From assembly GCA_017405445.1 (NCBI GenBank), contig JAFRAK010000040.1, forward strand, positions 1-63,088: a stretch of DNA of 63,088 nt. The letters run 5' to 3'. How positions within the stretch are numbered: the stretch's first letter is position 1; each line of letters opens with the position of its first letter. The position numbers were made by a program, and so were the translations under genes. Source of the stretch: Bacilli bacterium. Lineage in GTDB: Bacteria; Bacillota_I; Bacilli_A; RF39; UBA660. This document shows positions 1 to 63,088 of this stretch, piece after piece. The notes beneath the pieces are model-generated. The model was not told the DNA's origin, ran no database searches, and was given only the letters and a program-made list of their open reading frames with translations.

Positions 1-62
1 TCTACAAGACAGAAACATAGCATCCATTCTCGTTACATTAGAAGTATCAAAACCAGTCAAAT
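1..62 (-). pseudogene. Out-of-frame continuation of the DUF285 surface protein
   Basis: Read in a different frame from the gene ending at 63, these bases still encode the DUF285 repeat (LDLTGFDTSNVTRMDAMF). The preceding repeat expects TGTAGTAGTTTATC but reads TGTAGTGTTTATC, so one A is missing near position 77. The repeat array therefore continues beyond the window edge but is cut off by a stop at 63. The cause may be real decay, a phase-variable indel or a sequencing/assembly error; these cannot be told apart here. Confidence 0.6.
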
Positions 63-1124
63 CTAAACTTGATAAACACTACAGTCATCAAACATAGCAG
101 TCATATTTGTTACATTAGAGGTATCAAATTCAGTCACATCAATATCAGTTAGACTACTACAACCCGCAAACATACCACTCATACTAGTTACATTTGTTGT
201 ATCAAAACTGCTTGTATCTATACTTGTTGTTTTACTATTACTAAACATATAACTCATAGAAACAATTGGTTTATCATTAATAGAAGTGCATAATATTGTA
301 GTTACTGGATCTGTTGAAGAAGCATCTGATAAACGTACTCCCCAGCCATCATTTTCTATATTTTGCCATTCATATGAACTAGTAGAACTATTATATCCAT
401 ATTCTTGCATATACCGATATGTATATTGTCCATTTGTATATTCTGCTCCTGGGGTAAGTTCCCCATCATAAGTACATGGATTTGGAGTCACATATCCAAT
501 TATAATATTAGATTCTAATTCAATTTTATATTCTTCTAATGCGAAAACAGAGAATGGTATTAAGAATAAAGATAATAATAAATAAGTTCTAATTTTATTA
601 ATATTTAATTTCATAAATCCTATTGTTACAAATAAGATAATGAATAAAATTGTTAGAAAGAAACTTCCTGTTTCTGGATTAATCAAATGATGTTCTTTTA
701 ATTCATATATTAATTTTGAAGAAGAATCATATTTACCAGCTTTAAATAGAGTTCTATCTACTTCATTTTTATATGTAACAATCAAAGTAAATTTCTTTTG
801 ATGATTTTTTTCAATAAGATTAGAATTTCCTTCTCCTATTATTTCATATTCTACTGTAGTATTACTATTTATTAAGTTATTAGGATCTAATTGATAATCT
901 TTTGAAGTATTATTTTTTACCGTAAATTGATATTCTACAGAGTCTCCCACTTCATACATTTTTAAGTCTAAGACTATTTTATTATTTATAATTTCTGCAT
1001 CATTTAATACTTCTGTATACCCAGTAGTTTTCTTTAATACTAGGTCTTTTAAAGAAACATCTTCTTTTGCATATACCATAAAAGGAATAAAGAATACAAT
1101 TAAAAAAAATAATATTTTCTTCAT
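63..1124 (-). CDS. BspA-like DUF285 repeat surface protein, frameshifted at its C-terminus
   Basis: Secreted or wall-linked protein of unknown ligand. The chosen start is the ATG at 1124, preceded by AGGATGTGATACT; the frame is open further upstream but has no ribosome site there. Residues 1-20 form a signal peptide (MKKILFFLIVFFIPFMVYA). About 125 residues of probable beta domain follow, then NPETG at about 149-153 and a hydrophobic stretch, like a sortase sorting signal. A short basic loop (KLNINKIR) and a second signal-peptide-like helix ending SVFALEE come next. From about residue 290 DUF285 repeats appear, with the signature FDTSNVTNMTAMF. The open frame ends early because of a one-base deletion near 77. 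Proteins of this type are usually adhesin-like. Which helix anchors the protein is uncertain. Confidence 0.75.
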   Translation of the reverse strand: MKKILFFLIVFFIPFMVYAKEDVSLKDLVLKKTTGYTEVLNDAEIINNKIVLDLKMYEVGDSVEYQFTVKNNTSKDYQLDPNNLINSNTTVEYEIIGEGNSNLIEKNHQKKFTLIVTYKNEVDRTLFKAGKYDSSSKLIYELKEHHLINPETGSFFLTILFIILFVTIGFMKLNINKIRTYLLLSLFLIPFSVFALEEYKIELESNIIIGYVTPNPCTYDGELTPGAEYTNGQYTYRYMQEYGYNSSTSSYEWQNIENDGWGVRLSDASSTDPVTTILCTSINDKPIVSMSYMFSNSKTTSIDTSSFDTTNVTSMSGMFAGCSSLTDIDVTEFDTSNVTNMTAMFDDCSVYQV

Positions 1125-1201
1125 AGTATCACATCCTATTCTTATTATATCAAAGAATAAGAATGACATAATAAAAATTAGAAGTGAAAAATGTAAACTA
1201 T

Positions 1202-1233
1202 ACAAAAAAAGATTGAAATTATTTCAATCTTTG
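1202..1233 (-). terminator. Rho-independent terminator of the PLP-enzyme operon
   Basis: On the minus strand AAAGATTGAAAT pairs with ATTTCAATCTTT and is followed by a run of T. It overlaps the last codons of the gene ending at 1219. Confidence 0.7.
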
Positions 1234-2463
1234 TAATGCCTTCATTAAACCTATTTTACCATAGGGATAAGTAAGAGAACCCTGCATATAAGCAATATAT
1301 GGTTCACGAAGAGGTCCATCACAAGATAGTTCGATAGAAGAACCTTGTGTAAAAGATCCACTTGCCATAATAATTTTATCTTGATATCCAGGCATATCAC
1401 TTGGTTCTACTAATGCATTAGAATCAATCGCAGATCCTTCTTGAATACCTCTAGTAAATTCTATTAAATCTTCTTGATTTCCAAAAACAATATTTTGAAC
1501 AATATCTGCTCTTTCCTCATCAAATCTTGGTTCTACTTGATATCCTAATTGTTCTAGTACTTTACTTGTTAGAACAGCTGTTTTTAAAGCAGATGCAACT
1601 ACACTAGGAGCAAAATAAAGTCCTTGTAGAATTTGCTTATTTGCTCCTAGACTAGGTCCTACTTCTCTTCCTTCTCCTGGAAGTGTTAATCGTTCTCCAC
1701 AAAGTTCGATTAAATCATGTCTACCCGCAATATAAGCACCATTAGATGCAATTCCTCCACCTAAGTTCTTTATAAGAGATCCTACCATAATATCTGCACC
1801 AACTTCAACTGGTTCTTTTGAAGAAACAAATTCACAATAACAATTATCAACCATAATAATAATATTTGAATCAATAGATTTAATAAGACTTATTACTTTC
1901 TCAAGTTTTTCAATGGAAATACTTTTTCTAGTAGAATAACCTTTACTTCTTTGAATCTCTATTACTTTTACTTTATGATTATAAAGATAATCTCTAATTG
2001 CTTCATAATCAAAATCATCATTTACTAAATCAATTTGATCATATTTTACTCCAAAACTTTTTAAAGAACTTGGATTTTCTTTAATTCCAATCACTTCATC
2101 TAAAGTATCATATGGTTTTCCACTGATACTTAATAATAAATCTTCTGGACGAAGTAAGGCAAAAAAGCAAACATTTAAAGCATGAGATCCTGAAATAAAT
2201 TGATTTCTAACTAATGCGTCTTCACAATGAAAAATATCTTTAAAAACCTTCTCTATCTTGTCTCTTCCTAGATCATTATAACCATATCCTGTTGTTTCAT
2301 AAAAACAAGATTCTGTAATTTCATTTTTTTGAAAAGCATGAAGTACTCTCATACTATTTAATTCACACATTTTATCAATAGTTTGAAAAACAGGAAGACA
2401 TTCTTTTTCACAATCTTCTATTAAAGAATAAACCTCTTCTTTTATTCCTAATTCTTGTATCAT
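1219..2463 (-). CDS. Methionine gamma-lyase family (YnbB-like) PLP-dependent enzyme
   Basis: Fold-type I PLP enzyme of the family once called aluminium resistance protein (YnbB; Pfam Met_gamma_lyase), 414 residues, about the usual length. The family motif SGSHALNV lies at about 91-98, the aspartate region IIIMVDNCYCEF at about 201-212, and the Schiff-base lysine is probably K232 in MVGSLIKNLGGGIASNG. The physiological reaction is not settled for this family; C-S lyase activity on methionine or cysteine derivatives is inferred from homology. The gene is the last of a run with the SDR reductase (10-base gap) and the thioredoxin-like gene. In many Bacillota it sits near glnA, which is not the case here. 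Confidence 0.85.
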   Translation of the reverse strand: MIQELGIKEEVYSLIEDCEKECLPVFQTIDKMCELNSMRVLHAFQKNEITESCFYETTGYGYNDLGRDKIEKVFKDIFHCEDALVRNQFISGSHALNVCFFALLRPEDLLLSISGKPYDTLDEVIGIKENPSSLKSFGVKYDQIDLVNDDFDYEAIRDYLYNHKVKVIEIQRSKGYSTRKSISIEKLEKVISLIKSIDSNIIIMVDNCYCEFVSSKEPVEVGADIMVGSLIKNLGGGIASNGAYIAGRHDLIELCGERLTLPGEGREVGPSLGANKQILQGLYFAPSVVASALKTAVLTSKVLEQLGYQVEPRFDEERADIVQNIVFGNQEDLIEFTRGIQEGSAIDSNALVEPSDMPGYQDKIIMASGSFTQGSSIELSCDGPLREPYIAYMQGSLTYPYGKIGLMKALQRLK

Positions 2464-2472
2464 AATATCCTC

Positions 2473-3216
2473 CTATCCATTATTCTTTCCACCATCTACA
2501 CGAATAATGGTATCATTAATATAATCTGCCTTAGAAGAAGCTAAAAAAACAACTACTTTACTAATTTCTTCTACATCTGCAAATCTTCCTAGTAATATTT
2601 TCTTCTTTTCTTCATTAATTTGATCAATACTTAAATTCTTATTCATAGAAGTCTTTACCCATCCAGGACATACACAATTAACATTGATATGAGGAGCAAA
2701 TTCCTTCGCAAAATTATGAGTTAAAGAAATAACTCCTGCTTTAGAAGCATCATAATCACAACTTTCTGGATAAAAGGTATCAATTGCATTGGTAGAAGAA
2801 ATATTAATAATCTTTCCTTTCTTAGACTCTAACATCACTTTTCCTACATATTTACTACATAGATAAGTACCAATTAAATTAACATCTAATACTCTTCTAA
2901 ATTCTTTAATATTTTTATCCATTAATAAACTATCACGACATACTCCTGCATTATTCACTAAAATATCAATTCCTCCAAAATGATCTACTACTTCATCTAC
3001 CATTTTAGATACTTCTTCTTCATTAGAAACATCACATTTAATACTCATAACATCTACTTTATATTTTTCTTTTATTTCTTCTTCTAATTTCTTTGCTTCA
3101 GCCTCATGATGACAATAGTTAATAACTACAGAAACCCCTAATTTTGCAAATTCTTCTATACAACTAGCACCAATTCCTCGATTACTACCAGTTACTAACG
3201 CTACTATTCTTTTCAT
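2473..3216 (-). CDS. Short-chain dehydrogenase/reductase, FabG-like
   Basis: NAD(P)-binding Rossmann oxidoreductase. The cofactor loop TGSNRGIGAS is near the N-terminus, NNAG lies at about 88-91, the catalytic Ser is in INISSTNA, and the catalytic YxxxK is in YDASKAG. The C-terminal VDGGKNNG is typical of 3-oxoacyl-ACP reductases. The start is placed at the ATG at 3216, with GGAG eight bases upstream; a GTG two codons earlier is too close to that site. About 247 residues is normal for FabG. No other fatty-acid synthesis gene is nearby, so the substrate may differ from acyl-ACP. Confidence 0.85.
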   Translation of the reverse strand: MKRIVALVTGSNRGIGASCIEEFAKLGVSVVINYCHHEAEAKKLEEEIKEKYKVDVMSIKCDVSNEEEVSKMVDEVVDHFGGIDILVNNAGVCRDSLLMDKNIKEFRRVLDVNLIGTYLCSKYVGKVMLESKKGKIINISSTNAIDTFYPESCDYDASKAGVISLTHNFAKEFAPHINVNCVCPGWVKTSMNKNLSIDQINEEKKKILLGRFADVEEISKVVVFLASSKADYINDTIIRVDGGKNNG

Positions 3217-3229
3217 AAACACAACTCCA

Positions 3230-3652
3230 TTAATTCAAATTTGAAAGATTATTATACTCTATAAAACTTTCTAAGTCATCTATTTTCTCTATATTTACTA
3301 ATATTGTATCTGCTTTTCCTTCTTTTACAGAAATAATTGTAGGAACAACAATATCTCTTTTACTAATATCTAATTTCTTAAGAATTGTTTCAAATCTTTT
3401 ATCATTAGTATATAAGACATCATAGGAAATCCTATTAGTATTTAATGTATTTTTAATACTTCTACAATTAAGACAAGAATAATCTTGTACCAAAAGAATG
3501 ATATTATCTTTTTGATTAATTCTTTTTTCAATAGAAGAATCCCCTCCTCCAAACTTATTAATTAAAAAATAAGTAAAAGGAATTAAAAATATAATTGCTA
3601 TAACAATAACAAAAGATATTTTACTTAATAAATTTCTTAAATCTTCATCCAT
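3230..3652 (-). CDS. Membrane-anchored thioredoxin-like protein
   Basis: A 140-residue protein with one N-terminal membrane helix (about 12-31) and an extracytoplasmic thioredoxin-like domain. The redox motif is CLNC at about 59-62, within LVQDYSCLNCRSIKNTL. A VVPTII segment further on matches the cis-proline loop of thioredoxins. It probably acts as a thiol oxidoreductase or reductase on surface proteins; the direction of electron flow cannot be read from the sequence. Its stop codon overlaps the ribosome-site region of the SDR gene, so the two are probably co-expressed. Confidence 0.65.
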   Translation of the reverse strand: MDEDLRNLLSKISFVIVIAIIFLIPFTYFLINKFGGGDSSIEKRINQKDNIILLVQDYSCLNCRSIKNTLNTNRISYDVLYTNDKRFETILKKLDISKRDIVVPTIISVKEGKADTILVNIEKIDDLESFIEYNNLSNLN

Positions 3653-3701
3653 AAATACTCCTATTATTCCCTACCTAGAATCTTCTTTTATATTATAACA
3701 C

Positions 3702-3735
3702 AAAAAAATAAGATTGTCTTTTGACAATCTTATTT
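3702..3735 (-). terminator. Terminator of the antiporter-ileS operon
   Basis: Thirteen-base-pair stem (AAATAAGATTGTC with its complement) followed by a T run on the minus strand. It overlaps the ileS stop region. Confidence 0.8.
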
Positions 3736-6700
3736 CACTTTTTTAACATCAATATAAGCCTCTTCATCATTTAACTTATATTTATTCTTTAGACTAACAT
3801 CTTTTATTAATTCGTCTCCTAATACTTCTCCCATAATATAGTCTTTATATAACTTGAACATCTCATCAATTTTATCTGTTCCATTATAATAAACTTTAAT
3901 ATGATCTGTAATAACAAAATCTTTTTCTTTTCTTAATGCTTGAACATTACGAACAAATTCTCTAGCTAGTCCTTCTAATATTAATTCTTCAGTAAGTTCT
4001 GTATCTAATACAACAATTGTTTTATTATTAGATGTTGAAGCATAACCTTCTTTTTGTTTAATAGAAATTAATGTATTCTCATTATTTAATTCAAAGTCTT
4101 CTCCATCTAATTGAACAGTAAGTCCTTCTGTAGAAACTTTAGAAATTTCATTACTTGTTAATTTAGAAAGAACTGCTTGTAATTCTTTCATCTTAGGTCC
4201 TAATGTCTTACCAAGTACTTGGAAATCTGGTTTAATTTGATATTCTAAGTATTCCGTCATATCATCATTATATTGTACTTCTTTAACATTTAATTCTTCT
4301 TTAATAATATCAAGTAAATCACCAACAATTACTTCATCAGACTTAGGTAAGATTAATTTAGAAATTGGTTGTCTAACTTTAATATTAGCTTCTTCTCTTG
4401 CAAATCTTCCTAAAGAACAAATATCTCTTACTAAATCCATTCTCTCTTCAACTACTTCATCAATTAATGTCTCATCTACTTGAGGGAAATCTGCTAAATG
4501 AACGGATTCTTCATTTGTTAATTTTTGGTAGATTTCTTCTGTCATAAATGGAGTCATTGGAGCACATAATTTACATAATGCAACTAATACTTCATAAGTA
4601 GTTAAATAAACGGATTTTTTACTATCTGTAAGTTCTGAATCCCAGAATCTTCTACGATTACTTCTAATATACCAATTTGATAAATCATCATTTAAGAATG
4701 GAACAATTAACTTAGCAGCTTTATTTAAATCATATTCTTGATATGCGTCTGTAACTCCTTTAATCAATCTATTTAATTTAGAGATTAACCATCTATCAAT
4801 TAATTCACGTTTTTCAACAGGAATACTATATTCTCTTGGATCAATTTGATCAGCATTGGCATACATTTCAAAGAAAGAATAAGCATTCTTAAAGGTTGAA
4901 ATATATTTAGAATAAATCTCTTTTAATCCTTCTACATCAAATTTTAATGGAGTCCATACAGGTGATGCATGTAAGATGTAGAATCTAACAGTATCTGCTC
5001 CATATTCTTCCATAATTTCAAATGGAGAAATAGCATTTCCTCTAGATTTATGCATCTTTTGTCCATATTTATCAAGTAATAAGTCATTAACTAAAACATT
5101 TTTATAAGGACTCTTACCTGTAACAAATACAGATACAACAATTAAAGAATAGAACCATCCTCTAGTCTGATCAATTCCCTCACAAATAAAGTCTGCAGGA
5201 TATTGTTCTTCAAATAATTCTTTATTTTCAAATGGATAATGATATTGAGCAAAAGGCATAGCTCCACTATCAAACCAACAGTCAATAACATCTTTAATTC
5301 TTTCCATTTTCTTTCCACAATGTGGACAAGTAATATGAACATCATCTACAAATGGTCTATGTAATTCAATTGTCTCATCTATTTTTTCAACTGCTTTTTC
5401 TACTAATTCTTTACGAGAACCAATCATTTCTTCATAACCACATTCACATCTCCATAAAGGAATTGGAGTTCCCCAATAACGATTTCTAGAAATAGCCCAA
5501 TCATTCATATTTTCTAACCAGTTTCCAAAACGTTTTTCTCCAACATAATCTGGATACCAATTAACTTTATTATTTTCTGCGATAATTTCATCTTTTTTCG
5601 CAGTAGTTTTAATATATAAAGATGGTTTTGAATAATAAACAAGTGGTGTTTTGCATCTCCAACAATGTGGATAATCATGGTTCATTTTTTGTTTCTTAAA
5701 CAATTTATCATTTTCAGATAGATATTTAATAATTTCTATTTCTAATTCTGGATCAACAACAAGTCTACCTTTCCAAGGTCCTTCTGTAAAACATCCATCT
5801 TCTCCTACTGGATTTAACATAGCCAAATCATATCTTAATCCTGTTTCATAGTCATCTTGTCCAAAAGCAGGAGCTGTATGAACGATACCAGTACCATCTT
5901 CCATTGTTACATAATCAGCACAACATACAATAAATGCTTTCTTATTTTCAGGTACTTTTAAAATTGGAATTAATTGTTCATACTCACGATTTTCTAAATC
6001 TTTTCCTTTATATTCTTCAACAATTTCAATATTATCTCCAAGTACCTTATTTGCTAATGCTTTTGCAACAATAAAATTGTATCCTTTTGATAAACATTTA
6101 ACATAAGTTTCTTTAGGATTAACTGTTAAAGCAACATTAGAAAGTAATGTCCAAGGAGTTGTAGTCCATGCTAAATAATAAGTATTTTCTTCATCCTTAG
6201 CTTTAAATGGCACAATAACTGTATTAACTGGAATTTCTTTATATCCTTGAGCAACTTCATGTGAAGCAAGTCCAGTACCACATCTTGGACACCAAGGTAC
6301 GATTTTTAATCCATCATAAATATATCCTTCATCAAAGATTTTCTTTAAAATCCACCATTCTGTCTCAATATAATTATTATCATATGTAACATATGGATTT
6401 TCTAAATCAATGAATTGTCCCATTTCTCTTGTAAATTTCGTAAAGTATTTTTCATTCTTCCAAACACTTTCTCTACATTTTTGGTTAAATTCTTTGATAC
6501 CATATTTTTCAATATCACCCTTACCATTAAATCCTAATTCTTTTTCAACTTGAACTTCTACTGGTAAACCATGAGTATCCCATCCTACTTTACGTACAAC
6601 ACGATATCCTTGCATTGTCTTATACTTACAAACAGTATCTTTTAATAATTTTGCCATCATATGATGAATTCCAGGCATACCATTAGCAGTAGCAGGACCA

Positions 6701-6834
6701 TCATGGAATACAAAATTTTCACATCCTTTACGATTTGTAATTGTCTTTTCAAATATTTTATTTTTATCCCAATAATCACTATATTTTTGTTCTACTTCGT
6801 TGATTGTTCCTTGTTCTAATTTTTTAAATTTCAT
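3730..6834 (-). CDS. ileS: Isoleucyl-tRNA synthetase, type 2 (IleRS2), with swapped HIGH motif
   Basis: Charges tRNA-Ile with isoleucine in the cytoplasm; 1034 residues from the ATG at 6834 (GGGAG eight bases upstream). The class I signature, normally HxGH, reads GIHH (residues about 55-58, in ANGMPGIHHMMAKLL). The KMSKS loop reads KMHKS (GQKMHKSRGNAISP). The editing-domain region contains WTTTPWTLLSN and GTGIVHTAPAFGQDDYE. A Cys-rich zinc-type segment (CECGYE, CPHCGKK) precedes DCWFDSGAMPF. The C-terminus has the eukaryote-like anticodon-binding and end domains of IleRS2. IleRS2 enzymes are generally resistant to mupirocin, and the GxHH variant has been linked to very high resistance; that this one behaves so is inference. 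It is the second gene of a T-box operon. Confidence 0.95.
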   Translation of the reverse strand: MKFKKLEQGTINEVEQKYSDYWDKNKIFEKTITNRKGCENFVFHDGPATANGMPGIHHMMAKLLKDTVCKYKTMQGYRVVRKVGWDTHGLPVEVQVEKELGFNGKGDIEKYGIKEFNQKCRESVWKNEKYFTKFTREMGQFIDLENPYVTYDNNYIETEWWILKKIFDEGYIYDGLKIVPWCPRCGTGLASHEVAQGYKEIPVNTVIVPFKAKDEENTYYLAWTTTPWTLLSNVALTVNPKETYVKCLSKGYNFIVAKALANKVLGDNIEIVEEYKGKDLENREYEQLIPILKVPENKKAFIVCCADYVTMEDGTGIVHTAPAFGQDDYETGLRYDLAMLNPVGEDGCFTEGPWKGRLVVDPELEIEIIKYLSENDKLFKKQKMNHDYPHCWRCKTPLVYYSKPSLYIKTTAKKDEIIAENNKVNWYPDYVGEKRFGNWLENMNDWAISRNRYWGTPIPLWRCECGYEEMIGSRKELVEKAVEKIDETIELHRPFVDDVHITCPHCGKKMERIKDVIDCWFDSGAMPFAQYHYPFENKELFEEQYPADFICEGIDQTRGWFYSLIVVSVFVTGKSPYKNVLVNDLLLDKYGQKMHKSRGNAISPFEIMEEYGADTVRFYILHASPVWTPLKFDVEGLKEIYSKYISTFKNAYSFFEMYANADQIDPREYSIPVEKRELIDRWLISKLNRLIKGVTDAYQEYDLNKAAKLIVPFLNDDLSNWYIRSNRRRFWDSELTDSKKSVYLTTYEVLVALCKLCAPMTPFMTEEIYQKLTNEESVHLADFPQVDETLIDEVVEERMDLVRDICSLGRFAREEANIKVRQPISKLILPKSDEVIVGDLLDIIKEELNVKEVQYNDDMTEYLEYQIKPDFQVLGKTLGPKMKELQAVLSKLTSNEISKVSTEGLTVQLDGEDFELNNENTLISIKQKEGYASTSNNKTIVVLDTELTEELILEGLAREFVRNVQALRKEKDFVITDHIKVYYNGTDKIDEMFKLYKDYIMGEVLGDELIKDVSLKNKYKLNDEEAYIDVKKVK

Positions 6835-6848
6835 AAATACCACTCCCT

Positions 6849-7799
6849 CTACATAAATACAACATAAGTATAATAAATAACAAACATTAATAGAAATATA
6901 ATTCCTTCTACTTTAGAAATCTTATAATCATCAAATGAAAACATAAACAACAGAATAGAAGCAATTACCATCACTAATAAATCTAAATAACTAAATACAA
7001 CAATTGAAATTCCTCCAAATATCGCAACAGGTACACCTACAACCATACCAATATTAAAAATATTACTTCCAACAACATTTCCAATCGCTATATCATATTC
7101 TCCTTTTTTAGTAGCTGTAACACTAGTTACTAACTCTGGTAAAGATGTTCCAAATGCAATAATCGTAAGAGAAATCATTCTTTCTGTAACTCCTAGTGCT
7201 TCAGCAATTGCGACAGAACTATCTACAACGAAATGACTGCCTAAAATGATTCCTATTATTCCTACGATAGAATATAGAATAGATTTTTTCATAGGAAGTA
7301 TTACTACATCAGGTTCATTCTCTACTTTATTTCTAGTCATTGCAATCAAATAATAAATAAATACTCCAAAGAATAATACAAGTATGAGTCCATCTCCTCT
7401 AGTAAAAGAATTCATCAAACTTTTATCAAATAGTTGATCTGATAATAATACTGCAAATGCTATAGTTATCATCATTGTAATCGGTAATTCTTTTTTTACT
7501 GTATTATTTTTTACAGATAGAGAATGAAATAAAGCTGAAATACCTAATATCAAAAAGATATTTAATATATTACTACCAATAACATTTCCAAGAACTAAAT
7601 CAACATTCCCAGAAATTAGAGATTTTACACTGACAGCAAATTCTGGTGCACTGGTACCAAAAGCAACAATTGTAAGACCAATCAACATCTTAGATACTTT
7701 AAAATTACCTGCTATTCCACAAGCACCATCTACAAAGAAATCTGCTCCTTTAATTAATACAACAAACCCCACTATTAATAATAAAATATGTATTATCAT
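6849..7799 (-). CDS. Calcium/sodium antiporter, CaCA family
   Basis: Integral membrane cation exchanger of about ten helices (316 residues), built as an inverted duplication. Both alpha repeats are visible: GLTIVAFGTSAPEFAVSV followed by GNVIGSNILNI at about 42-85, and SLTIIAFGTSLPELVTSV followed by GNVVGSNIFNI at about 205-250. The acidic residues in GTSAPE and GTSLPE bind the cation in this family (YrbG-like). The start has a strong GGAGG seven bases upstream. It lies between an isoleucine T-box and ileS with a gap of only 14 bases to ileS, so it is expressed under tRNA-Ile control. Confidence 0.9.
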   Translation of the reverse strand: MIIHILLLIVGFVVLIKGADFFVDGACGIAGNFKVSKMLIGLTIVAFGTSAPEFAVSVKSLISGNVDLVLGNVIGSNILNIFLILGISALFHSLSVKNNTVKKELPITMMITIAFAVLLSDQLFDKSLMNSFTRGDGLILVLFFGVFIYYLIAMTRNKVENEPDVVILPMKKSILYSIVGIIGIILGSHFVVDSSVAIAEALGVTERMISLTIIAFGTSLPELVTSVTATKKGEYDIAIGNVVGSNIFNIGMVVGVPVAIFGGISIVVFSYLDLLVMVIASILLFMFSFDDYKISKVEGIIFLLMFVIYYTYVVFM

Positions 7800-7832
7800 A
7801 CAACCTCCTTTTTAATTCTATGAATAATAATA

Positions 7833-8050
7833 AAAAAAAGAATGATTCATCCAAAGGACGAATCATTCGTGGTACCACCTTTATTTATAAGTAAAACTTA
7901 TCTCAAAAACTATAACGCGTTACCGTATTTATCTTATCCATAAATCGCAACTTGAAAGTGATCCAAATAATATCTAATTATCTATTTTCACCAAACATAG
8001 ACTCTCTAAAAATATCAATATTATTCCGTCTTTCGCAAATGCTTTCTCGA
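7833..8050 (-). promoter_or_regulatory. T-box leader, isoleucine specific (ATC specifier)
   Basis: On the minus strand the leader holds the T-box sequence AAAGGTGGTACCACG at about 7867-7881. The antiterminator side is followed directly by a terminator hairpin (GAATGATTCGTCC and complement, then eight T). Upstream is Stem I: GAAAG pairs with CTTTC at its base and AATAATAT with GATATTATT above it, with AGAGAG and GGTGAAAA further up. The internal loop on the 3' side reads TGGATCA, giving specifier codon ATC followed by the expected purine. Uncharged tRNA-Ile should promote readthrough into the antiporter and ileS. The Ile-GAT tRNA in this window would match. Confidence 0.85.
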
Positions 8051-8052
8051 AT

Positions 8053-8081
8053 AATATACCACATCTTAGAAGGAAAAACAA
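8053..8081 (-). promoter_or_regulatory. Sigma-A promoter of the T-box operon
   Basis: TTGTTT at 8081-8076, 17-base spacer, TATATT at 8058-8053 with an extended TGG before it. It lies just after the stop codon of the upstream gene. Confidence 0.6.
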
Positions 8082-8098
8082 CAATAATATGATTATTT

Positions 8099-9496
8099 TT
8101 ATCCTTGATAAGTAACAGTATAATTCTTATTATCTGATATACAATTACTACTCCAAGAAGAAACAAACAATTCTTTATCATCATATTTAATACTAATAGC
8201 ACCTATCATTTCTTCAGAAGAGAATTTATATGCAGTTTTTGTCCAAGTACATTCTTTTTCCCCTATTTGACAACTACCATCACGATTAAGTGTCAAATCT
8301 CCATAAGAATTACCATTATCTTTATATTTACCATAATGTAATAAAACACCATTTAAATCAAATATTTCTTTCTTTTGTTCTTCTAATTCTTTGGCCTTAT
8401 TAGCTTCCTCTTCTACCTTTTTCTTTTCTTCTAAAACAGAAGAATAAGAACTACGAATACTATCTATTGTTATAGAATTCTTTGTAAATAATACTTCTTG
8501 ATTAATCTCATTTTCTTTTAAAGTTTCTATTTTAAAATCTTTATCAAATGGATAATGAATAAATTTATCAATAATTGAAACCTCTTCAATAGTCTTAGTA
8601 ACAGAATAATAAGAGTTAATGAAGTCATTCTTCTTTAGAATGGTCTTCTGAGTCTTAATTAATGCAACAGTACCTTGACTTTCAGCATACCAATAGCAAC
8701 GATTCTCATCAGGAGAAAAAGCATATCCCAAAGAATCTTTCGCATCCATTTCAAAAGAACGATCATAGTATACATCTTCATCTATTTCAAATTGGAGTAA
8801 ATATTTTTTTTCAATTCCTTCAACATAACCAACTAATTCCATCTGTTCATCAGAATCAATATCCATTATAAGGAAAGATACATCTCCTTCTGTAGTTTCC
8901 TTTAAAGCATTGGATACCTCTTTTGAGAAATCTCCACTTTGAATACTATTTTCCAAAATATCAATATAAGTGAGTGTCTGATCTATTTCACGATTTTGCA
9001 CTTTACGATTCGCATTATTAGGAGAAAAACGAATCACAAAAAAAGAAATAGAAAATACTACCATAAAAGCAGCCAATCCAGCAATAATAGCCATATTCTT
9101 TTTACGAGTCTTTTTCTCTACCTCAATTACTTCTTGAATAACTGGTGGATCAGCTGATTCAAAAATATCAATATTACTACAAGCAAATGGATCAATCTCA
9201 ATAGTATTGGAAGATACAACTTCTTCGACTTGTTGAGGATTTACTGGTTGTGGTACTGGTTGCTGTGGAACTACTTGTTGTGGAATTACTTGTTGTGGAA
9301 TTACTTGTTGCGGTACTGGTTGCTGTACTTGTCCATAATACTGCTGTTGTACTTGCTCTCCATATATTGGTTGCTGTACATATTGTGCCTGTGATTGGTA
9401 ATACATGGGTTGCTGCTGAGGTTGTTGATAATATTGTTGTTGATTATATAGTTGTTGTTGCTGACTATTTTGATAATCTTGATTATTATTATCCAT
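8099..9496 (-). CDS. Membrane protein with Gln/Pro-rich cytoplasmic tail, unknown function
   Basis: Not recognised as a named family. From the ATG at 9496 (GGAGGAG just upstream) it has 465 residues. The first ~90 are low complexity and rich in Q, Y, N and P, with a short tandem repeat of the type PQQVIPQQVV that is also visible in the DNA at about 9255-9330. A basic stop-transfer (KKTRKK) and one membrane helix (IIAGLAAFMVVFSISFFVI) follow at about residues 130-155. The remaining 300 residues are outside the cell and contain an acidic coiled stretch near 360-385. A zinc-ribbon-free, single-pass layout with a disordered inner tail suggests a scaffold or sensor; that is inference only. It is followed by the divergent T-box promoter region. 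Confidence 0.7.
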   Translation of the reverse strand: MDNNNQDYQNSQQQQLYNQQQYYQQPQQQPMYYQSQAQYVQQPIYGEQVQQQYYGQVQQPVPQQVIPQQVIPQQVVPQQPVPQPVNPQQVEEVVSSNTIEIDPFACSNIDIFESADPPVIQEVIEVEKKTRKKNMAIIAGLAAFMVVFSISFFVIRFSPNNANRKVQNREIDQTLTYIDILENSIQSGDFSKEVSNALKETTEGDVSFLIMDIDSDEQMELVGYVEGIEKKYLLQFEIDEDVYYDRSFEMDAKDSLGYAFSPDENRCYWYAESQGTVALIKTQKTILKKNDFINSYYSVTKTIEEVSIIDKFIHYPFDKDFKIETLKENEINQEVLFTKNSITIDSIRSSYSSVLEEKKKVEEEANKAKELEEQKKEIFDLNGVLLHYGKYKDNGNSYGDLTLNRDGSCQIGEKECTWTKTAYKFSSEEMIGAISIKYDDKELFVSSWSSNCISDNKNYTVTYQG

Positions 9497-9532
9497 AACT
9501 CCTCCATAAATGAAAAGTAGACACATTGTCTA

Positions 9533-9871
9533 CTAATCATTAAGTTTTAAACGTTTTAACTCTTCTTCAACATCTTTATGTTTCTGAATTATTTCTATCA
9601 CTTCATTTTTTATTCGAAGTAATTCTTTTCTTTTTTCTTCAACTTCTTCTGCTTGAATTAAAGCTTCATTCACAATTTGTGAAGCCATCTCTTTTGCATG
9701 ATTAACAATTTGATTACTACTTTCTTCTTTTTCATTTTGTAATTTTATAATAGTATCATTTTGCTCTTTTATTTTGTTAACTGCAGAATCTAATTCTTGT
9801 AATACATAGGAAGCAAATGAATTAACATCTTCCTTGTTATAGCCATTTTTTTCCAAGCGAAAACTTTTCAT
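9533..9871 (-). CDS. DivIVA-domain coiled-coil protein
   Basis: A short (112-residue) protein beginning with the DivIVA/GpsB-type membrane-binding signature (FRLEKNGYNKEDVNSF at about 4-19). A continuous coiled coil follows to the end. Full DivIVA is usually longer, so this is a reduced or GpsB-like version. DivIVA-family proteins mark cell poles and septa by binding curved membrane. The neighbouring upstream sepF (36-base gap) supports a cell-division role. RBS AGGGTGG precedes the ATG. Confidence 0.8.
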   Translation of the reverse strand: MKSFRLEKNGYNKEDVNSFASYVLQELDSAVNKIKEQNDTIIKLQNEKEESSNQIVNHAKEMASQIVNEALIQAEEVEEKRKELLRIKNEVIEIIQKHKDVEEELKRLKLND

Positions 9872-9907
9872 AAAACCACCCTGACAATAAATAATAAAAA
9901 CTATTTA

Positions 9908-10378
9908 TTAAAAGAAATCATCATCGCTATCATTATCTTTTCCTTCAGACTCTTCTTTCTTTCCATGACTAGTCTTAGAAGGATTATTATCATCCGTTAT
10001 TTTTCCGTCAACTTTTACATTATTAGGAGTACATAGGAAAATACCTCCTCCTAATTTTTGAATATCTCCTCCAATAGCATAAATAGTTCCATATAAGAAA
10101 TCAACGATTCTCTTTGCTTGATCTGGAGTAACTCTCTTCAAATTAACCACAACAGCATTTCTATTTTTTAAATAGTCTGCAATTTGTTGACTTTCAGAAT
10201 AAGCGCGAGGTTCTAAAAGCATCATTTTAGATCCAGCTATCCCGTTTTGCTCATGATAATCTTCTTTTGAAGTAGTATAGTAATTATCATCTTCTAATTT
10301 TTCATCATCTTCGTCATTACTACCACCACCACCGAAAAAGCGATTTAGTTTATCTTTAACATTACTTTTTTCTTTCAT
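9908..10378 (-). CDS. sepF: Cell division protein SepF
   Basis: Binds FtsZ and membrane and shapes the division septum. The N-terminus ([16 protein letters not shown]) is the amphipathic membrane-targeting helix. An acidic linker follows. The SepF fold spans about 45-125, with the hallmark segments [44 protein letters not shown] and FLCTPNNV. The C-terminal tail is charged and disordered (156 residues overall). GGAGG lies six bases before the ATG. It sits with the divIVA-like gene, as in many Bacillota. Confidence 0.95.
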
Positions 10379-10485
10379 AGATATCCTCCAATATATTATT
10401 ATATATTACTTTAATTCATTGTAACACATTTTTAAAAGAAGAAAAAGAAATATTTATGAAAATCCCTTTATCTTCTACGATTTTA

Positions 10486-12522
10486 CTATCCAACAGGTGT
10501 CAACATCATTGGATTAACAGCTTGAGTCTCTGCTGAATTCTGTAAAAACTGAGCTTGTGGTACTGGCTGTGATTGTTGTTGATTTGCTTGAATAATTTGT
10601 TGTGTAACATTATTTGGATCTGCAACCTGTGGTGCAGGTGCAGCTGGTACTGCAACATTAGCTTGAGGTGCAGCTATCTGCTGTGGTGCAACAACCTGAG
10701 GTTGTGCTGCAACAGGAGCAGCAGTATTAGCCTGAGGTGCTGGCGTATCATTAGATTCCGTATACCAAACCTTCTCCAAGTTAACGTTGTTAGAAAGAGG
10801 TCTTGGATTAGGAAGATCAATATACATTGTCGTTGGAACCTTAAAAGCACTACCAAAAGCAATACAGTTACCAGGCTTTAAGTTCTTTAATTGTAAAACA
10901 ATTTCTTGTGATACAAATGGAACCATTTCTTTTATATATTGTAAGTCTACAGGGTGCATTGTTCTTAAAATAATAAAGTTAATACACTGTGATACACAAG
11001 TATCTGACAATTCACTCGGTCTCTGAGTAATTAATCCCAAGAACATACCATACTTACGTCCTTCCTTAGCAATACGTTCGAATATATTATATCCTAATAA
11101 TTCAATATCACTATCGTGTTGAACATAACGGTGAGCCTCTTCAATAATAATGTGAAAAGCTCTACTTCCTCTTGGCTTAATCAAACTAGACTTAATAAAT
11201 AACATTCTAGAAATAATCTTAGTAATAACTTTTGCAATACGATCATCTACATAGTTGATATTAAAGTTAACAATCTGAACCCTTCCACCAGTATTAGGAT
11301 CTGTAACTAAACTATCAATATATTCATCTCTTGTAACATACTTTGGATAAGTAAAATAGTGTCTATTATCACCAGTTGCTAAAGTATGAAGACGAACACT
11401 CATAACATTAGCATTATCAAATACTTTATTACTCTTTAAAATACCTTCATTAATAAGTGCAAAGTCCATAGCAAGTTCCAAATCATTTAATGTGTAATAT
11501 GGATTAGAATCAGACTCATCAATCATAACATCTTCTAAAATATATCCACGAATAAATTCAACAACAAGTTCCATTTCCTGCATTTTACCAGTTTTATCAA
11601 CGAACAAACATTGTTTAAACGTACGAGTATAACCAGGTTGAACTATTTGACTTTCCAAATTTAATGTTGGTGTATTAAATTTAGTCATAACACCAATAAC
11701 TTGGTCACGAATCTTAGTAGAATCATCTCCACTAAGCATAATATCTTGAACTGCTCTCGCAATAATATCGTTTTTACGGCGAATAACATTTTCTGATGTA
11801 CCAGTTAAAATACGAACTAGTTTTAATGTCTTTTCAATAATTGGTAATTGAGATGGTGAATTAGCATCTAATAATAAAGCCAAATCATCAACATCAAGTA
11901 ACCAAATAGGAATTCTCAATATTTCACAATCAGGATCAATAACATTAGTAGTATATGCTTTATAACCTAATTTTGAGTTAACATCATGTAATCCAGAAAA
12001 TGCATGAGTATACTCACCATAAGCATCGAAAAAGAACAATCCTGCATTAATAGGTGGTGTTGGACTACTAGTAAATAATTTTTGTAAAATAGAAGCTACT
12101 GTACAACTCTTACCAGCTCCAGTATTTCCTAATACAGAAAAGTGGCTATTAAAAAATTCATTGATTGGAACATTTATTTTATATCCTTCATAAACATTAC
12201 TAGTACCAAAATTAGTATATCCTAGAGATGTTTCTTGCTTACCAAAAATAAGTTCCAATTCACTCATTTCAACTAAACGAACTTTAGATTTAAATGCTGG
12301 CTTAACATTTCCACCAGGAATAAAATTATCTCCATTGATTTCACCAACAAGATTTGCATATAGATACACTTTATCTGCATTAACAATCTCTGCAACTTTC
12401 TTACGATCTGTACCATCATCAAAAACAACATGTAATCCCACCAAATTGGGTTGTTCTGTAATATCAATATCTAATTTAACCTTGACCTGGTTATCTAGTA
12501 TCTCATCAATTTTTCCTAGCAC
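10486..12522 (-). CDS. HerA-like (DUF87) hexameric ATPase/translocase
   Basis: P-loop ATPase of the HerA/FtsK superfamily, 678 residues from the GTG at 12522, whose ribosome site (GAGGG) is well placed; the open frame extends 15 codons upstream without one. An N-terminal HAS-barrel-like region (about 1-110) is followed by Walker A GNTGAGKS at about 132-139, DUF87, and Walker B IIIEEAHRYVQ. A later ITQRPSELSDTCVSQC segment is typical of HerA sensor and arginine-finger regions. The last ~90 residues are a low-complexity Ala/Gln/Pro tail. HerA works with the nuclease NurA in archaeal end resection, and bacterial relatives appear in defence modules. No NurA or other partner is adjacent, so the role here is open. 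Confidence 0.85.
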   Translation of the reverse strand: MLGKIDEILDNQVKVKLDIDITEQPNLVGLHVVFDDGTDRKKVAEIVNADKVYLYANLVGEINGDNFIPGGNVKPAFKSKVRLVEMSELELIFGKQETSLGYTNFGTSNVYEGYKINVPINEFFNSHFSVLGNTGAGKSCTVASILQKLFTSSPTPPINAGLFFFDAYGEYTHAFSGLHDVNSKLGYKAYTTNVIDPDCEILRIPIWLLDVDDLALLLDANSPSQLPIIEKTLKLVRILTGTSENVIRRKNDIIARAVQDIMLSGDDSTKIRDQVIGVMTKFNTPTLNLESQIVQPGYTRTFKQCLFVDKTGKMQEMELVVEFIRGYILEDVMIDESDSNPYYTLNDLELAMDFALINEGILKSNKVFDNANVMSVRLHTLATGDNRHYFTYPKYVTRDEYIDSLVTDPNTGGRVQIVNFNINYVDDRIAKVITKIISRMLFIKSSLIKPRGSRAFHIIIEEAHRYVQHDSDIELLGYNIFERIAKEGRKYGMFLGLITQRPSELSDTCVSQCINFIILRTMHPVDLQYIKEMVPFVSQEIVLQLKNLKPGNCIAFGSAFKVPTTMYIDLPNPRPLSNNVNLEKVWYTESNDTPAPQANTAAPVAAQPQVVAPQQIAAPQANVAVPAAPAPQVADPNNVTQQIIQANQQQSQPVPQAQFLQNSAETQAVNPMMLTPVG

Positions 12523-12595
12523 AAAATCACCCTCTATTATCATTAATAGTATATCAAAAAACACCAAAAAATAAAAGAAAACTTTTAAAGAAAAA

Positions 12596-12619
12596 TAAAA
12601 AATTGTCTAAAAGACAATT
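12596..12619 (-). terminator. Terminator of the PP2C gene
   Basis: Stem AATTGTCT/AGACAATT followed by a T run on the minus strand, just after the phosphatase gene. Confidence 0.75.
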
Positions 12620-12625
12620 AATTTA

Positions 12626-13423
12626 CTAATCTTTAATATAAATTGCTCCTGAAGCATTATCTCTTCCAGGATATGGTAATACATATTTTGATATTCTTTT
12701 TCTTTTTAAACGATATGGTATTCTTAATTTTTGATCAACATGAACTGCTTCATAAATAATCTTAGAAAGAATATCTTTTTTAGAAGAAGTATCAATAAGT
12801 TTTTTAATCTTTCGATCGGTGATCATATCAGTAACACCATCAGAGAATAATAAAATCATCTCATAATCATTAAATATTACATCACTAACAATGTTACACA
12901 TCGAATAATCTATCCCAATACAAGAAGTAATAATACTATTATTGTAGAGATAACGTAAATCATCTTTATGAACTGCTCCATATTTATAATAAAACCAAAC
13001 ATCTGAAGCATCCTCAGTAATTTGCATTAACTTCTTATTTCGATAAACATAAATCCTAGAATCACCAACATTCATAATTAACGTTTTATATTCATTAATT
13101 AAAGCAAGAGAAAGAGTCGTACCTAATACATTTTGTCCATATTTCTGTATTAAAGAATCATTCACCTTTTCAATTAACTCTCTTAATTGATATTCTGCTT
13201 TATCAATGTTAGTCAAAGTTGAAACACTACGCCCTAAAAACCATTGTTCTATCGCTTTAGAAATTGTACTAGCTGCAATTTCTCCATAGTCTTTTCCACC
13301 CATTCCATCGGCAACCAAAAGAAGGATAAGTTTCTTATCCTTAGGATGTACAAGAGATAATGCTACATCTTCATTATTCTTACGTACTAAACCAATATCT
13401 GTTTTATTTTGTACAATTTTCAT
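12626..13423 (-). CDS. PP2C-family Ser/Thr protein phosphatase
   Basis: Metal-dependent phosphoprotein phosphatase of the Stp/PrpC type, 265 residues. Family motifs are present in order: RKNNEDVA (about 14-21), VADGMGGKDYGEIAAS (about 37-52), TTLSLALI, MNVGDSRIYVYR (about 116-127) and LLFSDGVTDM near 193. The Asp residues in VADG, SDG and the C-terminal GRDNASG coordinate the two metals. It normally opposes a PASTA-type kinase; no kinase gene is adjacent, unlike the usual prpC-prkC pair. A kinase-like protein at 43276-43947 is probably not its partner. Confidence 0.92.
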   Translation of the reverse strand: MKIVQNKTDIGLVRKNNEDVALSLVHPKDKKLILLLVADGMGGKDYGEIAASTISKAIEQWFLGRSVSTLTNIDKAEYQLRELIEKVNDSLIQKYGQNVLGTTLSLALINEYKTLIMNVGDSRIYVYRNKKLMQITEDASDVWFYYKYGAVHKDDLRYLYNNSIITSCIGIDYSMCNIVSDVIFNDYEMILLFSDGVTDMITDRKIKKLIDTSSKKDILSKIIYEAVHVDQKLRIPYRLKRKRISKYVLPYPGRDNASGAIYIKD

Positions 13424-13472
13424 AGTTATCGACCTGTAAATATTATAACACTATAAATGTCAAATCAAAAGA

Positions 13473-13504
13473 AAAGAATGTTAATTTACGTAAACAACAT
13501 TCTT
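13473..13504 (-). terminator. Terminator of asnS
   Basis: Minus-strand stem AAGAATGTT/AACATTCTT with a T-rich tail immediately downstream of asnS. Confidence 0.6.
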
Positions 13505-13509
13505 ACTTC

Positions 13510-14880
13510 TTAGAATTCACAATTACTTGGTGTTCTAGGATATGGAATAACATCTCTTATATTTTCAACTCCAGTAAGATACATGATTAATCTTTCAAAT
13601 CCCATACCAAAACCAGAATGAACGCATCCTCCATATTCTCTAAGTTTTAGATACCACCACAAATCTTCTTTACCCATATGTAAATCATCCATGCGCTTTT
13701 CTAAAACATCAAGTCTTTCTTCTCTTTGGGATCCACCCATCAATTCTCCACTACCTGGAACTAACAAGTCTACTGCCGCAACAGTTTCTTGATCATCATT
13801 TAATCTCATATAGAAAGCTTTAATATCTTTTGGCCAATTATAAACAAATACTGGGCAATTAAATTTTTCTTCTGTTAGATATTTTTCATGTTCACGAGCT
13901 AAATCTTCTCCATATTTTGGCTCAAATTCAAACTTTTTACCAGATTCAATTAAGTATTTAATCGCATCATGATGTGTAATTCTAACAGCTTTACTATTTA
14001 CTAATTTTTCTAGTTTTTCAATTAATCCTTTTTCAACAAAACTATCTAAGAATACTAATTCTTCATGACAATTTTTTAAGATATAATCAACAACATATTT
14101 TAACATTTCTTCCATAATATCCATATCTTGTTCAAGATCACAGAATGATATTTCTGGTTCAATCATCCAAAATTCATTTGCATGAGTTTTAGTATTAGAA
14201 TTTTCTGCTCGAAAAGTAGGTCCAAATGTATAAGTCTTTTTATAAGCTAAAGCAAAAGTCTCAGCTTGTAATTGTCCTGATACTGTTAAAGATGCTTTCT
14301 TTCCAAAGAAATCTTTTGAATAATCTACATTTCCTTTAATCTTATCTAAATCCAAAGTTGTTACTTGAAACATTTCTCCTGCTCCTTCAGCATCAGCAGC
14401 TGTAATTAATGGAGCATGAAAATACACATAATCTCTTTCTTGGAAATAATTATGGATTGCATAAGCAGCTTTACTTCTAATTCTAAATACTGCTTGAAAC
14501 AAGTTTGTTCTAGGTCTTAAATAAGCTTGTTCTCTTAAAAACTCTCTTGAATGAGGTTTTGGTTGAATTGGATAATCCTCAGGACAATCTCCTAATAATT
14601 GAATATCAGTTGCATGTACTTCAAATGTTTGTCCTTCTTTTGGAGATTCTACTACTTCTCCTTCTACACGAATCGAAGATCCAATATGAAATTTTTGAAT
14701 ATCATCAAAATTTTTTAAATCTTTTTCATATACAACTTGTACTTGTGTAAAAAATGTCCCATCAGAAAAAGAGATAAAACCAAATTCTTTTTGTTTTCTA
14801 TGATTTCTAATCCATCCTTCTAAAACAACTTTTTTTCCTAAGTACTCTTTTGTATGAATAAATAATTCTTTTGTATCCAT
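13510..14880 (-). CDS. asnS: Asparaginyl-tRNA synthetase
   Basis: Class II synthetase that charges tRNA-Asn; 456 residues, normal length. An N-terminal OB-fold anticodon-binding domain (about 1-110, with KVVLEGWIRNHRKQKEFGFI) precedes the class II catalytic core. Motif 2 contains TFGPTFRAENSNT, and the C-terminal motif 3 is GFGMGFERLIMYLTG followed by NIRDVIPYPRTP. The RTPSN ending separates AsnRS from AspRS. GGAGG lies seven bases before the ATG. A tRNA-Asn(GTT) gene is also in this window. The thioesterase gene ends nine bases upstream, so the two may be co-transcribed. Confidence 0.96.
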   Translation of the reverse strand: MDTKELFIHTKEYLGKKVVLEGWIRNHRKQKEFGFISFSDGTFFTQVQVVYEKDLKNFDDIQKFHIGSSIRVEGEVVESPKEGQTFEVHATDIQLLGDCPEDYPIQPKPHSREFLREQAYLRPRTNLFQAVFRIRSKAAYAIHNYFQERDYVYFHAPLITAADAEGAGEMFQVTTLDLDKIKGNVDYSKDFFGKKASLTVSGQLQAETFALAYKKTYTFGPTFRAENSNTKTHANEFWMIEPEISFCDLEQDMDIMEEMLKYVVDYILKNCHEELVFLDSFVEKGLIEKLEKLVNSKAVRITHHDAIKYLIESGKKFEFEPKYGEDLAREHEKYLTEEKFNCPVFVYNWPKDIKAFYMRLNDDQETVAAVDLLVPGSGELMGGSQREERLDVLEKRMDDLHMGKEDLWWYLKLREYGGCVHSGFGMGFERLIMYLTGVENIRDVIPYPRTPSNCEF

Positions 14881-14889
14881 AAATCCTCC

Positions 14890-15261
14890 TTAATCTACAT
14901 AATAATAGTTGCCATCCATAGTCGCAACTAATTCTTCTTGATCATTATAAATATCTACTCTTAAAAAACAAGTCTTTTTTCCATCTTTTATCATCGTTGC
15001 CTTTGCAAGTAAATAACTTCCCTTAGCTGGTTTTAAATAACTAATCGTACTAGATAGTGTAACAGCTTTTTTATTAACAGAACCAGGAATAACTCCCATT
15101 GCTGTATCTCCAAGTCCAAAAATGAATCCTCCATGAACAATTCCAAATGGGTTCATCGAAGTATCTTCAATAAGTGCTTTCAATACACAACTTTTTCCTT
15201 CATCTACACTAACAAGTTCCATATGGTTATTTCCCATAAAACCCTCATGAAATACATCCAT
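14890..15261 (-). CDS. PaaI-type hotdog thioesterase
   Basis: Single hotdog domain, 123 residues. The family signature NPFGIVHGGFIFGLGDTAMGV (written here in two parts: NPFGIVHGG and FIFGLGDTAMGV) lies at about 37-57. The conserved Gly-rich turn and acidic residue form the active site. Such enzymes hydrolyse acyl-CoA or related thioesters; the substrate cannot be predicted. It has a clear GGAGG and precedes asnS. Confidence 0.85.
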   Translation of the reverse strand: MDVFHEGFMGNNHMELVSVDEGKSCVLKALIEDTSMNPFGIVHGGFIFGLGDTAMGVIPGSVNKKAVTLSSTISYLKPAKGSYLLAKATMIKDGKKTCFLRVDIYNDQEELVATMDGNYYYVD

Positions 15262-15297
15262 TTTTTGACCTCCATATGAAGTATTATATCACTTTTT

Positions 15298-16467
15298 TTA
15301 AAATAAACCACTATAATACTTTAAAGCAAGCACTTTTGTTGCCGCATCATTGATTCTTTCTTCTTTTACTACACCATTTTGAACAGATTTTAACAACTCA
15401 TAATACATTGAAATAAAATCACTTGTAATAATCATATCATTTCCAGCATTTACTGCCATAGTAGCAGCATTTCCATCACTAACATACTGTGACACTGCAT
15501 CCATTGCTAAATCATCTGTAATCGCAATCCCAGTAAATCCTAATCGATCTCTTAATTCTAATACAACTTTTTGACTAAGCGAAGAAGGGTAACTACTATC
15601 AATACTAGAAACAATATTATGAGAGATTAGAACACATGGTACTCCCGCAACAATTCCAGACTCAAATGGTTTATAATCTCGATCTAAAAAATTTTGATAA
15701 TTTCTCTCATCTATCGCAACACTAGTATGAGTATCTACATTATTTCCATATCCAGGAAAATGTTTTAAACAAGAATTAATCCCATTATTTTTAGAATAAG
15801 TAACCATATTATGAATATATTCAGAAGTTAAATCTACATCTGTACCAAAAGATCTTCTATACATAAAATCCCATTCTGATGTAGGTAAATCCGCAACAGG
15901 TGCCAAATTTAAATTAATCCCAATACTTTTTAACAGTTCAGCCTTTTCATTTTCTCTTTCTTCTAGTAACTCAAATCCACCTTGATCATAATAATATTTT
16001 GGAGATTCAAAACTATCATAACGGAAATATTGACTGACTCTTACAACAGTTCCTCCTTCTTCATCAACTCCAATAATTAAAGGATATTTACTGATTTCTT
16101 GAACATAATCTATTTCTTTTTTCATACTCTCTTTCGAATGTCCTTGAAAATCTCTCGCAAACAGAATATATCCTCCAGGATAATATCCATTATTTTCATC
16201 GACAGCATATCTAGAATATCTTACTAAAAATAATTGTCCAATTTTCTCTTCTAAACTCATCTCTTTTACTTTATCTTTAGCTTCTTGATAAGTATCATGA
16301 AATACCCCATAACTAATATGTTCTTTTACTGGTTGAATTTCTTTTTTTAAAATAACTTTTTCTTTTAACAAGTAATCTTTATTAAAATAAAACAAAATTC
16401 CACCACCAATTAAAACCAAAAACAAAAAAAAGAAGATTGCTGATTTTTTTAATTTCTTTTTTTTCAT
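15298..16467 (-). CDS. Glycoside hydrolase family 3 beta-N-acetylhexosaminidase (NagZ-like), membrane anchored
   Basis: A 389-residue GH3 enzyme with an N-terminal membrane anchor (residues about 8-27, preceded by KKKKLKK), so it probably acts outside the cell on muropeptides. GH3 motifs: LIIGVDEEGGTVVR (about 121-134), CLKHFPGYGNNVDTHTS (about 226-242), which carries the His/Asp pair of NagZ-type enzymes, and GIAITDDLAMDAV (about 313-325), which contains the catalytic Asp. Only the TIM-barrel domain is present, as in NagZ. It starts nine bases after the pseudouridine synthase gene. Confidence 0.9.
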   Translation of the reverse strand: MKKKKLKKSAIFFFLFLVLIGGGILFYFNKDYLLKEKVILKKEIQPVKEHISYGVFHDTYQEAKDKVKEMSLEEKIGQLFLVRYSRYAVDENNGYYPGGYILFARDFQGHSKESMKKEIDYVQEISKYPLIIGVDEEGGTVVRVSQYFRYDSFESPKYYYDQGGFELLEERENEKAELLKSIGINLNLAPVADLPTSEWDFMYRRSFGTDVDLTSEYIHNMVTYSKNNGINSCLKHFPGYGNNVDTHTSVAIDERNYQNFLDRDYKPFESGIVAGVPCVLISHNIVSSIDSSYPSSLSQKVVLELRDRLGFTGIAITDDLAMDAVSQYVSDGNAATMAVNAGNDMIITSDFISMYYELLKSVQNGVVKEERINDAATKVLALKYYSGLF

Positions 16468-16475
16468 AAATAACC

Positions 16476-17321
16476 CTACTTCATTATTCTTTTAAATTCA
16501 CTTGGTACCCCAGTTTCAAATAGAATAGTTTTTTTAAGAACTGGATAATATAATTTCAAACGATTCGCATGTAAATAAAGTCTATCTTCTCCATCTTTTA
16601 TACCATATTTTTTATCTCCAACAATTGGACAACCAAGTGATGAAAATAAAACTCTAATCTGATTCTTTCTTCCCGTTTCAATTGTAATGCTAAGAGAAGA
16701 ATAATCTTTATTTTCTTTCAATACTTTATAATTCGTAATTGCTTCTTTTCCATCTTTATCACGGGCTACATATACTAAATTAGTTTTTGTTTCTTTTAAA
16801 AATTGAGTAACACGATCTTCTTTTACTTTTAATTTTCCATGTACTACCGCAACATATTCTCTTAATTCTACATATTCATTCCAATGTTCTTGTAGTTGAT
16901 TTTTAATTTTTTCATTTTTCGCAAATATTACTACACCACTCGTATCTTTATCAAGTCTGTGTACAATAAATATCTTATTATTTTTATTTTTACCTACTAA
17001 ATAATCTCTCACAATATGATATAAAGTTTTTTCTTTTTCTTTATTCGTTGCGATAGAAAGTAAACCACTTGGTTTATTCACAACAATAATATTATCATCT
17101 TCAAATAGTATTTCAAACGGAAGAGTCTTTTTTTCCTTAGAATCTGTATCAATAACAATATTAGTCCCCGCAACTACTTTTGTATTAAATTGAGTAGTTT
17201 TATGATTATTCACATAAATAGATCCATGAGATAGATATTGTTTAATTCTTTTTTTAGGCATATCTAAATGTTCAAATAAATAATCCAGTAATTCACCATC
17301 TTTTTCAACAACAATTTTCAT
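16476..17321 (-). CDS. RluA-family pseudouridine synthase
   Basis: Converts uridines to pseudouridine in rRNA (RluA/RluD family), 281 residues. An S4 RNA-binding domain occupies about 1-60 (MPKKRIKQYLSHGSIYVNN). The catalytic motif is HRLDKDTSGVVIFAKN at about 141-156, with the nucleophilic Asp in RLDKDTSG. The C-terminal GRKNQIRVLFSSLGCPIVGD is the family GRTHQIR motif, with Lys in place of Thr. GGAGGAG lies before the ATG. The target site cannot be assigned. Confidence 0.92.
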   Translation of the reverse strand: MKIVVEKDGELLDYLFEHLDMPKKRIKQYLSHGSIYVNNHKTTQFNTKVVAGTNIVIDTDSKEKKTLPFEILFEDDNIIVVNKPSGLLSIATNKEKEKTLYHIVRDYLVGKNKNNKIFIVHRLDKDTSGVVIFAKNEKIKNQLQEHWNEYVELREYVAVVHGKLKVKEDRVTQFLKETKTNLVYVARDKDGKEAITNYKVLKENKDYSSLSITIETGRKNQIRVLFSSLGCPIVGDKKYGIKDGEDRLYLHANRLKLYYPVLKKTILFETGVPSEFKRIMK

Positions 17322-17383
17322 AGTACTCCTCCTTATCTATGATTAATTATAACTGATTTTTAATAAAAATAAAAGTACATTAA

Positions 17384-17410
17384 AATCACCATCATAACAG
17401 ATGGTGATTC
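17384..17410 (-). terminator. Terminator of the surface-protein gene
   Basis: Stem AATCACCATC with its complement, directly after the stop codon; a T-rich tail follows on the minus strand. Confidence 0.7.
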
Positions 17411-19219
17411 CTATTCTACAATGTACGGATCACTGCTAGTTCCAGATCCTCCAGATATTTGTGTCCCAAGCTTAAGTGAAACGGACGCACGGACGCCATG
17501 TTCAACGACGGGAGAGTGGATGTACAGAGCGCCAGATTTCACGCCGAACTCGCCAATGTCGTTGGTGTTGAAGTAGTGAGGCGACCCCAGCCAATATTTT
17601 GTGTTGTTATTTAAATAATATGATGAATTGGTAGTTCCATATTTTCCTCCGGCAAGCATTACTTCATCACTTGTTAATAAGCCTACGGGATATGTTAATT
17701 TACCATTTCCAATTGCTGATTCACTTACGGTGAATGAATCATTTTTATTTGTACAACTTAAACTTGGACTATATGTCGTCCATACTCTGTTTCTACCGCT
17801 AAAGTATAAATGTTCTGTTGCACTTCCTCCATCTGGATTCCAACCACCTAATGCGCCTATACTTCTATCATTGCAATATACCGTATCTTCTAGTTTATTC
17901 GTATAACTTGTCATATTACTTTGATACCATGTATCTATCGCTGTCTTTATCGTTGAATTTGTCGTATTGCTAAACATATCTGATAAAGCATCTTCTACTT
18001 TTTTACCATTTGATAGTTTTATAAAATAGGCTATACTATCTGATACAAAATATACATATCTTACACTAGTGCATGTTGTTGCTGACGTACTTCCACATGT
18101 ATAATGTTGATAATTTAGGTTAGTCCCTGATATGGTACTTTTTTTCTCAACATTATAACTTCCTTTGGCTGCTAAGATATATGTTCCATTTTCATATGTT
18201 ACATCTGGTGCATAATACCAGTTTGTTCCTGTAAGATATGAATAAGTATATACATCTCCATACATATATCCCACATATGCTGGACTATTAGAATTCATAT
18301 TAAATTTAATGTCGGTTGTACTTATATTCGTAGCTGTTCCGGTATTGCTGCAGGTTCCATTTGATGGTACTCCATCATAGATTAGTTTTACTCCACCGGT
18401 ATCGGTTGTCCTTACTATCTTCCAACAGAAGTTTGCAAAGATGACATGATTATTATCGACATCTCCTCTATAGTAATATATCGGATAGGTATCATTTTCA
18501 GTGCCTGCTCTTAGATATATCCCTTTACCATTCGTATCCGATGATATAGCATTAAACTGTACTCCATTAGCATTTGTTACATAGGTACTTGCTATATTAT
18601 CGATAACAGCATTTTCAGCAATGGTATCTAGTAATGTTTGTGGATGTGGTACTTTTATTGCACCAGAATCTGCTTGGGTGTATTCTGGTTCCAAACTCGT
18701 ACTGATAGTTGTGGCATCAGGAAGTTCCTCTATATCACTTCTAAATTCTAATCGAACAAGATATGTTTCCGTTGTACCTGCATTTAATTCATGATTTTCT
18801 AATATTTCTAATCCATCAGAATATGTTACAGAATAGTCTAAATAATCAGGAACTTCAGATACTATTTCATTATTAACTTTTAATGTCTTATTAAGAGTTC
18901 CAATCATGGCATCAATTGTTCCTGCATTAACTGCATCTACAGTAAACTCATAAAAGTCTCCTGGAACATTTAGAGTAACACTAAAATCAACTTTACAGTT
19001 GTTTTCTGGATCTATGGTTGCAGCATTATCATCCGAACCAATAGACACACTATTTTCATTAATCACTATATTATCAAAATGAATATCCCAAGAATTAGAT
19101 TTTATCTTGGCTATACCATTGATTTGTAGATTTGCTTGTAAAATGGCATAAACTATTCCTATGATTAATAAAGAAAAAATTATAAAATAAGTTGTAATCT
19201 TTTTATTTCTACGATTCAT
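17411..19219 (-). CDS. Large surface protein with lectin-like C-terminus and candidate variable region
   Basis: Secreted protein held by an N-terminal membrane helix (YFIIFSLLIIGIVYAIL). The ATG at 19219 (MNRRNKK) is the preferred start; a TTG six codons upstream is possible. Residues about 25-195 resemble the TasA/camelysin-type beta domain (VDAVNAGTIDAMIG). The rest resembles the FGE/C-type-lectin-like folds found in many gut Bacillota surface proteins, with YPIYYYRGDVDNNHVIF, FCWKIVRTTDTGGVKLIYDG and the terminal GVRASVSLKLG. No sorting motif is visible. The last ~150 bases differ strongly in base and codon use from the rest of the gene (see findings). It ends with GGSGTSSDPYIVE, which recurs as SKDDPFII in the protein at 57036. 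Confidence 0.8.
   Translation of the reverse strand: MNRRNKKITTYFIIFSLLIIGIVYAILQANLQINGIAKIKSNSWDIHFDNIVINENSVSIGSDDNAATIDPENNCKVDFSVTLNVPGDFYEFTVDAVNAGTIDAMIGTLNKTLKVNNEIVSEVPDYLDYSVTYSDGLEILENHELNAGTTETYLVRLEFRSDIEELPDATTISTSLEPEYTQADSGAIKVPHPQTLLDTIAENAVIDNIASTYVTNANGVQFNAISSDTNGKGIYLRAGTENDTYPIYYYRGDVDNNHVIFANFCWKIVRTTDTGGVKLIYDGVPSNGTCSNTGTATNISTTDIKFNMNSNSPAYVGYMYGDVYTYSYLTGTNWYYAPDVTYENGTYILAAKGSYNVEKKSTISGTNLNYQHYTCGSTSATTCTSVRYVYFVSDSIAYFIKLSNGKKVEDALSDMFSNTTNSTIKTAIDTWYQSNMTSYTNKLEDTVYCNDRSIGALGGWNPDGGSATEHLYFSGRNRVWTTYSPSLSCTNKNDSFTVSESAIGNGKLTYPVGLLTSDEVMLAGGKYGTTNSSYYLNNNTKYWLGSPHYFNTNDIGEFGVKSGALYIHSPVVEHGVRASVSLKLGTQISGGSGTSSDPYIVE
17461..17600 (-). other. GC-rich patch, candidate DGR-type variable region
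   Basis: Within the 3' end of the surface-protein gene about 140 bases are markedly GC-rich in an otherwise AT-rich gene. Codons switch to C-ending forms (cac tac ttc aac acc; tac atc cac), whereas the neighbouring codons are AAT, TAT and TTT. This is what a diversity-generating retroelement variable region, with AAC template codons mutated at A positions, would look like. No template repeat or reverse transcriptase is in the window. Confidence 0.45.
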
Positions 19220-19266
19220 TCTATCATCTACTTTCAAATATATTATATCTTATAATAACGAAAAAC

Positions 19267-19284
19267 AGAAGAATTAATTCTTCC
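19267..19284 (-). terminator. Terminator of the HAD/PAP2/pgi operon
   Basis: Stem GAAGAAT/ATTCTTC followed by CTGTTTTTC on the minus strand, overlapping the HAD stop region. Confidence 0.55.
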
Positions 19285-19963
19285 ATTTTTTTAATACATT
19301 TTCAAATCCTTTAGAAGTATTAGATTTTGTTTTATTCTTAGCTCTTCTCTTTAAAGATATTGGTGCATTAGAAACAACATAGGTATTTAAATATTTTAGT
19401 AAATCTTCATCACTTTCATTTCCAATCACAAGTAATATATTGTTTGAAGATATTTTTAATTTCTCAATTAAATAACGAAATGCCTCATAATTAGTATTAG
19501 GACTAATCTCTAAATAAAGTTCATTTTCTATTTTTAAAATAGAAATATGACAAGAAGAGATTTTTTTAATACTTTTACATTCTTTTTTAGATATTTTTAC
19601 TTCTATTTTATAAATATCTTCTGTTTCATAATCTGTTTTACCAATATTAGAATAATAAGAAATGGGATAATTTTTATAAGCTTCTTTTACTTCTTCTATT
19701 ACTTTTTTAGATAATGCTTTTTTATAAAGAATTACTTGATGATTCACATCATAAATCACACTGCCATTATAAGCTAGTATATAATCAATAAAAGGAAACG
19801 ATTCATTATAGTATAATACTTCTTCAAAACCCCTATTTGTAATCACACTAAAGAAAGATCCTTTCTTTTTATAAGAATCCAAAAGAAACATCGTTGATGT
19901 AGGAATTGCCCCCTCCTCATCAATTAAAGTATTATAAAAACTACTTCCTATCATTCTTATCAT
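19274..19963 (-). CDS. Cof-type HAD-like protein with degenerate active site
   Basis: A 229-residue protein with the layout of Cof/YkrA-type HAD phosphatases: core, cap (about 85-175) and a C-terminal core segment ILLVIGNESDEDLLKYL, which matches the GDxxNDxxML motif. Motif I, normally DLDGTLL, reads SSFYNTLID, so both catalytic aspartates are replaced by Ser and Tyr. Motif II is VITNRG. The usual nucleophile is therefore missing and the protein is unlikely to be an active phosphatase; it may bind a ligand or regulate. Its first 23 bases overlap the end of the PAP2 gene, so translation is coupled. Confidence 0.7.
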   Translation of the reverse strand: MIRMIGSSFYNTLIDEEGAIPTSTMFLLDSYKKKGSFFSVITNRGFEEVLYYNESFPFIDYILAYNGSVIYDVNHQVILYKKALSKKVIEEVKEAYKNYPISYYSNIGKTDYETEDIYKIEVKISKKECKSIKKISSCHISILKIENELYLEISPNTNYEAFRYLIEKLKISSNNILLVIGNESDEDLLKYLNTYVVSNAPISLKRRAKNKTKSNTSKGFENVLKKWKN

Positions 19964-20567
19964 TTAAATTCCCCCTATAATATCGATGAAATAAAGTAAT
20001 ATTAACAATTAATACTACCATCGTCAGTAAGTAACCTGCTAGTACATCACTTGGATAATGTACGCCTACATAGATTCTACTAATTCCAATTAATAGTATT
20101 AACAAAGATAATAATGTAATATATAGTACTTTTAAATACTCATTTTTTACTTTATAACGAATTAAATAAATACATACTCCAAATATACATAGTGATACCA
20201 TTGCATGTCCACTAGGAAAAGAATATCCATTTTGTTCAATTAATTTAATATGATCCGGTCTTATTCTTTTAACGATAAATTTAAGTACTTGATTCACCAC
20301 AACAGTAATGAAAAAACTACTTCCTAATATATCACGATCTTCTTTTTCTAACAAAGTAAATAATATTATTAAAATAATAATAACCGGTATCGTATTAGCT
20401 AGCCTAGTAATATTCGTAAAGAAGAAATCAAAAAAAGGATTTCTTAAAGAATATACTTTATCATAAACAACATTATCAAAAGTAGAAATCGAATCATTTA
20501 ATACTAAAAATAGTATTAAAACAAATCCCACAAAAGAAAGAATTGTGATTAATTTCTTTTTACTCAT
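19941..20567 (-). CDS. PAP2-family membrane phosphatase
   Basis: Lipid phosphatase, perhaps acting on undecaprenyl pyrophosphate or phosphatidate, with about six membrane helices in 208 residues. The three PAP2 motifs are present: KRIRPDH (about 96-102), SFPSGHAM (about 112-119) and SRIYVGVHYPSDVLAGY (about 163-179). The His residues in motifs 2 and 3 are the phosphate-transfer pair. The ATG overlaps the pgi stop as ATGA, so the gene is translationally coupled to pgi. Confidence 0.92.
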   Translation of the reverse strand: MSKKKLITILSFVGFVLILFLVLNDSISTFDNVVYDKVYSLRNPFFDFFFTNITRLANTIPVIIILIILFTLLEKEDRDILGSSFFITVVVNQVLKFIVKRIRPDHIKLIEQNGYSFPSGHAMVSLCIFGVCIYLIRYKVKNEYLKVLYITLLSLLILLIGISRIYVGVHYPSDVLAGYLLTMVVLIVNITLFHRYYRGNLNDKNDRK

Positions 20568-21760
20568 AATATTTCTTCTAATGAATTCCTTACTTCATTC
20601 TTATAAACTTCTACTCCTGGTTGATTAAAAGGATTAACATGAAATAATAATCCAGAAAAAGCGGCAGCTAATTGGAAGAAATAAATGAAAGAAGACAAAT
20701 TTTCTTCATTCATTTCATCTAAAACAAATTCTATACAAGGAACTCCTCCACTATAATGTGCTTTAACAACAGAGTCCTCTACAATATTATTAACATCATG
20801 TAATGATTGTTTTTGATATGGAATATAATGAGAAGAATCTTCTATCTTAATAAAAGTCTCAAACAATATCTTATTACCTTCTTGAATAAATTGACCCAAA
20901 GAATGCAAATCCCTTGTATGAATCGTAGACATAGGTAAAATACCTAGCTTGTTTTTTCCTTCTGTTTCTCCAAATAATTGTTTTAACCATTCACCAAAGA
21001 AAGCCATATTTTCCTCATATAAACAGAAGTTTTCTACAACTTTAGATGACTCAAACATTAAATGACGAATAACAGCATATTCATATGCTTCATCAAGCAA
21101 TCTTTTTCCACGATTATATCCTTTTATAATATTCGTCAAATCATAATGAAGAGCAAGTGGTAAAAGATGAGCAGGAGTAATAAAAGAATATCTTCCTCCA
21201 ATATCTTCTGGTATTTCAAAAGAAATATATCCATTCTCTCTTACTTCTTCTCTTAAAGATCCTTTTTCCTTATCAGTAGTTACAATAATATGATTTTTAT
21301 AATCTTCTCCATACTTTCTCTTTAATAAATCTTTTAGTAATTGATATGTAATGGTAGTTTCCATCGTAGTTCCACTTTTACTAATCACATTTAAAACAAA
21401 ATTTTTATCTTGTAAATACTCTAATAATTCATCTAAATATTTACTAGATAATGTTGTTCCAGCATAAAGAATTTCAAAATCTTTTGATTTAAAATAATTT
21501 TGAAAAATCTTATCAAAAGCATAACTTCCTAAAAAAGATCCACCTATTCCAATTACGACAAAACAATCAAAATTTTTTTTAATATAAGTTGCAGTATCGA
21601 TAATTTTTTGAATAAGAGTCTCATCTGGAACATTAATCCATCCAATAGAATCACATTTGTTAAAAGATTCTATCACTTGATATTTTTGACTCATTAATTG
21701 TTCATAACGACTTTTATCAATAAAAGAATCTACATAAGTATGAAAATCACATTTTAACAT
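20564..21760 (-). CDS. pgi: Glucose-6-phosphate isomerase
   Basis: Interconverts glucose-6-phosphate and fructose-6-phosphate. About 398 residues from the ATG at 21760 (GGAGAG nine bases upstream); the frame is open five codons further but begins with TTG inside the ribosome site. That is shorter than the ~445 residues of Bacillus Pgi. Sugar-phosphate motifs: IGIGGSFLGSYAF (about 73-85), VISKSGTTMETT (about 125-136) and GGRYSFITPAHLLPL. The family signature near the C-terminus is NPFNQPGVEVYKN. First gene of a three-gene overlapping set with PAP2 and the HAD-like gene. Confidence 0.93.
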   Translation of the reverse strand: MLKCDFHTYVDSFIDKSRYEQLMSQKYQVIESFNKCDSIGWINVPDETLIQKIIDTATYIKKNFDCFVVIGIGGSFLGSYAFDKIFQNYFKSKDFEILYAGTTLSSKYLDELLEYLQDKNFVLNVISKSGTTMETTITYQLLKDLLKRKYGEDYKNHIIVTTDKEKGSLREEVRENGYISFEIPEDIGGRYSFITPAHLLPLALHYDLTNIIKGYNRGKRLLDEAYEYAVIRHLMFESSKVVENFCLYEENMAFFGEWLKQLFGETEGKNKLGILPMSTIHTRDLHSLGQFIQEGNKILFETFIKIEDSSHYIPYQKQSLHDVNNIVEDSVVKAHYSGGVPCIEFVLDEMNEENLSSFIYFFQLAAAFSGLLFHVNPFNQPGVEVYKNEVRNSLEEIL

Positions 21761-21797
21761 ATCATCACTCTCCAATCTTATTATATCACAAATAAAA

Positions 21798-21826
21798 AGG
21801 AAATCTATTTATTATGATTTCCTTTT
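21798..21826 (-). terminator. Terminator of the 163-residue gene
   Basis: Stem AAGGAAATC/GATTTCCTT with a T run on the minus strand; it overlaps the end of the gene at 21805. Confidence 0.7.
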
Positions 21827-22296
21827 TTGTTTTTTGAATTATTACTTTCAAAAATAATAGATTCATATACTAAATCCACAATATAATTGCTTGGTTTTAA
21901 CTCATATTTTTCAATCATTTCTATAAAAGAATTAGAACTCTTTTCAATATCCAAATAAGGATAAACTAATTCTTTTTTATTATTTAATTCTTTTAAATAA
22001 TCAAGTGTATAAGTATCATCAATTAAAACTAATGGTAAGTCTTTTACCCAATGTTTAAATTTTTCTAATATAAAATATACATTATTAACATAAGTAAACT
22101 GATCCTTATCATATTGAATCATATTTTTAAGATCTTCATTTTCAATAAAACGATCTTCTACACGATAATCAAATCTTTCTAATAATTTTAATCCTTGTAG
22201 TTTTAAAGCACTAAGTTGTGCAATAATCCCTTTTTCACTCTTACTATGAGTAGGAATTATTTCTACAATAACATATTTGTCTTTTAATAAATCCAT
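21805..22296 (-). CDS. Degenerate DnaQ-like exonuclease-fold protein
   Basis: A 163-residue protein whose spacing follows the DnaQ 3'-5' exonuclease fold: YVIVEIIPTHSKSEKGIIAQLSALKLQG aligns with the ExoI strand and GxIIxIGAVKV segment (split here as YVIVEIIPTHS and GIIAQLSALKLQG). LVLIDDTYTLDYLKEL aligns with the ExoII HNxxFDxxxL segment. The catalytic DxE of ExoI is replaced by E-x-I, so nuclease activity is doubtful. It may be a nucleic-acid-binding relic. The similarity is judged by eye and moderate. It lies in its own short unit between the glucan synthase gene and pgi. Confidence 0.5.
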   Translation of the reverse strand: MDLLKDKYVIVEIIPTHSKSEKGIIAQLSALKLQGLKLLERFDYRVEDRFIENEDLKNMIQYDKDQFTYVNNVYFILEKFKHWVKDLPLVLIDDTYTLDYLKELNNKKELVYPYLDIEKSSNSFIEMIEKYELKPSNYIVDLVYESIIFESNNSKNKKGNHNK

Positions 22297-22327
22297 ATAA
22301 TCACTCCGTCCAAGTATTATAACACAA

Positions 22328-22357
22328 AATAAAATAGAAGAAAATCTTCTATTTTAT
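22328..22357 (-). terminator. Terminator of the glucan synthase gene
   Basis: Long stem AAAATAGAAGA with its complement, overlapping the last codons, then a T-rich tail. Confidence 0.75.
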
Positions 22358-25300
22358 TATAACCTGAATTTTGTGTTCTTTCTTATCATTTGTTAGATGA
22401 ATTGTATTACTTATATGGCTCTTTCCATCAAGTTTAATACTTTCAGTTTTCCCTCTTGAAATATCAATTTGATAAGTAGTATCCATATAATGATAAGTAA
22501 CTTGATATTTATCCCATGATACTGGAATAGCTGGCTCAATCTTTAACTTATCTCCCATCTTATGAATTCCTAATATTTCTTGAATACCTACACGATAAAA
22601 CCATCCAGCAGAACCTGTATACCAAGTCCATCCTCCTCTAGCAGGGAATGATTTTGATGAGTAAATATCCGCAGCAATAACATAAGGTTCTACACAATAA
22701 CTATTAACATTATCACTTGTTAAACTACGATTAGTAGGATTAATCATCTGGAAGTAACGATATGCTCTATCATGATATCCCATCTTAATAAGTGCCATTA
22801 AATACCATGCAACTGCATGAGTATATTGACCTCCATTTTCACGAATTCCTTTAGCATAATTCATAATATAACCAGGATTATTTAATGTCTTTTCAAAAGG
22901 AGGTGTTAATAATTTAACAATTTTTAAAGATAAATCAATTAAGTTCTCTCCTACAGAATTTAGTGCTTGTTCCGCCCTATCTTTTGGAGCTACTCCACTT
23001 AAAACAGAGAAACTTTGAGAGATTAAATCAATCTTGCATTCTGTATTTTCATGGCTACCAAGTTTATCCCCATTATCAAAGAATGCTCTTAAATAATACT
23101 CTCCATCCCAAGTTTTCTTATTTAAATTTTCTTTTAATTTTGTATTAAAATCATTATATTTTGTAGTATCAATCTTATGACGAGATTTCTTAATTACTTT
23201 AGAAAAACCATCAATTATCATATAAAGGAAGAATCCTAACCAAACACTTTCTCCACTACCTTTACTACCAACTTTATTCATTCCATCATTCCAGTCTCCA
23301 CCACCCATTAATGGTAGTTTATGTGGACCTAATGAATTCATTGATAGTTCTACAGCCTTCATACAATGATCAAGCAATGATTCTGTCTTATCTAAGTAAT
23401 GGAAAGCAATACCTTTTTCCATATCATAATCACTTAATTCTTCTCCATCAATATAAGGTACTTGAATGTCTAAAATATCATAATCATTAGTGATTTCAAC
23501 ATAGTAAGTAGTTGCATATACTAACCATAAATAATCATCTTTATAACGACTTCTAAGTCCAAAATGATTCTTTTCATGCCACCAGTGCAATACTTCTCCA
23601 CTCTCAAATTGATGAGATGCATTATTAAGAATTTGTTCTTTCGTATATCCAGGATTAACAATTGCAATATTCATTGCATCTTGTAATTGATCACGATAAC
23701 CAAAAGCTCCACTTACTTGATAATATCCACTTCTAGCCATAATTCTTGAAGATAATGTTTGATATAAATACCAACCATTCATCATATAATTAAAGCTCTT
23801 ATCTGGAGTAGATACTTGGAAAACACCTAATATAGTATTCCAATAATCTTTAACATTTTTAAGTTCTTTCTTTGCATTATTAATATCTGTGTATTTATGG
23901 ATTAAAGCTTTATTTTGAGAATCACTCATACTACATCCTAATACAAATACAATTGTCTTTTCTTCTCCTTTATCTAATTCAATAGGAGTAGAAAAACTCT
24001 TAATAAGTACTTTTTCACAAGTCGCACTATCAATTTTTTCTGAAGAAGACATAAATACATTAATATCACCATAATAGATACTATATACATTTCTCATCTT
24101 AACATAATTATCATCACCCATAAATTCTGTTAAAATGTAACGAGTTGTTTTTTCTTCAAAATTACCAAATGTAGGATTTAACCAATATTCTAAATTTGTC
24201 TTACGCTTTTTATCTGTTTTATTTTTAACTTTCATTAAGTAAATTTTAACATTATCATTTAATGCAACAAATTCAGTAACTTCATGAACAAATTCTTTTG
24301 TTTCACTCTCTAAAATAGAATAACCAAATCCATGAGTACATTTCTCAGGATCAAATATTTTTCCATCAAATTTAAATCCTTCAGATTTATCATTCAAAAC
24401 CATCTCATTATTCCAAGAACTAATCTTAAATTCTCCTGAATTATAAGCATATGTATATCCACAACCATTATTGGTAATAATCGTTCCAAAAGAAGGATTC
24501 GTAATAACATTACACCATGGCATAGGAGTATTTTTATTATAAATAACATACTCTTTACCATTATTTTTAAATCCACCATATCCGTTATCAAAAACTAACT
24601 TTTCTTTATTCTCGACAACAATATTATCTTCCACAGGATAAGTAGGAAATTCAATAATTTTACTATCTTTTTGTAAATTCTCAACAATTTCTTTTAAACT
24701 TCCATAATTACCAATCTCCAACTTAATTCTAGGTACCATATTTAGTAAACTTCTATCTTCTTTTGTAATAACATCTTGACTAATAACAGTAACAGAACCA
24801 GGTGTATGATAAAAACTATTTAATGTATAAATACGATAGATTTCATCATCTATTTGTTTTTTAATCATTTTTTGAGATTGACCAGTTTCACTATTAATAA
24901 TAATAACATCTACAAAAATTGATTTGGATTTATAATACTCAAATGCTTTTAACAATTCCATGACAAAACTCATCTGACTAATATCTGTTATTTCTAATGA
25001 AATGATTGGTCTATCTCCACTAATACCATATTTCCACAAACCATTTTGTCCTAATGCATTATTTCTTAGTATATCCATTCTCTTTTCATCTACAGATATT
25101 CTAGTAGTTTGATACAAGTAATTTAACATAATATTATAAGTTCTCATATTTTCTCCAGTAATATTTAAATTCTTTGTATCAATAACATTCATCAAAGTAG
25201 AAATTTTAAATTCTTTATCAAGTACATTCTTATGATCATAACATTTAATAATATCTTGTATCTGCTCCCTACTTCTACCAAATCCCACTACAATATATAC

Positions 25301-28300
25301 TGTTACAGAATCTCCCGAAGGAACAACAACTCTATTTCTTAAAGATAATACAGGATCTAAATTATCTCCAACATAATTTGATAAATCATTATGAAGAGCT
25401 AATGCATTATTTAAATTATGACATCTACCAATAAATCTAGATCTTTCTGTTTCATAAGTAAAATCATCTAAAGGATTAGGAATAATCAATCTAGTAACCA
25501 TATAATTGTTTGCATTATTATCTCCTCTAGTTCTTCTTTTTGCAAGTAAACTATTTGTCTTAGAATCATATTCCGTAGAAACAAACATATTATTAAATAC
25601 TCTATGACTAACATCATCCATATTTTCAGAAAGAATTGGTTCTGTATAACTAGTTAATTCTAAAGTCTTATCTTCATTAGATTCATTCTTAAAAGTAATT
25701 CTTCTAATCTCTGCATGATGAGATTTACATACAACAATTTCAGTCTTAGTAGATATTTCATGATCTCTTCTTAAAAACTTAATCTTATCTGCTGCGAAAA
25801 CAACTTCATATTTATCTGGTTCAATATTCATAGGAGAATAAGTATTACTCCAAACAGCATCATTATTAGTATCCTTCACAAACAAGAATACACCATAGTC
25901 TTGTTTTGTAACTTTACGATAACGATTTAATTGTAAAGTACGATATCTAGAAAAACTATTTCCTCTATCATTCATAATCAAACTATATTTTTTATTTGAT
26001 AATACTGTAGTTTCTGGCAAGTAAGAAATGTAGTTGAAAGAACGAATATCATTTTCAATAGATTCTTTCTTATAATCATATTTCTTATACCCAGCCATCT
26101 TTAAATCAATATTAGATTTAACTTGTACTTTTTCTTTTAATAATAATTCAAAAGTCTTAATATTAATATTAGAATGAAAATATTCTTTAATAATATCTTC
26201 TTTTAAATAATTTGTAATTCCAAGTAAAATCATACCTTGATGATGTGCAAAATAAGATTTAACAACACCTTTATTATCATAATCATAAGATTCATAGAAT
26301 CCATAATCAGAATACATATCTAAATCTTTAAATTTCTTCATATTATCATATACATCATTTGGATATAAATCTAAAACCATTAATGAAGAATATGGAGACA
26401 ATACAATTCTATTTTCTATATCTTCTTTTAATTTTAAATATGGAGTACAAAAAGCCTTATATTTATAATTTAAAGAATTATCTAATTCATTATAAGCAGC
26501 TTCAGAAATACCCCAAGGTAACTTTCTAGAAATAGAATTAATATAATCCTTTTGACAGAAATGTACAAAATGATAAGATTCATCTAATAAAGTATTAGGA
26601 TAATTCTTCATAAATAGATAAGGCATATAATACTCAAATGCTGTTCCACTCCAAGAAATTAATCCCTTTCTTCTCTTATAAGTCGTTAAAGATTTATCCA
26701 AACTAAACCAATGTTTTGTAGGAACTTCTCCTAAACAAATTGCTAAATAACTAGTAAGACGTGATTCACTAGCAAAATTATTATAGTTATAGCCAGATAA
26801 CTTTCCTTCATCTTCGTCATATCCAATACTAAATACATTTTTCTTCGTATATAATTTTTTAAAATTTGTATTGTTAATTAACTTATCACACAATTTAACA
26901 AGATGATCTTCCCCCATCTTTTCTAAAAATTCTCTAACAACAATATAACTAGCTACCAAATTACCAGAATCCACTGTAGAAACAAAGTAAGGATTAATAA
27001 CCTTCATAGTGCGAATATCATACCAATTATATAAATGCCCATGCCATTTATCTAATGAATCAATTGATTGTAATATGTTTTCTAATAAGAATAATGCTTT
27101 ATCCTTATTAATAAATTCTAATTCATAAGCACTAACAATAGAAGTTAAAGAAAAACCAATTGCTGTAGGAGAAGTTCTATAATCAAGTTTTTCTTCTCTA
27201 TTTTCTTGATAATTATCTGGGATTAAATAATGATTTTCTTTTGTTAGATTATCATCAAAATAATTCCAAGTTTTTAAAGCAACTTTCTTCAAAACTTCAA
27301 TTTGTTTTGTCTTTAATTCAATCTTATTATGATTTATTTCATGACTAACTAGATATAAAACAAATGGAGCACTGGCAAATACAAAAGCAATAATATATGC
27401 AGCAATATTACCAGTAAAATATCCAATAACTACAAAGGAAACTGCAATTAAAAGATTAAAACTGAAATTACGAATATAATGGAATAAAGATCCTTTTAAA
27501 GTCTTGGCTGCATCTTCTGCAGTTAACCAATTAAGTAAATTCTTATGACTATATAACAAACGATATAGTGTTCTAAAGAATGCATCCATATATAATTTTG
27601 TATAATATGGAATTGTCGCAAATGAAATATAAGAACGAAGTAAAATACTTTTAGCTCCAAAATACAAATTTCTATAATAAATGCTTTTCTTATGTCTTTC
27701 TTTAATTGTCATTTTACTCTTTAAGAAAAATAACATTGAAATTGCTAGTTCAAGTACTACAAGGAAAATCCAAATATAAGACATATAACCTTTAAATGTA
27801 AATGAAAGATATAAAATAATTAATAACATAGGGTTTAAAAACAAACGAATAATATTATCAAAAATTTTATATTTTTCTAATAAATTTAAAGGATTTTTAG
27901 TTTTTGATCCAGACTTAGTAGGAACTTTAGGAAATAACCATCCAATAATTTGAGTATCTCCTCTAGCCCATCTATGTTGTCTTGTAGTATCAACTAAAAA
28001 GCTTGAAGGAAAATCATCAATTAACTCAACATCAGAAGTATAAGCACATCTTAAATAATTACCCTCTAACAAATCATGAGAAAGAATCATATTGTCTGGG
28101 AAAGCATCTGCAATAATCTTATGAAAAACCTCTAAGTCATAGATTCCTTTTCCAACGAAACTTCCTTCTCCAAATGTATCTTGATAAACATTAGGTACAA
28201 TAGACGCATAAGTATCAAATCCACCTATTCCAGCAAATACCTGACTATATAAGCTCCTATTCGTAGCCTCTATATCAACATCTACTCTAGGTTGCATAAT

Positions 28301-29974
28301 ACCATATCCTTGGACAACTTTAGTACCTTGTTGATTTAACACAGGTCTATTCATAGGATGAGCCATAGCACCAACTAAATTTAAAGCAGAATTTAGTACT
28401 AGCTTTGTATCAGCATCTAATGTAATAACATATTTAATATCTAAATGTTTTCCACTTAACATATTAACATTAAAATATTTAGGCTCATCAACATATTCTC
28501 CAAGTAATATCTTACTAAATTGAATTAAAGCTCCTCTTTTTCTTTCATAACCTAAATAACAGTTTTCTTTCTTATTCCAAATACGCTTTCGATAAACAAA
28601 ATAGAAAATATCTTTCTTATATTTTTTATTTAACTCTTCTGCATATTCCTTACCATAATTTGAAATATCTTCATCAAAATCACATACTTTTTCATTACTA
28701 GATTTAACATCTCCAAGTAATGTGAAAAATAGATTATCTGATTTATTGATAATATAGAAAGATTCTAATGTATCAAACATTTCTTTAATTTTTTCACGAG
28801 ATGAAACAATTGTAGGAATAACAACCATAGTACGAGACTCATATGGAATACCTTTTGAATAATCAAGTTTAGGTACTCGTTTAACCGGTACTACAGAAGT
28901 CAAAAATTGATTTGTAATCTGAATAATTAATTGACTAATTGGAATAAATAAAATAATAAATCCTAATACCTTCATTGGAATAAAAAATAAACACAATCCA
29001 AATGAAAGTAATGAAGTCATTAATAAAATCCAAAATAAATAAAAAACAGTTTTTAATGTATTGTTCTTTTGTTGAAATAAGGAAAAACCGATATGTTCTC
29101 CATTTTTAAAAATCTTTTCTAGATAATCATATTCATTCATATGACGTTTCTTCGCTAATCGTAATAATTGTTTTCGATACATCGTTTTAGATTCAAGAGT
29201 CATATTCTTATAATCTGGATCACTCATTAATAAACGTTCTGTCTTAGAAACCTTTTCAAATAACTCTTCTTGAGAAAACTCTAAGAATTCTCCAAAATCA
29301 TTAAAAATATTAGAGATTAATACATTACTATCAATTTTCTTTTGATATTCTTCATTAATAATATCTTTTAAACTAATTTGTTTCTCTTGTAAGTATTCAT
29401 TAAGATGTTTAAAAACTTCAGTATTATTTTTAATCTTATATAAATTACTATTTATTTGAAAAATGTAATGTCCATTATTCTTTACATCAAAACCTTCTTG
29501 AATAAAAGAGCCTAAAGTAATATTAGTCTTAGTTTGAATAATATTTAGAACATCTTCTTTATCAATTAGTTTTTTATATTCTTCTCGACATAAATTATTT
29601 AATCTTTCAGTATAAATAAAGATTAAAGTTGGCACAACCATCTCTAAATCTCTATAAGTAAGAATAGTCTTAGATTCTTTTTGATACTTCTTTAATTCTT
29701 CAACTAAATATTTAAACGAAATATTATAATTCTTTTTTGCAACTATATTTTTTAAGAATAGATAATTCTTTTGAATAATTTTAGAATTTCTTTTTAATTT
29801 CTTTTTACTATTTTCTATCATATTTTTATGTTCTGCAAGTAAATAATAATTATCAATTAGCCATTCATTAGTAATATCTACAAACTCATGATTTTTTGTT
29901 TTTTTAACAAGAAAATTATAATATTCCGTAACATCTTTAAAGTTTTGATAAAATTTTCGTATTAATCTAGTCAT
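22349..29974 (-). CDS. Cyclic beta-1,2-glucan synthase-like protein (GT84 + glucoamylase-like + GH94)
   Basis: Giant 2541-residue membrane enzyme with the three-part layout of NdvB/ChvB. An N-terminal region with two helices (about 310-350) leads into a GT84 transferase domain: VVIPTIVSSREKI near 380, the DxD motif in ITLDADTKLVLNS near 520, and QHRWARGDTQIIGW near 668. Further helices lie at about 710-755 and 835-880. A glucoamylase-like domain (SGYNYNNFASESRLTSYL; LISWSGTAFEYYMPYL near 1108) follows. Two carbohydrate-binding beta sandwiches precede the GH94 phosphorylase barrel, with GGGDWNDGMNKVG near 2225 and WTWYTGSAGWFYRVG near 2440. The likely product is a beta-1,2-glucan made on the inner face and trimmed by the phosphorylase; whether it is cyclic is inference. 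No NdvA-type exporter is adjacent. Confidence 0.9.
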   Translation of the reverse strand: MTRLIRKFYQNFKDVTEYYNFLVKKTKNHEFVDITNEWLIDNYYLLAEHKNMIENSKKKLKRNSKIIQKNYLFLKNIVAKKNYNISFKYLVEELKKYQKESKTILTYRDLEMVVPTLIFIYTERLNNLCREEYKKLIDKEDVLNIIQTKTNITLGSFIQEGFDVKNNGHYIFQINSNLYKIKNNTEVFKHLNEYLQEKQISLKDIINEEYQKKIDSNVLISNIFNDFGEFLEFSQEELFEKVSKTERLLMSDPDYKNMTLESKTMYRKQLLRLAKKRHMNEYDYLEKIFKNGEHIGFSLFQQKNNTLKTVFYLFWILLMTSLLSFGLCLFFIPMKVLGFIILFIPISQLIIQITNQFLTSVVPVKRVPKLDYSKGIPYESRTMVVIPTIVSSREKIKEMFDTLESFYIINKSDNLFFTLLGDVKSSNEKVCDFDEDISNYGKEYAEELNKKYKKDIFYFVYRKRIWNKKENCYLGYERKRGALIQFSKILLGEYVDEPKYFNVNMLSGKHLDIKYVITLDADTKLVLNSALNLVGAMAHPMNRPVLNQQGTKVVQGYGIMQPRVDVDIEATNRSLYSQVFAGIGGFDTYASIVPNVYQDTFGEGSFVGKGIYDLEVFHKIIADAFPDNMILSHDLLEGNYLRCAYTSDVELIDDFPSSFLVDTTRQHRWARGDTQIIGWLFPKVPTKSGSKTKNPLNLLEKYKIFDNIIRLFLNPMLLIILYLSFTFKGYMSYIWIFLVVLELAISMLFFLKSKMTIKERHKKSIYYRNLYFGAKSILLRSYISFATIPYYTKLYMDAFFRTLYRLLYSHKNLLNWLTAEDAAKTLKGSLFHYIRNFSFNLLIAVSFVVIGYFTGNIAAYIIAFVFASAPFVLYLVSHEINHNKIELKTKQIEVLKKVALKTWNYFDDNLTKENHYLIPDNYQENREEKLDYRTSPTAIGFSLTSIVSAYELEFINKDKALFLLENILQSIDSLDKWHGHLYNWYDIRTMKVINPYFVSTVDSGNLVASYIVVREFLEKMGEDHLVKLCDKLINNTNFKKLYTKKNVFSIGYDEDEGKLSGYNYNNFASESRLTSYLAICLGEVPTKHWFSLDKSLTTYKRRKGLISWSGTAFEYYMPYLFMKNYPNTLLDESYHFVHFCQKDYINSISRKLPWGISEAAYNELDNSLNYKYKAFCTPYLKLKEDIENRIVLSPYSSLMVLDLYPNDVYDNMKKFKDLDMYSDYGFYESYDYDNKGVVKSYFAHHQGMILLGITNYLKEDIIKEYFHSNINIKTFELLLKEKVQVKSNIDLKMAGYKKYDYKKESIENDIRSFNYISYLPETTVLSNKKYSLIMNDRGNSFSRYRTLQLNRYRKVTKQDYGVFLFVKDTNNDAVWSNTYSPMNIEPDKYEVVFAADKIKFLRRDHEISTKTEIVVCKSHHAEIRRITFKNESNEDKTLELTSYTEPILSENMDDVSHRVFNNMFVSTEYDSKTNSLLAKRRTRGDNNANNYMVTRLIIPNPLDDFTYETERSRFIGRCHNLNNALALHNDLSNYVGDNLDPVLSLRNRVVVPSGDSVTVYIVVGFGRSREQIQDIIKCYDHKNVLDKEFKISTLMNVIDTKNLNITGENMRTYNIMLNYLYQTTRISVDEKRMDILRNNALGQNGLWKYGISGDRPIISLEITDISQMSFVMELLKAFEYYKSKSIFVDVIIINSETGQSQKMIKKQIDDEIYRIYTLNSFYHTPGSVTVISQDVITKEDRSLLNMVPRIKLEIGNYGSLKEIVENLQKDSKIIEFPTYPVEDNIVVENKEKLVFDNGYGGFKNNGKEYVIYNKNTPMPWCNVITNPSFGTIITNNGCGYTYAYNSGEFKISSWNNEMVLNDKSEGFKFDGKIFDPEKCTHGFGYSILESETKEFVHEVTEFVALNDNVKIYLMKVKNKTDKKRKTNLEYWLNPTFGNFEEKTTRYILTEFMGDDNYVKMRNVYSIYYGDINVFMSSSEKIDSATCEKVLIKSFSTPIELDKGEEKTIVFVLGCSMSDSQNKALIHKYTDINNAKKELKNVKDYWNTILGVFQVSTPDKSFNYMMNGWYLYQTLSSRIMARSGYYQVSGAFGYRDQLQDAMNIAIVNPGYTKEQILNNASHQFESGEVLHWWHEKNHFGLRSRYKDDYLWLVYATTYYVEITNDYDILDIQVPYIDGEELSDYDMEKGIAFHYLDKTESLLDHCMKAVELSMNSLGPHKLPLMGGGDWNDGMNKVGSKGSGESVWLGFFLYMIIDGFSKVIKKSRHKIDTTKYNDFNTKLKENLNKKTWDGEYYLRAFFDNGDKLGSHENTECKIDLISQSFSVLSGVAPKDRAEQALNSVGENLIDLSLKIVKLLTPPFEKTLNNPGYIMNYAKGIRENGGQYTHAVAWYLMALIKMGYHDRAYRYFQMINPTNRSLTSDNVNSYCVEPYVIAADIYSSKSFPARGGWTWYTGSAGWFYRVGIQEILGIHKMGDKLKIEPAIPVSWDKYQVTYHYMDTTYQIDISRGKTESIKLDGKSHISNTIHLTNDKKEHKIQVIIK

Positions 29975-30049
29975 ATAAAAACACTCCCGACAAAATTATA
30001 TCATACTTTTCCAATAATTCATATGAATTAATAATGAAATTAAACCAAA

Positions 30050-30082
30050 AAAAATATCTTGAATTTCAAGATATTTATTTTT
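30050..30082 (-). terminator. Terminator of the tRNA array
   Basis: AAATATCTTG pairs with CAAGATATTT and is followed by eight T on the minus strand, just past tRNA-Ser. Confidence 0.7.
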
Positions 30083-30086
30083 TTAA

Positions 30087-30178
30087 TGGCGGAGCAGGAG
30101 AGATTTGAACTCTCGCACCAGTATTCCCGGTCTACACCCTTAGCAGGGGCGCCTCTTCAGCCTCTTGAGTACTACTCC
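30087..30178 (-). tRNA. tRNA-Ser (GCT)
   Basis: GGAGTAG pairs with CTGCTCC. The anticodon loop CTGCTAA gives GCT. A long variable arm follows, as expected for serine, and CCA is encoded. It is last in a four-tRNA array. Confidence 0.95.
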
Positions 30179-30246
30179 ATACCAATTTGCGTCCGCATAT
30201 ATATTATCCCATTTATCCTTAGAAAAGTCAACAAAAATATATATTT

Positions 30247-30351
30247 TTAAGAATAGCTTGGGTCACAGTTTTCTTTAGACAAATCATTAGAAAAAATATA
30301 ATCATTCTCTAAAAGAAGAAGTCCACCATTTTTTGCCTCATGCTCATCCAT
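30247..30351 (-). CDS. Possible 34-residue small ORF or gene remnant between tRNAs
   Basis: Between tRNA-Glu and tRNA-Ser the minus strand has an ATG-to-TAA frame, MDEHEAKNGGLLLLENDY and onward to ENCDPSYS. Its composition is protein-like, but there is no Shine-Dalgarno and no recognised homologue, and the frame starts just after the tRNA-Glu terminator. It may be a remnant of an insertion into the tRNA array. Confidence 0.25.
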   Translation of the reverse strand: MDEHEAKNGGLLLLENDYIFSNDLSKENCDPSYS

Positions 30352-30368
30352 TCACAGATAAAAATAAA

Positions 30369-30392
30369 AACCATTGACAAGCAATGGTATTT
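30369..30392 (-). terminator. Hairpin after tRNA-Glu
   Basis: ACCATTG/CAATGGT stem followed by TTTTATTTTT on the minus strand, between tRNA-Glu and the small ORF. Confidence 0.65.
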
Positions 30393-30399
30393 AACAAAA

Positions 30400-30476
30400 T
30401 GGTGACGAGTACGGAATTCGAATCCGTGAATGCTGCCGTGAAAGGGCAGTGTGTTAAGCCGCTTCACCAACTCGCC
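30400..30476 (-). tRNA. tRNA-Glu (TTC)
   Basis: Acceptor GGCGAGT/ACTCGTC, anticodon loop CTTTCAC giving TTC, T arm with GGATTCGAATTCC, encoded CCA. Confidence 0.95.
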
Positions 30477-30485
30477 ATAAAAAAA

Positions 30486-30562
30486 TGGCGCCCCAACTAG
30501 GACTTGAACCTAGGACCCCTTGATTAACAGTCAAGTGCTCTAACCAGCTGAGCTATTGAGGC
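30486..30562 (-). tRNA. tRNA-Asn (GTT)
   Basis: Acceptor GCCTCAA/TTGGGGC, anticodon loop CTGTTAA giving GTT, encoded CCA. Confidence 0.95.
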
Positions 30563-30569
30563 ATAAAAA

Positions 30570-30646
<77 letters not shown>

Positions 30647-30725
30647 ACATACATGTATTAATTTTACTACATAATACACGAAAATGCAACTAAAATTTAT
30701 TAAATTAATCTCGAATTGCATATAT

Positions 30726-30755
30726 AGAATACTATAAAAAAACTATGAAAGTCAA
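30726..30755 (-). promoter_or_regulatory. Promoter of the Ile-Asn-Glu-Ser tRNA array
   Basis: TTGACT at 30755-30750, 18-base spacer, TATTCT at 30731-30726, about 80 bases before tRNA-Ile. Confidence 0.6.
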
Positions 30756-30816
30756 TACTTTTTTTAAGGATAATGATAGTTTTTTTACAAAATAACCCAA
30801 AAATTCAGAAAAATAC

Positions 30817-30845
30817 TTGAAAAATAAGCGTTTTTAATATAAAAT
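30817..30845 (+). promoter_or_regulatory. Promoter of tRNA-Lys
   Basis: TTGAAA, 17-base spacer, TAAAAT, ending 19 bases before the tRNA. Confidence 0.7.
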
Positions 30846-30864
30846 AGATATGCAATTAAGAAAT

Positions 30865-30940
30865 GGACTGTTAGCTCAGTTGGTAGAGCAACTGACTCTT
30901 AATCAGTGGGTCTAGGGTTCGAATCCCTAACAGTCCACCA
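30865..30940 (+). tRNA. tRNA-Lys (CTT)
   Basis: Acceptor GGACTGT/ACAGTCC, anticodon loop CTCTTAA giving CTT, encoded CCA. Divergent from the array. Confidence 0.95.
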
Positions 30941-30949
30941 TAATAAAAA

Positions 30950-30975
30950 CAAACTACGTTAAGTAGTTTTTTTGT
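30950..30975 (+). terminator. Terminator of tRNA-Lys
   Basis: AACTAC/GTAGTT stem with TTTTTTT. Confidence 0.7.
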
Positions 30976-30980
30976 TTTAC

Positions 30981-31010
30981 AAAAAGGAAAACTATTTAAG
31001 TTTTCCTTTT
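30981..31010 (-). terminator. Terminator of the ddl operon
   Basis: AAAGGAAAAC/GTTTTCCTTT stem overlapping the ddl 3' end, T-rich on the minus strand. Confidence 0.6.
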
Positions 31011-32209
31011 GTACCTTTTACTCCATTGTTAGAAGCATACCCACTTAAAATATTAGTTTCAAATGAATGTGTCTTACTAATTCTACGTTTAAAATCTTTT
31101 ACTCCAATTGATATCATTTCATCCAACATCTTAGTAAAATCTAATCCTTTAGCTTCCCATAAGTAATAAGCTAAACTTCCTGGAATAGAATTAATTTCAT
31201 TAATATAAACTTTATTTTTCTTTGTATCAATCAAGAAATCAATACGAGAGTTGCCAGATGTGCCTAAAGCTTTATATGCTTTTAACGCAACAGTCTCTAT
31301 TTCTTTTCTCATATTATCTGATAAATCAGCTGGTAATTTACGATTGGTTGAAGCCATACCTTTAGATTTTGCTTTAGGAACTTTCATTCCACCTTTCATC
31401 TTAGTTTTTCCTCCACCAATATATTTATCAGAATAAGTTAAAAATTTATTTCCAGATAATACTTCCTCTATTTCACTAACTTTAGAATTCTCATAATTAC
31501 CCATTACAGCAATATTAACTTCTTTTAAATTCTCAACAACTTCTTCAACGATAATCTTTGTATCATATTGAATTGCTTCATCAATTGCTTCTCTTAAACC
31601 AGCTTCATCATCACAAAAACCGATTCCTACACTAGATCCAGTTGTTGCAGGTTTAACAATTAATGGGAATTTCATTTTTTTACAATCTTTGATAATATCA
31701 TCAGGATTTTCTCTGTAATCAACATCATAGAACCAAGTAAATTCTGTCATAGGAAGATCTAAACTCTTCCAAATATCTTTCATAATTACTTTATCCTGTC
31801 CAGCAACAGCTGCATAAACATTAGGTCCTACAAAAGGAATACCAATTGTTTGTAAATATCCTTGTAATACTCCATCCTCAACATTCGTTCCATGAACAAC
31901 TGGGAAAGCAATATCAATTTCTTTCACAACACGCTTAAATAATCCTTTTTTCTTTTGAAGAACATAAGCACCATCTTTATAATATAAAACTACATTGGTT
32001 CCATATGTCTTAATCAAATTAAGATCTTGATATACATCGATATCTTTTAACATATCTCCTGTATACCATTCCCTATCTTTAGTAATATAGATAGGAATAA
32101 CTTCATATTTTTCTTCATCTATTTTATTCATTGCCTGAATTGCAGAAATGATACTAATCTCATGTTCTACTGATTCCCCACCAAAAATAACTCCAACTTT
32201 AATTCTCAT
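30992..32209 (-). CDS. ddl: D-alanine--D-alanine ligase family enzyme
   Basis: ATP-grasp ligase making the D-Ala-D-Ala (or related) dipeptide for peptidoglycan; 405 residues, longer than the usual 350-370 because of a basic C-terminal tail. Motifs: GGESVEHEISIISA (about 10-23), PVVHGTNVEDGVLQG, KPATTGSSVGIGFCDDE and the C-terminal RIDFLIDTKK plus INEINSIPGSLAYYL. The specificity loop, normally EFYDYEAKY in D-Ala ligases, reads KFLTYSDKY and is followed by a Gly/Lys-rich insert (GGGKTKMKGGMKVPKAKSKG). Second-substrate specificity is therefore uncertain. It follows murF by 12 bases, which confirms a wall role. Confidence 0.9.
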   Translation of the reverse strand: MRIKVGVIFGGESVEHEISIISAIQAMNKIDEEKYEVIPIYITKDREWYTGDMLKDIDVYQDLNLIKTYGTNVVLYYKDGAYVLQKKKGLFKRVVKEIDIAFPVVHGTNVEDGVLQGYLQTIGIPFVGPNVYAAVAGQDKVIMKDIWKSLDLPMTEFTWFYDVDYRENPDDIIKDCKKMKFPLIVKPATTGSSVGIGFCDDEAGLREAIDEAIQYDTKIIVEEVVENLKEVNIAVMGNYENSKVSEIEEVLSGNKFLTYSDKYIGGGKTKMKGGMKVPKAKSKGMASTNRKLPADLSDNMRKEIETVALKAYKALGTSGNSRIDFLIDTKKNKVYINEINSIPGSLAYYLWEAKGLDFTKMLDEMISIGVKDFKRRISKTHSFETNILSGYASNNGVKGTKGKLK

Positions 32210-32221
32210 AAATTCACTCTC

Positions 32222-33838
32222 CTATTTTTCATTAAATGTATCCGGTAAATCATTTTCAAATAAAGCATATACCTCTTCATTAATTGCCATATTTCCAATA
32301 AATGGAAAAGCATCCCTAACATCATTAAATACAATAATATTCTCTTTGTCAAATCCTTTTTCCAAAAGTCCTTCCTTAATTGGTTTTGTCTTTTTCTCTC
32401 CAATTAAAATAACAACATCTGCAACATCACTAATTTGTTTACCAAATTCTTTATTTAATTTATATTCTTGTTCTCCTAATTCAATCATTCCAGGAGTAAC
32501 AATTACTTTAGTTCCAGGCATCATATCAAGAACTTCTAACGCTCTCTTTGCTCCAACTGGATTTGCATTATAAGCATCATCTATTTCATAGAAATTACCA
32601 ATTTTCTTTAATTCTAAACGATGTTCTACTGGTTTAACACTCTTCACTGCATGAATTAAATCATCAGGTTCAATTTCAAATTCTCTCCCACAAGCAAGAG
32701 CTGCCAAAATATTATAAACATTATGTTTTCCAAGTAATTTAGTTTCAAAAGAATATGTTTTTTTATCTCCTTTAAATACTACATCAAAAGTAGTACCCTT
32801 ATTGGAACATTTTATATTACTTGCTCTTACATCTACATCAGGATTATCAATACCAATCCATATAATTCTAACAGGATTTTTTATTTGATAACTCAATTGT
32901 AGAGGATCATCACCATTTAATATTCCAAACCCATCGCTTGGTAAAGATTCAATTAATTCAAATTTACCAATTTGTATATTTTCTTGAGAACCAAAACTCT
33001 CTAAATGAGCTTGCCCTATCGTCGTTATAATACCATATTTTGGATGAATTAAATGACATAATCTTTTAATTTCACCTTTAACATAAGCACCCATCTCTGC
33101 AATAAAAATATCTGTAAATTTATCCATATAATTATTAACAGTCATAATTAATCCATTAAAAGTATTCCAATTTTTTGGAGATGGTAAAGTATTATATTTA
33201 GAATTTAATATAGTAGCTAATACATTCTTACAACTAGTCTTTCCATAACTTCCTGTAATACCTATAATCTTTAAACGATTCATACTCTTTAGTTTATTCT
33301 GTGCCTTTTTCTTATAATGTAAATAAATTCCATTTTCTATAGGCCAATTAATAAGCATCGCAATAAATACAACAATAGAATTAAAATATAAAAGCAGAGA
33401 CTCAATTAAGAAAACAACCCAAGTTCCTTGAACTGTATTAACAATTAAAGCATCAAAAAAAAGTGGTATAAAATAAATTAAAGTAATAGTAAATAATAAT
33501 CTTTTTACTCTTCCAGTAAATACTAATTTTTTCTTGTTTTGATCTGTCTTAATTAAATGATACCAACGATATCCAATTAATATCATAAACAATGAACCAA
33601 GTATAAAACATAGTACAGAAACAATCTCCATATCATGAACCCATATACACCCAACAAAACAAATACCTATAAGAAACAAGTCAAATCCAATCCATTGATT
33701 AGAATTCTTAAAAACCCATTTTAAATACCGATTATTTTCATTGTATAAGTTTTGTTGTAACATATGAACATTTCTTAAAGTTTTATACATGATTGCATAA
33801 CTACAAGACATAATGATTAATATATAAAGAATGATCAT
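32222..33838 (-). CDS. murF: MurF-type Mur ligase with N-terminal membrane domain
   Basis: Adds the D-Ala-D-Ala dipeptide to UDP-MurNAc-tripeptide. The first ~185 residues are membrane helices (about 1-18, 50-100, 110-165), which ordinary MurF lacks. The ligase begins near residue 190 with the P-loop GITGSYGKTSCKNVLA. AEMGAYVKGEIKRLC, GILNGDDP, LLGKHNVYNILAALA and DDAYNANPVGAKRAL follow, the last being the family DxYNANP motif. The membrane part may bring lipid-linked synthesis close to the enzyme; that is inference. Operon with ddl and the alpha/beta hydrolase. Confidence 0.9.
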   Translation of the reverse strand: MIILYILIIMSCSYAIMYKTLRNVHMLQQNLYNENNRYLKWVFKNSNQWIGFDLFLIGICFVGCIWVHDMEIVSVLCFILGSLFMILIGYRWYHLIKTDQNKKKLVFTGRVKRLLFTITLIYFIPLFFDALIVNTVQGTWVVFLIESLLLYFNSIVVFIAMLINWPIENGIYLHYKKKAQNKLKSMNRLKIIGITGSYGKTSCKNVLATILNSKYNTLPSPKNWNTFNGLIMTVNNYMDKFTDIFIAEMGAYVKGEIKRLCHLIHPKYGIITTIGQAHLESFGSQENIQIGKFELIESLPSDGFGILNGDDPLQLSYQIKNPVRIIWIGIDNPDVDVRASNIKCSNKGTTFDVVFKGDKKTYSFETKLLGKHNVYNILAALACGREFEIEPDDLIHAVKSVKPVEHRLELKKIGNFYEIDDAYNANPVGAKRALEVLDMMPGTKVIVTPGMIELGEQEYKLNKEFGKQISDVADVVILIGEKKTKPIKEGLLEKGFDKENIIVFNDVRDAFPFIGNMAINEEVYALFENDLPDTFNEK

Positions 33839-33854
33839 TATATTCCCTCCTTAT

Positions 33855-34574
33855 TTAAAAAAACTGTTTTAATATAACAACAACCCTATCTAAATTCTCT
33901 AAATAAGCATAATGAGTTCCTGGTAAAATAATCAATGCAGCATCTATCATGATTTTTTCTAATTCTCTTGCATCGTGAACAGGTGCTTCTGTATCATTTT
34001 CACCCCATATTAACAATGTAGGTTCTTCAATTTCTCTTGCAAATTTTGATAAATCTTCATTAACAATTTGAACTAAAGTCTCTCTCATAACAGGACTAGC
34101 AGCTTTATAATCTCTCGATCCAATATATTGTTTCATGTATTCTCCTAATTGTTCTAATCCAGGAATTTTTTTCATCGCTTTTAAGAAACGAACTGATAAA
34201 GGTAATTTTTCCTCAAAACGAATACATGGACTTCCAAATAAAACTAATTTTTCAATAGGATTACGAGAAGAAAAACGAATTGCTAATCTTCCTCCAAAAG
34301 AATGTCCTATAACGATAGGTTTTGAAATATCAACTTTTCTAACAAATTCTTCCAACATATCATTATAATCTTCAATCGTCCACGCTTTTCCTGGCTCTTC
34401 ACTATTTCCAAAACCAGGTAAATCTAAAATAGTGATTCGAAACTCATCACAAAAAGCATCTCCTAATGGTTTCATCATTTCAATATTTTGCCCCCATCCA
34501 TGTAAAAGCAAAATATCTTTTCCACTACCATATTGTATGTAATTAACATTAACATTTTTCACATTAATTTTCAT
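33855..34574 (-). CDS. Alpha/beta hydrolase
   Basis: A 239-residue alpha/beta-hydrolase fold enzyme. Oxyanion region LLHGWGQN (about 24-31), nucleophile elbow VIGHSFGGRLA with Ser at about 92, catalytic Asp in LIWGENDTEAP and catalytic His in LPGTHYAYLEN. The substrate is unknown. It is the first gene of the murF-ddl operon, 16 bases before murF, so a role in wall precursor or lipid metabolism is possible. Confidence 0.85.
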   Translation of the reverse strand: MKINVKNVNVNYIQYGSGKDILLLHGWGQNIEMMKPLGDAFCDEFRITILDLPGFGNSEEPGKAWTIEDYNDMLEEFVRKVDISKPIVIGHSFGGRLAIRFSSRNPIEKLVLFGSPCIRFEEKLPLSVRFLKAMKKIPGLEQLGEYMKQYIGSRDYKAASPVMRETLVQIVNEDLSKFAREIEEPTLLIWGENDTEAPVHDARELEKIMIDAALIILPGTHYAYLENLDRVVVILKQFF

Positions 34575-34744
34575 TGAATCACTCCATAATAAATTATATC
34601 ATATTTAAAAGAAAAAAATGGGGAAAACAGAGTATTTCGTAAATAAAATGTAAAATTAAATTAATAATAATCATGATTTATTCTTTAAGAACGTATAAAA
34701 AAATGATATGATGATATTAGTTATCACAACATTTAGGAGGAAAT

Positions 34745-35983
34745 ATGATTAAGATATATAAGAAAATAAATAAAACAATGAATAATTTATATGGTAGTTG
34801 TGAGATAAAAAATATCAATGATTTAAACAAACCATTCTTACTATGTATTTCTGACAGTGATAGTTTTGACAAAGCTATATTTGGAATAATAAGAGAAGGT
34901 GCTCATGCTGCCAGAGTATATACTACTCAAGAAAATGCTGCAGGATTTAAAATAGAAAAAATGCCTATAGATTTTCTTGGAATAAAAAGAATAGAAAATG
35001 AAGAAAAAATAGAAAATGAATTATCTAAAGACTTCCTATTACCTTTTTTAAAATTACATGGATTAAATAAAAATTCTATAATGAAACAAGCAAGAAAAAT
35101 TAATTTATTTACATTTGGTGATGGATGTATTACATATAAAAATTCTGAAAAAGAATTATTTTCAGGTTTGTGTAATGAAGGATTTTCTAAAAAAGAAGCA
35201 GAAGAAATTCTATCTCAAATATCTTTAACTGCTCTAGGAACAAAAGAAGAATTATCTGATTTATATGCAACAAATATTCGTTTTATCGATTTATGTAATA
35301 TTAAGACTCAAAATGAGAAATTAAGAGAATATGGAAATATTTTAATGAGAAATAAAACACTATCTATGTACTGTCCAATAGGAAAGAAAAATTCTTATGA
35401 TTACCTTTTTCTAGGGCAAGGAAAATATAGTGCAAAAGATTATTTAAAAGATGAGTGTCCTGCTAAAGCAGCAATTTCTGCAGTTGTATCATTCTTTTTA
35501 CAAAACTCATTGGATAATTTAAAATCAAATAATCTAGTTAGAATTAATAGAGATGTTTTTACAGAGCCTTTATACCAATATGGGGCAAATCTAAAGCCTC
35601 TAAAAGAAACACTTTCTAATTTAGACAGCAAAATAAAATATGATGATACTCCTAAATATACAAAAGAAGAATTTTCACTTCGAGCAGAATTAGACACTGC
35701 ATGCAAAGCAATACAAAAGAAACAATTACTAGTTAAAAACAGAGAAGAAGAAAATCATGAATTAACAGAAAAAGTAAATACTATTATTACAAATATTAAG
35801 AAATATAGTAGTGAAACAACATACTATCAAATATTAATCAGATCTAACTTATGGCATACGAATGAAGAATTTTTAGAAGAAGAAAGTGACAAAGAATTTC
35901 GAAAAAAAGCAATAAAAAAAGAAAAAGAAAACAAAAAAAGTACTAAAAGTGGAAAGACTAAAACAACAAAAAAATCGAACTAG
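34745..35983 (+). CDS. Unrecognised 412-residue cytoplasmic protein
   Basis: Not recognised. Strong ribosome site (TTTAGGAGGAAAT) before the ATG. No signal peptide or membrane helix. Mixed alpha/beta composition; a Lys-rich disordered tail (KKEKENKKSTKSGKTK) ends the protein, and a helical coiled stretch lies near residues 320-360 (KKQLLVKNREEENHELTEKV). The basic tail suggests nucleic-acid or membrane contact. It is transcribed alone and ends in a hairpin. Confidence 0.7.
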   Translation: MIKIYKKINKTMNNLYGSCEIKNINDLNKPFLLCISDSDSFDKAIFGIIREGAHAARVYTTQENAAGFKIEKMPIDFLGIKRIENEEKIENELSKDFLLPFLKLHGLNKNSIMKQARKINLFTFGDGCITYKNSEKELFSGLCNEGFSKKEAEEILSQISLTALGTKEELSDLYATNIRFIDLCNIKTQNEKLREYGNILMRNKTLSMYCPIGKKNSYDYLFLGQGKYSAKDYLKDECPAKAAISAVVSFFLQNSLDNLKSNNLVRINRDVFTEPLYQYGANLKPLKETLSNLDSKIKYDDTPKYTKEEFSLRAELDTACKAIQKKQLLVKNREEENHELTEKVNTIITNIKKYSSETTYYQILIRSNLWHTNEEFLEEESDKEFRKKAIKKEKENKKSTKSGKTKTTKKSN

Positions 35984-36003
35984 AAAATTTAGTTTGATTT
36001 TTT
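35972..36003 (+). terminator. Terminator after the 412-residue gene
   Basis: AATCGAACTA pairs with TAGTTTGATT, then TTTTTT. Confidence 0.65.
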
Positions 36004-36012
36004 CATAATAAC

Positions 36013-36041
36013 TTGATATAAAATGATGCTTTTGATACAAT
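36013..36041 (+). promoter_or_regulatory. Promoter of the 251-residue membrane protein gene
   Basis: TTGATA, 17-base spacer, TACAAT preceded by TGA (extended -10). Confidence 0.6.
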
Positions 36042-36068
36042 CTTATTATAGAAGGAGTTGTAAATACA

Positions 36069-36824
36069 ATGAAAAAAATATTATTAATTATTATACCAAT
36101 TGTTATTATATTATTAGGAGGAGTATTCTTTTACTTATATGAATACACAAATGTATTTCATAATAAATTAATTCCAACAATTAATTCTGTAGCAATAGAA
36201 TATGCCCCAGGAATGAATTATTCAGAAGCAGAAGAAAAAAACAAAAATCTTGAAACTCCAATGATAGAAATGCAAACAATATCTTTAAAGGATAAAAAGT
36301 TTGAAAAAATTAAAAAAGAATTAAAAAGAATAAAGGAAAATACAGATAGTAAAAAGGATAATACTTATCTAGCAAAACTAATGATTAATAAGAACGAAGT
36401 ATTATATGTTGGAAAAAAAGTTGGAATACTACAATATAAGAAAAAAGAAAAAAAGGTAATTATAACAAATTCTTTATTAAATGATATTACAACTCTTATC
36501 GACAAGAATAATGAAAAAATATTAGAAACAATTTCATTTGAAAAATGCGTATTAAAAAAAGATGGAGCATCTATCACTTTAACGAATGAAAACAATTTTA
36601 AAATAATTAAGAATAGTCTTCCACATTATAAAGTATCTATCGCAGACAATTTTCTAACTTATGAAAATGGAATTGAAGGAACTGTGACATTAGATGATCA
36701 AACAATCATATACCTTTATAATTCAAATATCGGATATATTAAAACAGCAGAAAAAGAATACTATGCAATATTTCCATATGAATTAAAAAATGCCGTTGAA
36801 AGCATTTATAAAAAATCTATTTAA
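36069..36824 (+). CDS. Single-pass membrane protein, unknown function
   Basis: A 251-residue protein with one N-terminal membrane helix (KKILLIIIPIVIILLGGVFF) and a ~220-residue extracellular domain rich in Lys, Ile and Asn. The helix is not followed by a lipobox, so it is probably an uncleaved anchor. No family is recognised. The next gene (38-residue peptide) begins 30 bases later and probably shares its transcript. Confidence 0.65.
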   Translation: MKKILLIIIPIVIILLGGVFFYLYEYTNVFHNKLIPTINSVAIEYAPGMNYSEAEEKNKNLETPMIEMQTISLKDKKFEKIKKELKRIKENTDSKKDNTYLAKLMINKNEVLYVGKKVGILQYKKKEKKVIITNSLLNDITTLIDKNNEKILETISFEKCVLKKDGASITLTNENNFKIIKNSLPHYKVSIADNFLTYENGIEGTVTLDDQTIIYLYNSNIGYIKTAEKEYYAIFPYELKNAVESIYKKSI

Positions 36825-36854
36825 TTAAATTACAATATAAATGGGGTGTTTATC

Positions 36855-36971
36855 ATGGAAGAAAATGAATCATACAAAAAAGAAAAAAGAAAAATGATTA
36901 TTATTTTGATAACAATCATTATTCCTGCACTAATTTTAATTGCGATAGGATTATTTGGAATTTTAGGATAA
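36855..36971 (+). CDS. 38-residue single-helix membrane peptide
   Basis: ATG at 36855 with GGGGTG six bases upstream; 38 codons then TAA. A charged start (MEENESYKKEKRK) is followed by one hydrophobic helix (IIIPALILIAIGLFGILG) to the end. A terminator follows at once, so this is a complete gene. It may be a small partner of the upstream membrane protein. Confidence 0.6.
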   Translation: MEENESYKKEKRKMIIILITIIIPALILIAIGLFGILG

Positions 36972-36973
36972 AA

Positions 36974-37004
36974 AAACAACTCAATCATTTGAGTTGCTTT
37001 TTTT
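36974..37004 (+). terminator. Terminator after the small membrane peptide
   Basis: CAACTCAA/TTGAGTTG stem followed by TTTTTTT; it also serves the convergent Fic gene. Confidence 0.75.
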
Positions 37005-37011
37005 AGAAAAA

Positions 37012-37680
37012 TTATATACTTTTATTTTTTTCTTGTTTTTGAGATATAATTGCCTTTTGAAAAGTACTTGCTAAAAACTCTACTTCAGGATAATCCTTAT
37101 CATCTAAACACGCTAAAACAAACTTATCTCGAATACTATATTTAGAAACCCTTCCGTTATTATGATATTCACGATTTAATTCATTTGTAAAAACTTCTAT
37201 ATCAAAAGGAAAACCATGTTTTTTTGCATATAAGAAAGCAAAAGATAAAATGGTTCTTGTATTTCCATCTCGAAAAGGATGTACTTTCCATAAAAGAGCA
37301 ATTTTTCTAGCAAAATTTGTTGAAATATCTTCAATACTCATATTACTCCAAGGACATGTATTTAAATCCATTATTCGCTTTCGTAAATCTGATTTAATAT
37401 TTTGATAATCAGAATAAGGAATACTATAACCAGGTAAAACCAATTCTTCTTTTACCAAAGGAACAGTTCGATACTCTCCTGCCCAATCAAAGATATCTTC
37501 AAAAATATGTCTATGTATATTTTGAAGAAGCACCTCATCTGGATAATCTCCATCTACAGAATCAACATTTATTATTTTTAAAAAACCAATATCTGCTTCA
37601 GCTTGTCTTAATGCATCATAAGAGGTAATATTCAGTTTGTTTTTTAAAACTCCATTATCTAATACATAAGGATCCGTCAA
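37012..37680 (-). CDS. Fic-domain protein (probable toxin)
   Basis: A 222-residue Fic/Doc enzyme that probably transfers AMP from ATP to a target protein. The catalytic motif is HPFRDGNTRT at about 136-145, with Thr replacing the usual second Gly; the target-positioning flap precedes it (EYRTVPLVKEELVLPG). The start is a TTG whose last two bases overlap the antitoxin stop (TTGA), and GAGGGTGG lies just upstream, so translation is coupled to the small gene before it. Confidence 0.88.
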   Translation of the reverse strand: MTDPYVLDNGVLKNKLNITSYDALRQAEADIGFLKIINVDSVDGDYPDEVLLQNIHRHIFEDIFDWAGEYRTVPLVKEELVLPGYSIPYSDYQNIKSDLRKRIMDLNTCPWSNMSIEDISTNFARKIALLWKVHPFRDGNTRTILSFAFLYAKKHGFPFDIEVFTNELNREYHNNGRVSKYSIRDKFVLACLDDKDYPEVEFLASTFQKAIISQKQEKNKSI

Positions 37681-37880
37681 TTACATCCACCCTCTTTTTG
37701 ATAAAACTCTATAATTAATTTTTGTATATGATCTAATTCCATTTTCCCATCAATATATTGGCGAACTAATAACATAACTTTTTCACTAGGATAATCTGCA
37801 TCGCTTAAAGAAATACCAAGAGCTTTATACACTAATTTTTCTCTTTCTTCTCTCGTTGTTTCACTAATTAAATAACCCAT
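37677..37880 (-). CDS. Small Fic-associated antitoxin candidate
   Basis: A 67-residue helical protein overlapping the start of the Fic gene and preceded by AAGGAGG. It resembles the small VbhA-like proteins found beside Fic genes (YLISETTREEREKLVYKALG, then VRQYIDGKMELDHIQ). The inhibitory [S/T]xxxE[G/N] helix typical of VbhA is not obvious, so inhibition may work differently or the sequence has drifted. The function is inferred from position. Confidence 0.6.
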   Translation of the reverse strand: MGYLISETTREEREKLVYKALGISLSDADYPSEKVMLLVRQYIDGKMELDHIQKLIIEFYQKEGGCN

Positions 37881-37927
37881 AAATACCTCCTTATCATCAT
37901 TATAGCAAATATCATTTTAATTTTGAA

Positions 37928-37956
37928 TTGATACATTAAAAATAATAATATATAAT
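37928..37956 (+). promoter_or_regulatory. Promoter of the lipoprotein gene
   Basis: TTGATA, 17-base spacer, TATAAT; an AAAGGAGAA ribosome site follows. Confidence 0.7.
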
Positions 37957-37977
37957 ATAATAAAGGAGAAAAGTGAT

Positions 37978-38511
37978 ATGAAAAATAAAGTAAAATATAT
38001 AATAATGATAATGGCATTCCTAACAATCACTACAGGATGTTCTGAAAAAAGAGAAAAAATAACAATAAAAAAAGACAATTATGAAATAATAGTACAAGTA
38101 AAAAATAAAAAAGATTTTAAGATTTCACAAGAATTAAAAGATTTTAAATCATCTAGAGAAGATTATTTCCTATTTGGAAAAGATTATAATATTTCAATAG
38201 ACTTTTCTAATGAATTAGCTAATCCAAATTATAAAAAAGATTTTAAGAATTTACAAAAGCATTATTCTAAAGAAAAAGATTTTAAAGAAGTTTCATTTAA
38301 TAAAATAAAAGGTTTTCAATTTTATAATGAGGGATATCTAAGATATGATGTGTATCTACCAATACCAAATGACAACATAAATAATATGACAATTGCTATC
38401 TATCCACTCGAAATAAGTGAAAAGGCAGCAAAAACTACTTATTATTCTAAAGAAGTTCAAGATATTTTAAAAAATATTATTATTAAAAATAACACATTAA
38501 ATAAAAAATAA
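37978..38511 (+). CDS. Lipoprotein of unknown function
   Basis: A 177-residue protein with a lipoprotein signal (IIMIMAFLTITTGCSEK; Cys at about 21). The mature part is lysine-rich and has no recognised domain. It has its own promoter and terminator, so it is a single-gene unit. Confidence 0.75.
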   Translation: MKNKVKYIIMIMAFLTITTGCSEKREKITIKKDNYEIIVQVKNKKDFKISQELKDFKSSREDYFLFGKDYNISIDFSNELANPNYKKDFKNLQKHYSKEKDFKEVSFNKIKGFQFYNEGYLRYDVYLPIPNDNINNMTIAIYPLEISEKAAKTTYYSKEVQDILKNIIIKNNTLNKK

Positions 38512-38538
38512 ACGTCAATAACGTTTATTTTTATTTTA
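38505..38538 (+). terminator. Terminator between lipoprotein and LysM genes
   Basis: AAATAAACGT/ACGTTTATTT with T-rich ends on both strands; serves both convergent genes. Confidence 0.7.
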
Positions 38539-39285
38539 TTATGGTTTAAGAAAATATGGACCAGGATAACAATCCGGTTTACAATCAGGTTTAAAGTCTG
38601 GTTTATAATCAGGTTTAAAGTCTGGTTGATAATCAGGCTTAAAGTCTGGTTGATAGTTTGGCCATAACCAATAACATTCTCCATCCCACCAATAAAAAGG
38701 ATGACATTCTTCTGGATGTTCTAATCTCCATTGTAAGGCAGCATATTGTTCAGTATAATCGTATGGAACTACTTTATCTAACTTTTCTCTACTTGGAATT
38801 AATAACTCTTGATCCACTTCAAGGATATTAGGATCATATAAATCATTATAAGTAGCCAATTTATTAACTAAACATAGATTTTGTTGAGCCCCATAAAAAC
38901 GTCCCACAATATTAACTAACATATCTCCAGAACGAACTTTGTAAACCTCATCTTCATCAACATTTCTAACTGGATCATTGGCAATTCCTGTTTGAAGAAC
39001 TCTTGGAACTAATAGTGTATCACCAGCATAAATAATATCAGTAATTTTCATGTGATTGTAGTCAGCTAATTGTTCGTAGCAGCTATTATCTCCATAGAAT
39101 TTAAAACAAATTTTAGCTAATGTATCTCCTTCTTGTATCGTATAATTGATAACATCATCTTCAATAGTACTAGATACGATTGCTCCTTCCTTAGCATTTT
39201 CTGCATGTGCAGCCATAGGTGCTCCTGATAGGATTGCTCCTGCAAGAATAAGTGAAGCAATTCTTCTTTTACTAGAATTATTCAT
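38539..39285 (-). CDS. Secreted LysM-domain protein with Pro-Asp-Lys repeat tail
   Basis: A 248-residue wall-binding protein. Signal peptide 1-29 (ending MAAHAENA). Two LysM domains: about 46-95 (YTIQEGDTLAKICFKFYG) and about 108-163 (YKVRSGDMLVNIVGRFYG), both binding GlcNAc-containing glycans. The C-terminus has a Trp-rich stretch and then an eight-residue repeat of the type PDFKPDYK. No catalytic domain is seen, so it may be structural or an adaptor. GGGAG lies before the ATG. Confidence 0.88.
   Translation of the reverse strand: MNNSSKRRIASLILAGAILSGAPMAAHAENAKEGAIVSSTIEDDVINYTIQEGDTLAKICFKFYGDNSCYEQLADYNHMKITDIIYAGDTLLVPRVLQTGIANDPVRNVDEDEVYKVRSGDMLVNIVGRFYGAQQNLCLVNKLATYNDLYDPNILEVDQELLIPSREKLDKVVPYDYTEQYAALQWRLEHPEECHPFYWWDGECYWLWPNYQPDFKPDYQPDFKPDYKPDFKPDCKPDCYPGPYFLKP
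38582..38654. repeat. Three 24-bp direct repeats in the LysM gene
   Basis: Units of the type AATCAGGTTTAAAGTCTGG repeat at a 24-base spacing and encode the PDFKPDYK tail. Copy number could vary by slippage. Confidence 0.8.
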
Positions 39286-39392
39286 AATTCATTTCTCCCT
39301 TCATTTACGTTTTTTGTATTTTCACCTTAGAATCACTAAAACGATAAATAGCCTCTTCTATCGTTTCTACAAAAATACCTTCCAGATAATTT

Positions 39393-39401
39393 AATTATAT
39401 C
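39393..39401 (-). promoter_or_regulatory. Extended -10 promoter of the LysM gene; rest of 39286-39607 shows nothing else
   Basis: TGATATAAT on the minus strand, about 110 bases before the ATG, without a good -35. The leader contains a short stop-free stretch but no start codon with a ribosome site. Nothing else is recognised in this 322-base gap. Confidence 0.45.
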
Positions 39402-39607
39402 ATATCTAAAAAAAAAGATAATATTATATTTTTTTATAATTATTAAAAAAAATTCGAATAATATAATTGAAGATAAAAATGATAGAGAAAGATATATTGT
39501 CGTGGTTAGATGGAATAATATACAAAAAAGTATTATAAATTTTCATCAAAAAAACAGGAGCTTTAGCCAAAATAAAAACGAACCCTGATAGGTCCGAATA
39601 ATTCTTT

Positions 39608-39682
39608 TGGAGTGAGCAAGGGGAATCGAACCCCCATCACAACCTTGGCAAGGTCGAATTCTAACCGTTGAACTATGCTCAC
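39608..39682 (-). tRNA. tRNA-Gly (GCC)
   Basis: Acceptor GTGAGCA/TGCTCAC, anticodon loop TTGCCAA giving GCC, encoded CCA. Confidence 0.95.
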
Positions 39683-39713
39683 ATCTGCGACATACTTGCT
39701 CATGTAAAAAAAA

Positions 39714-39787
39714 TGGAGGGGCCTACCGGATTTGAACCGGTGATCAGGGTGTTGCAGACCCACGCCTTACCACTTGGCTAAAGCCCC
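39714..39787 (-). tRNA. tRNA-Cys (GCA)
   Basis: Acceptor GGGGCTT/AGGCCCC, anticodon loop CTGCAAC giving GCA, encoded CCA. Confidence 0.95.
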
Positions 39788-39840
39788 GTCTCATGTTAAA
39801 TATTATAACAAAGTGGTAAGGCTTTTTCAACATTTTTATG

Positions 39841-39867
39841 AAAAAAAAGGAAGATTTTATCTTCCTA
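39841..39867 (-). terminator. Terminator of the 393-residue gene
   Basis: AGGAAGA/TCTTCCT stem with eight T on the minus strand. Confidence 0.75.
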
Positions 39868-41038
39868 TTTTATAAATATTCAAATAATTATACCTTAATT
39901 CAGGATAATCTAAAATTCTACGCAGACCATTTAAATCATCATACAAGTATAAACTATCATCTTTTAATAACAAAATACCATCCTTCACAACATTCCATTC
40001 AATGACATCATCCAAAGAAAATAAGGCTACTTTTCCCTCTTTATTTTTATAAAAAGTATTTCCTTCCAAATAATAATAAATACCATTGTATAAAACACAA
40101 TCATTACTATCCGTAATATCTGAATAAGTATTTCTTTCATTTTCAAACAATTGAGTTTTCATAAAGAAATCACTTTTAGTAAAAAACTTTTTCTCATTAT
40201 TTTGAATAATCAAATAAGAATTATTATCATTTCCAATCGCATTTATCTCTTTCTTTTTCATATTAAGAGCATATTGAAGTTTTTTCTTGCGATCTGTTAT
40301 ATAAATCATTTCTCCTACTACTCCATTAATATAAGAATCTTTTGATAAAATAATATTAGGAGTAAAAGAAGATACTTTATCTTTTTTCAAATCATAATAG
40401 TAGATTTTTTGAATTCCATCAACAGATGTATTATCAAATAATACATAATATCTAGTTGTTGTTGTTGCCATTACATTATCATATAAATCATTTTCTAAAA
40501 ATTGTTTATAATGAGTTTTGTTTTTTCTAACAACATAAATTCCTTTGTAATTCCAAATATAAAAAACTTCATCCTCTTCTATATTATCATCATAAACCAT
40601 GATCTTATCATATTCTTTAGAAGGAATTTCTACAGGTTCTGTAATTTTTGCTTCTTCCAATATTTTTGAGAATGACTCATTATCTTTTAATATCTCTTTT
40701 GAGTATTGCATTACTCCATCACTACACAGAATCAAAGATGTCTTTTTTAATCTTAATATAGGAACAATACATAGAAGTTTATCTTCTTGATAAGACTTGA
40801 CCTTTTGAATAATATTTTTTTTCTCTTTTTTGGATGATGAAAACGAAAAAGAATATTTCTCTTTATCTTTTTGTATAACAAAATTATAATCATAATGATT
40901 TTCTATTTTATGACGTTCCTCTAATACAGAATAAGAAGACACAGTATATTTTTCTTGATAGTCTTTTTGATGATGAAAATAAATCATCAATAAGACAAGA
41001 AATAACAATCCTATTAAAAATAATACTATTTTCTTCAT
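39857..41038 (-). CDS. Membrane-anchored protein, possible beta-propeller, unknown function
   Basis: A 393-residue protein with one N-terminal helix (IVLFLIGLLFLVLLMIYF) and a large outer domain. Recurrent short strands ending in YYYDLKK, FYIWNYKGIYVVRK and LYLYDDLNGLRR are spaced like propeller blades (DUF5050-like); this is by eye. No catalytic motif or lipobox. RBS AGGAGATG precedes the ATG. It follows the PH-domain gene by 42 bases but is separated by a hairpin. Confidence 0.6.
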   Translation of the reverse strand: MKKIVLFLIGLLFLVLLMIYFHHQKDYQEKYTVSSYSVLEERHKIENHYDYNFVIQKDKEKYSFSFSSSKKEKKNIIQKVKSYQEDKLLCIVPILRLKKTSLILCSDGVMQYSKEILKDNESFSKILEEAKITEPVEIPSKEYDKIMVYDDNIEEDEVFYIWNYKGIYVVRKNKTHYKQFLENDLYDNVMATTTTRYYVLFDNTSVDGIQKIYYYDLKKDKVSSFTPNIILSKDSYINGVVGEMIYITDRKKKLQYALNMKKKEINAIGNDNNSYLIIQNNEKKFFTKSDFFMKTQLFENERNTYSDITDSNDCVLYNGIYYYLEGNTFYKNKEGKVALFSLDDVIEWNVVKDGILLLKDDSLYLYDDLNGLRRILDYPELRYNYLNIYKIGR

Positions 41039-41067
41039 TGAATCATCTCCTATAAGAAAGAAACAAA

Positions 41068-41093
41068 AGAAGGACTACTTCTAGTCCTCATCT
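41068..41093 (-). terminator. Terminator of the PH-domain gene
   Basis: AGGACTA/TAGTCCT stem overlapping the gene end, then CTTCTTTTG. Confidence 0.55.
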
Positions 41094-41530
41094 TTATTTT
41101 TCTCTCGTAATAACTCTCTTTTAGCTTCCATCATATATTTTGTAATTGCAGTTTCAATTTCTTGTAAAGCATCTTTTCCAATATTTGATAAAGCTACAAA
41201 CTCTTTTACTGTATCAATATAAACCTTGCCCCAAATAATGCCACTTCTTACTTGTAAATCGTTATACATATCTGGAGTAATAGATGTTAAGAAATAACCG
41301 ATAACAACTCTTTTACTACCTATCATAATTCTCTTATTTGTTAATGTAACAACAGCACTCTCAATGATATTAATTGGATTATCATTTTTTTGTGCCACAA
41401 AAGAATATAAAGGAACCTCTCCTGGATTTAAATGCTTTTCAATAATAGATGCATTCTCTTTCAATCTCCATCCTATTGTCATTGGATATTTTTCTTTAAA
41501 ACGTAATACTTGTCTATATACTTTTCCCAT
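41081..41530 (-). CDS. Bacterial PH-domain protein
   Basis: A 149-residue soluble protein. The central part follows the bacterial pleckstrin-homology pattern: LNPGEVPLYSFVAQ, VVTLTNKRIMIGSK, then VIGYFLTSITPDMYNDL. The end is an amphipathic charged helix (about 120-145). bPH proteins often bind membranes or oligomerise; the role is not known. A good ribosome site (GGGAGAGG) precedes the ATG. Confidence 0.7.
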   Translation of the reverse strand: MGKVYRQVLRFKEKYPMTIGWRLKENASIIEKHLNPGEVPLYSFVAQKNDNPINIIESAVVTLTNKRIMIGSKRVVIGYFLTSITPDMYNDLQVRSGIIWGKVYIDTVKEFVALSNIGKDALQEIETAITKYMMEAKRELLREKNKDED

Positions 41531-41623
41531 AAAACCTCTCCCTACTCAATAATCTACATACAAGGTGCTCATTTAAGTTAATTATACTATTAAAAAACTG
41601 GAAATTCAATAATAGAGTTTTTT

Positions 41624-43213
41624 CTACTTATTTTTTTTATCAAGATACTCTTCATATGGTATTTGTCTATCTATAATACTACCATCATCTAATATTTCAA
41701 TAACTCGATTACATACAGTACGATTTAATTCATAATCTCGAGAAGTAAATAACACTTCTCCTTGAAAATTACATAGTCCTTTATTTAAAGAAGTAATTGC
41801 TTCCAAATCCAAATGATTAGTAGGCTCATCTAATATTAAGAAATTAGGCTCTTCAAGCATTAATTTCGATAACATACAGCGAGCTTTTTCTCCTCCAGAT
41901 AAAATATTTACTTTTTTAAAAACATCTTCTCCTGAAAATAACATTCTACCTAAAAAACCACGCAATACAGTTTCATCTTTAATATCATAAAAATTTCCAA
42001 TCCATTCCATAATATTTTGATCGTTTTGAAAATAAGAATTATTATCTTGAGGAAGATATCCAACTTTAATTGTTTTTCCCCATTCAATACTACCTTTATC
42101 ATATTTTTCTTTACCAGATAAAATATTGAACAAAGTAGTTTTAACCATATCATCAGATGCTAAAAAGCATATTTTATCTCCTTTTAAAACAGTAAAAGAA
42201 ATCTTATTCAAAATCTTTTTACCATCTACTTCTTTTGTAAGATTTTCTACTTTTAAAATCTCTTTACCTGCAGGTTTCTCAATTTTAAAGTCAATAAAAG
42301 GGTACTTCCTAGAAGAAGGAACAATTTCATCTAATTCTATTTTTTCAAGCATCTTTTTACGAGAAGTAGCTTGTTTCGATTTAGAAGCATTAGCAGAAAA
42401 TCTCGCAATAAATGCTTGTAATTCTTTAATCTTTTCCTCTTTCTTTTTATTTGACTCTCTCATTTGTCTTTGTAATAATTCTGAAGATTCATACCAGAAA
42501 TCATAATTACCAATATATAATTTAATCTTTGAATAATCGATATCAGCAATATGTGTACATACTTTATTCAAGAAATATCTATCGTGTGAAACAATAATAA
42601 CGGTATTATTAAAATTAATTAAGAATTCTTCTAACCAGCGAATTGCTTCAAGATCCAAAGAATTGGTTGGTTCATCCAATAACAAAATATCAGGATTACC
42701 AAATAAAGCTTGAGCAAGTAATATCTTAACACGAATTTTAACAGGAATATCTTTCATAATAGAATAATGATATTCTTCATCTACTCCCAAATTATTGAGA
42801 AGTTGTGCAGCATCAGCTTCCGCATTCCAACCATCTAATTCCATAAACTCTGCTTCTAGATTAGCAAGCTTCATACCATCTTCTTCACTAAATTCAGTTT
42901 GTTGATACATCTTATCCTTTTCTTCCATGATTTCATATAATTTAGTATTTCCCATAATAACAACATCAATTACACGCTTTTCATCAAACTGATAATGATC
43001 CTGCTTTAAAACAGAAATTCTTTCTCCTTTTGAAACTGTTATTTCTCCAGTAGTTGTTTCTAATTCACCACTTAATAGCTTTAAAAAAGTTGATTTTCCA
43101 CTTCCATTTGCACCAATTAATCCATAACAGTTACCATCCGTAAATTTTAAATTAACATCTTCAAATAAAGTTCTCTTTCCAAATTTTAAACTTACATTAG
43201 ATACTTGTATCAC
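41624..43213 (-). CDS. ABC-F family ATPase, YbiT/YkpA type
   Basis: Two ATPase domains in one chain, no membrane part; ABC-F proteins act on the ribosome. Start placed at the GTG at 43213 (GAGGTG seven bases upstream; MIQVSNVSLKFGKR is the usual family start). Walker A of domain 1 is GANGSGKST near residue 37; its signature is MKDIPVKIRVKI and its Walker B LLLDEPTNSLD. The linker AFIARFSANASKSKQATSRK is typical of YbiT. Domain 2 has signature ILSGGEKARC and LILDEPTNHLD, while its Walker A is worn (ASDDMVKTTL), so ATP binding there may be altered. Confidence 0.9.
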   Translation of the reverse strand: MIQVSNVSLKFGKRTLFEDVNLKFTDGNCYGLIGANGSGKSTFLKLLSGELETTTGEITVSKGERISVLKQDHYQFDEKRVIDVVIMGNTKLYEIMEEKDKMYQQTEFSEEDGMKLANLEAEFMELDGWNAEADAAQLLNNLGVDEEYHYSIMKDIPVKIRVKILLAQALFGNPDILLLDEPTNSLDLEAIRWLEEFLINFNNTVIIVSHDRYFLNKVCTHIADIDYSKIKLYIGNYDFWYESSELLQRQMRESNKKKEEKIKELQAFIARFSANASKSKQATSRKKMLEKIELDEIVPSSRKYPFIDFKIEKPAGKEILKVENLTKEVDGKKILNKISFTVLKGDKICFLASDDMVKTTLFNILSGKEKYDKGSIEWGKTIKVGYLPQDNNSYFQNDQNIMEWIGNFYDIKDETVLRGFLGRMLFSGEDVFKKVNILSGGEKARCMLSKLMLEEPNFLILDEPTNHLDLEAITSLNKGLCNFQGEVLFTSRDYELNRTVCNRVIEILDDGSIIDRQIPYEEYLDKKNK

Positions 43214-43255
43214 ACATATCACCTCAAAACTTCTTATATTTTATCAAGAAATAAT

Positions 43256-43291
43256 AAAAAAGACAAGTTAACAAACTAACTTATCTTTTTT
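43256..43291 (-). terminator. Terminator of the kinase-like gene
   Basis: AAGTT/AACTT within a longer AAAAGATAAGTTA stem overlapping the gene end; T run on the minus strand. Confidence 0.7.
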
Positions 43292-43947
43292 ATTAACTGT
43301 TTAATATCTTTTTGATCTCCAATAATCTCATCTAAATAAGCACTAGGATTCTGATCAAGATCTCTTAAACTCATTAATTCCTTAAATGACTTAATAGCTG
43401 ATTGTGAAAAATTTTGCTTATTTAATTCTCCAGAGATTAATTCTACAAGTAATAATTGAAGTTGATATTTATTTAAACTTTCTAGTTTTGTTTCATCTCC
43501 ACCTTCAAATACACTATATCTTGCAGGATTAACCAAATATAATTCTCCATTATATAATGTATATCCAGGCGCAATATCATTTAATAATACTTTCTTTTGA
43601 CTTAATAATTCAATATCTTCTTCCAAATCCTCAACAGTATTTAAGAATTCATCCTTAGGAGTTGTAATAATCTTTTTACCAGTTCCTTTCTGTGAAACTA
43701 ATTTCATTGTATATCCTTTAAAAACATTATTATAAAATAATAGTTTTTTAGGTAATAATACTTTTTCTGTCGTGATATTTGTTAAATATCTTGCCGTATC
43801 TTCATCAATTGTCTTTTCTCCATCACGAAAAATTCTCAAAGCATAATTATGATAACGATAAACATCTCCTGCTTTCATACTAGGAACAAAATTTAATTTT
43901 CTAATACCATCTAATTCAACCGATTTATTTTCTAAACGATATCCCAT
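43276..43947 (-). CDS. Protein-kinase-like fold protein
   Basis: From the ATG at 43947 (GGGG site eight bases upstream; the frame is open further up). About 223 residues. The order of elements suggests a reduced kinase fold: a VYRYHNYALRIFRDG strand pair, a hinge FKGYTMKLV, a loop VLLNDIAPGYTLYNGELYLVNPARY in the place of the catalytic and metal loops (split here: VLLNDIAPGYTLYNG and ELYLVNPARY), then helices. The Asp of the catalytic loop may be D in LLND; the metal-binding DFG is replaced by NPA. It is probably a pseudokinase or distant kinase. Confidence 0.5.
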   Translation of the reverse strand: MGYRLENKSVELDGIRKLNFVPSMKAGDVYRYHNYALRIFRDGEKTIDEDTARYLTNITTEKVLLPKKLLFYNNVFKGYTMKLVSQKGTGKKIITTPKDEFLNTVEDLEEDIELLSQKKVLLNDIAPGYTLYNGELYLVNPARYSVFEGGDETKLESLNKYQLQLLLVELISGELNKQNFSQSAIKSFKELMSLRDLDQNPSAYLDEIIGDQKDIKQLIKKIS

Positions 43948-44026
43948 AAAGATTCCCCATTTCTTGTACATTATATTATAGCAAACCAATTATTTGATGT
44001 AAACCAAAAAATAATAATAAACAACA

Positions 44027-44620
44027 TTAATGATAAAAATTAGAGATAAACTTTGCAAATTCATATAATATAATAGCACTTTTATTAATTGCAAAGCTCT
44101 TTCCTATTGCTTTCCCACCAATAGTTAAAGAAGCAATAACAGCCGCAACAACCAAACCTGTTATAAGTAAATTAAAATGATATTGATTCACTAATATAGC
44201 AGTAATTGTAGTTCCTGCAGCACCAGATATAATACCACAAATATCTCCAATAACGTCACAACAAAAACTAGATACTTTATCAGCATTTTTCTTAAACATA
44301 ACTGCAACATTTGCACCCTTTACTTTTCTAGAATTCATAGAATGAAAAACTGCTTCATCAGCACTAGTTACAGAAACTCCAATAATATCAAATAAAATAC
44401 CTAAAAATACAAAAAACAATGTAACAATAATTCCTAAAAATAAAGAAAGATTAGGAATTGTCATCTGACAAATAAAAGAAAAACCAAAAGATATTAGAAA
44501 AGATATCCCAACAATCGTAAAAATCCATTTCCAATTCACAGTTTCTTTTTTTATTTTTTCTTTTTTTCTAGTTTGTTCTAATAAATTACTAAACTCACTA
44601 GGTTTACTATTTTTTTTCAT
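44027..44620 (-). CDS. OapA-like DUF21-type membrane protein (OLE RNA partner)
   Basis: A 197-residue protein with a charged N-terminus and four membrane helices (about 30-50, 57-82, 128-150, 155-178). The segment GVSVTSADEAVFHSMNSRK and the helix CCDVIGDICGIISGAAG resemble the DUF21/CorB-like membrane domain of OapA, the protein that binds OLE RNA. It lies immediately downstream of a ~600-base structured transcript at 44650-45256, the same order as ole-oapA in other Bacillota. GAGGTGAC precedes the ATG. The assignment rests on context and on the family pattern as remembered, not on an alignment. Confidence 0.6.
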   Translation of the reverse strand: MKKNSKPSEFSNLLEQTRKKEKIKKETVNWKWIFTIVGISFLISFGFSFICQMTIPNLSLFLGIIVTLFFVFLGILFDIIGVSVTSADEAVFHSMNSRKVKGANVAVMFKKNADKVSSFCCDVIGDICGIISGAAGTTITAILVNQYHFNLLITGLVVAAVIASLTIGGKAIGKSFAINKSAIILYEFAKFISNFYH

Positions 44621-44649
44621 AAGTCACCTCAATATAACTATTATAACAA

Positions 44650-44672
44650 AAAAAGTAGTAAAACTACTTTTA
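44650..44672 (-). terminator. Terminator of the large RNA
   Basis: AAAGTAGT/ACTACTTT stem followed by TTTT on the minus strand, 30 bases before the OapA-like gene; readthrough would reach that gene. Confidence 0.8.
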
Positions 44673-45256
44673 TCTTTTATCGAATTGTTTGGCGATCAAT
44701 AAAGTAAACTTTGAGCCTTAGGTCAAGTTGGTTTTCCCTAATTCTTACAAATCCGTTACCAGATTTGCGGTTCCCCTTTAATAGAATTAATATGGCGTTT
44801 CCACACATACGACTTGATTACCACTTAGTGCCCACTGCAATCCTTTATTGAAGTACACCCTAGGAGATTTCCCCCCCAACACTTTATTATTAATTCTCTT
44901 TTGCAAAAATAATTTCAGAAGTAAACCATTTCATAATAAGCGGCCTCTTACTAAGAAACTAAACATTCATCCCAATATTTTCACTCAAGACAGGCTACAC
45001 TGCACATAACTTGCGCCACAATACAGGTTTCACCCTAATTCGTAAAAAACTCATTTTTCACAAGAATAGGTCTCCGCGAATAGTGGGTCGTTTTTGTATG
45101 CCATTACAAATAGCCCAGTATTCTCATCTTCAGCATCCACCCCAAACTGGGCGTAAGAAGCAGACACCAAAGGTTTCATAGATATGCCCTTTAACGATCT
45201 TTTAAACTCGTCTTCCTAATAAAGTAATTGACTAGAATAATGTGCCATCAATTACG
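44650..45256 (-). ncRNA. ole: Large structured RNA, probably OLE RNA
   Basis: Roughly 600 bases with no open frame on either strand, bounded by a strong promoter and a hairpin terminator. Its GC content is higher than the surrounding AT-rich spacers, and it has G-rich single-strand-like blocks (TGGGGGGGAAATCTCC, GGTGGATGCTGAAGATGAG) and local stems such as GCCCAGT/ACTGGGC at about 45114-45151. Length, position just before an OapA-like gene, and lack of tmRNA ends or RNase P cores favour OLE (ornate large extremophilic) RNA, which assembles at membranes with OapA. The alternative is another large RNA class. Confidence 0.6.
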
Positions 45257-45262
45257 TAGATA

Positions 45263-45291
45263 ATTATACCACTTTTTTGCCAAAAAGTCAA
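45263..45291 (-). promoter_or_regulatory. Strong promoter of the large RNA
   Basis: TTGACT at 45291-45286, 17-base spacer, TATAAT at 45268-45263; among the best sigma-A matches in the window. Confidence 0.85.
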
Positions 45292-45324
45292 ATTTTAGCC
45301 TGCAATAATAAGGTGTAGAACCTA

Positions 45325-45351
45325 ATAAAAAAAGAGGAAAATCCTCTTTTG
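45325..45351 (-). terminator. Terminator of the lysozyme-like gene
   Basis: AAAAGAGGA/TCCTCTTTT then T run on the minus strand. Confidence 0.75.
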
Positions 45352-45352
45352 A

Positions 45353-46048
45353 TTAACTATTTCTAATTTTATTAACAAACCAAGTAATGTGACCAGCCCA
45401 TTCATCTCCTTCACAATACTTTGGTCCAATAGTCTCAGGAGTAGTTAAACCTAATGCAAAATAATTTTTTGATAGATTTCCAACTAATCCTTTTAATCCA
45501 TCTTCAATGGTATCGAATTGTTTAAATGATCCTCCGTTACAACCAGGAGATCCTTTTTGACCACCAAAATTATAGCAATATCTAGCTAAATTAGAGCAAT
45601 TACTTCCACAACCTGTTTCATGTAAGATAATAGCAACAGTAATATAAGGATCTACTCCTTTTTCTAAACATTCAGAAGCAATTACATCACCATATCCTGC
45701 AACAATATCAGATCCTAAATTACGATTTAATTTATCAGTTAATTCTTCGAATGTTAATCCATCATAAACTTCTACACGAGGAGGTTCAGGAGGAATAACA
45801 ATACTAGCAGGAACTGTTTCCATTTCAACTTCTTCAAGAGGAGCTGTCTCTTCTTCATAAAAAACCTCTTCTACTTCTTGAACAATCATATTACCGCTAG
45901 CAGACATATTTTTAACATCCAAACTACTAGTACTTGTCTTAACTTTAAAAGAATTAATTTCATCTCTCATAATAACCATACCTGAGAAAATCATCATAAA
46001 TCCAACGATAGAAGTTAAAAAACAAATTACTCTAATTCGTCTCACCAT
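45353..46048 (-). CDS. Membrane-anchored lysozyme-like / glucosaminidase-type hydrolase
   Basis: About 231 residues; start uncertain between several ATG/GTG codons near 46045-46054 beside the GAGGTG site. One N-terminal helix (VICFLTSIVGFMMIFSGMVIM), a Pro/Glu-rich linker, then a lysozyme-fold domain from about 120: ASECLEKGVDPYITVAIILH followed by ETGCGSNCSNLARYCYNFGG, where the Glu after His is the likely catalytic acid. Four cysteines there could form disulfides. It probably cleaves peptidoglycan glycan strands. It shares a SxEEL/FEEL linker motif with the next gene upstream (46145), suggesting related targeting. Confidence 0.75.
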   Translation of the reverse strand: MVRRIRVICFLTSIVGFMMIFSGMVIMRDEINSFKVKTSTSSLDVKNMSASGNMIVQEVEEVFYEEETAPLEEVEMETVPASIVIPPEPPRVEVYDGLTFEELTDKLNRNLGSDIVAGYGDVIASECLEKGVDPYITVAIILHETGCGSNCSNLARYCYNFGGQKGSPGCNGGSFKQFDTIEDGLKGLVGNLSKNYFALGLTTPETIGPKYCEGDEWAGHITWFVNKIRNS

Positions 46049-46112
46049 CATCACCTCATCTTGATTGTTAAGACAATTTTAATATATTTTGAGGTACATG
46101 TCAATGACTTCA

Positions 46113-46146
46113 AAAAGAAAACCTATGAAAATTTCATAGGTCTTTT
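46113..46146 (-). terminator. Terminator of the 3D-domain gene
   Basis: AAACCTATGAAA pairs with TTTCATAGGT on the minus strand, T-rich after. Confidence 0.7.
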
Positions 46147-46747
46147 ACCAACTAACGTAGATATCGATAGTACCATAATCACAACCAGTATCATATACCT
46201 TTGCAGGTCCTAAAGATGTAATTAAAATGGCATGTCTTGGCATATATTCTGGATTAGCCGCAACACAAATAAATCCATTTTCATCTCGGATAGTACCATC
46301 ATCTGCAACGTGTCTACCAGGAATATTTAAACTATTACCTGGTAAAACTTTTTCCGAATAATAAGTTTCCTTATGCCCGTTAAAGTATAAAGCTCCTCGG
46401 CTAACACTAAGACGATTACCAGAATAAGTATATAAAGCAGAATACTCCATTGGAAGTCTACCCTCCATTAAAGCATTTTCTAACTCTTCTACACTCATTT
46501 CATCATACATTTCAGCATTAGTTTTTTGTAGAGAAGCGGGAACTATTTCTGAATCCATCGGCAATAATTCCTTTAGCAATTCACTATTATTTAACTCATT
46601 ACGAGAAAAAACCAAATTTGCATTAGTAATTGAAGTCTCTATATTAGCATTTTTTAAGAATTGACTATTTCTTAAAAAAACACTGAATAATAAAGCAACT
46701 AATAAACCTTGAATCACAACTACAGTAATGGTTAATTTATTTTTCAT
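46145..46747 (-). CDS. Membrane-anchored 3D-domain protein
   Basis: About 200 residues from the ATG at 46747 (GGGTG six bases upstream). One N-terminal helix (LTITVVVIQGLLVALLFSVFL), a helical linker with MSVEELENALMEGRLP, then a double-psi beta-barrel 3D domain: VAANPEYMPRHAILITS and AKVYDTGCDYGTIDIYV carry the Asp residues that name the family. Such domains occur in MltA, resuscitation factors and YocH-type wall enzymes. It stands next to a lysozyme-like gene, so a joint role in wall turnover is likely. Confidence 0.75.
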   Translation of the reverse strand: MKNKLTITVVVIQGLLVALLFSVFLRNSQFLKNANIETSITNANLVFSRNELNNSELLKELLPMDSEIVPASLQKTNAEMYDEMSVEELENALMEGRLPMEYSALYTYSGNRLSVSRGALYFNGHKETYYSEKVLPGNSLNIPGRHVADDGTIRDENGFICVAANPEYMPRHAILITSLGPAKVYDTGCDYGTIDIYVSW

Positions 46748-46811
46748 TTTCATCACCCATTCTCAAATTGCTGTCTTATATTATACCACAAATCCCCTCT
46801 AAAGTCAATTT

Positions 46812-46822
46812 TATGCTATAAT
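46812..46822 (+). promoter_or_regulatory. Extended -10 promoter of the sirtuin gene
   Basis: TTATGCTATAAT with TGC before the TATAAT box. Transcription should begin near 46829, only about 10 bases before the start codon. Confidence 0.6.
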
Positions 46823-46838
46823 GATGATGGTGATGACT

Positions 46839-47564
46839 ATGGATAAAATAGAAACTTTAATAGATTATATCAAGAAATCAAAAAAAACTGTATTCTTTGG
46901 AGGAGCAGGAGTATCAACAGAATCTGGTATGAAAGATTTTAGAAGTAAAGACGGTTTATATAATGAAAAATATAAATATCCTCCAGAAGAAATATTATCT
47001 CATCATTTTTTTGTTGATAATCCAAAAGAATTTTATAAATTCTACCGTGATAAATTAAATCCAAATGGTTATAAACCAAATATTACACACAAAGTTCTTG
47101 CTAAAATGGAAAAGAATGGAATACTTTCTTCTATCATTACTCAAAATATTGATAATCTTCATCAAGAAGCAGGATCTAAAAATGTTATTGAACTACATGG
47201 TTCTGTAAAAAGAAATTACTGTGAAGATTGTCATAAGTTCTACGATGATAAAATAGTATTTGAAACAAATGATATTCCCAAATGCACGTGTGGAGGAATC
47301 ATAAAACCAGATGTCGTTTTATATGAAGAAGGTCTTAATGAAAAAACCATTCAAAAAGCAGTCGAAGAAATTTCAACATGTGATTTGTTAATCATTGGTG
47401 GAACAAGTTTAAATGTCTATCCTGCTGCATCTTTTATCCACTATTTTAGAGGAAAACATCTAGTATTAATCAATAGAAGTGCTACTCCATTTGATCACAA
47501 TTGTGATTTAGTCATCTATGATTCCTTAGGAAAAGTATTCCAAGAAATAGAAAACAATTTATAA
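46839..47564 (+). CDS. cobB: Sir2-family NAD-dependent protein deacylase
   Basis: Removes acyl groups from lysines using NAD+. Motifs: FFGGAGVSTESGMKDFRS (NAD loop), TQNIDNLHQEAG, the catalytic His in IELHGSV, a four-Cys zinc ribbon (CEDC and CTCG) and IIGGTSLNVYPAASF. 241 residues from ATG 46839. Upstream in-frame ATGs overlap the -10 box and cannot be in the mRNA if that promoter is used, so the leader is very short. Lone gene. Confidence 0.93.
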   Translation: MDKIETLIDYIKKSKKTVFFGGAGVSTESGMKDFRSKDGLYNEKYKYPPEEILSHHFFVDNPKEFYKFYRDKLNPNGYKPNITHKVLAKMEKNGILSSIITQNIDNLHQEAGSKNVIELHGSVKRNYCEDCHKFYDDKIVFETNDIPKCTCGGIIKPDVVLYEEGLNEKTIQKAVEEISTCDLLIIGGTSLNVYPAASFIHYFRGKHLVLINRSATPFDHNCDLVIYDSLGKVFQEIENNL

Positions 47565-47574
47565 AAAAATGTTA

Positions 47575-47603
47575 AAAAAATCTAGATAACAATCTAGATT
47601 TTA
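47575..47603. terminator. Bidirectional terminator between sirtuin and ABC genes
   Basis: AAATCTAGAT/ATCTAGATTT, T-rich on both strands. Confidence 0.75.
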
Positions 47604-49175
47604 TTAATTTAATTTAAATGTTATAGGAGCTATCTTATAAACAAGCCACAACCCTAAAGCAATATATATTCCTACTAATACTACTCCATAAATTGATAAA
47701 ACAAATGACGATAAAACAAGATCTTTTAATGAAAAACTAATCACATAAGTTACAATTGTCGCAATAGAATAACCTATTTTTTTCATTTCCATCTGAATAT
47801 TATATGGTTGAAGTAAATAATAAATTACTAAATAATGAACTGAAAAGAAAGCACTTAAACTAAGAATAAATAAAAATGTAGTAACAATTTCTAATATAGT
47901 CCAATTAGAAGACAAAACAAGTAAAATACTATTCCCCAAACCAACTACACATGCAGGAATTAAATTAACAAAAAATACGGTTACTAATCTCTTCTTAAAT
48001 AAACCTAGCATAACATCTGGTTCCCTATAAAAATTATACTGAAGCATCGCATGATCACAGTTAAAAAACATTGCTCTCGTAATAATTGAACCTCTATTAA
48101 TAAAAAACATAATAATAATAAAAAATGCTAATTTATAATGTAAAACTTGATCAATCATATTATGATAATTAGAATAATGAATCGATACATAAATTAAACA
48201 TACATATAAGGCAACAAGTACAAAAGCATATTTTTTAGCACTTGTCATTAAAATTTCTCTATGTCTCTGAAAGAATATTGTATTAAACAAATCATATCCT
48301 TTTTTCTGTTCCAATATTTTCTCATCAATTTTAATATCTTTTTCTTTTACATCAACCATTATTTGTCTTAAATAATCATCTTCATTTTTAGAACTCATCA
48401 TATTAACATGAGATTGTATTTGCTTATATAAGTAAAAATAATCATCTATTTGAAATAGAGAAATAAGAGAAAAAATTGCCATAATAATCATAAATAATGA
48501 AATAATCTCAATAATCTCAAATGGAATCATAAATGGAATAAATGGAGTAAAACAACATCCAAATAATAATCCAACTATCATAAAATAAATCGTTGTATTA
48601 CTATACCAAATATAATGATATTTACGATAAAACATTATATTAAGCTTTTCCCCTACTATTCGACAACTAATTGTAAACAATACAAGGAAAATACAAGAAA
48701 CAATACTTAGTTTTAATAAAGAATAACCTATAATGTACATTACCAAACTATTTAGAAGGATATTGGTAAATATATTCCACAATAAACTTGCCCTAAAAAA
48801 CTTCGTCCCATCCATTTGAAATACAATTAATGAAAAATATTTTTTCTTTCCAGTATTTAGTAATTTATTATTAATAAATAATCCTAATATAGTTAAGAAA
48901 AAATAAATATGAGTAAAGGAAGAAGCTACATTCTTAGGAAAAAACTTTGTACAAATAGCATAGATAACAAAATAATACAGTAATTTAAAACAAATAGCTC
49001 GTAATAAAGATAGTATTACACCAAATACTCCAGTAATATTCTTAATCCATTTTCCTTGATAAATATCATTAGTAAATAAATCTCTTAGTATTGGTAATTT
49101 CTTTAAAACATATAAAAAGGAATTTACAGAATAATAGTAATCAATTTTAATTGTTTGATAAAGACACTTAATCAT
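47604..49175 (-). CDS. ABC transporter permease
   Basis: A 523-residue polytopic membrane protein with about 12 helices in two blocks, separated by a charged cytoplasmic region near 240-290 (VNMMSSKNEDDYLRQIMVD). It overlaps the ATPase gene by eight bases, so the pair form one transporter. The substrate is not evident; ABC-2-like exporters of this size often handle peptides or lipids. Confidence 0.8.
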   Translation of the reverse strand: MIKCLYQTIKIDYYYSVNSFLYVLKKLPILRDLFTNDIYQGKWIKNITGVFGVILSLLRAICFKLLYYFVIYAICTKFFPKNVASSFTHIYFFLTILGLFINNKLLNTGKKKYFSLIVFQMDGTKFFRASLLWNIFTNILLNSLVMYIIGYSLLKLSIVSCIFLVLFTISCRIVGEKLNIMFYRKYHYIWYSNTTIYFMIVGLLFGCCFTPFIPFMIPFEIIEIISLFMIIMAIFSLISLFQIDDYFYLYKQIQSHVNMMSSKNEDDYLRQIMVDVKEKDIKIDEKILEQKKGYDLFNTIFFQRHREILMTSAKKYAFVLVALYVCLIYVSIHYSNYHNMIDQVLHYKLAFFIIIMFFINRGSIITRAMFFNCDHAMLQYNFYREPDVMLGLFKKRLVTVFFVNLIPACVVGLGNSILLVLSSNWTILEIVTTFLFILSLSAFFSVHYLVIYYLLQPYNIQMEMKKIGYSIATIVTYVISFSLKDLVLSSFVLSIYGVVLVGIYIALGLWLVYKIAPITFKLN

Positions 49176-49875
49176 TTTTATCGTCCTTTAATACTTGAAT
49201 AATATGATCTTTTTGTTTCTTACTACTAATACTATTTTTATCCATAATTTCTAATTTTTTATGACTTAAAATTACAAGTTCATCACATAAATCCATCGCA
49301 AGTTCCAAAATATGTGTAGAAAAAATAATAATATGGTCTTTTTTCATCTTCTTTAAAAGACTTTTCATTTCTTCTTGAACAATAATATCTAATGAAGTTA
49401 ATGGTTCATCTAATAAAATAACTTTAGGATTTGCGATTATATGAATTAAGATTTGTATCTTATTCTTCATACCATGAGAATAATCTTTTAATAAAATATT
49501 TTGATCTTCTTTCTTTAATTGAACTAAATTAAAATAATAATCTACATCTTTTAAATCTTTAATTCTCTCTTTATTAATATCAATAAAGAATTGAATAAAC
49601 TCTCTACCAGTTAAAAATTCAGGTACAACTGGTGTTGCTAAAATATATCCAATATCATGCGTTTGTAATGGATTACGACCAAATTCATCATCTAAATAAA
49701 ATCTTCCCTCATCAACAAAAACATCTCGATTTAAGCAATTGAAAAAAGTAGTTTTACCAGCACCATTTCTTCCTAATAAACCATATATTTTTCCTTCTTC
49801 AAAAGTAATATTAACATCTTTTAATACTTCTTTTTTTCCATAACTTTTTGATAATTCAATAACTTCTAATTTCAT
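49168..49875 (-). CDS. ABC transporter ATP-binding protein
   Basis: A 235-residue nucleotide-binding subunit. Walker A GLLGRNGAGKTTFFN (about 33-47), a degenerate signature LKDYSHGMKNKIQI, Walker B VILLDEPLTSLD (about 152-163), and the H-loop in IIFSTHILELA. Bacitracin/bacteriocin-type exporters have the same layout. Co-translated with the permease. Confidence 0.92.
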   Translation of the reverse strand: MKLEVIELSKSYGKKEVLKDVNITFEEGKIYGLLGRNGAGKTTFFNCLNRDVFVDEGRFYLDDEFGRNPLQTHDIGYILATPVVPEFLTGREFIQFFIDINKERIKDLKDVDYYFNLVQLKKEDQNILLKDYSHGMKNKIQILIHIIANPKVILLDEPLTSLDIIVQEEMKSLLKKMKKDHIIIFSTHILELAMDLCDELVILSHKKLEIMDKNSISSKKQKDHIIQVLKDDKND

Positions 49876-49892
49876 AAAAACTCCTCAGTTTA

Positions 49893-50735
49893 TTATTTCT
49901 TTTCTACCTTCTCTATTTGAATGATTTCTTCTCCATTTTCATCATATACTTTTTCATCTTTTCTTTCTTTTTTCTTTGGTTTTAAAATAATACGTAAAAT
50001 AATATAAATAATTAAAAGAACAATACTAGCTACAATACAAATAATACTTGGTTTTAGCATAGGATTAATATTCATAGATATTCCACTAAAGACAGATAAT
50101 ACAAATAGTTTCAAAGAATAAGCAATTAATGCAACTAATCCTCCACTAATCATCATCGCAAGAGATAGATTCCTAATCCATTTATATAAAGAAAATTGTA
50201 ACAAAGCAATTCCTATTAAATGAAGAATAATTAAAATGATTAAAATCTTTTTTAAAAAATCATTAGAAAAAAATCGAATAATTTTTAAGGCTCTTTTTTG
50301 TTCAGGAGTCATCTTATCTTCTTGATATTTCTCTATTTTTTCAATAACACTACTAAAATCTTTTTTTTCAATCATATCAGATACTTCTTCCATTACATCA
50401 TCTGGTACTTCAATTCCTGTAATTTCAGATATTTTTTCTTTATTATTTGAAATAAAATTAAATATTTTTTGAGATGTAGAAGTATCATCTTCTGAATCTA
50501 ATTCATCTTCCTCTTCTATCTCTACCTCCTCATCATGAAACAGATTTCCAATAAAGTCTTTAGCTTTTTCTACATATTCATTATTTCCTTCTTTAAAAGG
50601 AATCTTAGATGTAATTGTTTTCCAACTTTCTTGAAAAATACTTCCTACAACATCTTTAATTGTGATATTAATTATTAAAAAAGTCATACAAATAATAAGA
50701 CCTATTGTAAGAATAATTTCTCCTGTTTTACGCAT
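49893..50735 (-). CDS. Four-helix membrane protein with acidic ectodomain, unknown
   Basis: 280 residues: one N-terminal helix (about 7-29), a ~130-residue outer or inner domain containing a very acidic run (EEEDELDSEDD), and three helices at about 163-255 followed by a Lys-rich tail. It is 18 bases before the ABC genes and may belong to the same transcript, perhaps as an accessory or immunity-like protein. No family recognised. Confidence 0.65.
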   Translation of the reverse strand: MRKTGEIILTIGLIICMTFLIINITIKDVVGSIFQESWKTITSKIPFKEGNNEYVEKAKDFIGNLFHDEEVEIEEEDELDSEDDTSTSQKIFNFISNNKEKISEITGIEVPDDVMEEVSDMIEKKDFSSVIEKIEKYQEDKMTPEQKRALKIIRFFSNDFLKKILIILIILHLIGIALLQFSLYKWIRNLSLAMMISGGLVALIAYSLKLFVLSVFSGISMNINPMLKPSIICIVASIVLLIIYIILRIILKPKKKERKDEKVYDENGEEIIQIEKVEKK

Positions 50736-50762
50736 AGTACCACCTCTTCTTCATTATAACAT

Positions 50763-50798
50763 GAAAAAAGAAGAAAATAATTATATTCTCTTCTTTAC
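50763..50798 (-). terminator. Terminator of clpB
   Basis: AAAGAAGA stem with its complement TCTTCTTT, then TTTTTTC on the minus strand; overlaps the gene end. Confidence 0.65.
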
Positions 50799-52883
50799 AA
50801 CAAATTTATCATTAACATAGTTAATAACTACAACATCGTGTTCTCCTATTTCTCCTTCAATTAATAGTTTTGAAAGATCTACCTCTAAAGTTCTACCCAC
50901 TAATCTTTTTAATGGTCTAGCTCCAAAATGAACATCATATCCTTCTTCAACAAATTGTTCTCTTGCAGCTTCTGTTAATTCAATGTGAAGATCAAGATCT
51001 TTTAAACGGAATTCAATTTCACCTATTATTTTATCAAGTATCTTATTAATAGCATCTTTACTTAAAGCATTAAAGATAACAATTTCATCAATACGATTAA
51101 TAAATTCCGGTCTAAATGTTTCTTTTACATCTTGCATAACCAAATCCATACGATCTTCTAATACATGTTCACTACCTAAATTAGAAGTCATAATAATAAT
51201 CGTATTTTTAAAATCAACTGTTCGACCATTAGAATCTGTAACACGTCCATCATCTAAGATTTGTAGTAAAAGATTTAATACCTCAGGATGTGCCTTTTCA
51301 ATTTCATCAAATAATACAATACTATATGGATTTCTTCTTACTGCTTCTGTAAGTTGTCCTCCTTCTTCATATCCAACATATCCAGGAGGAGATCCAATTA
51401 AACGAGACACACTAAATTTTTCCATATATTCTGACATATCGATACGTACCATATGTCTCTCATCATCAAATAATTCATAAGCAAGAGTTCTTGCGACTTC
51501 TGTTTTACCAACTCCAGTTGGTCCTAAAAACATGAAAGATGCAATCGGTCTATTTGGATCTTTAATTCCACTACGAGATTTTAAAATAGCATCAGAAACT
51601 ATTTTTAATACTTCATCTTGTCCCATAACACGTTTTTTCATATCATCTTCTAAGTGTAATAATTTTTCTTTTTCAGATTCTAATAATTTTGTAACCGGAA
51701 TATTTGTCCATTTTGCGATAATCTTACAAATATCATTTTCTGTTACTTCATCACTTAATAATTTATTTTTTTCTACTTTATTTAATTCTTCTATTTCTTT
51801 TTCTACTCTAGGAATTTCACCATGTCTTAAAATAGCCGCTCTTTCAAGATCATATTTATTCTCAGCTTGATCTAATTGAAATTTTAAATCCTCTAATTCT
51901 TTTTTCTTTTTACTAATTTCAACATTTAAATTCTTTTCCTTATTCCAAGCTTCTGTAAGTTCTCTTTCTTTTTCTTTCATAGTAGAAAGTTCTCGATCAA
52001 TATCTTCTCTTCTTTTAATAGATAAAGCATCTTTTTCCTTCTTTATAGCTTCCTTTTCAATTTCAAGTCTCATAATACGATGAGTTAGACTATCTAATTC
52101 AAACGGAACAGAATCCATTTGTACTCGAATAGTTGCACAAGCTTCATCAATTAAATCAATAGCCTTATCTGGTAAATAACGATCTGTAATATAACGATTG
52201 GATAAAGTAGCCGCAGAAATAATTGCCTTATCTTGTATTGTTACACCATGATGAATTTCAAATCTTTCTTTTAATCCTCTTAAAATTGTAATAGTATCTT
52301 CTACATTTGGTTCAGATACTTTAATTTTTTGAAAACGTCTTTCTAGTGCTCCATCCTTTTCAATATATTTACGATACTCATTTAAAGTAGTAGCACCAAT
52401 AACATGAATCTCTCCACGAGCAAGCATAGGTTTTAAGATATTAGAAGTATCCATAGATCCTTCCGAATTACCAGTACCTACAATCGTATGAATTTCATCA
52501 ATAAATAAAATAATATCTCCATCACTTTTTTTAATCTCGTTTAAAACATTTTTTAGTCGCTCTTCAAATTCTCCACGATATTTAGCCCCTGCAACCAAGG
52601 CAGCCATATCAAGCTCCCATATTTTTTTATTTTTTAAAGAACTAGGAACATCTCCTTTTAAAATACGTAAGGCAAGTCCTTCTACAATAGCGGTTTTTCC
52701 AACTCCAGGCTCACCTATTAATACTGGATTATTCTTTGTTTTACGAGATAAAACTCTAGTAATACTTCTAATTTCATCGTCTCTGCCAATAACTGGATCA
52801 ATCTTTCCAGCTTTAGCAGCTTCAACAATATCTCTTCCATATTTTTCTAAAACATTTTCATTTTCTTCTTGATTTGGATACAT
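50781..52883 (-). CDS. clpB: ClpB-type AAA+ disaggregase lacking the N-terminal domain
   Basis: Two-ring ATPase that extracts proteins from aggregates with DnaK. 700 residues from ATG 52883 (GGAGGGG well placed) against ~860 in full ClpB: the N-terminal double-repeat domain is absent and the protein starts at the first AAA+ module. Module 1: Walker [10 protein letters not shown] (about 69-77), Walker [12 protein letters not shown] middle coiled coil spans about 265-395. Module 2: [11 protein letters not shown] and [12 protein letters not shown]. No IGF/IGL ClpP-binding loop was seen, favouring ClpB over ClpC. Mycoplasma ClpB is similarly short. Regulated by the CIRCE element just upstream. 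Confidence 0.9.
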
Positions 52884-52904
52884 ATTTATCACCCCTCCTA
52901 TACC

Positions 52905-52932
52905 ATTATACTCTAAAATTAGCACTTGTCAA
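52905..52932 (-). promoter_or_regulatory. Promoter of clpB
   Basis: TTGACA at 52932-52927, 16-base spacer, TATAAT at 52910-52905; the -35 lies inside the CIRCE element. Confidence 0.85.
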
Positions 52933-52945
52933 TAGAGAGTGCTAA
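52919..52945. promoter_or_regulatory. CIRCE operator (HrcA site)
   Basis: TTAGCACTT, nine-base spacer, GAGTGCTAA: eight of nine base pairs of the CIRCE inverted repeat. It covers the clpB -35, so HrcA binding should block transcription until heat stress. hrcA itself is not in the window. Confidence 0.9.
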
Positions 52946-52955
52946 TAATATAAAA

Positions 52956-52990
52956 AAAGAAAACTACATCATTTAAGATGCAGTTTTTTT
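52956..52990 (-). terminator. Terminator of the 124-residue gene
   Basis: AAAACTGCATC pairs with GATGTAGTTTT then TTTTTTT on the minus strand. Confidence 0.75.
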
Positions 52991-52991
52991 A

Positions 52992-53366
52992 TTATATTTT
53001 TAAAACTTTTTGATAAAAGTCCTCTTGATGTTCACCATTATAATGAATGTTTGATCCTCCACGGAAAATAACTTCAACACCATCTTCAGTAGAGAACGGA
53101 ATCATTTTATGTTTAGATAATTCTTTTACTTTCTTACGTAAACTTTTTAATTGAGATAAGTTGATTCCTAACTTGTTATAGTAATATGCAGCTTTCTCAA
53201 CATTATTTACTTCTGGATCTTCTCTAACAATTTTACCATTTCTATAATATTGTGTTGTATACTTATAACCAAATTGGTTCTTTTGAGAATCAATGGCATA
53301 AGCAAATGTGTCATTATCAAAATCGAAAACTTCAATATGTACTACCTTACGCAGCCCATTTGACAT
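52992..53366 (-). CDS. Small soluble protein of unknown function
   Basis: 124 residues from ATG 53366 (GGAGGGG six bases upstream). Alpha/beta composition with a beta start (KVVHIEVFDFDNDTFAYAID) and a helical middle (VEKAAYYYNKLGINLSQLKS). No signal, helix anchor or recognised motif. Transcribed alone with a terminator. Confidence 0.6.
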   Translation of the reverse strand: MSNGLRKVVHIEVFDFDNDTFAYAIDSQKNQFGYKYTTQYYRNGKIVREDPEVNNVEKAAYYYNKLGINLSQLKSLRKKVKELSKHKMIPFSTEDGVEVIFRGGSNIHYNGEHQEDFYQKVLKI

Positions 53367-53405
53367 ATTTTTCCCCTCCATATGTCTACATATTATACCA
53401 CAAAA

Positions 53406-53984
53406 TCATTTTTTTTGCAAGTTTTCAGGTAAATACTCCAAATACATCTCCTTCAAAACCCTTCTTTTTAGTACATTTTTCAATCCCTTTTCACTAACCT
53501 CCTCATAAACTTTTCCAAGTAATTCTTTAAGATTAGGATGCATAATAGAATAATCTTTTACGCGATTCCAATAGGATAATTGATATTCTTTAGTCCAGTT
53601 CTTTCCTTGATACGTCATCCCGGCAGCAAAAGAATCACAAACCATTTCTAAAAAATAGCGAAAAGGTACCATAGGTGCAGGAATTGGTGCATTATAATCA
53701 TACCAATATTCATAATGATGTTTATTCTTATTCTTGTGATGAATCCATGCCATACTATATCCTTGTACTTCTTTACATTTTTTGATTGGACTATATGTAC
53801 CATCATCATAGTAACGAGCAGTTTCAAAAAATTCTACAAAGGAATATTTCGATAAATCATGCAATAATCCCTGAAGCGGAATACCAACACGACAACATAA
53901 ACAGAATACTTTCCATCTATGGATTCTTACTACTCTTAAATGAGCAAATATTTTTTTAAGTGTTAATGGATATTCATTTTTCAT
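53406..53984 (-). CDS. DUF5662-family protein
   Basis: 192 residues. Conserved His/Asp-rich pattern: VGIPLQGLLHDLSKYSFVEF (about 33-52), AWIHHKNKNKHHYEYW (about 77-92) and MVCDSFAAGMTYQGK. The HD and HH pairs suggest metal binding like HD-domain hydrolases, but no activity is known. The first bases overlap the end of the acetyltransferase gene by 11 bases. Confidence 0.8.
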   Translation of the reverse strand: MKNEYPLTLKKIFAHLRVVRIHRWKVFCLCCRVGIPLQGLLHDLSKYSFVEFFETARYYDDGTYSPIKKCKEVQGYSMAWIHHKNKNKHHYEYWYDYNAPIPAPMVPFRYFLEMVCDSFAAGMTYQGKNWTKEYQLSYWNRVKDYSIMHPNLKELLGKVYEEVSEKGLKNVLKRRVLKEMYLEYLPENLQKK

Positions 53985-54759
53985 AGTCCACCTCTAATTC
54001 AAAATTAACAAGAATTCCTTCATTTTGAAAACCAATACTTTGATAGGCACGATTTGAAGGAAGATAATGATAGTCTGTATATAATATAACACGTTTCTTT
54101 TCTTTGAATAGTTTTTCTGTTAAATGATAAATCAAATTCTTACAATAAGATAATCTTCTATACTTGGGAGGAGTATAAACCATTGTTATTTTGGCAACAT
54201 CACCCAGTATCGTATATCCAGCCATACACACAATTGTATCTTGATCTTTTAATACATATAAACTATTTTGATCAATTAAATGTTTAATCGTAGAAATACT
54301 ACTTTTATCACTAACATACTCCTTTTCAATTTCTAATTCACATTCTTGATATAGTTTCGATAAAAAGAAAATATCTGAAAGAGATGCTTGTATAAATTTT
54401 CCTTTCTTTTTCTTTAGAGGAATTAAACTCTTACAAGTTAAAAATCCAATTTCAGAATAATTCTTTTTGAAGGAATTAAAGAAAAGATCATACAATTCTT
54501 TCTTACAAGTAATACTACTTTTTTCAGTAATTAATTCTCTTAATTCTCGTTGAAAAAAATCTAGTTGCTTCAAAGAAATAGCATTTTTAGTCCAAATCCA
54601 AAAAGTATTCCCATCTTCATATTTTCCAATAACATAAGATGCTAAATCAGAATATAATAAGGAATTTCTATCTTTTGCGATAAATTCCAATAAAAAAAAC
54701 TGATCTTTTTCTAATTGATAATCTTTAATATTTAAAAGTTCTTTGCGATCAATTTTCAT
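53974..54759 (-). CDS. GNAT-family N-acetyltransferase
   Basis: 261 residues. The C-terminal ~140 carry the GNAT fold: VCMAGYTILGDVAKITMVYT (motif D and core strand), PPKYRRLSYCKNLIYHLTEK (acetyl-CoA loop, R/QxxGxG replaced by RRLSYC) and NRAYQSIGFQNEG (motif B). The N-terminal 110 residues resemble the second GNAT-like half found in YkkB-type proteins. Substrate unknown. Overlaps the DUF5662 gene. Confidence 0.8.
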   Translation of the reverse strand: MKIDRKELLNIKDYQLEKDQFFLLEFIAKDRNSLLYSDLASYVIGKYEDGNTFWIWTKNAISLKQLDFFQRELRELITEKSSITCKKELYDLFFNSFKKNYSEIGFLTCKSLIPLKKKKGKFIQASLSDIFFLSKLYQECELEIEKEYVSDKSSISTIKHLIDQNSLYVLKDQDTIVCMAGYTILGDVAKITMVYTPPKYRRLSYCKNLIYHLTEKLFKEKKRVILYTDYHYLPSNRAYQSIGFQNEGILVNFELEVDYEK

Positions 54760-54802
54760 CTTTTCCTCCTACTATTGCTATTATAACACTACAAAAATAA
54801 AA

Positions 54803-54830
54803 AGGAAAAGAAGAAAGAATCTTCTTTTTT
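54803..54830 (-). terminator. Terminator of the cotJ operon
   Basis: AAAAGAAGA with its complement TCTTCTTTT then TTTTT on the minus strand, right after cotJC. Confidence 0.6.
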
Positions 54831-54833
54831 ACA

Positions 54834-55487
54834 TTACATTAAAGTTGGATAACTATTAAATCCTGCTGGTTGAAAAAAACTTTCATCCATATATAACATT
54901 GGAGAATCTGGATTTATCTCATTTGCTCCTTTTTTTAACTGTTTTTCATACATTTCAAATAGTTCTTTGAATCTTGCATAATGAACGATTTCTCTTTGTC
55001 TTAACCAAAGTAATGGTCCAATAACATCAGGATCATCCGTCAAATCAATTAAGTTTTCATAAACAGCTCTTGCTTTTTGTTCTGCAGCCATATCTTCTGA
55101 AAGATCTGCAAGCGGATCTCCTGTTGTTGCAAAATAAGCAACCGTAAAAGGAACTCCATTTGCATCAGTTGGAAACAATGCTTTTGCATGTTCTGCATAA
55201 TGAGTATCAAGTCCTGCTTCTTTTAGTTCTTGTAAAGTTGCATCCTTCATTAATTGATAAATCATGGTCTCAAGCATTTCAACATGTCCCAACTCTTCTG
55301 TACCAATATCATTCAATAAAGCTTTTCCTTTATCATCAGGCATTGTCATTTTTTGATTTAAATAGCGTAATGCGGCACCCAATTCTCCATTAGGTCCTCC
55401 ATATTGAGTTACTAAATACTTTGCCATACGTAAATCTTTCTTTTTAATATTTACAGGATATTGTAATCTCTTTTGATAACTAAACAT
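54834..55487 (-). CDS. cotJC: Manganese catalase family protein (CotJC)
   Basis: 217 residues of the CotJC/manganese-catalase four-helix family. Metal-binding Glu/His pattern: GELGAALRYLNQKM (about 34-47), TEELGHVEMLETMI (about 68-81), DMAAEQKARAVYENL and REIVHYARFKELF. It probably breaks down hydrogen peroxide. In Bacillus CotJC is a spore-coat-associated protein, but the family is common in non-sporulating Bacilli. Overlaps the preceding CotJA/JB gene by eight bases. Confidence 0.9.
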   Translation of the reverse strand: MFSYQKRLQYPVNIKKKDLRMAKYLVTQYGGPNGELGAALRYLNQKMTMPDDKGKALLNDIGTEELGHVEMLETMIYQLMKDATLQELKEAGLDTHYAEHAKALFPTDANGVPFTVAYFATTGDPLADLSEDMAAEQKARAVYENLIDLTDDPDVIGPLLWLRQREIVHYARFKELFEMYEKQLKKGANEINPDSPMLYMDESFFQPAGFNSYPTLM

Positions 55488-55878
55488 TATTTTCCTCCCA
55501 AGGCCAAGACTGATTCCAAGAATAATTATTATTCATTTCACTATCTACGCATAATGGACCATACTTTTCTTCATATTCTCTTTTTAATTGATCAGCCTTT
55601 TTTTGATAATCTTTAAATAATAAAAACATACTTCTATCTTCTGGATGTATATCTAAATATAGATTTAATTCATGAGCAGCAAAACATACTTCACTAAGCT
55701 CCATCATTTTTCTTTCTTTTTCAGAGGATATATTCAAAGTAGCAGGTTTATAATTTTTGTATCCTTGATAAAGATTAGAAAATAAATTTCCATTTCGAAA
55801 AGCAATATCTGGTTGAAATAGTTTTGATGAGGATGGAACGTATCCTCTCATCCATTCATAATCATAATATTGATTCAT
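55480..55878 (-). CDS. CotJA-CotJB fusion protein
   Basis: 132 residues. The first ~45 resemble CotJA (QPDIAFRNGNLFSNLYQGYK), and about 55-110 match CotJB (MELSEVCFAAHELNLYLDIH, then REYEEKYGPL). In Bacillus these are separate genes of the cotJABC operon. Here one chain carries both and is translationally coupled to cotJC. No other sporulation gene is in the window. Confidence 0.7.
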   Translation of the reverse strand: MNQYYDYEWMRGYVPSSSKLFQPDIAFRNGNLFSNLYQGYKNYKPATLNISSEKERKMMELSEVCFAAHELNLYLDIHPEDRSMFLLFKDYQKKADQLKREYEEKYGPLCVDSEMNNNYSWNQSWPWEENNV

Positions 55879-55962
55879 ATTATCTCCTTTCTTTTTAATT
55901 TATTCCTAGTCAAATAACTAGGAAAGGCATTTGCCTAGAATTGAAAAAAAAACAAATAATAC

Positions 55963-55991
55963 TTGTCAAAATAGTCATTTGTTGGTAAAAT
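55963..55991 (+). promoter_or_regulatory. Promoter of tRNA-His
   Basis: TTGTCA, 17-base spacer, TAAAAT, about 18 bases before the tRNA. Confidence 0.7.
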
Positions 55992-56009
55992 AATTATGTA
56001 TTTTGAAAT

Positions 56010-56086
56010 GGCGCCGTTGGTGAAGTGGTTAACACGCTAGTTTGTGGCACTAGTATGCGTGAGTTCGATTCTCACACGACGCCCCA
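56010..56086 (+). tRNA. tRNA-His (GTG)
   Basis: Anticodon loop TTGTGGC giving GTG, G at -1 pairing with C73 as in histidine tRNAs, encoded CCA. One C-A mismatch in the acceptor stem. Confidence 0.95.
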
Positions 56087-56096
56087 TTAGGAATAT

Positions 56097-56127
56097 AAAA
56101 GGAACTTGTAATAAGTTCCTTTTTTAT
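56097..56127 (+). terminator. Terminator of tRNA-His
   Basis: AAGGAACTT/AAGTTCCTT then TTTTT. Confidence 0.75.
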
Positions 56128-56156
56128 TGCCTTTTTATTTAACAAGAAATCCCACA

Positions 56157-56190
56157 AAAAAAGACTAATGATTCATACATTAGTCATTTA
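56157..56190 (-). terminator. Terminator of the NERD gene
   Basis: ATGACTAATG/CATTAGTC then TTTTTTT on the minus strand. Confidence 0.75.
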
Positions 56191-56197
56191 TAATATT

Positions 56198-56947
56198 TTA
56201 ATTTCTAGTGTATTTGCATTTTGGATAATTAGAACATCCTATGAAATGTCCATATTTACCAGTTCTTTCAACTAATTGTCCTCCGCATTTTGGACATTTA
56301 TTATTATCTTTATTTATTATATTATTCTTTATATTTTGGATATGTTCTTTCTTTATGTTTTTATCTGTAATATTATTTTTATTTATAGTTTTTACAATTT
56401 CATCGACATTTTTAATCATTATTTCTTTATATGATAATATTTTATCTGCTAAAGTGTCATATCTAACTAACTCTCCATCATGTTCAACTTTTAAAGTAGC
56501 TTTACTCGGAATACAAACAACATTGAATATTTTTGATTCATCAATGTTTAATAATTCTGATAGTGCTTTAACATGACCATAATTTTGCCTTATTGGATTT
56601 GTGTAATAATACTTATTTTTTCCTGCGTGTCTAATCCAATTTTTATCATACTTATTACCAGTAATGAATCCGTTATATTGTTTTGTTTCTATTGAAAAAA
56701 TCCCATATGATGATACAACAACATGATCAATTTGGTGTGTGATTCCATTTGTTTCAATAAATACATCATTTAAAATCTTATACTCATTCTTAGGAAGTTT
56801 CTTTAGTGCTTGCTTAGTCCAATGTTCTCCAAACCAACCGGTTATTTGTTTATTAAAAATTGCAACTATTATTACTACAATGAAAAATAATATAACAAAG
56901 GGATTCGAAAAAAAGTATTTTAAAAATTCATTTACAAATTGATCCAC
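56198..56947 (-). CDS. NERD nuclease-related protein with topoisomerase-type zinc finger
   Basis: 249 residues from a GTG (AAGGTGAAAAT upstream). One N-terminal helix (FVILFFIVVIIVAIF), then a NERD domain (about 35-150): GEHWTKQALKKL, the DVFIETNGITHQIDHVVVSS core and IFSIETKQYNGFITG, which holds the D and E-x-K residues of PD-(D/E)xK nucleases. The end is a type IA topoisomerase-like zinc finger (CPKCGGQLVERTGKYGHFIG then CSNYPKC). Probably DNA-binding at the membrane; activity unproven. Confidence 0.88.
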   Translation of the reverse strand: MDQFVNEFLKYFFSNPFVILFFIVVIIVAIFNKQITGWFGEHWTKQALKKLPKNEYKILNDVFIETNGITHQIDHVVVSSYGIFSIETKQYNGFITGNKYDKNWIRHAGKNKYYYTNPIRQNYGHVKALSELLNIDESKIFNVVCIPSKATLKVEHDGELVRYDTLADKILSYKEIMIKNVDEIVKTINKNNITDKNIKKEHIQNIKNNIINKDNNKCPKCGGQLVERTGKYGHFIGCSNYPKCKYTRN

Positions 56948-56981
56948 ATTTTCACCTTCTTTATATTTAAATTATAACATG

Positions 56982-57028
56982 AAAAAAGCAGATTTTTGCA
57001 TCTGCTTAATAAATCGTAATATCTTAAT
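56982..57028. repeat. 47-bp repeat, left copy (3' UTR and terminator)
   Basis: A hairpin (GCAGAT/ATCTGC) plus CTTAATAAATCGTAATATCTTAAT (given as two parts: CTTAATAAATCG, TAATATCTTAAT). It recurs at 59668-59714 with a few changes. On the minus strand this copy terminates the surface-protein gene. Confidence 0.8.
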
Positions 57029-57035
57029 TTTACGA

Positions 57036-58298
57036 TCATTTCATAATATAATTTTTCTTCCTTTTGAATATAATATATGTAATAGAACTTACTAATAATA
57101 GAGTTGTTATTATAATCATAGAAATACCTGTTCCTGTATTAGGGTTCTTTAACGTATCAGGAACATTTATTGATTCTATTTTTTTATATATTGGAGTTAT
57201 TGTTACATCTGTATCTGGCATAATAAATTCATATTCATTTTCCTTATCAGTCTTTTTATACTCTATTCTATTTCCTTTTTCATCTATTATATTTATTGAT
57301 TCTAGTTTATATTCTTTTTTTGGAAGAACACTAAACAAAACTATTGATGCTTCTTCTGCAGTATCATTCATTTTAATTTTTTTTATTGAGCCAATATTAT
57401 CATCATTTACTATAGTTATATTACTATTTTTTAAACTACTAATTATAAATGGATCATCTTTAGAGCCCAAGCCATCAATAACTTTTATATTCGATTTTAT
57501 AGTTATTATTGGTCTTACGCTATTTGTAAAATTATTATCATACCATCTATTAGAACTGTCATTTGGAGAATAGTCACGCAAATGAGTATACGTTAAAATC
57601 CCAGTATTATAGATATTACGTCCACCAAAAACAAATTCATTTCTATCAAAATCATTAACTCTAGAAGCAAGCCAATATCTATAAGGAGTATTATTTGAAA
57701 CTTTATAAGATATCAATCCAGAATCGCCGTATATTTCCGGATTATTTTTATAAACATTTCCAACCAATTGAATATCTTTCAAATACAATGTATCTCCTAA
57801 AACACCATTTGAATTTTCAAATCCATTTCCTTCTATAGGAGAACCTGTAGCAACAAGAGAATCAAGTGTAGAAATGGAACCATCAAATCGAGATGTATCA
57901 TCAATAGTTAATGTTTGACCATCATATCCCATCATTCTAGTATTTACCGTAAATTCTTCATTAGCATATTTTGATGCAATTAACTGAAGTCCACCAATTA
58001 AATTAGCATACCCAATTGTCCCACTAAAAATTACAGTTCTTGATGAAATATATTCAGAAACCAAATCAAACGTACCGTCATTGTTTATATTGATTACTCT
58101 CCATAATTTTAATTCATTTGGTTGAATAGTATTATTAAGCTGAGCTGTTGGTTCAAAACCAGTAATATCTGAAGGAACAGTATATGTATCTAAATCTGGT
58201 ACTAAGAAAACATAGTCTCCTATCTTAATGCTTTTTGCAAATACCACGTTTGGTATAAACATAATAAATAATAAAATTGGTAATAATATTTTTTTCAT
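57036..58298 (-). CDS. NPNTG-anchored surface protein
   Basis: 420 residues. Signal peptide 1-21 (LLFIMFIPNVVFAKS). The outer part has the same lectin-like organisation as the protein at 17411 (PNELKLWRVININNDGTFDL; YRYWLASRVNDFD; SVRPIITIKSN). A C-terminal beta repeat precedes a sorting signal: NPNTG, a hydrophobic helix (ISMIIITTLLLVSSITYIIF) and KRKKN. NPxTG signals are read by sortase variants; no sortase gene is in the window. RBS AGGATGTG before the ATG. Confidence 0.82.
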   Translation of the reverse strand: MKKILLPILLFIMFIPNVVFAKSIKIGDYVFLVPDLDTYTVPSDITGFEPTAQLNNTIQPNELKLWRVININNDGTFDLVSEYISSRTVIFSGTIGYANLIGGLQLIASKYANEEFTVNTRMMGYDGQTLTIDDTSRFDGSISTLDSLVATGSPIEGNGFENSNGVLGDTLYLKDIQLVGNVYKNNPEIYGDSGLISYKVSNNTPYRYWLASRVNDFDRNEFVFGGRNIYNTGILTYTHLRDYSPNDSSNRWYDNNFTNSVRPIITIKSNIKVIDGLGSKDDPFIISSLKNSNITIVNDDNIGSIKKIKMNDTAEEASIVLFSVLPKKEYKLESINIIDEKGNRIEYKKTDKENEYEFIMPDTDVTITPIYKKIESINVPDTLKNPNTGTGISMIIITTLLLVSSITYIIFKRKKNYIMK

Positions 58299-58492
58299 AT
58301 TTTACACATCCTATTCTTTATATACTCTACCTTAATTACTTTATATACTCTACCTTAATTATATATAAATACATATAGAAAGCAATATTTTTCTATATAG
58401 AATTTAAATATAGAAGTGTAAAGTAAATCATCGTAATATTCGAGTATTTAATTTCAAATAAATAATAAGATTAATCATTTTTGAATATATAT

Positions 58493-58521
58493 TTGCAAAT
58501 GTCAAAATGTTGTATTATATT
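58493..58521 (+). promoter_or_regulatory. Promoter of small RNA copy 1
   Basis: TTGCAA, 17-base spacer, TATATT. Confidence 0.55.
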
Positions 58522-58527
58522 TTATTT

Positions 58528-58635
58528 AGCAATTGTGAAAATCTCAATTCATAGATTTGTGCCGATTTTTCGTAAACACGTTAAATTGAGATCCCAATTT
58601 AAAAACAAAAGGAACTTGAAAAAAGTTCCTTTTTA
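58528..58635 (+). ncRNA. Repeated small RNA, copy 1
   Basis: About 107 bases from a promoter to a hairpin terminator (AAAAGGAACTT/AAGTTCCTTTT). A 5' hairpin (AATTGTG/CTCAATT, one mismatch) and the conserved core ATAGATTTGTGCCGATTT match copies 2 and 3. Unlike them it has no divergent toxin gene to its left. Function unknown. Confidence 0.6.
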
Positions 58636-58644
58636 TGTTATTAT
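58616..58644 (+). promoter_or_regulatory. Promoter of antisense RNA 1
   Basis: TTGAAA, 17-base spacer, TATTAT with TGT before it. The -35 lies in the loop of the small RNA terminator. Confidence 0.6.
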
Positions 58645-58650
58645 GTATGT

Positions 58651-58767
58651 AGCAAGAGAACTTGCATAAAATAAAAAAGGGAACATTCAGTTTCGCAAGT
58701 TGAATGTCTACCCTATTTAGTTTAGATAGACATTTAATTTATTATGAAATTAAGTGTCATTTTTTTA
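58651..58767 (+). ncRNA. Candidate antisense antitoxin RNA 1
   Basis: About 117 bases: 5' hairpin GCAAG/CTTGC, a second hairpin ACATTCA/TGAATGT, and a terminator GACATTTAATTT/AAATTAAGTGTC followed by T7. The 3' ~95 bases are antisense to the end of toxin mRNA 1, and the T run is the complement of the toxin's last Lys codons and stop. This 3'-overlap layout is that of BsrG/SR4 and TxpA/RatA. Confidence 0.6.
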
Positions 58768-58908
58768 TTACTACTATCATAATGATAAGGAGAAATAAAA
58801 TGATAGAAATGAGTTTTAAAACTCTTATTATAAAAGTTTTAGTTTTCACTTTATCAAACCTCCTTTCCTGTTGGATTAGAGGTAGACACTCAACAACTAA
58901 ATGTTCCT
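58672..58908 (-). ncRNA. Toxin 1 mRNA with complementary 5' and 3' ends
   Basis: From a promoter at 58943-58915 (TTGACA, 17, TACATT) to a terminator at about 58680-58712. The leader block at 58881-58907 is the reverse complement, with few changes, of both arms of the 3' hairpin at 58680-58712, so the ends can pair over long range as in hok-like mRNAs. A stem (GACACTTAATTT with AATTAAATGTC) sits right after the stop. Confidence 0.6.
58757..58849 (-). CDS. Candidate type I toxin peptide 1 (30 residues)
   Basis: GTG start with GGAGG nine bases upstream, 30 codons, TGA. The sequence begins MKTKTFIIRVLKLIS, continues as one hydrophobic helix rich in Ile and Leu, and ends VVIKK. It is the same length as its paralogue at 59261 and shares the charged start, one helix and VIKK end. 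The leader can pair ACCTCT (58883-58878) with the AGGAGGT Shine-Dalgarno (58864-58858), hiding it. Short one-helix peptides of this kind commonly depolarise membranes in type I systems. The toxin role is inferred, not shown. Confidence 0.6.
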   Translation of the reverse strand: MKTKTFIIRVLKLISIILFLLIIMIVVIKK

Positions 58909-58914
58909 AAGCAC

Positions 58915-58943
58915 AATGTAGCATATATGGATACATGTGTCAA
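58915..58943 (-). promoter_or_regulatory. Promoter of toxin 1
   Basis: TTGACA, 17-base spacer, TACATT preceded by TGC. Confidence 0.65.
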
Positions 58944-59002
58944 TCAAACATACATAGTTTTGTCATGTTTTTCAACAGCTTTTATTATAAAAGTAATAGA
59001 TC

Positions 59003-59031
59003 TTTTCATTTTTCGAAATGTATGATATATT
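59003..59031 (+). promoter_or_regulatory. Promoter of small RNA copy 2
   Basis: TTTTCA, 17-base spacer, TATATT with TGA before it; identical boxes occur before copy 3. Confidence 0.6.
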
Positions 59032-59037
59032 TTATTC

Positions 59038-59142
59038 AAGCAATTGAGAAAATCAATTCATAGATTTGTGCCGATTTTTCGTAAACACGTTAAATCATGG
59101 CCCCAGTGGGAATGCAAAAGGACTTGTAAAAAAGTCCTTTTT
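59038..59142 (+). ncRNA. Repeated small RNA, copy 2
   Basis: Same core as copies 1 and 3, ends with its own terminator AAAAGGACTT/AAGTCCTTTT. It diverges from the toxin 1 promoter about 60 bases away. Confidence 0.6.
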
Positions 59143-59152
59143 GTGTTATTAT
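59124..59152 (+). promoter_or_regulatory. Promoter of antisense RNA 2
   Basis: TTGTAA, 17-base spacer, TATTAT preceded by TGT, in the same place as in unit 1. Confidence 0.6.
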
Positions 59153-59158
59153 GTATGT

Positions 59159-59271
59159 AGCAAGAAATCTTGCATAAAATAAAAAAGGGAACATTCAGTT
59201 TTTCCGAGTTGAATGTCTACCAATTTTCATTGATTAAGACACCATTCTAACGAATGAGTGTCATTTTTTTA
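59159..59271 (+). ncRNA. Candidate antisense antitoxin RNA 2
   Basis: 5' hairpin GCAAG/CTTGC (loop AAAT), second hairpin ACATTCA/TGAATGT, terminator GACACCATTC/GAATGAGTGTC then T7. The terminator stem differs in sequence from unit 1 yet still pairs, which is covariation. It overlaps the end of toxin 2. Confidence 0.6.
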
Positions 59272-59413
59272 TTACTAAAACCAGTAAGGTTAAGAGTAGT
59301 AAAATGAGTGATATGTAGCGAAGCAACTTAATGTTGTATTCACGTTTTTTCATTCTCTCAAACCTCCTCTCTTTGTTGGATTGGAGGTAGACACTCAACA
59401 ACTAAATGTTCCT
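59181..59413 (-). ncRNA. Toxin 2 mRNA with complementary 5' and 3' ends
   Basis: From TTGATT/TATATT (59448-59420) to a terminator at about 59188-59221. The leader block at 59386-59412 is identical to the one in unit 1 and complementary to both arms of the 3' hairpin. Confidence 0.6.
59261..59353 (-). CDS. Candidate type I toxin peptide 2 (30 residues)
   Basis: ATG start with GGAGG ten bases upstream, 30 codons, TGA. It begins MKKREYNIKLLRYIS, continues as one Leu-rich helix and ends LVIKK. The leader ACCTCC (59388-59383) is an exact complement of the Shine-Dalgarno GGAGGT (59367-59362). Only about a third of its residues match peptide 1 while length and hydrophobic pattern are kept, so the peptide is under selection for type rather than sequence. 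Function inferred. Confidence 0.6.
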   Translation of the reverse strand: MKKREYNIKLLRYISLILLLLTLLVLVIKK

Positions 59414-59419
59414 AATTGC

Positions 59420-59448
59420 AATATAACATTATCCCTTGCAAAAATCAA
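59420..59448 (-). promoter_or_regulatory. Promoter of toxin 2
   Basis: TTGATT, 17-base spacer, TATATT. Confidence 0.65.
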
Positions 59449-59506
59449 TCGAACATACATAGTTTTGTCATATTTTTCAACACTTTTTTATAAAAAAAAA
59501 TTAATA

Positions 59507-59535
59507 TTTTCATTTTTCAAAATATATGATATATT
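59507..59535 (+). promoter_or_regulatory. Promoter of small RNA copy 3
   Basis: TTTTCA, 17-base spacer, TATATT with TGA before it. Confidence 0.6.
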
Positions 59536-59541
59536 CTATTT

Positions 59542-59653
59542 AGCAATTGAGGAAATCTCAATTCATAGATTTGTGCCAATTTTTCGAAAAACACGTTAAA
59601 TCATGGATCCATTACAATACAAATTACGATAGCGTTAGTTATCGTATTTTTTT
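59542..59653 (+). ncRNA. Repeated small RNA, copy 3
   Basis: 5' hairpin AATTGAG/CTCAATT perfect here; core ATAGATTTGTGCCAATTT; its own unrelated terminator TACGATA/TATCGTA then T7. No further toxin unit follows. Confidence 0.6.
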
Positions 59654-59667
59654 ATAATTATTACAAT

Positions 59668-59714
59668 AAAAAAGCAGATTTTTACAACTGCTTAATAAAT
59701 CGTAATATCTTAAT
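59668..59714. repeat. 47-bp repeat, right copy
   Basis: Matches 56982-57028 at most positions. It lies downstream of no complete gene on the minus strand; with the left copy it brackets the surface-protein gene and the RNA array. The 199-base gap up to 59852 shows nothing else convincing. Confidence 0.75.
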
Positions 59715-59835
59715 CTTTCAATATATTAATCTAATAATAATCGTTTCATACTATCACCTATTTTAGGTATAACACCATTTACTAATATAATAAACAAAAT
59801 TAATTGTCTTCATAATTCTATTTACATTTTTACAC

Positions 59836-59868
59836 AAAAAAAGAATTCACTTTTATGAATTCTTCATT
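59836..59868 (-). terminator. Terminator of the phosphate transport operon
   Basis: AAGAATTCA with its complement TGAATTCTT, T7 on the minus strand, overlapping the DUF47 gene end. Confidence 0.75.
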
Positions 59869-60476
59869 ATTACATCTTGAATACAATCACTTATTTCTTC
59901 ACAACTATCTATTGTTTCTTCAAAACATTTATAAATATTTATCCATTTAATTAACTCTATTGGATCTTTTTCTTCTTTATATAAATTAGAAATAATTCGC
60001 TCATATACTCTATCTCCTTGTTCTTCTAATTTATTAACAACAATTACCTTCTCCTTTATTAATTCTGGATGTTTTAAGTCACTTAGTTTTTCAAAAATAC
60101 CACGTACTGCAGTAGATGCTTGTACTAAGATGTCAATAAACTCCAACATATCTTCTTTTATATGTTTAATATTTAATATTTTAAAATCTATTGCAATTTC
60201 ATCTATTCCATCTTCTATATCATCTAATTTATTAACAATAACTGCAATATCTTCTCGTTCAATTGGTGGCAAAAAGTCTTTAATAAGATTCTCTCTCATC
60301 TTGTGTACTACTCTATCTGATGAATGCTCTAACTTATGTATTTCTTCTATACTTTTATCTAGTTTTTCTAGATTATAATCATTCATTAATTCTTTTAATA
60401 TTTTAGATGACTTTTCTATATACTCTGTCATACTTAAAAATTCTACAAAATAATTATATTTTTCTTTCTTTTTCAT
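59853..60476 (-). CDS. DUF47/PhoU-like phosphate transport regulator
   Basis: 207 residues, all helical, of the PhoU-related DUF47 family (Pit accessory protein). EEIHKLEHSSDRVVHKM (about 44-60), PPIEREDIAVIVNKLDDIED (about 71-90) and EEQGDRVYERII are the E/DxxxD metal-binding repeats. It partners the PiT gene 12 bases upstream and probably tunes it. Confidence 0.9.
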   Translation of the reverse strand: MKKKEKYNYFVEFLSMTEYIEKSSKILKELMNDYNLEKLDKSIEEIHKLEHSSDRVVHKMRENLIKDFLPPIEREDIAVIVNKLDDIEDGIDEIAIDFKILNIKHIKEDMLEFIDILVQASTAVRGIFEKLSDLKHPELIKEKVIVVNKLEEQGDRVYERIISNLYKEEKDPIELIKWINIYKCFEETIDSCEEISDCIQDVIMKNS

Positions 60477-60488
60477 AATAATCTCCTT

Positions 60489-61544
60489 CTAAATAATATT
60501 TATTACTACTTTAGTTAATATATATCCAAGTAACCCACAAAATGGAAATGTTAAAAACCAAGTTATTACCATATTCTTTGCAATATTCCAATTTACATTA
60601 GAAAGTCTTCTAGATGCTCCAACACCCATTACAGCACAGTTTTTAGTATGATTAGAACTAACTGGTATTCCAAGTAATGATGATCCAAACAAACATATTG
60701 AACTAGCAATATCAGCAGATGTTCCTTGATAACTTTCTACTTTAGTTACTTTAGTACCCATTGTTTTAATAATTCTCATACCACCTATTAATGTTCCTAA
60801 ACATATAATAATTGACGTATAAATCATTAACCATAATGGTATAGAAAAATTAGTACTACCAGGCATCATTCCATTCGATAAAACTACACCTAACAAAATA
60901 AACGACATAAACTTTTGTCCATCCTGTGCTCCATTCATAAAACAAGTAGTTAAAGCACCAATAATTTGACTAAATTTAAAAAATTTATTAGTTTTTCTTC
61001 TATCCATTTCCTTACATATAAACTCTATTAATTTAGTAATTAAATATCCCAAAATAAAAGCAAGTAAATTTACAAATATTAATCCATATAATACTTTTTT
61101 CCACTCATTAAAGTTAATTGCTGAAAAGTTTCCCATTAATGCAATAGCAGCCCCTGATATACCAGCTATTAAAGCATGTGATTGACTAAATGGAATACCA
61201 AACTTCCATGCTATAAAACACCAAATATTAATGCCTACTAGAGCACAACATAATGTAATTAAACTAGTAGAAGTATCTCCACCAAAATTAACTAAAGTAT
61301 AAATTGATTTTGCAACATTAGAACTTAAATAAGTCATTAATATTAATCCTAATGTATTACTAATTAATGCTAATACAACACCTATTTTAGGACTCAAACT
61401 CCTAGTTGATATACAGGTAGCAATAGCATTAGGTACATCAGAACAACCATTTATAAACATTACTATAGATATTAATATAGTAGATATTAATAAACTATGA
61501 TTCGTAATTAAATTACTAAAAAATGATAAAAATGTTATTTCCAT
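60489..61544 (-). CDS. PiT-family inorganic phosphate transporter
   Basis: About 351 residues from ATG 61544 (AAGGAAG site). About ten helices. PiT signatures in both halves: FINGCSDVPNAIATCIS (about 31-47) and FMNGAQDGQKFMSFILLG (about 203-220), where G-x-x-D-x-x-N is normal; the second reads GAQDGQK. Low-affinity phosphate-metal symport is expected. Operon with the DUF47 gene. Confidence 0.92.
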   Translation of the reverse strand: MEITFLSFFSNLITNHSLLISTILISIVMFINGCSDVPNAIATCISTRSLSPKIGVVLALISNTLGLILMTYLSSNVAKSIYTLVNFGGDTSTSLITLCCALVGINIWCFIAWKFGIPFSQSHALIAGISGAAIALMGNFSAINFNEWKKVLYGLIFVNLLAFILGYLITKLIEFICKEMDRRKTNKFFKFSQIIGALTTCFMNGAQDGQKFMSFILLGVVLSNGMMPGSTNFSIPLWLMIYTSIIICLGTLIGGMRIIKTMGTKVTKVESYQGTSADIASSICLFGSSLLGIPVSSNHTKNCAVMGVGASRRLSNVNWNIAKNMVITWFLTFPFCGLLGYILTKVVINII

Positions 61545-61663
61545 ATAATTCTTCCTTACTATCAATAATTATAACACAAGTATCTATATTTCTTTTTATT
61601 ATTCTATAATAAAATCGAAAATGTAATTAGAAGAATTAAATTAATGCCTAGTGTAACAATTAT

Positions 61664-61692
61664 TTGATTAGTATCGTGAATTATGTTATAAT
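61664..61692 (+). promoter_or_regulatory. Promoter of the transglutaminase-like gene
   Basis: TTGATT, 17-base spacer, TATAAT with TGT before it. Confidence 0.8.
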
Positions 61693-61716
61693 AAGCACCA
61701 GTTTTAGAGGTTCTAT

Positions 61717-62541
61717 ATGAAAAAAAGTATGTTTAACGAAGACAATTATTTAAATAATGATAGTATTATAAAAATATTTGAAGATATAAATATTGATAGA
61801 AAACAAAAATGGGATTTAGAAAAGTATAAATATTATAAAACGATAGATAAATATAAAGAATTTATTGAAGAAGTAGCTTTGTTTATCAAAAAAATAGGTT
61901 ATCATTCTGTCTTAGATTGTTCTTCAATAATTGCTTTTTTAATATATCAAGGATATTTATCTAATGATTTATCTTTTACAGATAAAGAATTAAATTCAGA
62001 AAAAGAAATAAGTTGTCTATTAGGCTCAAGCATAATTAAAGGAAAAGGATGCTGCAGGAACTTATCACAAATACACAAAGACATATTTCAAAATTTAGAT
62101 TTAGAATCAAACTTATTATATTGCTATGAAGGAGTACGCTTACTTGGTCTAGAAAAGAATAGACAAGCCAATCATGTAATTAACCTAGTTAAACATGAAG
62201 GAAATTTATATGGAATAGATCTTTATAATGGAAACCACCTTTTTCATTTTATTTCCGGATTAGAATTAGAACAGATTTCTTCAAGAAATAATGACCATCT
62301 CCTATATAAACCTTATTATGAAATAATTCAGGGAGAATCAAATCTTGAAGACATCAAAGAAAAAATACAATCTTTTAAAAATTATTCTTTAAAAGAAACA
62401 ATAAAACCATTATATTATGAATTTGATATTATAGACGATACAAAGAAAAGAGTATTAGCTTTAAGAGAAGAATGTTTCAATTTTCATGAAAAGACAAAAA
62501 CATTAAAAAAAGAAATCATAAAAGGAATGGATAAATTGTAA
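61717..62541 (+). CDS. Transglutaminase-like / cysteine-protease-fold protein
   Basis: 274 residues, cytoplasmic. A Cys-His-Asp order like the transglutaminase fold is visible: GKGCCRNLSQIHKDIF (about 109-124), ANHVINLVKHEGNLYGIDLY (about 150-169). The Cys after GKGC, the His of NHV and the Asp of GIDLY would be the triad. The C-terminal part is helical. Substrate unknown; judged by eye. Strong promoter, AGAGG site. Confidence 0.6.
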   Translation: MKKSMFNEDNYLNNDSIIKIFEDINIDRKQKWDLEKYKYYKTIDKYKEFIEEVALFIKKIGYHSVLDCSSIIAFLIYQGYLSNDLSFTDKELNSEKEISCLLGSSIIKGKGCCRNLSQIHKDIFQNLDLESNLLYCYEGVRLLGLEKNRQANHVINLVKHEGNLYGIDLYNGNHLFHFISGLELEQISSRNNDHLLYKPYYEIIQGESNLEDIKEKIQSFKNYSLKETIKPLYYEFDIIDDTKKRVLALREECFNFHEKTKTLKKEIIKGMDKL

Positions 62542-62607
62542 AGTAAGTCAAATTTTACATTATTTTTACAGTTAAATTATAATTTTACATTTATATTTTA
62601 CAAATAA

Positions 62608-62636
62608 TTAACATAGATTTTTAAAAATGGTATATA
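62608..62636 (+). promoter_or_regulatory. Promoter of the 90-residue gene
   Basis: TTAACA, 17-base spacer, TATATA. Confidence 0.6.
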
Positions 62637-62663
62637 CTAAAGTTAAGTATTGGAGGGATTACT

Positions 62664-62936
62664 ATGACATTATACATATTATTAATTGTCATCATCGTTA
62701 TTTCATTTGTCACAGGAATTATTACGACAATACTAGAAAAGAAAGAATTAAATGAACAAAATAAAAAATCCTTTGAAGGACAATATCAAGATAGAAATAA
62801 TAAAATAAATGAAGTGTTATCAAAAACACTAGAGTTATCAAGTATTACACAAAAAGTTGATCAAATTAAAGTATCTGATTCTACCGAAAGTGATTATTCA
62901 CAGGAACCAGTAATTATCGCAGTATTAGATGAATAA
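62664..62936 (+). CDS. Small single-helix membrane protein, unknown
   Basis: 90 residues with one N-terminal helix (LYILLIVIIVISFVTGIITTI) and a hydrophilic tail ending EPVIIAVLDE. GGAGGG site. No family recognised. Confidence 0.65.
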   Translation: MTLYILLIVIIVISFVTGIITTILEKKELNEQNKKSFEGQYQDRNNKINEVLSKTLELSSITQKVDQIKVSDSTESDYSQEPVIIAVLDE

Positions 62937-62970
62937 AAAAAATGAGCACTAAGAAGTGATTTGAAGAAAA

Positions 62971-63003
62971 TCTACACGAAATAAAAAGCGTGTAGATTTT
63001 TTA
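62971..63003 (+). terminator. Terminator after the 90-residue gene
   Basis: AAATCTACAC/GTGTAGATTT then TTTT. Confidence 0.7.
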
Positions 63004-63034
63004 TATGATAAAATTATTGTAAGGAGGATAACAT

Positions 63035-63088
63035 ATGGCAAGGGAATATCGAAATTTTACAAGAGAAGAAAAAATTAAAGCTGTTAAA
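63035..63088 (+). CDS. Start of a truncated gene, possibly a transposase or HTH protein
   Basis: AAGGAGG site and ATG at 63035; only MAREYRNFTREEKIKAVK is inside the window. The EEKIKAVK pattern is common at the start of IS3/IS150-type OrfA helix-turn-helix proteins, but 18 residues are too few to name it. Confidence 0.5.
   Translation, partial: MAREYRNFTREEKIKAVK

Follow-up and report, generated by a model that had tools for sequence, protein, structure and literature searches.

The window, by which we mean the whole 63,088-nucleotide stretch of DNA analysed here, carries an OLE RNA gene (ole) and, a short distance downstream, a gene whose product we assign to the OLE-associated membrane protein OapA (Table 1). 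A cmscan of the entire window against Rfam 15 returned OLE (RF01071) as its sole non-tRNA match. Its score of 392 bits stands against a gathering score of 50, the covariance check that the sequence-only reading of this DNA had proposed. That reading had described a non-coding transcript of ~600 bases. The match spans 592 nt, is complete, has every domain of the Rfam model represented, P7 and P8 included, and contains no ORF of at least 60 aa (45264-44673).

The signals flanking the RNA largely bear out what had been read from the letters. Specifically, the promoter that had been called strong agrees with the sigma-A consensus at 11 of 12 positions and is among the two best-scoring sites of the region. 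It ends at 45263, and so transcription is predicted to begin at most a few bases from where the OLE model match has its 5' end. At the other end, the hairpin and U tract of the claimed terminator are present; its strength is another matter. The hairpin is worth -8 kcal/mol (z -1.6 versus shuffles), and it is missing from the list produced by the terminator scanner, which requires three G-C pairs. Because the hairpin is both weak and unlisted, termination at 44670-44645 is plausible but not strong. The 3' end of ole lies 52 nt from the oapA start codon (44620), and the U tract ends ~25 nt from it, close to the 30 bases first estimated. Promoter, ole, terminator, and oapA all occupy the minus strand.

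The neighbours of this pair recur in related loci. The 237-aa ORF that directly follows oapA is found in that position in 28 of 45 related loci, and it is a candidate for a functional link to the OLE complex in this lineage. The ABC-F-type gene is kept near ole-oapA in 33 of the 45 loci, and the glucosaminidase-like gene near ole in 27. These neighbours differ from the isoprenoid, DNA-repair, and sporulation genes that usually surround OLE (PMC12265935).

Table 1. Features of the ole-oapA locus, in window coordinates.
Feature	Position	Strand	Basis or remark
Glucosaminidase-like secreted protein, upstream of ole	46054-45353	-	Pfam match just below cut-off
Putative sigma-A type promoter of ole	45291-45263	-	TTGACT-17 nt-TATAAT, TG before -10; sequence only
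OLE RNA gene (ole)	45264-44673	-	RF01071, 392.2 bits, E 1e-111, model 1-616
P4 hairpin, A-rich loop (UUUAAAAG)	45193-45212	-	Dimer contact in published cryo-EM structures
J4a/5, one kink-turn strand, AUC-UAU-GA	45176-45183	-	Columns 84, 85, 89, 90 in 36-38/38
P5, loop GCCCA	45127-45173	-	Dimer contact with L6
P6, loop AUGGCA	45078-45123	-	Dimer contact with L5; bS21 region in H. halodurans
J6/7, other kink-turn strand (k-turn 1b, cryo-EM model), GGAGA	45071-45075	-	37-38/38
P7	45034-45070	-	Present; shorter than in close relatives
P8	45000-45026	-	Present
P9 arm, palindromic loop AGGCCG	44894-44991	-	GGCC kissing loop, dimer contact
Hairpin with UGGUAACG loop, P13 region	44747-44768	-	OapB site in H. 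halodurans
Probable intrinsic terminator of ole	~44670-44645	-	A/T-rich hairpin + U tract; fold
oapA, 197-aa membrane protein	44620-44027	-	ORF; AlphaFold2 model, four long predicted helices
DVIGD, DxxxD motif of OapA, residues 122-126	44257-44243	-	Homologue alignment
237-aa ORF, directly after oapA	43989-43276	-	No Pfam/NCBIfam match
ATP-binding protein, two ABC domains (ABC-F type by sequence)	43222-41624	-	Next downstream after the 237-aa ORF

The RNA bears the marks of a structure under selection. When the Rfam structure is projected onto the window RNA, 138 of 155 scorable pairs are canonical. Across a covariation alignment of 38 sequences, 87.7% of the cells are paired, a percentage that is biased upward since the structure derives from the window's own Rfam match. 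That bias does not account for the excess of double changes. Specifically, both sides have changed in 91 of the 155 pairs, versus 52.9 in shuffled alignments, with none of 500 shuffles as high. Double-change cells number 483, versus 143 in column-shuffled alignments and 75-105 in controls with a slid partner strand. Therefore, the OLE structure is maintained by selection.

Conservation is equally evident in loops and junctions. The P4 loop is UAAAA or UAAAC in 65 of 65 full-length relatives, and L5 (CGCCCAG), L6, and the palindromic L9 are each kept in 64 of the 65. The window RNA is thereby predicted to satisfy the dimer contacts made by the A-rich L4, by L5/L6, and by the palindromic L9. In the P13 region, the GGUAAC loop occurs in all 38 aligned sequences and in 63 of the 65 full-length members. 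Kink-turn 1b, composed of J4a/5 (AUC-UNU-GA) and J6/7 (GGAGA), is almost invariant (36-38 of 38); kink-turn 1a, composed of J4a/5 and J5/6, is conserved in part, with G at column 144 in 27 of 38. The CCUCCU anti-Shine-Dalgarno mimic in P6 appears in none of the 65 full-length RNAs of the family, the window's included.

The protein encoded downstream had been read as a DUF21-like four-helix protein, a description that its structural model matches. An AlphaFold2 model built from 27 aligned sequences (mean pLDDT 86) places helices at residues 30-57, 60-86, 113-147, and 151-179, in a CNNM/CorB-like fold. Its best matches in the PDB are CNNM proteins, namely MtCorB (7m1t and 7m1u, Z 15.0 and 14.0, 130 residues, 2.2 A) and 7cff (Z 12.8), followed, far lower, by an entry at 7.5. 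The best E-value from plain Foldseek is only 8e-3. The MtCorB structure 7m1u is likewise among the top matches of the predicted Halalkalibacterium halodurans OapA (PMC11332333). With respect to sequence, no family in Pfam or NCBIfam passes its cut-off, so the competing membrane family that could have overturned the OapA assignment did not emerge. CNNM (PF01595) gives no match to the window protein at E 0.001, and a PDB sequence search with the OapA profile found nothing. The OPT family was considered and rejected: it scores 20 bits versus a cut-off of 25.8, and the fold gives it no support. Close homologues are 53-80% identical, and both D122 and D126 are kept in 104 of 104 OapA homologues. 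The DxxxD motif is the feature that separates OapA from CNNM transporters (PMC11332333). The assignment of the 197-aa protein as OapA, with a CNNM-like fold lacking CBS and CorC domains and with four predicted transmembrane helices, is supported by the model, the motif, the position downstream of ole, and a distribution confined, within the family, to OLE-bearing genomes.

That distribution was examined from both sides. A search with OapA yielded 45 relatives, all of them MAGs of Bacilli or Firmicutes type, many of which come from the gut of ruminants or rabbits. With the window's genome counted, 45 of the 46 genomes obtained through OapA contain OLE; in the one exception, G033, oapA lies ~210 bases from a contig end. 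In the fetched loci, OLE is nearly always located just upstream of oapA, typically by 37-97 nt with a few larger gaps, in keeping with the claim that the two are normally neighbours. A genome set fetched through OapA is biased by its own selection, and a second set of 60 was drawn by OLE. OapA is present in all 60, within the fetched stretch in 58 and slightly further off in G068 and G188, and it is absent from 20 of 20 family genomes that lack OLE. Within this bacterial family, the co-occurrence of OLE and OapA is strict. More broadly, 119 of the 193 genomes of the window's order carry OLE, the other 74 having no match, and in a sample of the wider class all 28 OLE matches fall in the window's own family. 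The relatives are gut Bacilli-type MAGs and genomes of the family measure ~0.6-1.9 Mb, which agrees with the small-genome gut host proposed from the sequence. While that reading regarded such a host as unexpected, a 2024 paper had reported OLE from gut bacteria of RF39 and TANB77, which mostly lack OapB and OapC (PMC11332333). RF39 is the likely order of the window, judging by kinship between genomes, small genome size, and the variant-2-like OLE of the same family.

Several loci depart from the usual layout. In G068 and G188, both of genus g22 (loci L083 and L088), other sequence separates the two genes and oapA lies ~1 kb further downstream; their genus mates G134 and G234 show the usual ole-oapA adjacency. 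Loci L013 and L045 have ole-oapA gaps of ~550-610 nt, and in L046 (1-288, 2071-2595) the 3' part of OLE lies ~1.8 kb upstream of oapA. Finally, genome G008 has two OLE copies, one complete and a second on contig C3 (L047:2956-3424) that is truncated by the end of the contig. The 5' part of this second copy (P1-P4) is unrecognisable, and a promoter-like sequence directly precedes P5. It may represent a relic, a chimera, or contaminating DNA.

OLE complexes of the H. halodurans type include helper proteins, and in these the window's lineage appears to differ from them. No L7Ae-family protein of the OapC type (L7Ae/YbxF) scores over the cut-off in any of 46 genomes, whereas the same search detects one in the Bacillus subtilis control; the genome that the window comes from is a draft, 71.6% complete, in 57 contigs. 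For the KOW protein OapB (YbzG), a search of 16 genomes with a general KOW model, uncalibrated with respect to OapB, gave above the cut-off essentially only matches that are L24- or NusG-like by length and context. The site before infA, usual for OapB, holds no extra gene in the relatives in which infA was found; the preceding gene is adk or map. OapB is thus probably absent from the lineage.

The kink-turn residues are conserved even though no OapC-type protein is encoded in the 46 genomes, which suggests that the kink-turn has a role beyond OapC binding. The simplest readings are that the kink is kept because the tertiary structure of the RNA needs it or that another protein holds it. A protein-free cryo-EM structure of OLE shows the kink (PMC12286853). 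Ribosomal protein bS21 is a candidate holder because it induces the kink-turn in H. halodurans OLE (PMC12054373), yet all 65 full-length RNAs of the family lack its CCUCCU mimic in P6. bS21 is present in 41 of 46 and in 73 of 80 genomes, and in the window's genome at G000:C10. The idea that its presence tracks the form of OLE was ruled out: it is near-universal, including in mini-OLE (described below) and OLE-lacking genomes. Thus, its presence says nothing specific.

We put the probability at roughly 94% that the window holds a true OLE RNA gene, probably a working one, accompanied by its obligate partner oapA. By analogy with H. halodurans and Clostridium OLE, the ole transcript would fold and dimerise through the P4, P5/P6, and P9 loops. 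Published work on the same organisms suggests that an OapA dimer would then dock the RNA on the membrane in a 2:1 arrangement, and that the complex may aid in handling stress connected with Mg2+, cold, alcohol, or carbon source. Here, the complex seems to do without OapC and probably also without OapB, its kink-turn region presumably held by RNA tertiary contacts or by some other protein.

The lack of OapC and the failure to find OapB could instead be taken to mean that OLE is a decaying relic, no longer working in a small-genome gut symbiont. The shortened P7 of the window RNA, relative to close relatives, and the 74 genomes of the order without an OLE match point in the same direction. Against decay stand the strong covariation, the invariant loop and junction residues, the intact promoter sequence, and an oapA that is intact in every OLE-bearing genome examined and missing from the OLE-lacking ones. 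We regard decay as improbable.

Less probable still is the idea that the protein is an ordinary CNNM/DUF21 ion transporter, akin to the Mg2+ exporters MpfA and CorB, with the RNA serving as its long structured leader. The window protein does share its predicted membrane-domain fold with MtCorB, PF01595 scores weakly on its homologues, and the RNA sits just upstream on the same strand. At 197 aa, however, the protein leaves no room for CBS and CorC domains; it falls below the PF01595 cut-off, and it possesses the OapA-specific DxxxD motif. Genes for true MpfA-like proteins (open frames >330 aa, PF01595 >130 bits) exist separately in 3 of 46 genomes, a count that agrees with the published anticorrelation (PMC11332333). 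The RNA, moreover, is a defined OLE, and the intervening sequence in G068 and G188 suits a leader poorly. Finally, chance or an assembly artefact, for which the fragmentation of the draft genome might speak, is refuted by the number of independent genomes involved, with the ole-oapA arrangement in dozens of independent MAGs.

Beyond the window, OLE in the family occurs in three length classes: full (~540-630 nt), short (~480-535 nt), and mini (378-381 nt). P7 and P8 are missing from the short forms, which in this resemble the published variant 2 and which score 205-250 bits; in one example checked at residue level (L085), the apical arm of P9 is also missing. Mini-OLE is found in G071, G079, and G569, which span two genera (L116:319-696, L117:313-693, and L147 on the minus strand). 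In these RNAs, P5-P8 are replaced by one stub hairpin of six to seven pairs directly after P4. The stub is followed by P9 with a GAUC loop, domain 2 is kept, and oapA lies immediately downstream. Mini-OLE scores 134-139 bits with the Rfam model; the 2024 survey applied a 235-bit floor with its own OLE model (PMC11332333). We found no published description of mini-OLE in a literature search beyond whose reach most subscription papers lay.

The tree of OapA orders these forms. Across its 96 rows, which omit two short-OLE g22 genomes whose OapA lies outside the fetched stretches, the form labels need 3 changes versus ~29 when shuffled. The full-length and variant-2-like forms make up essentially two clades: the window falls within a supported clade of 38 rows, all of the full form, while the mini form, with two rows, makes up one clade within the short group. 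Repeated, independent loss of P7/P8 had been suspected, as genera g22 and g41 hold both score classes; the 3 label changes argue instead for mostly one split. Our notion, to which we give somewhat better than even odds, is that the family presents a natural deletion series of the OLE complex with full-length, P7/P8-less, and mini-OLE branches. On the window's branch, the full-length RNA and an intact kink-turn would persist without OapC. On the sister branch, P7/P8 would have been lost, and within it a small clade would have arrived at a ~380-nt mini-OLE, which would lose the mapped bS21 and kink-turn region along with the L5/L6 dimer contacts.

Set beside known systems, the window locus is a clear new example of the OLE-OapA system and not a new system. 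It shares with the full-length OLE of H. halodurans and Clostridium acetobutylicum all Rfam domains, the loop and junction sequences, the dimer-contact loops, a promoter of its own, and oapA immediately downstream; it differs from them in the CCUCCU mimic lacking from P6 and in a lineage without OapC and apparently without OapB. With the variant 2 OLE of RF39 gut bacteria, the connection is one of genome kinship, variant-2-like forms being present in the window's family, and of the published lack of OapB and OapC that the lineages share. Variant 2, in contrast, has neither P7 nor P8 (PMC11332333), and the window RNA has both. From known OapA proteins, which it resembles in size, four long helices, DxxxD motif, CNNM-like fold, and strict co-occurrence with OLE, the window protein differs in nothing of substance that we could see.

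Taken singly, the locus offers an unexceptional, well-supported ole-oapA pair, in a type of host from which OLE has been reported before. The kink-turn without OapC and the mini-OLE are details that add to the published picture. With OapA always present, the OLE forms of the family can help to distinguish the requirements of the RNA and OapA from the contributions of the helper proteins. Mini-OLE would also give structural studies of the unresolved domain 2 a conveniently small construct. If the deletion series is true, it would define the minimal core of OLE and would indicate that what selection keeps is OapA, the P4 contact, and domain 2.
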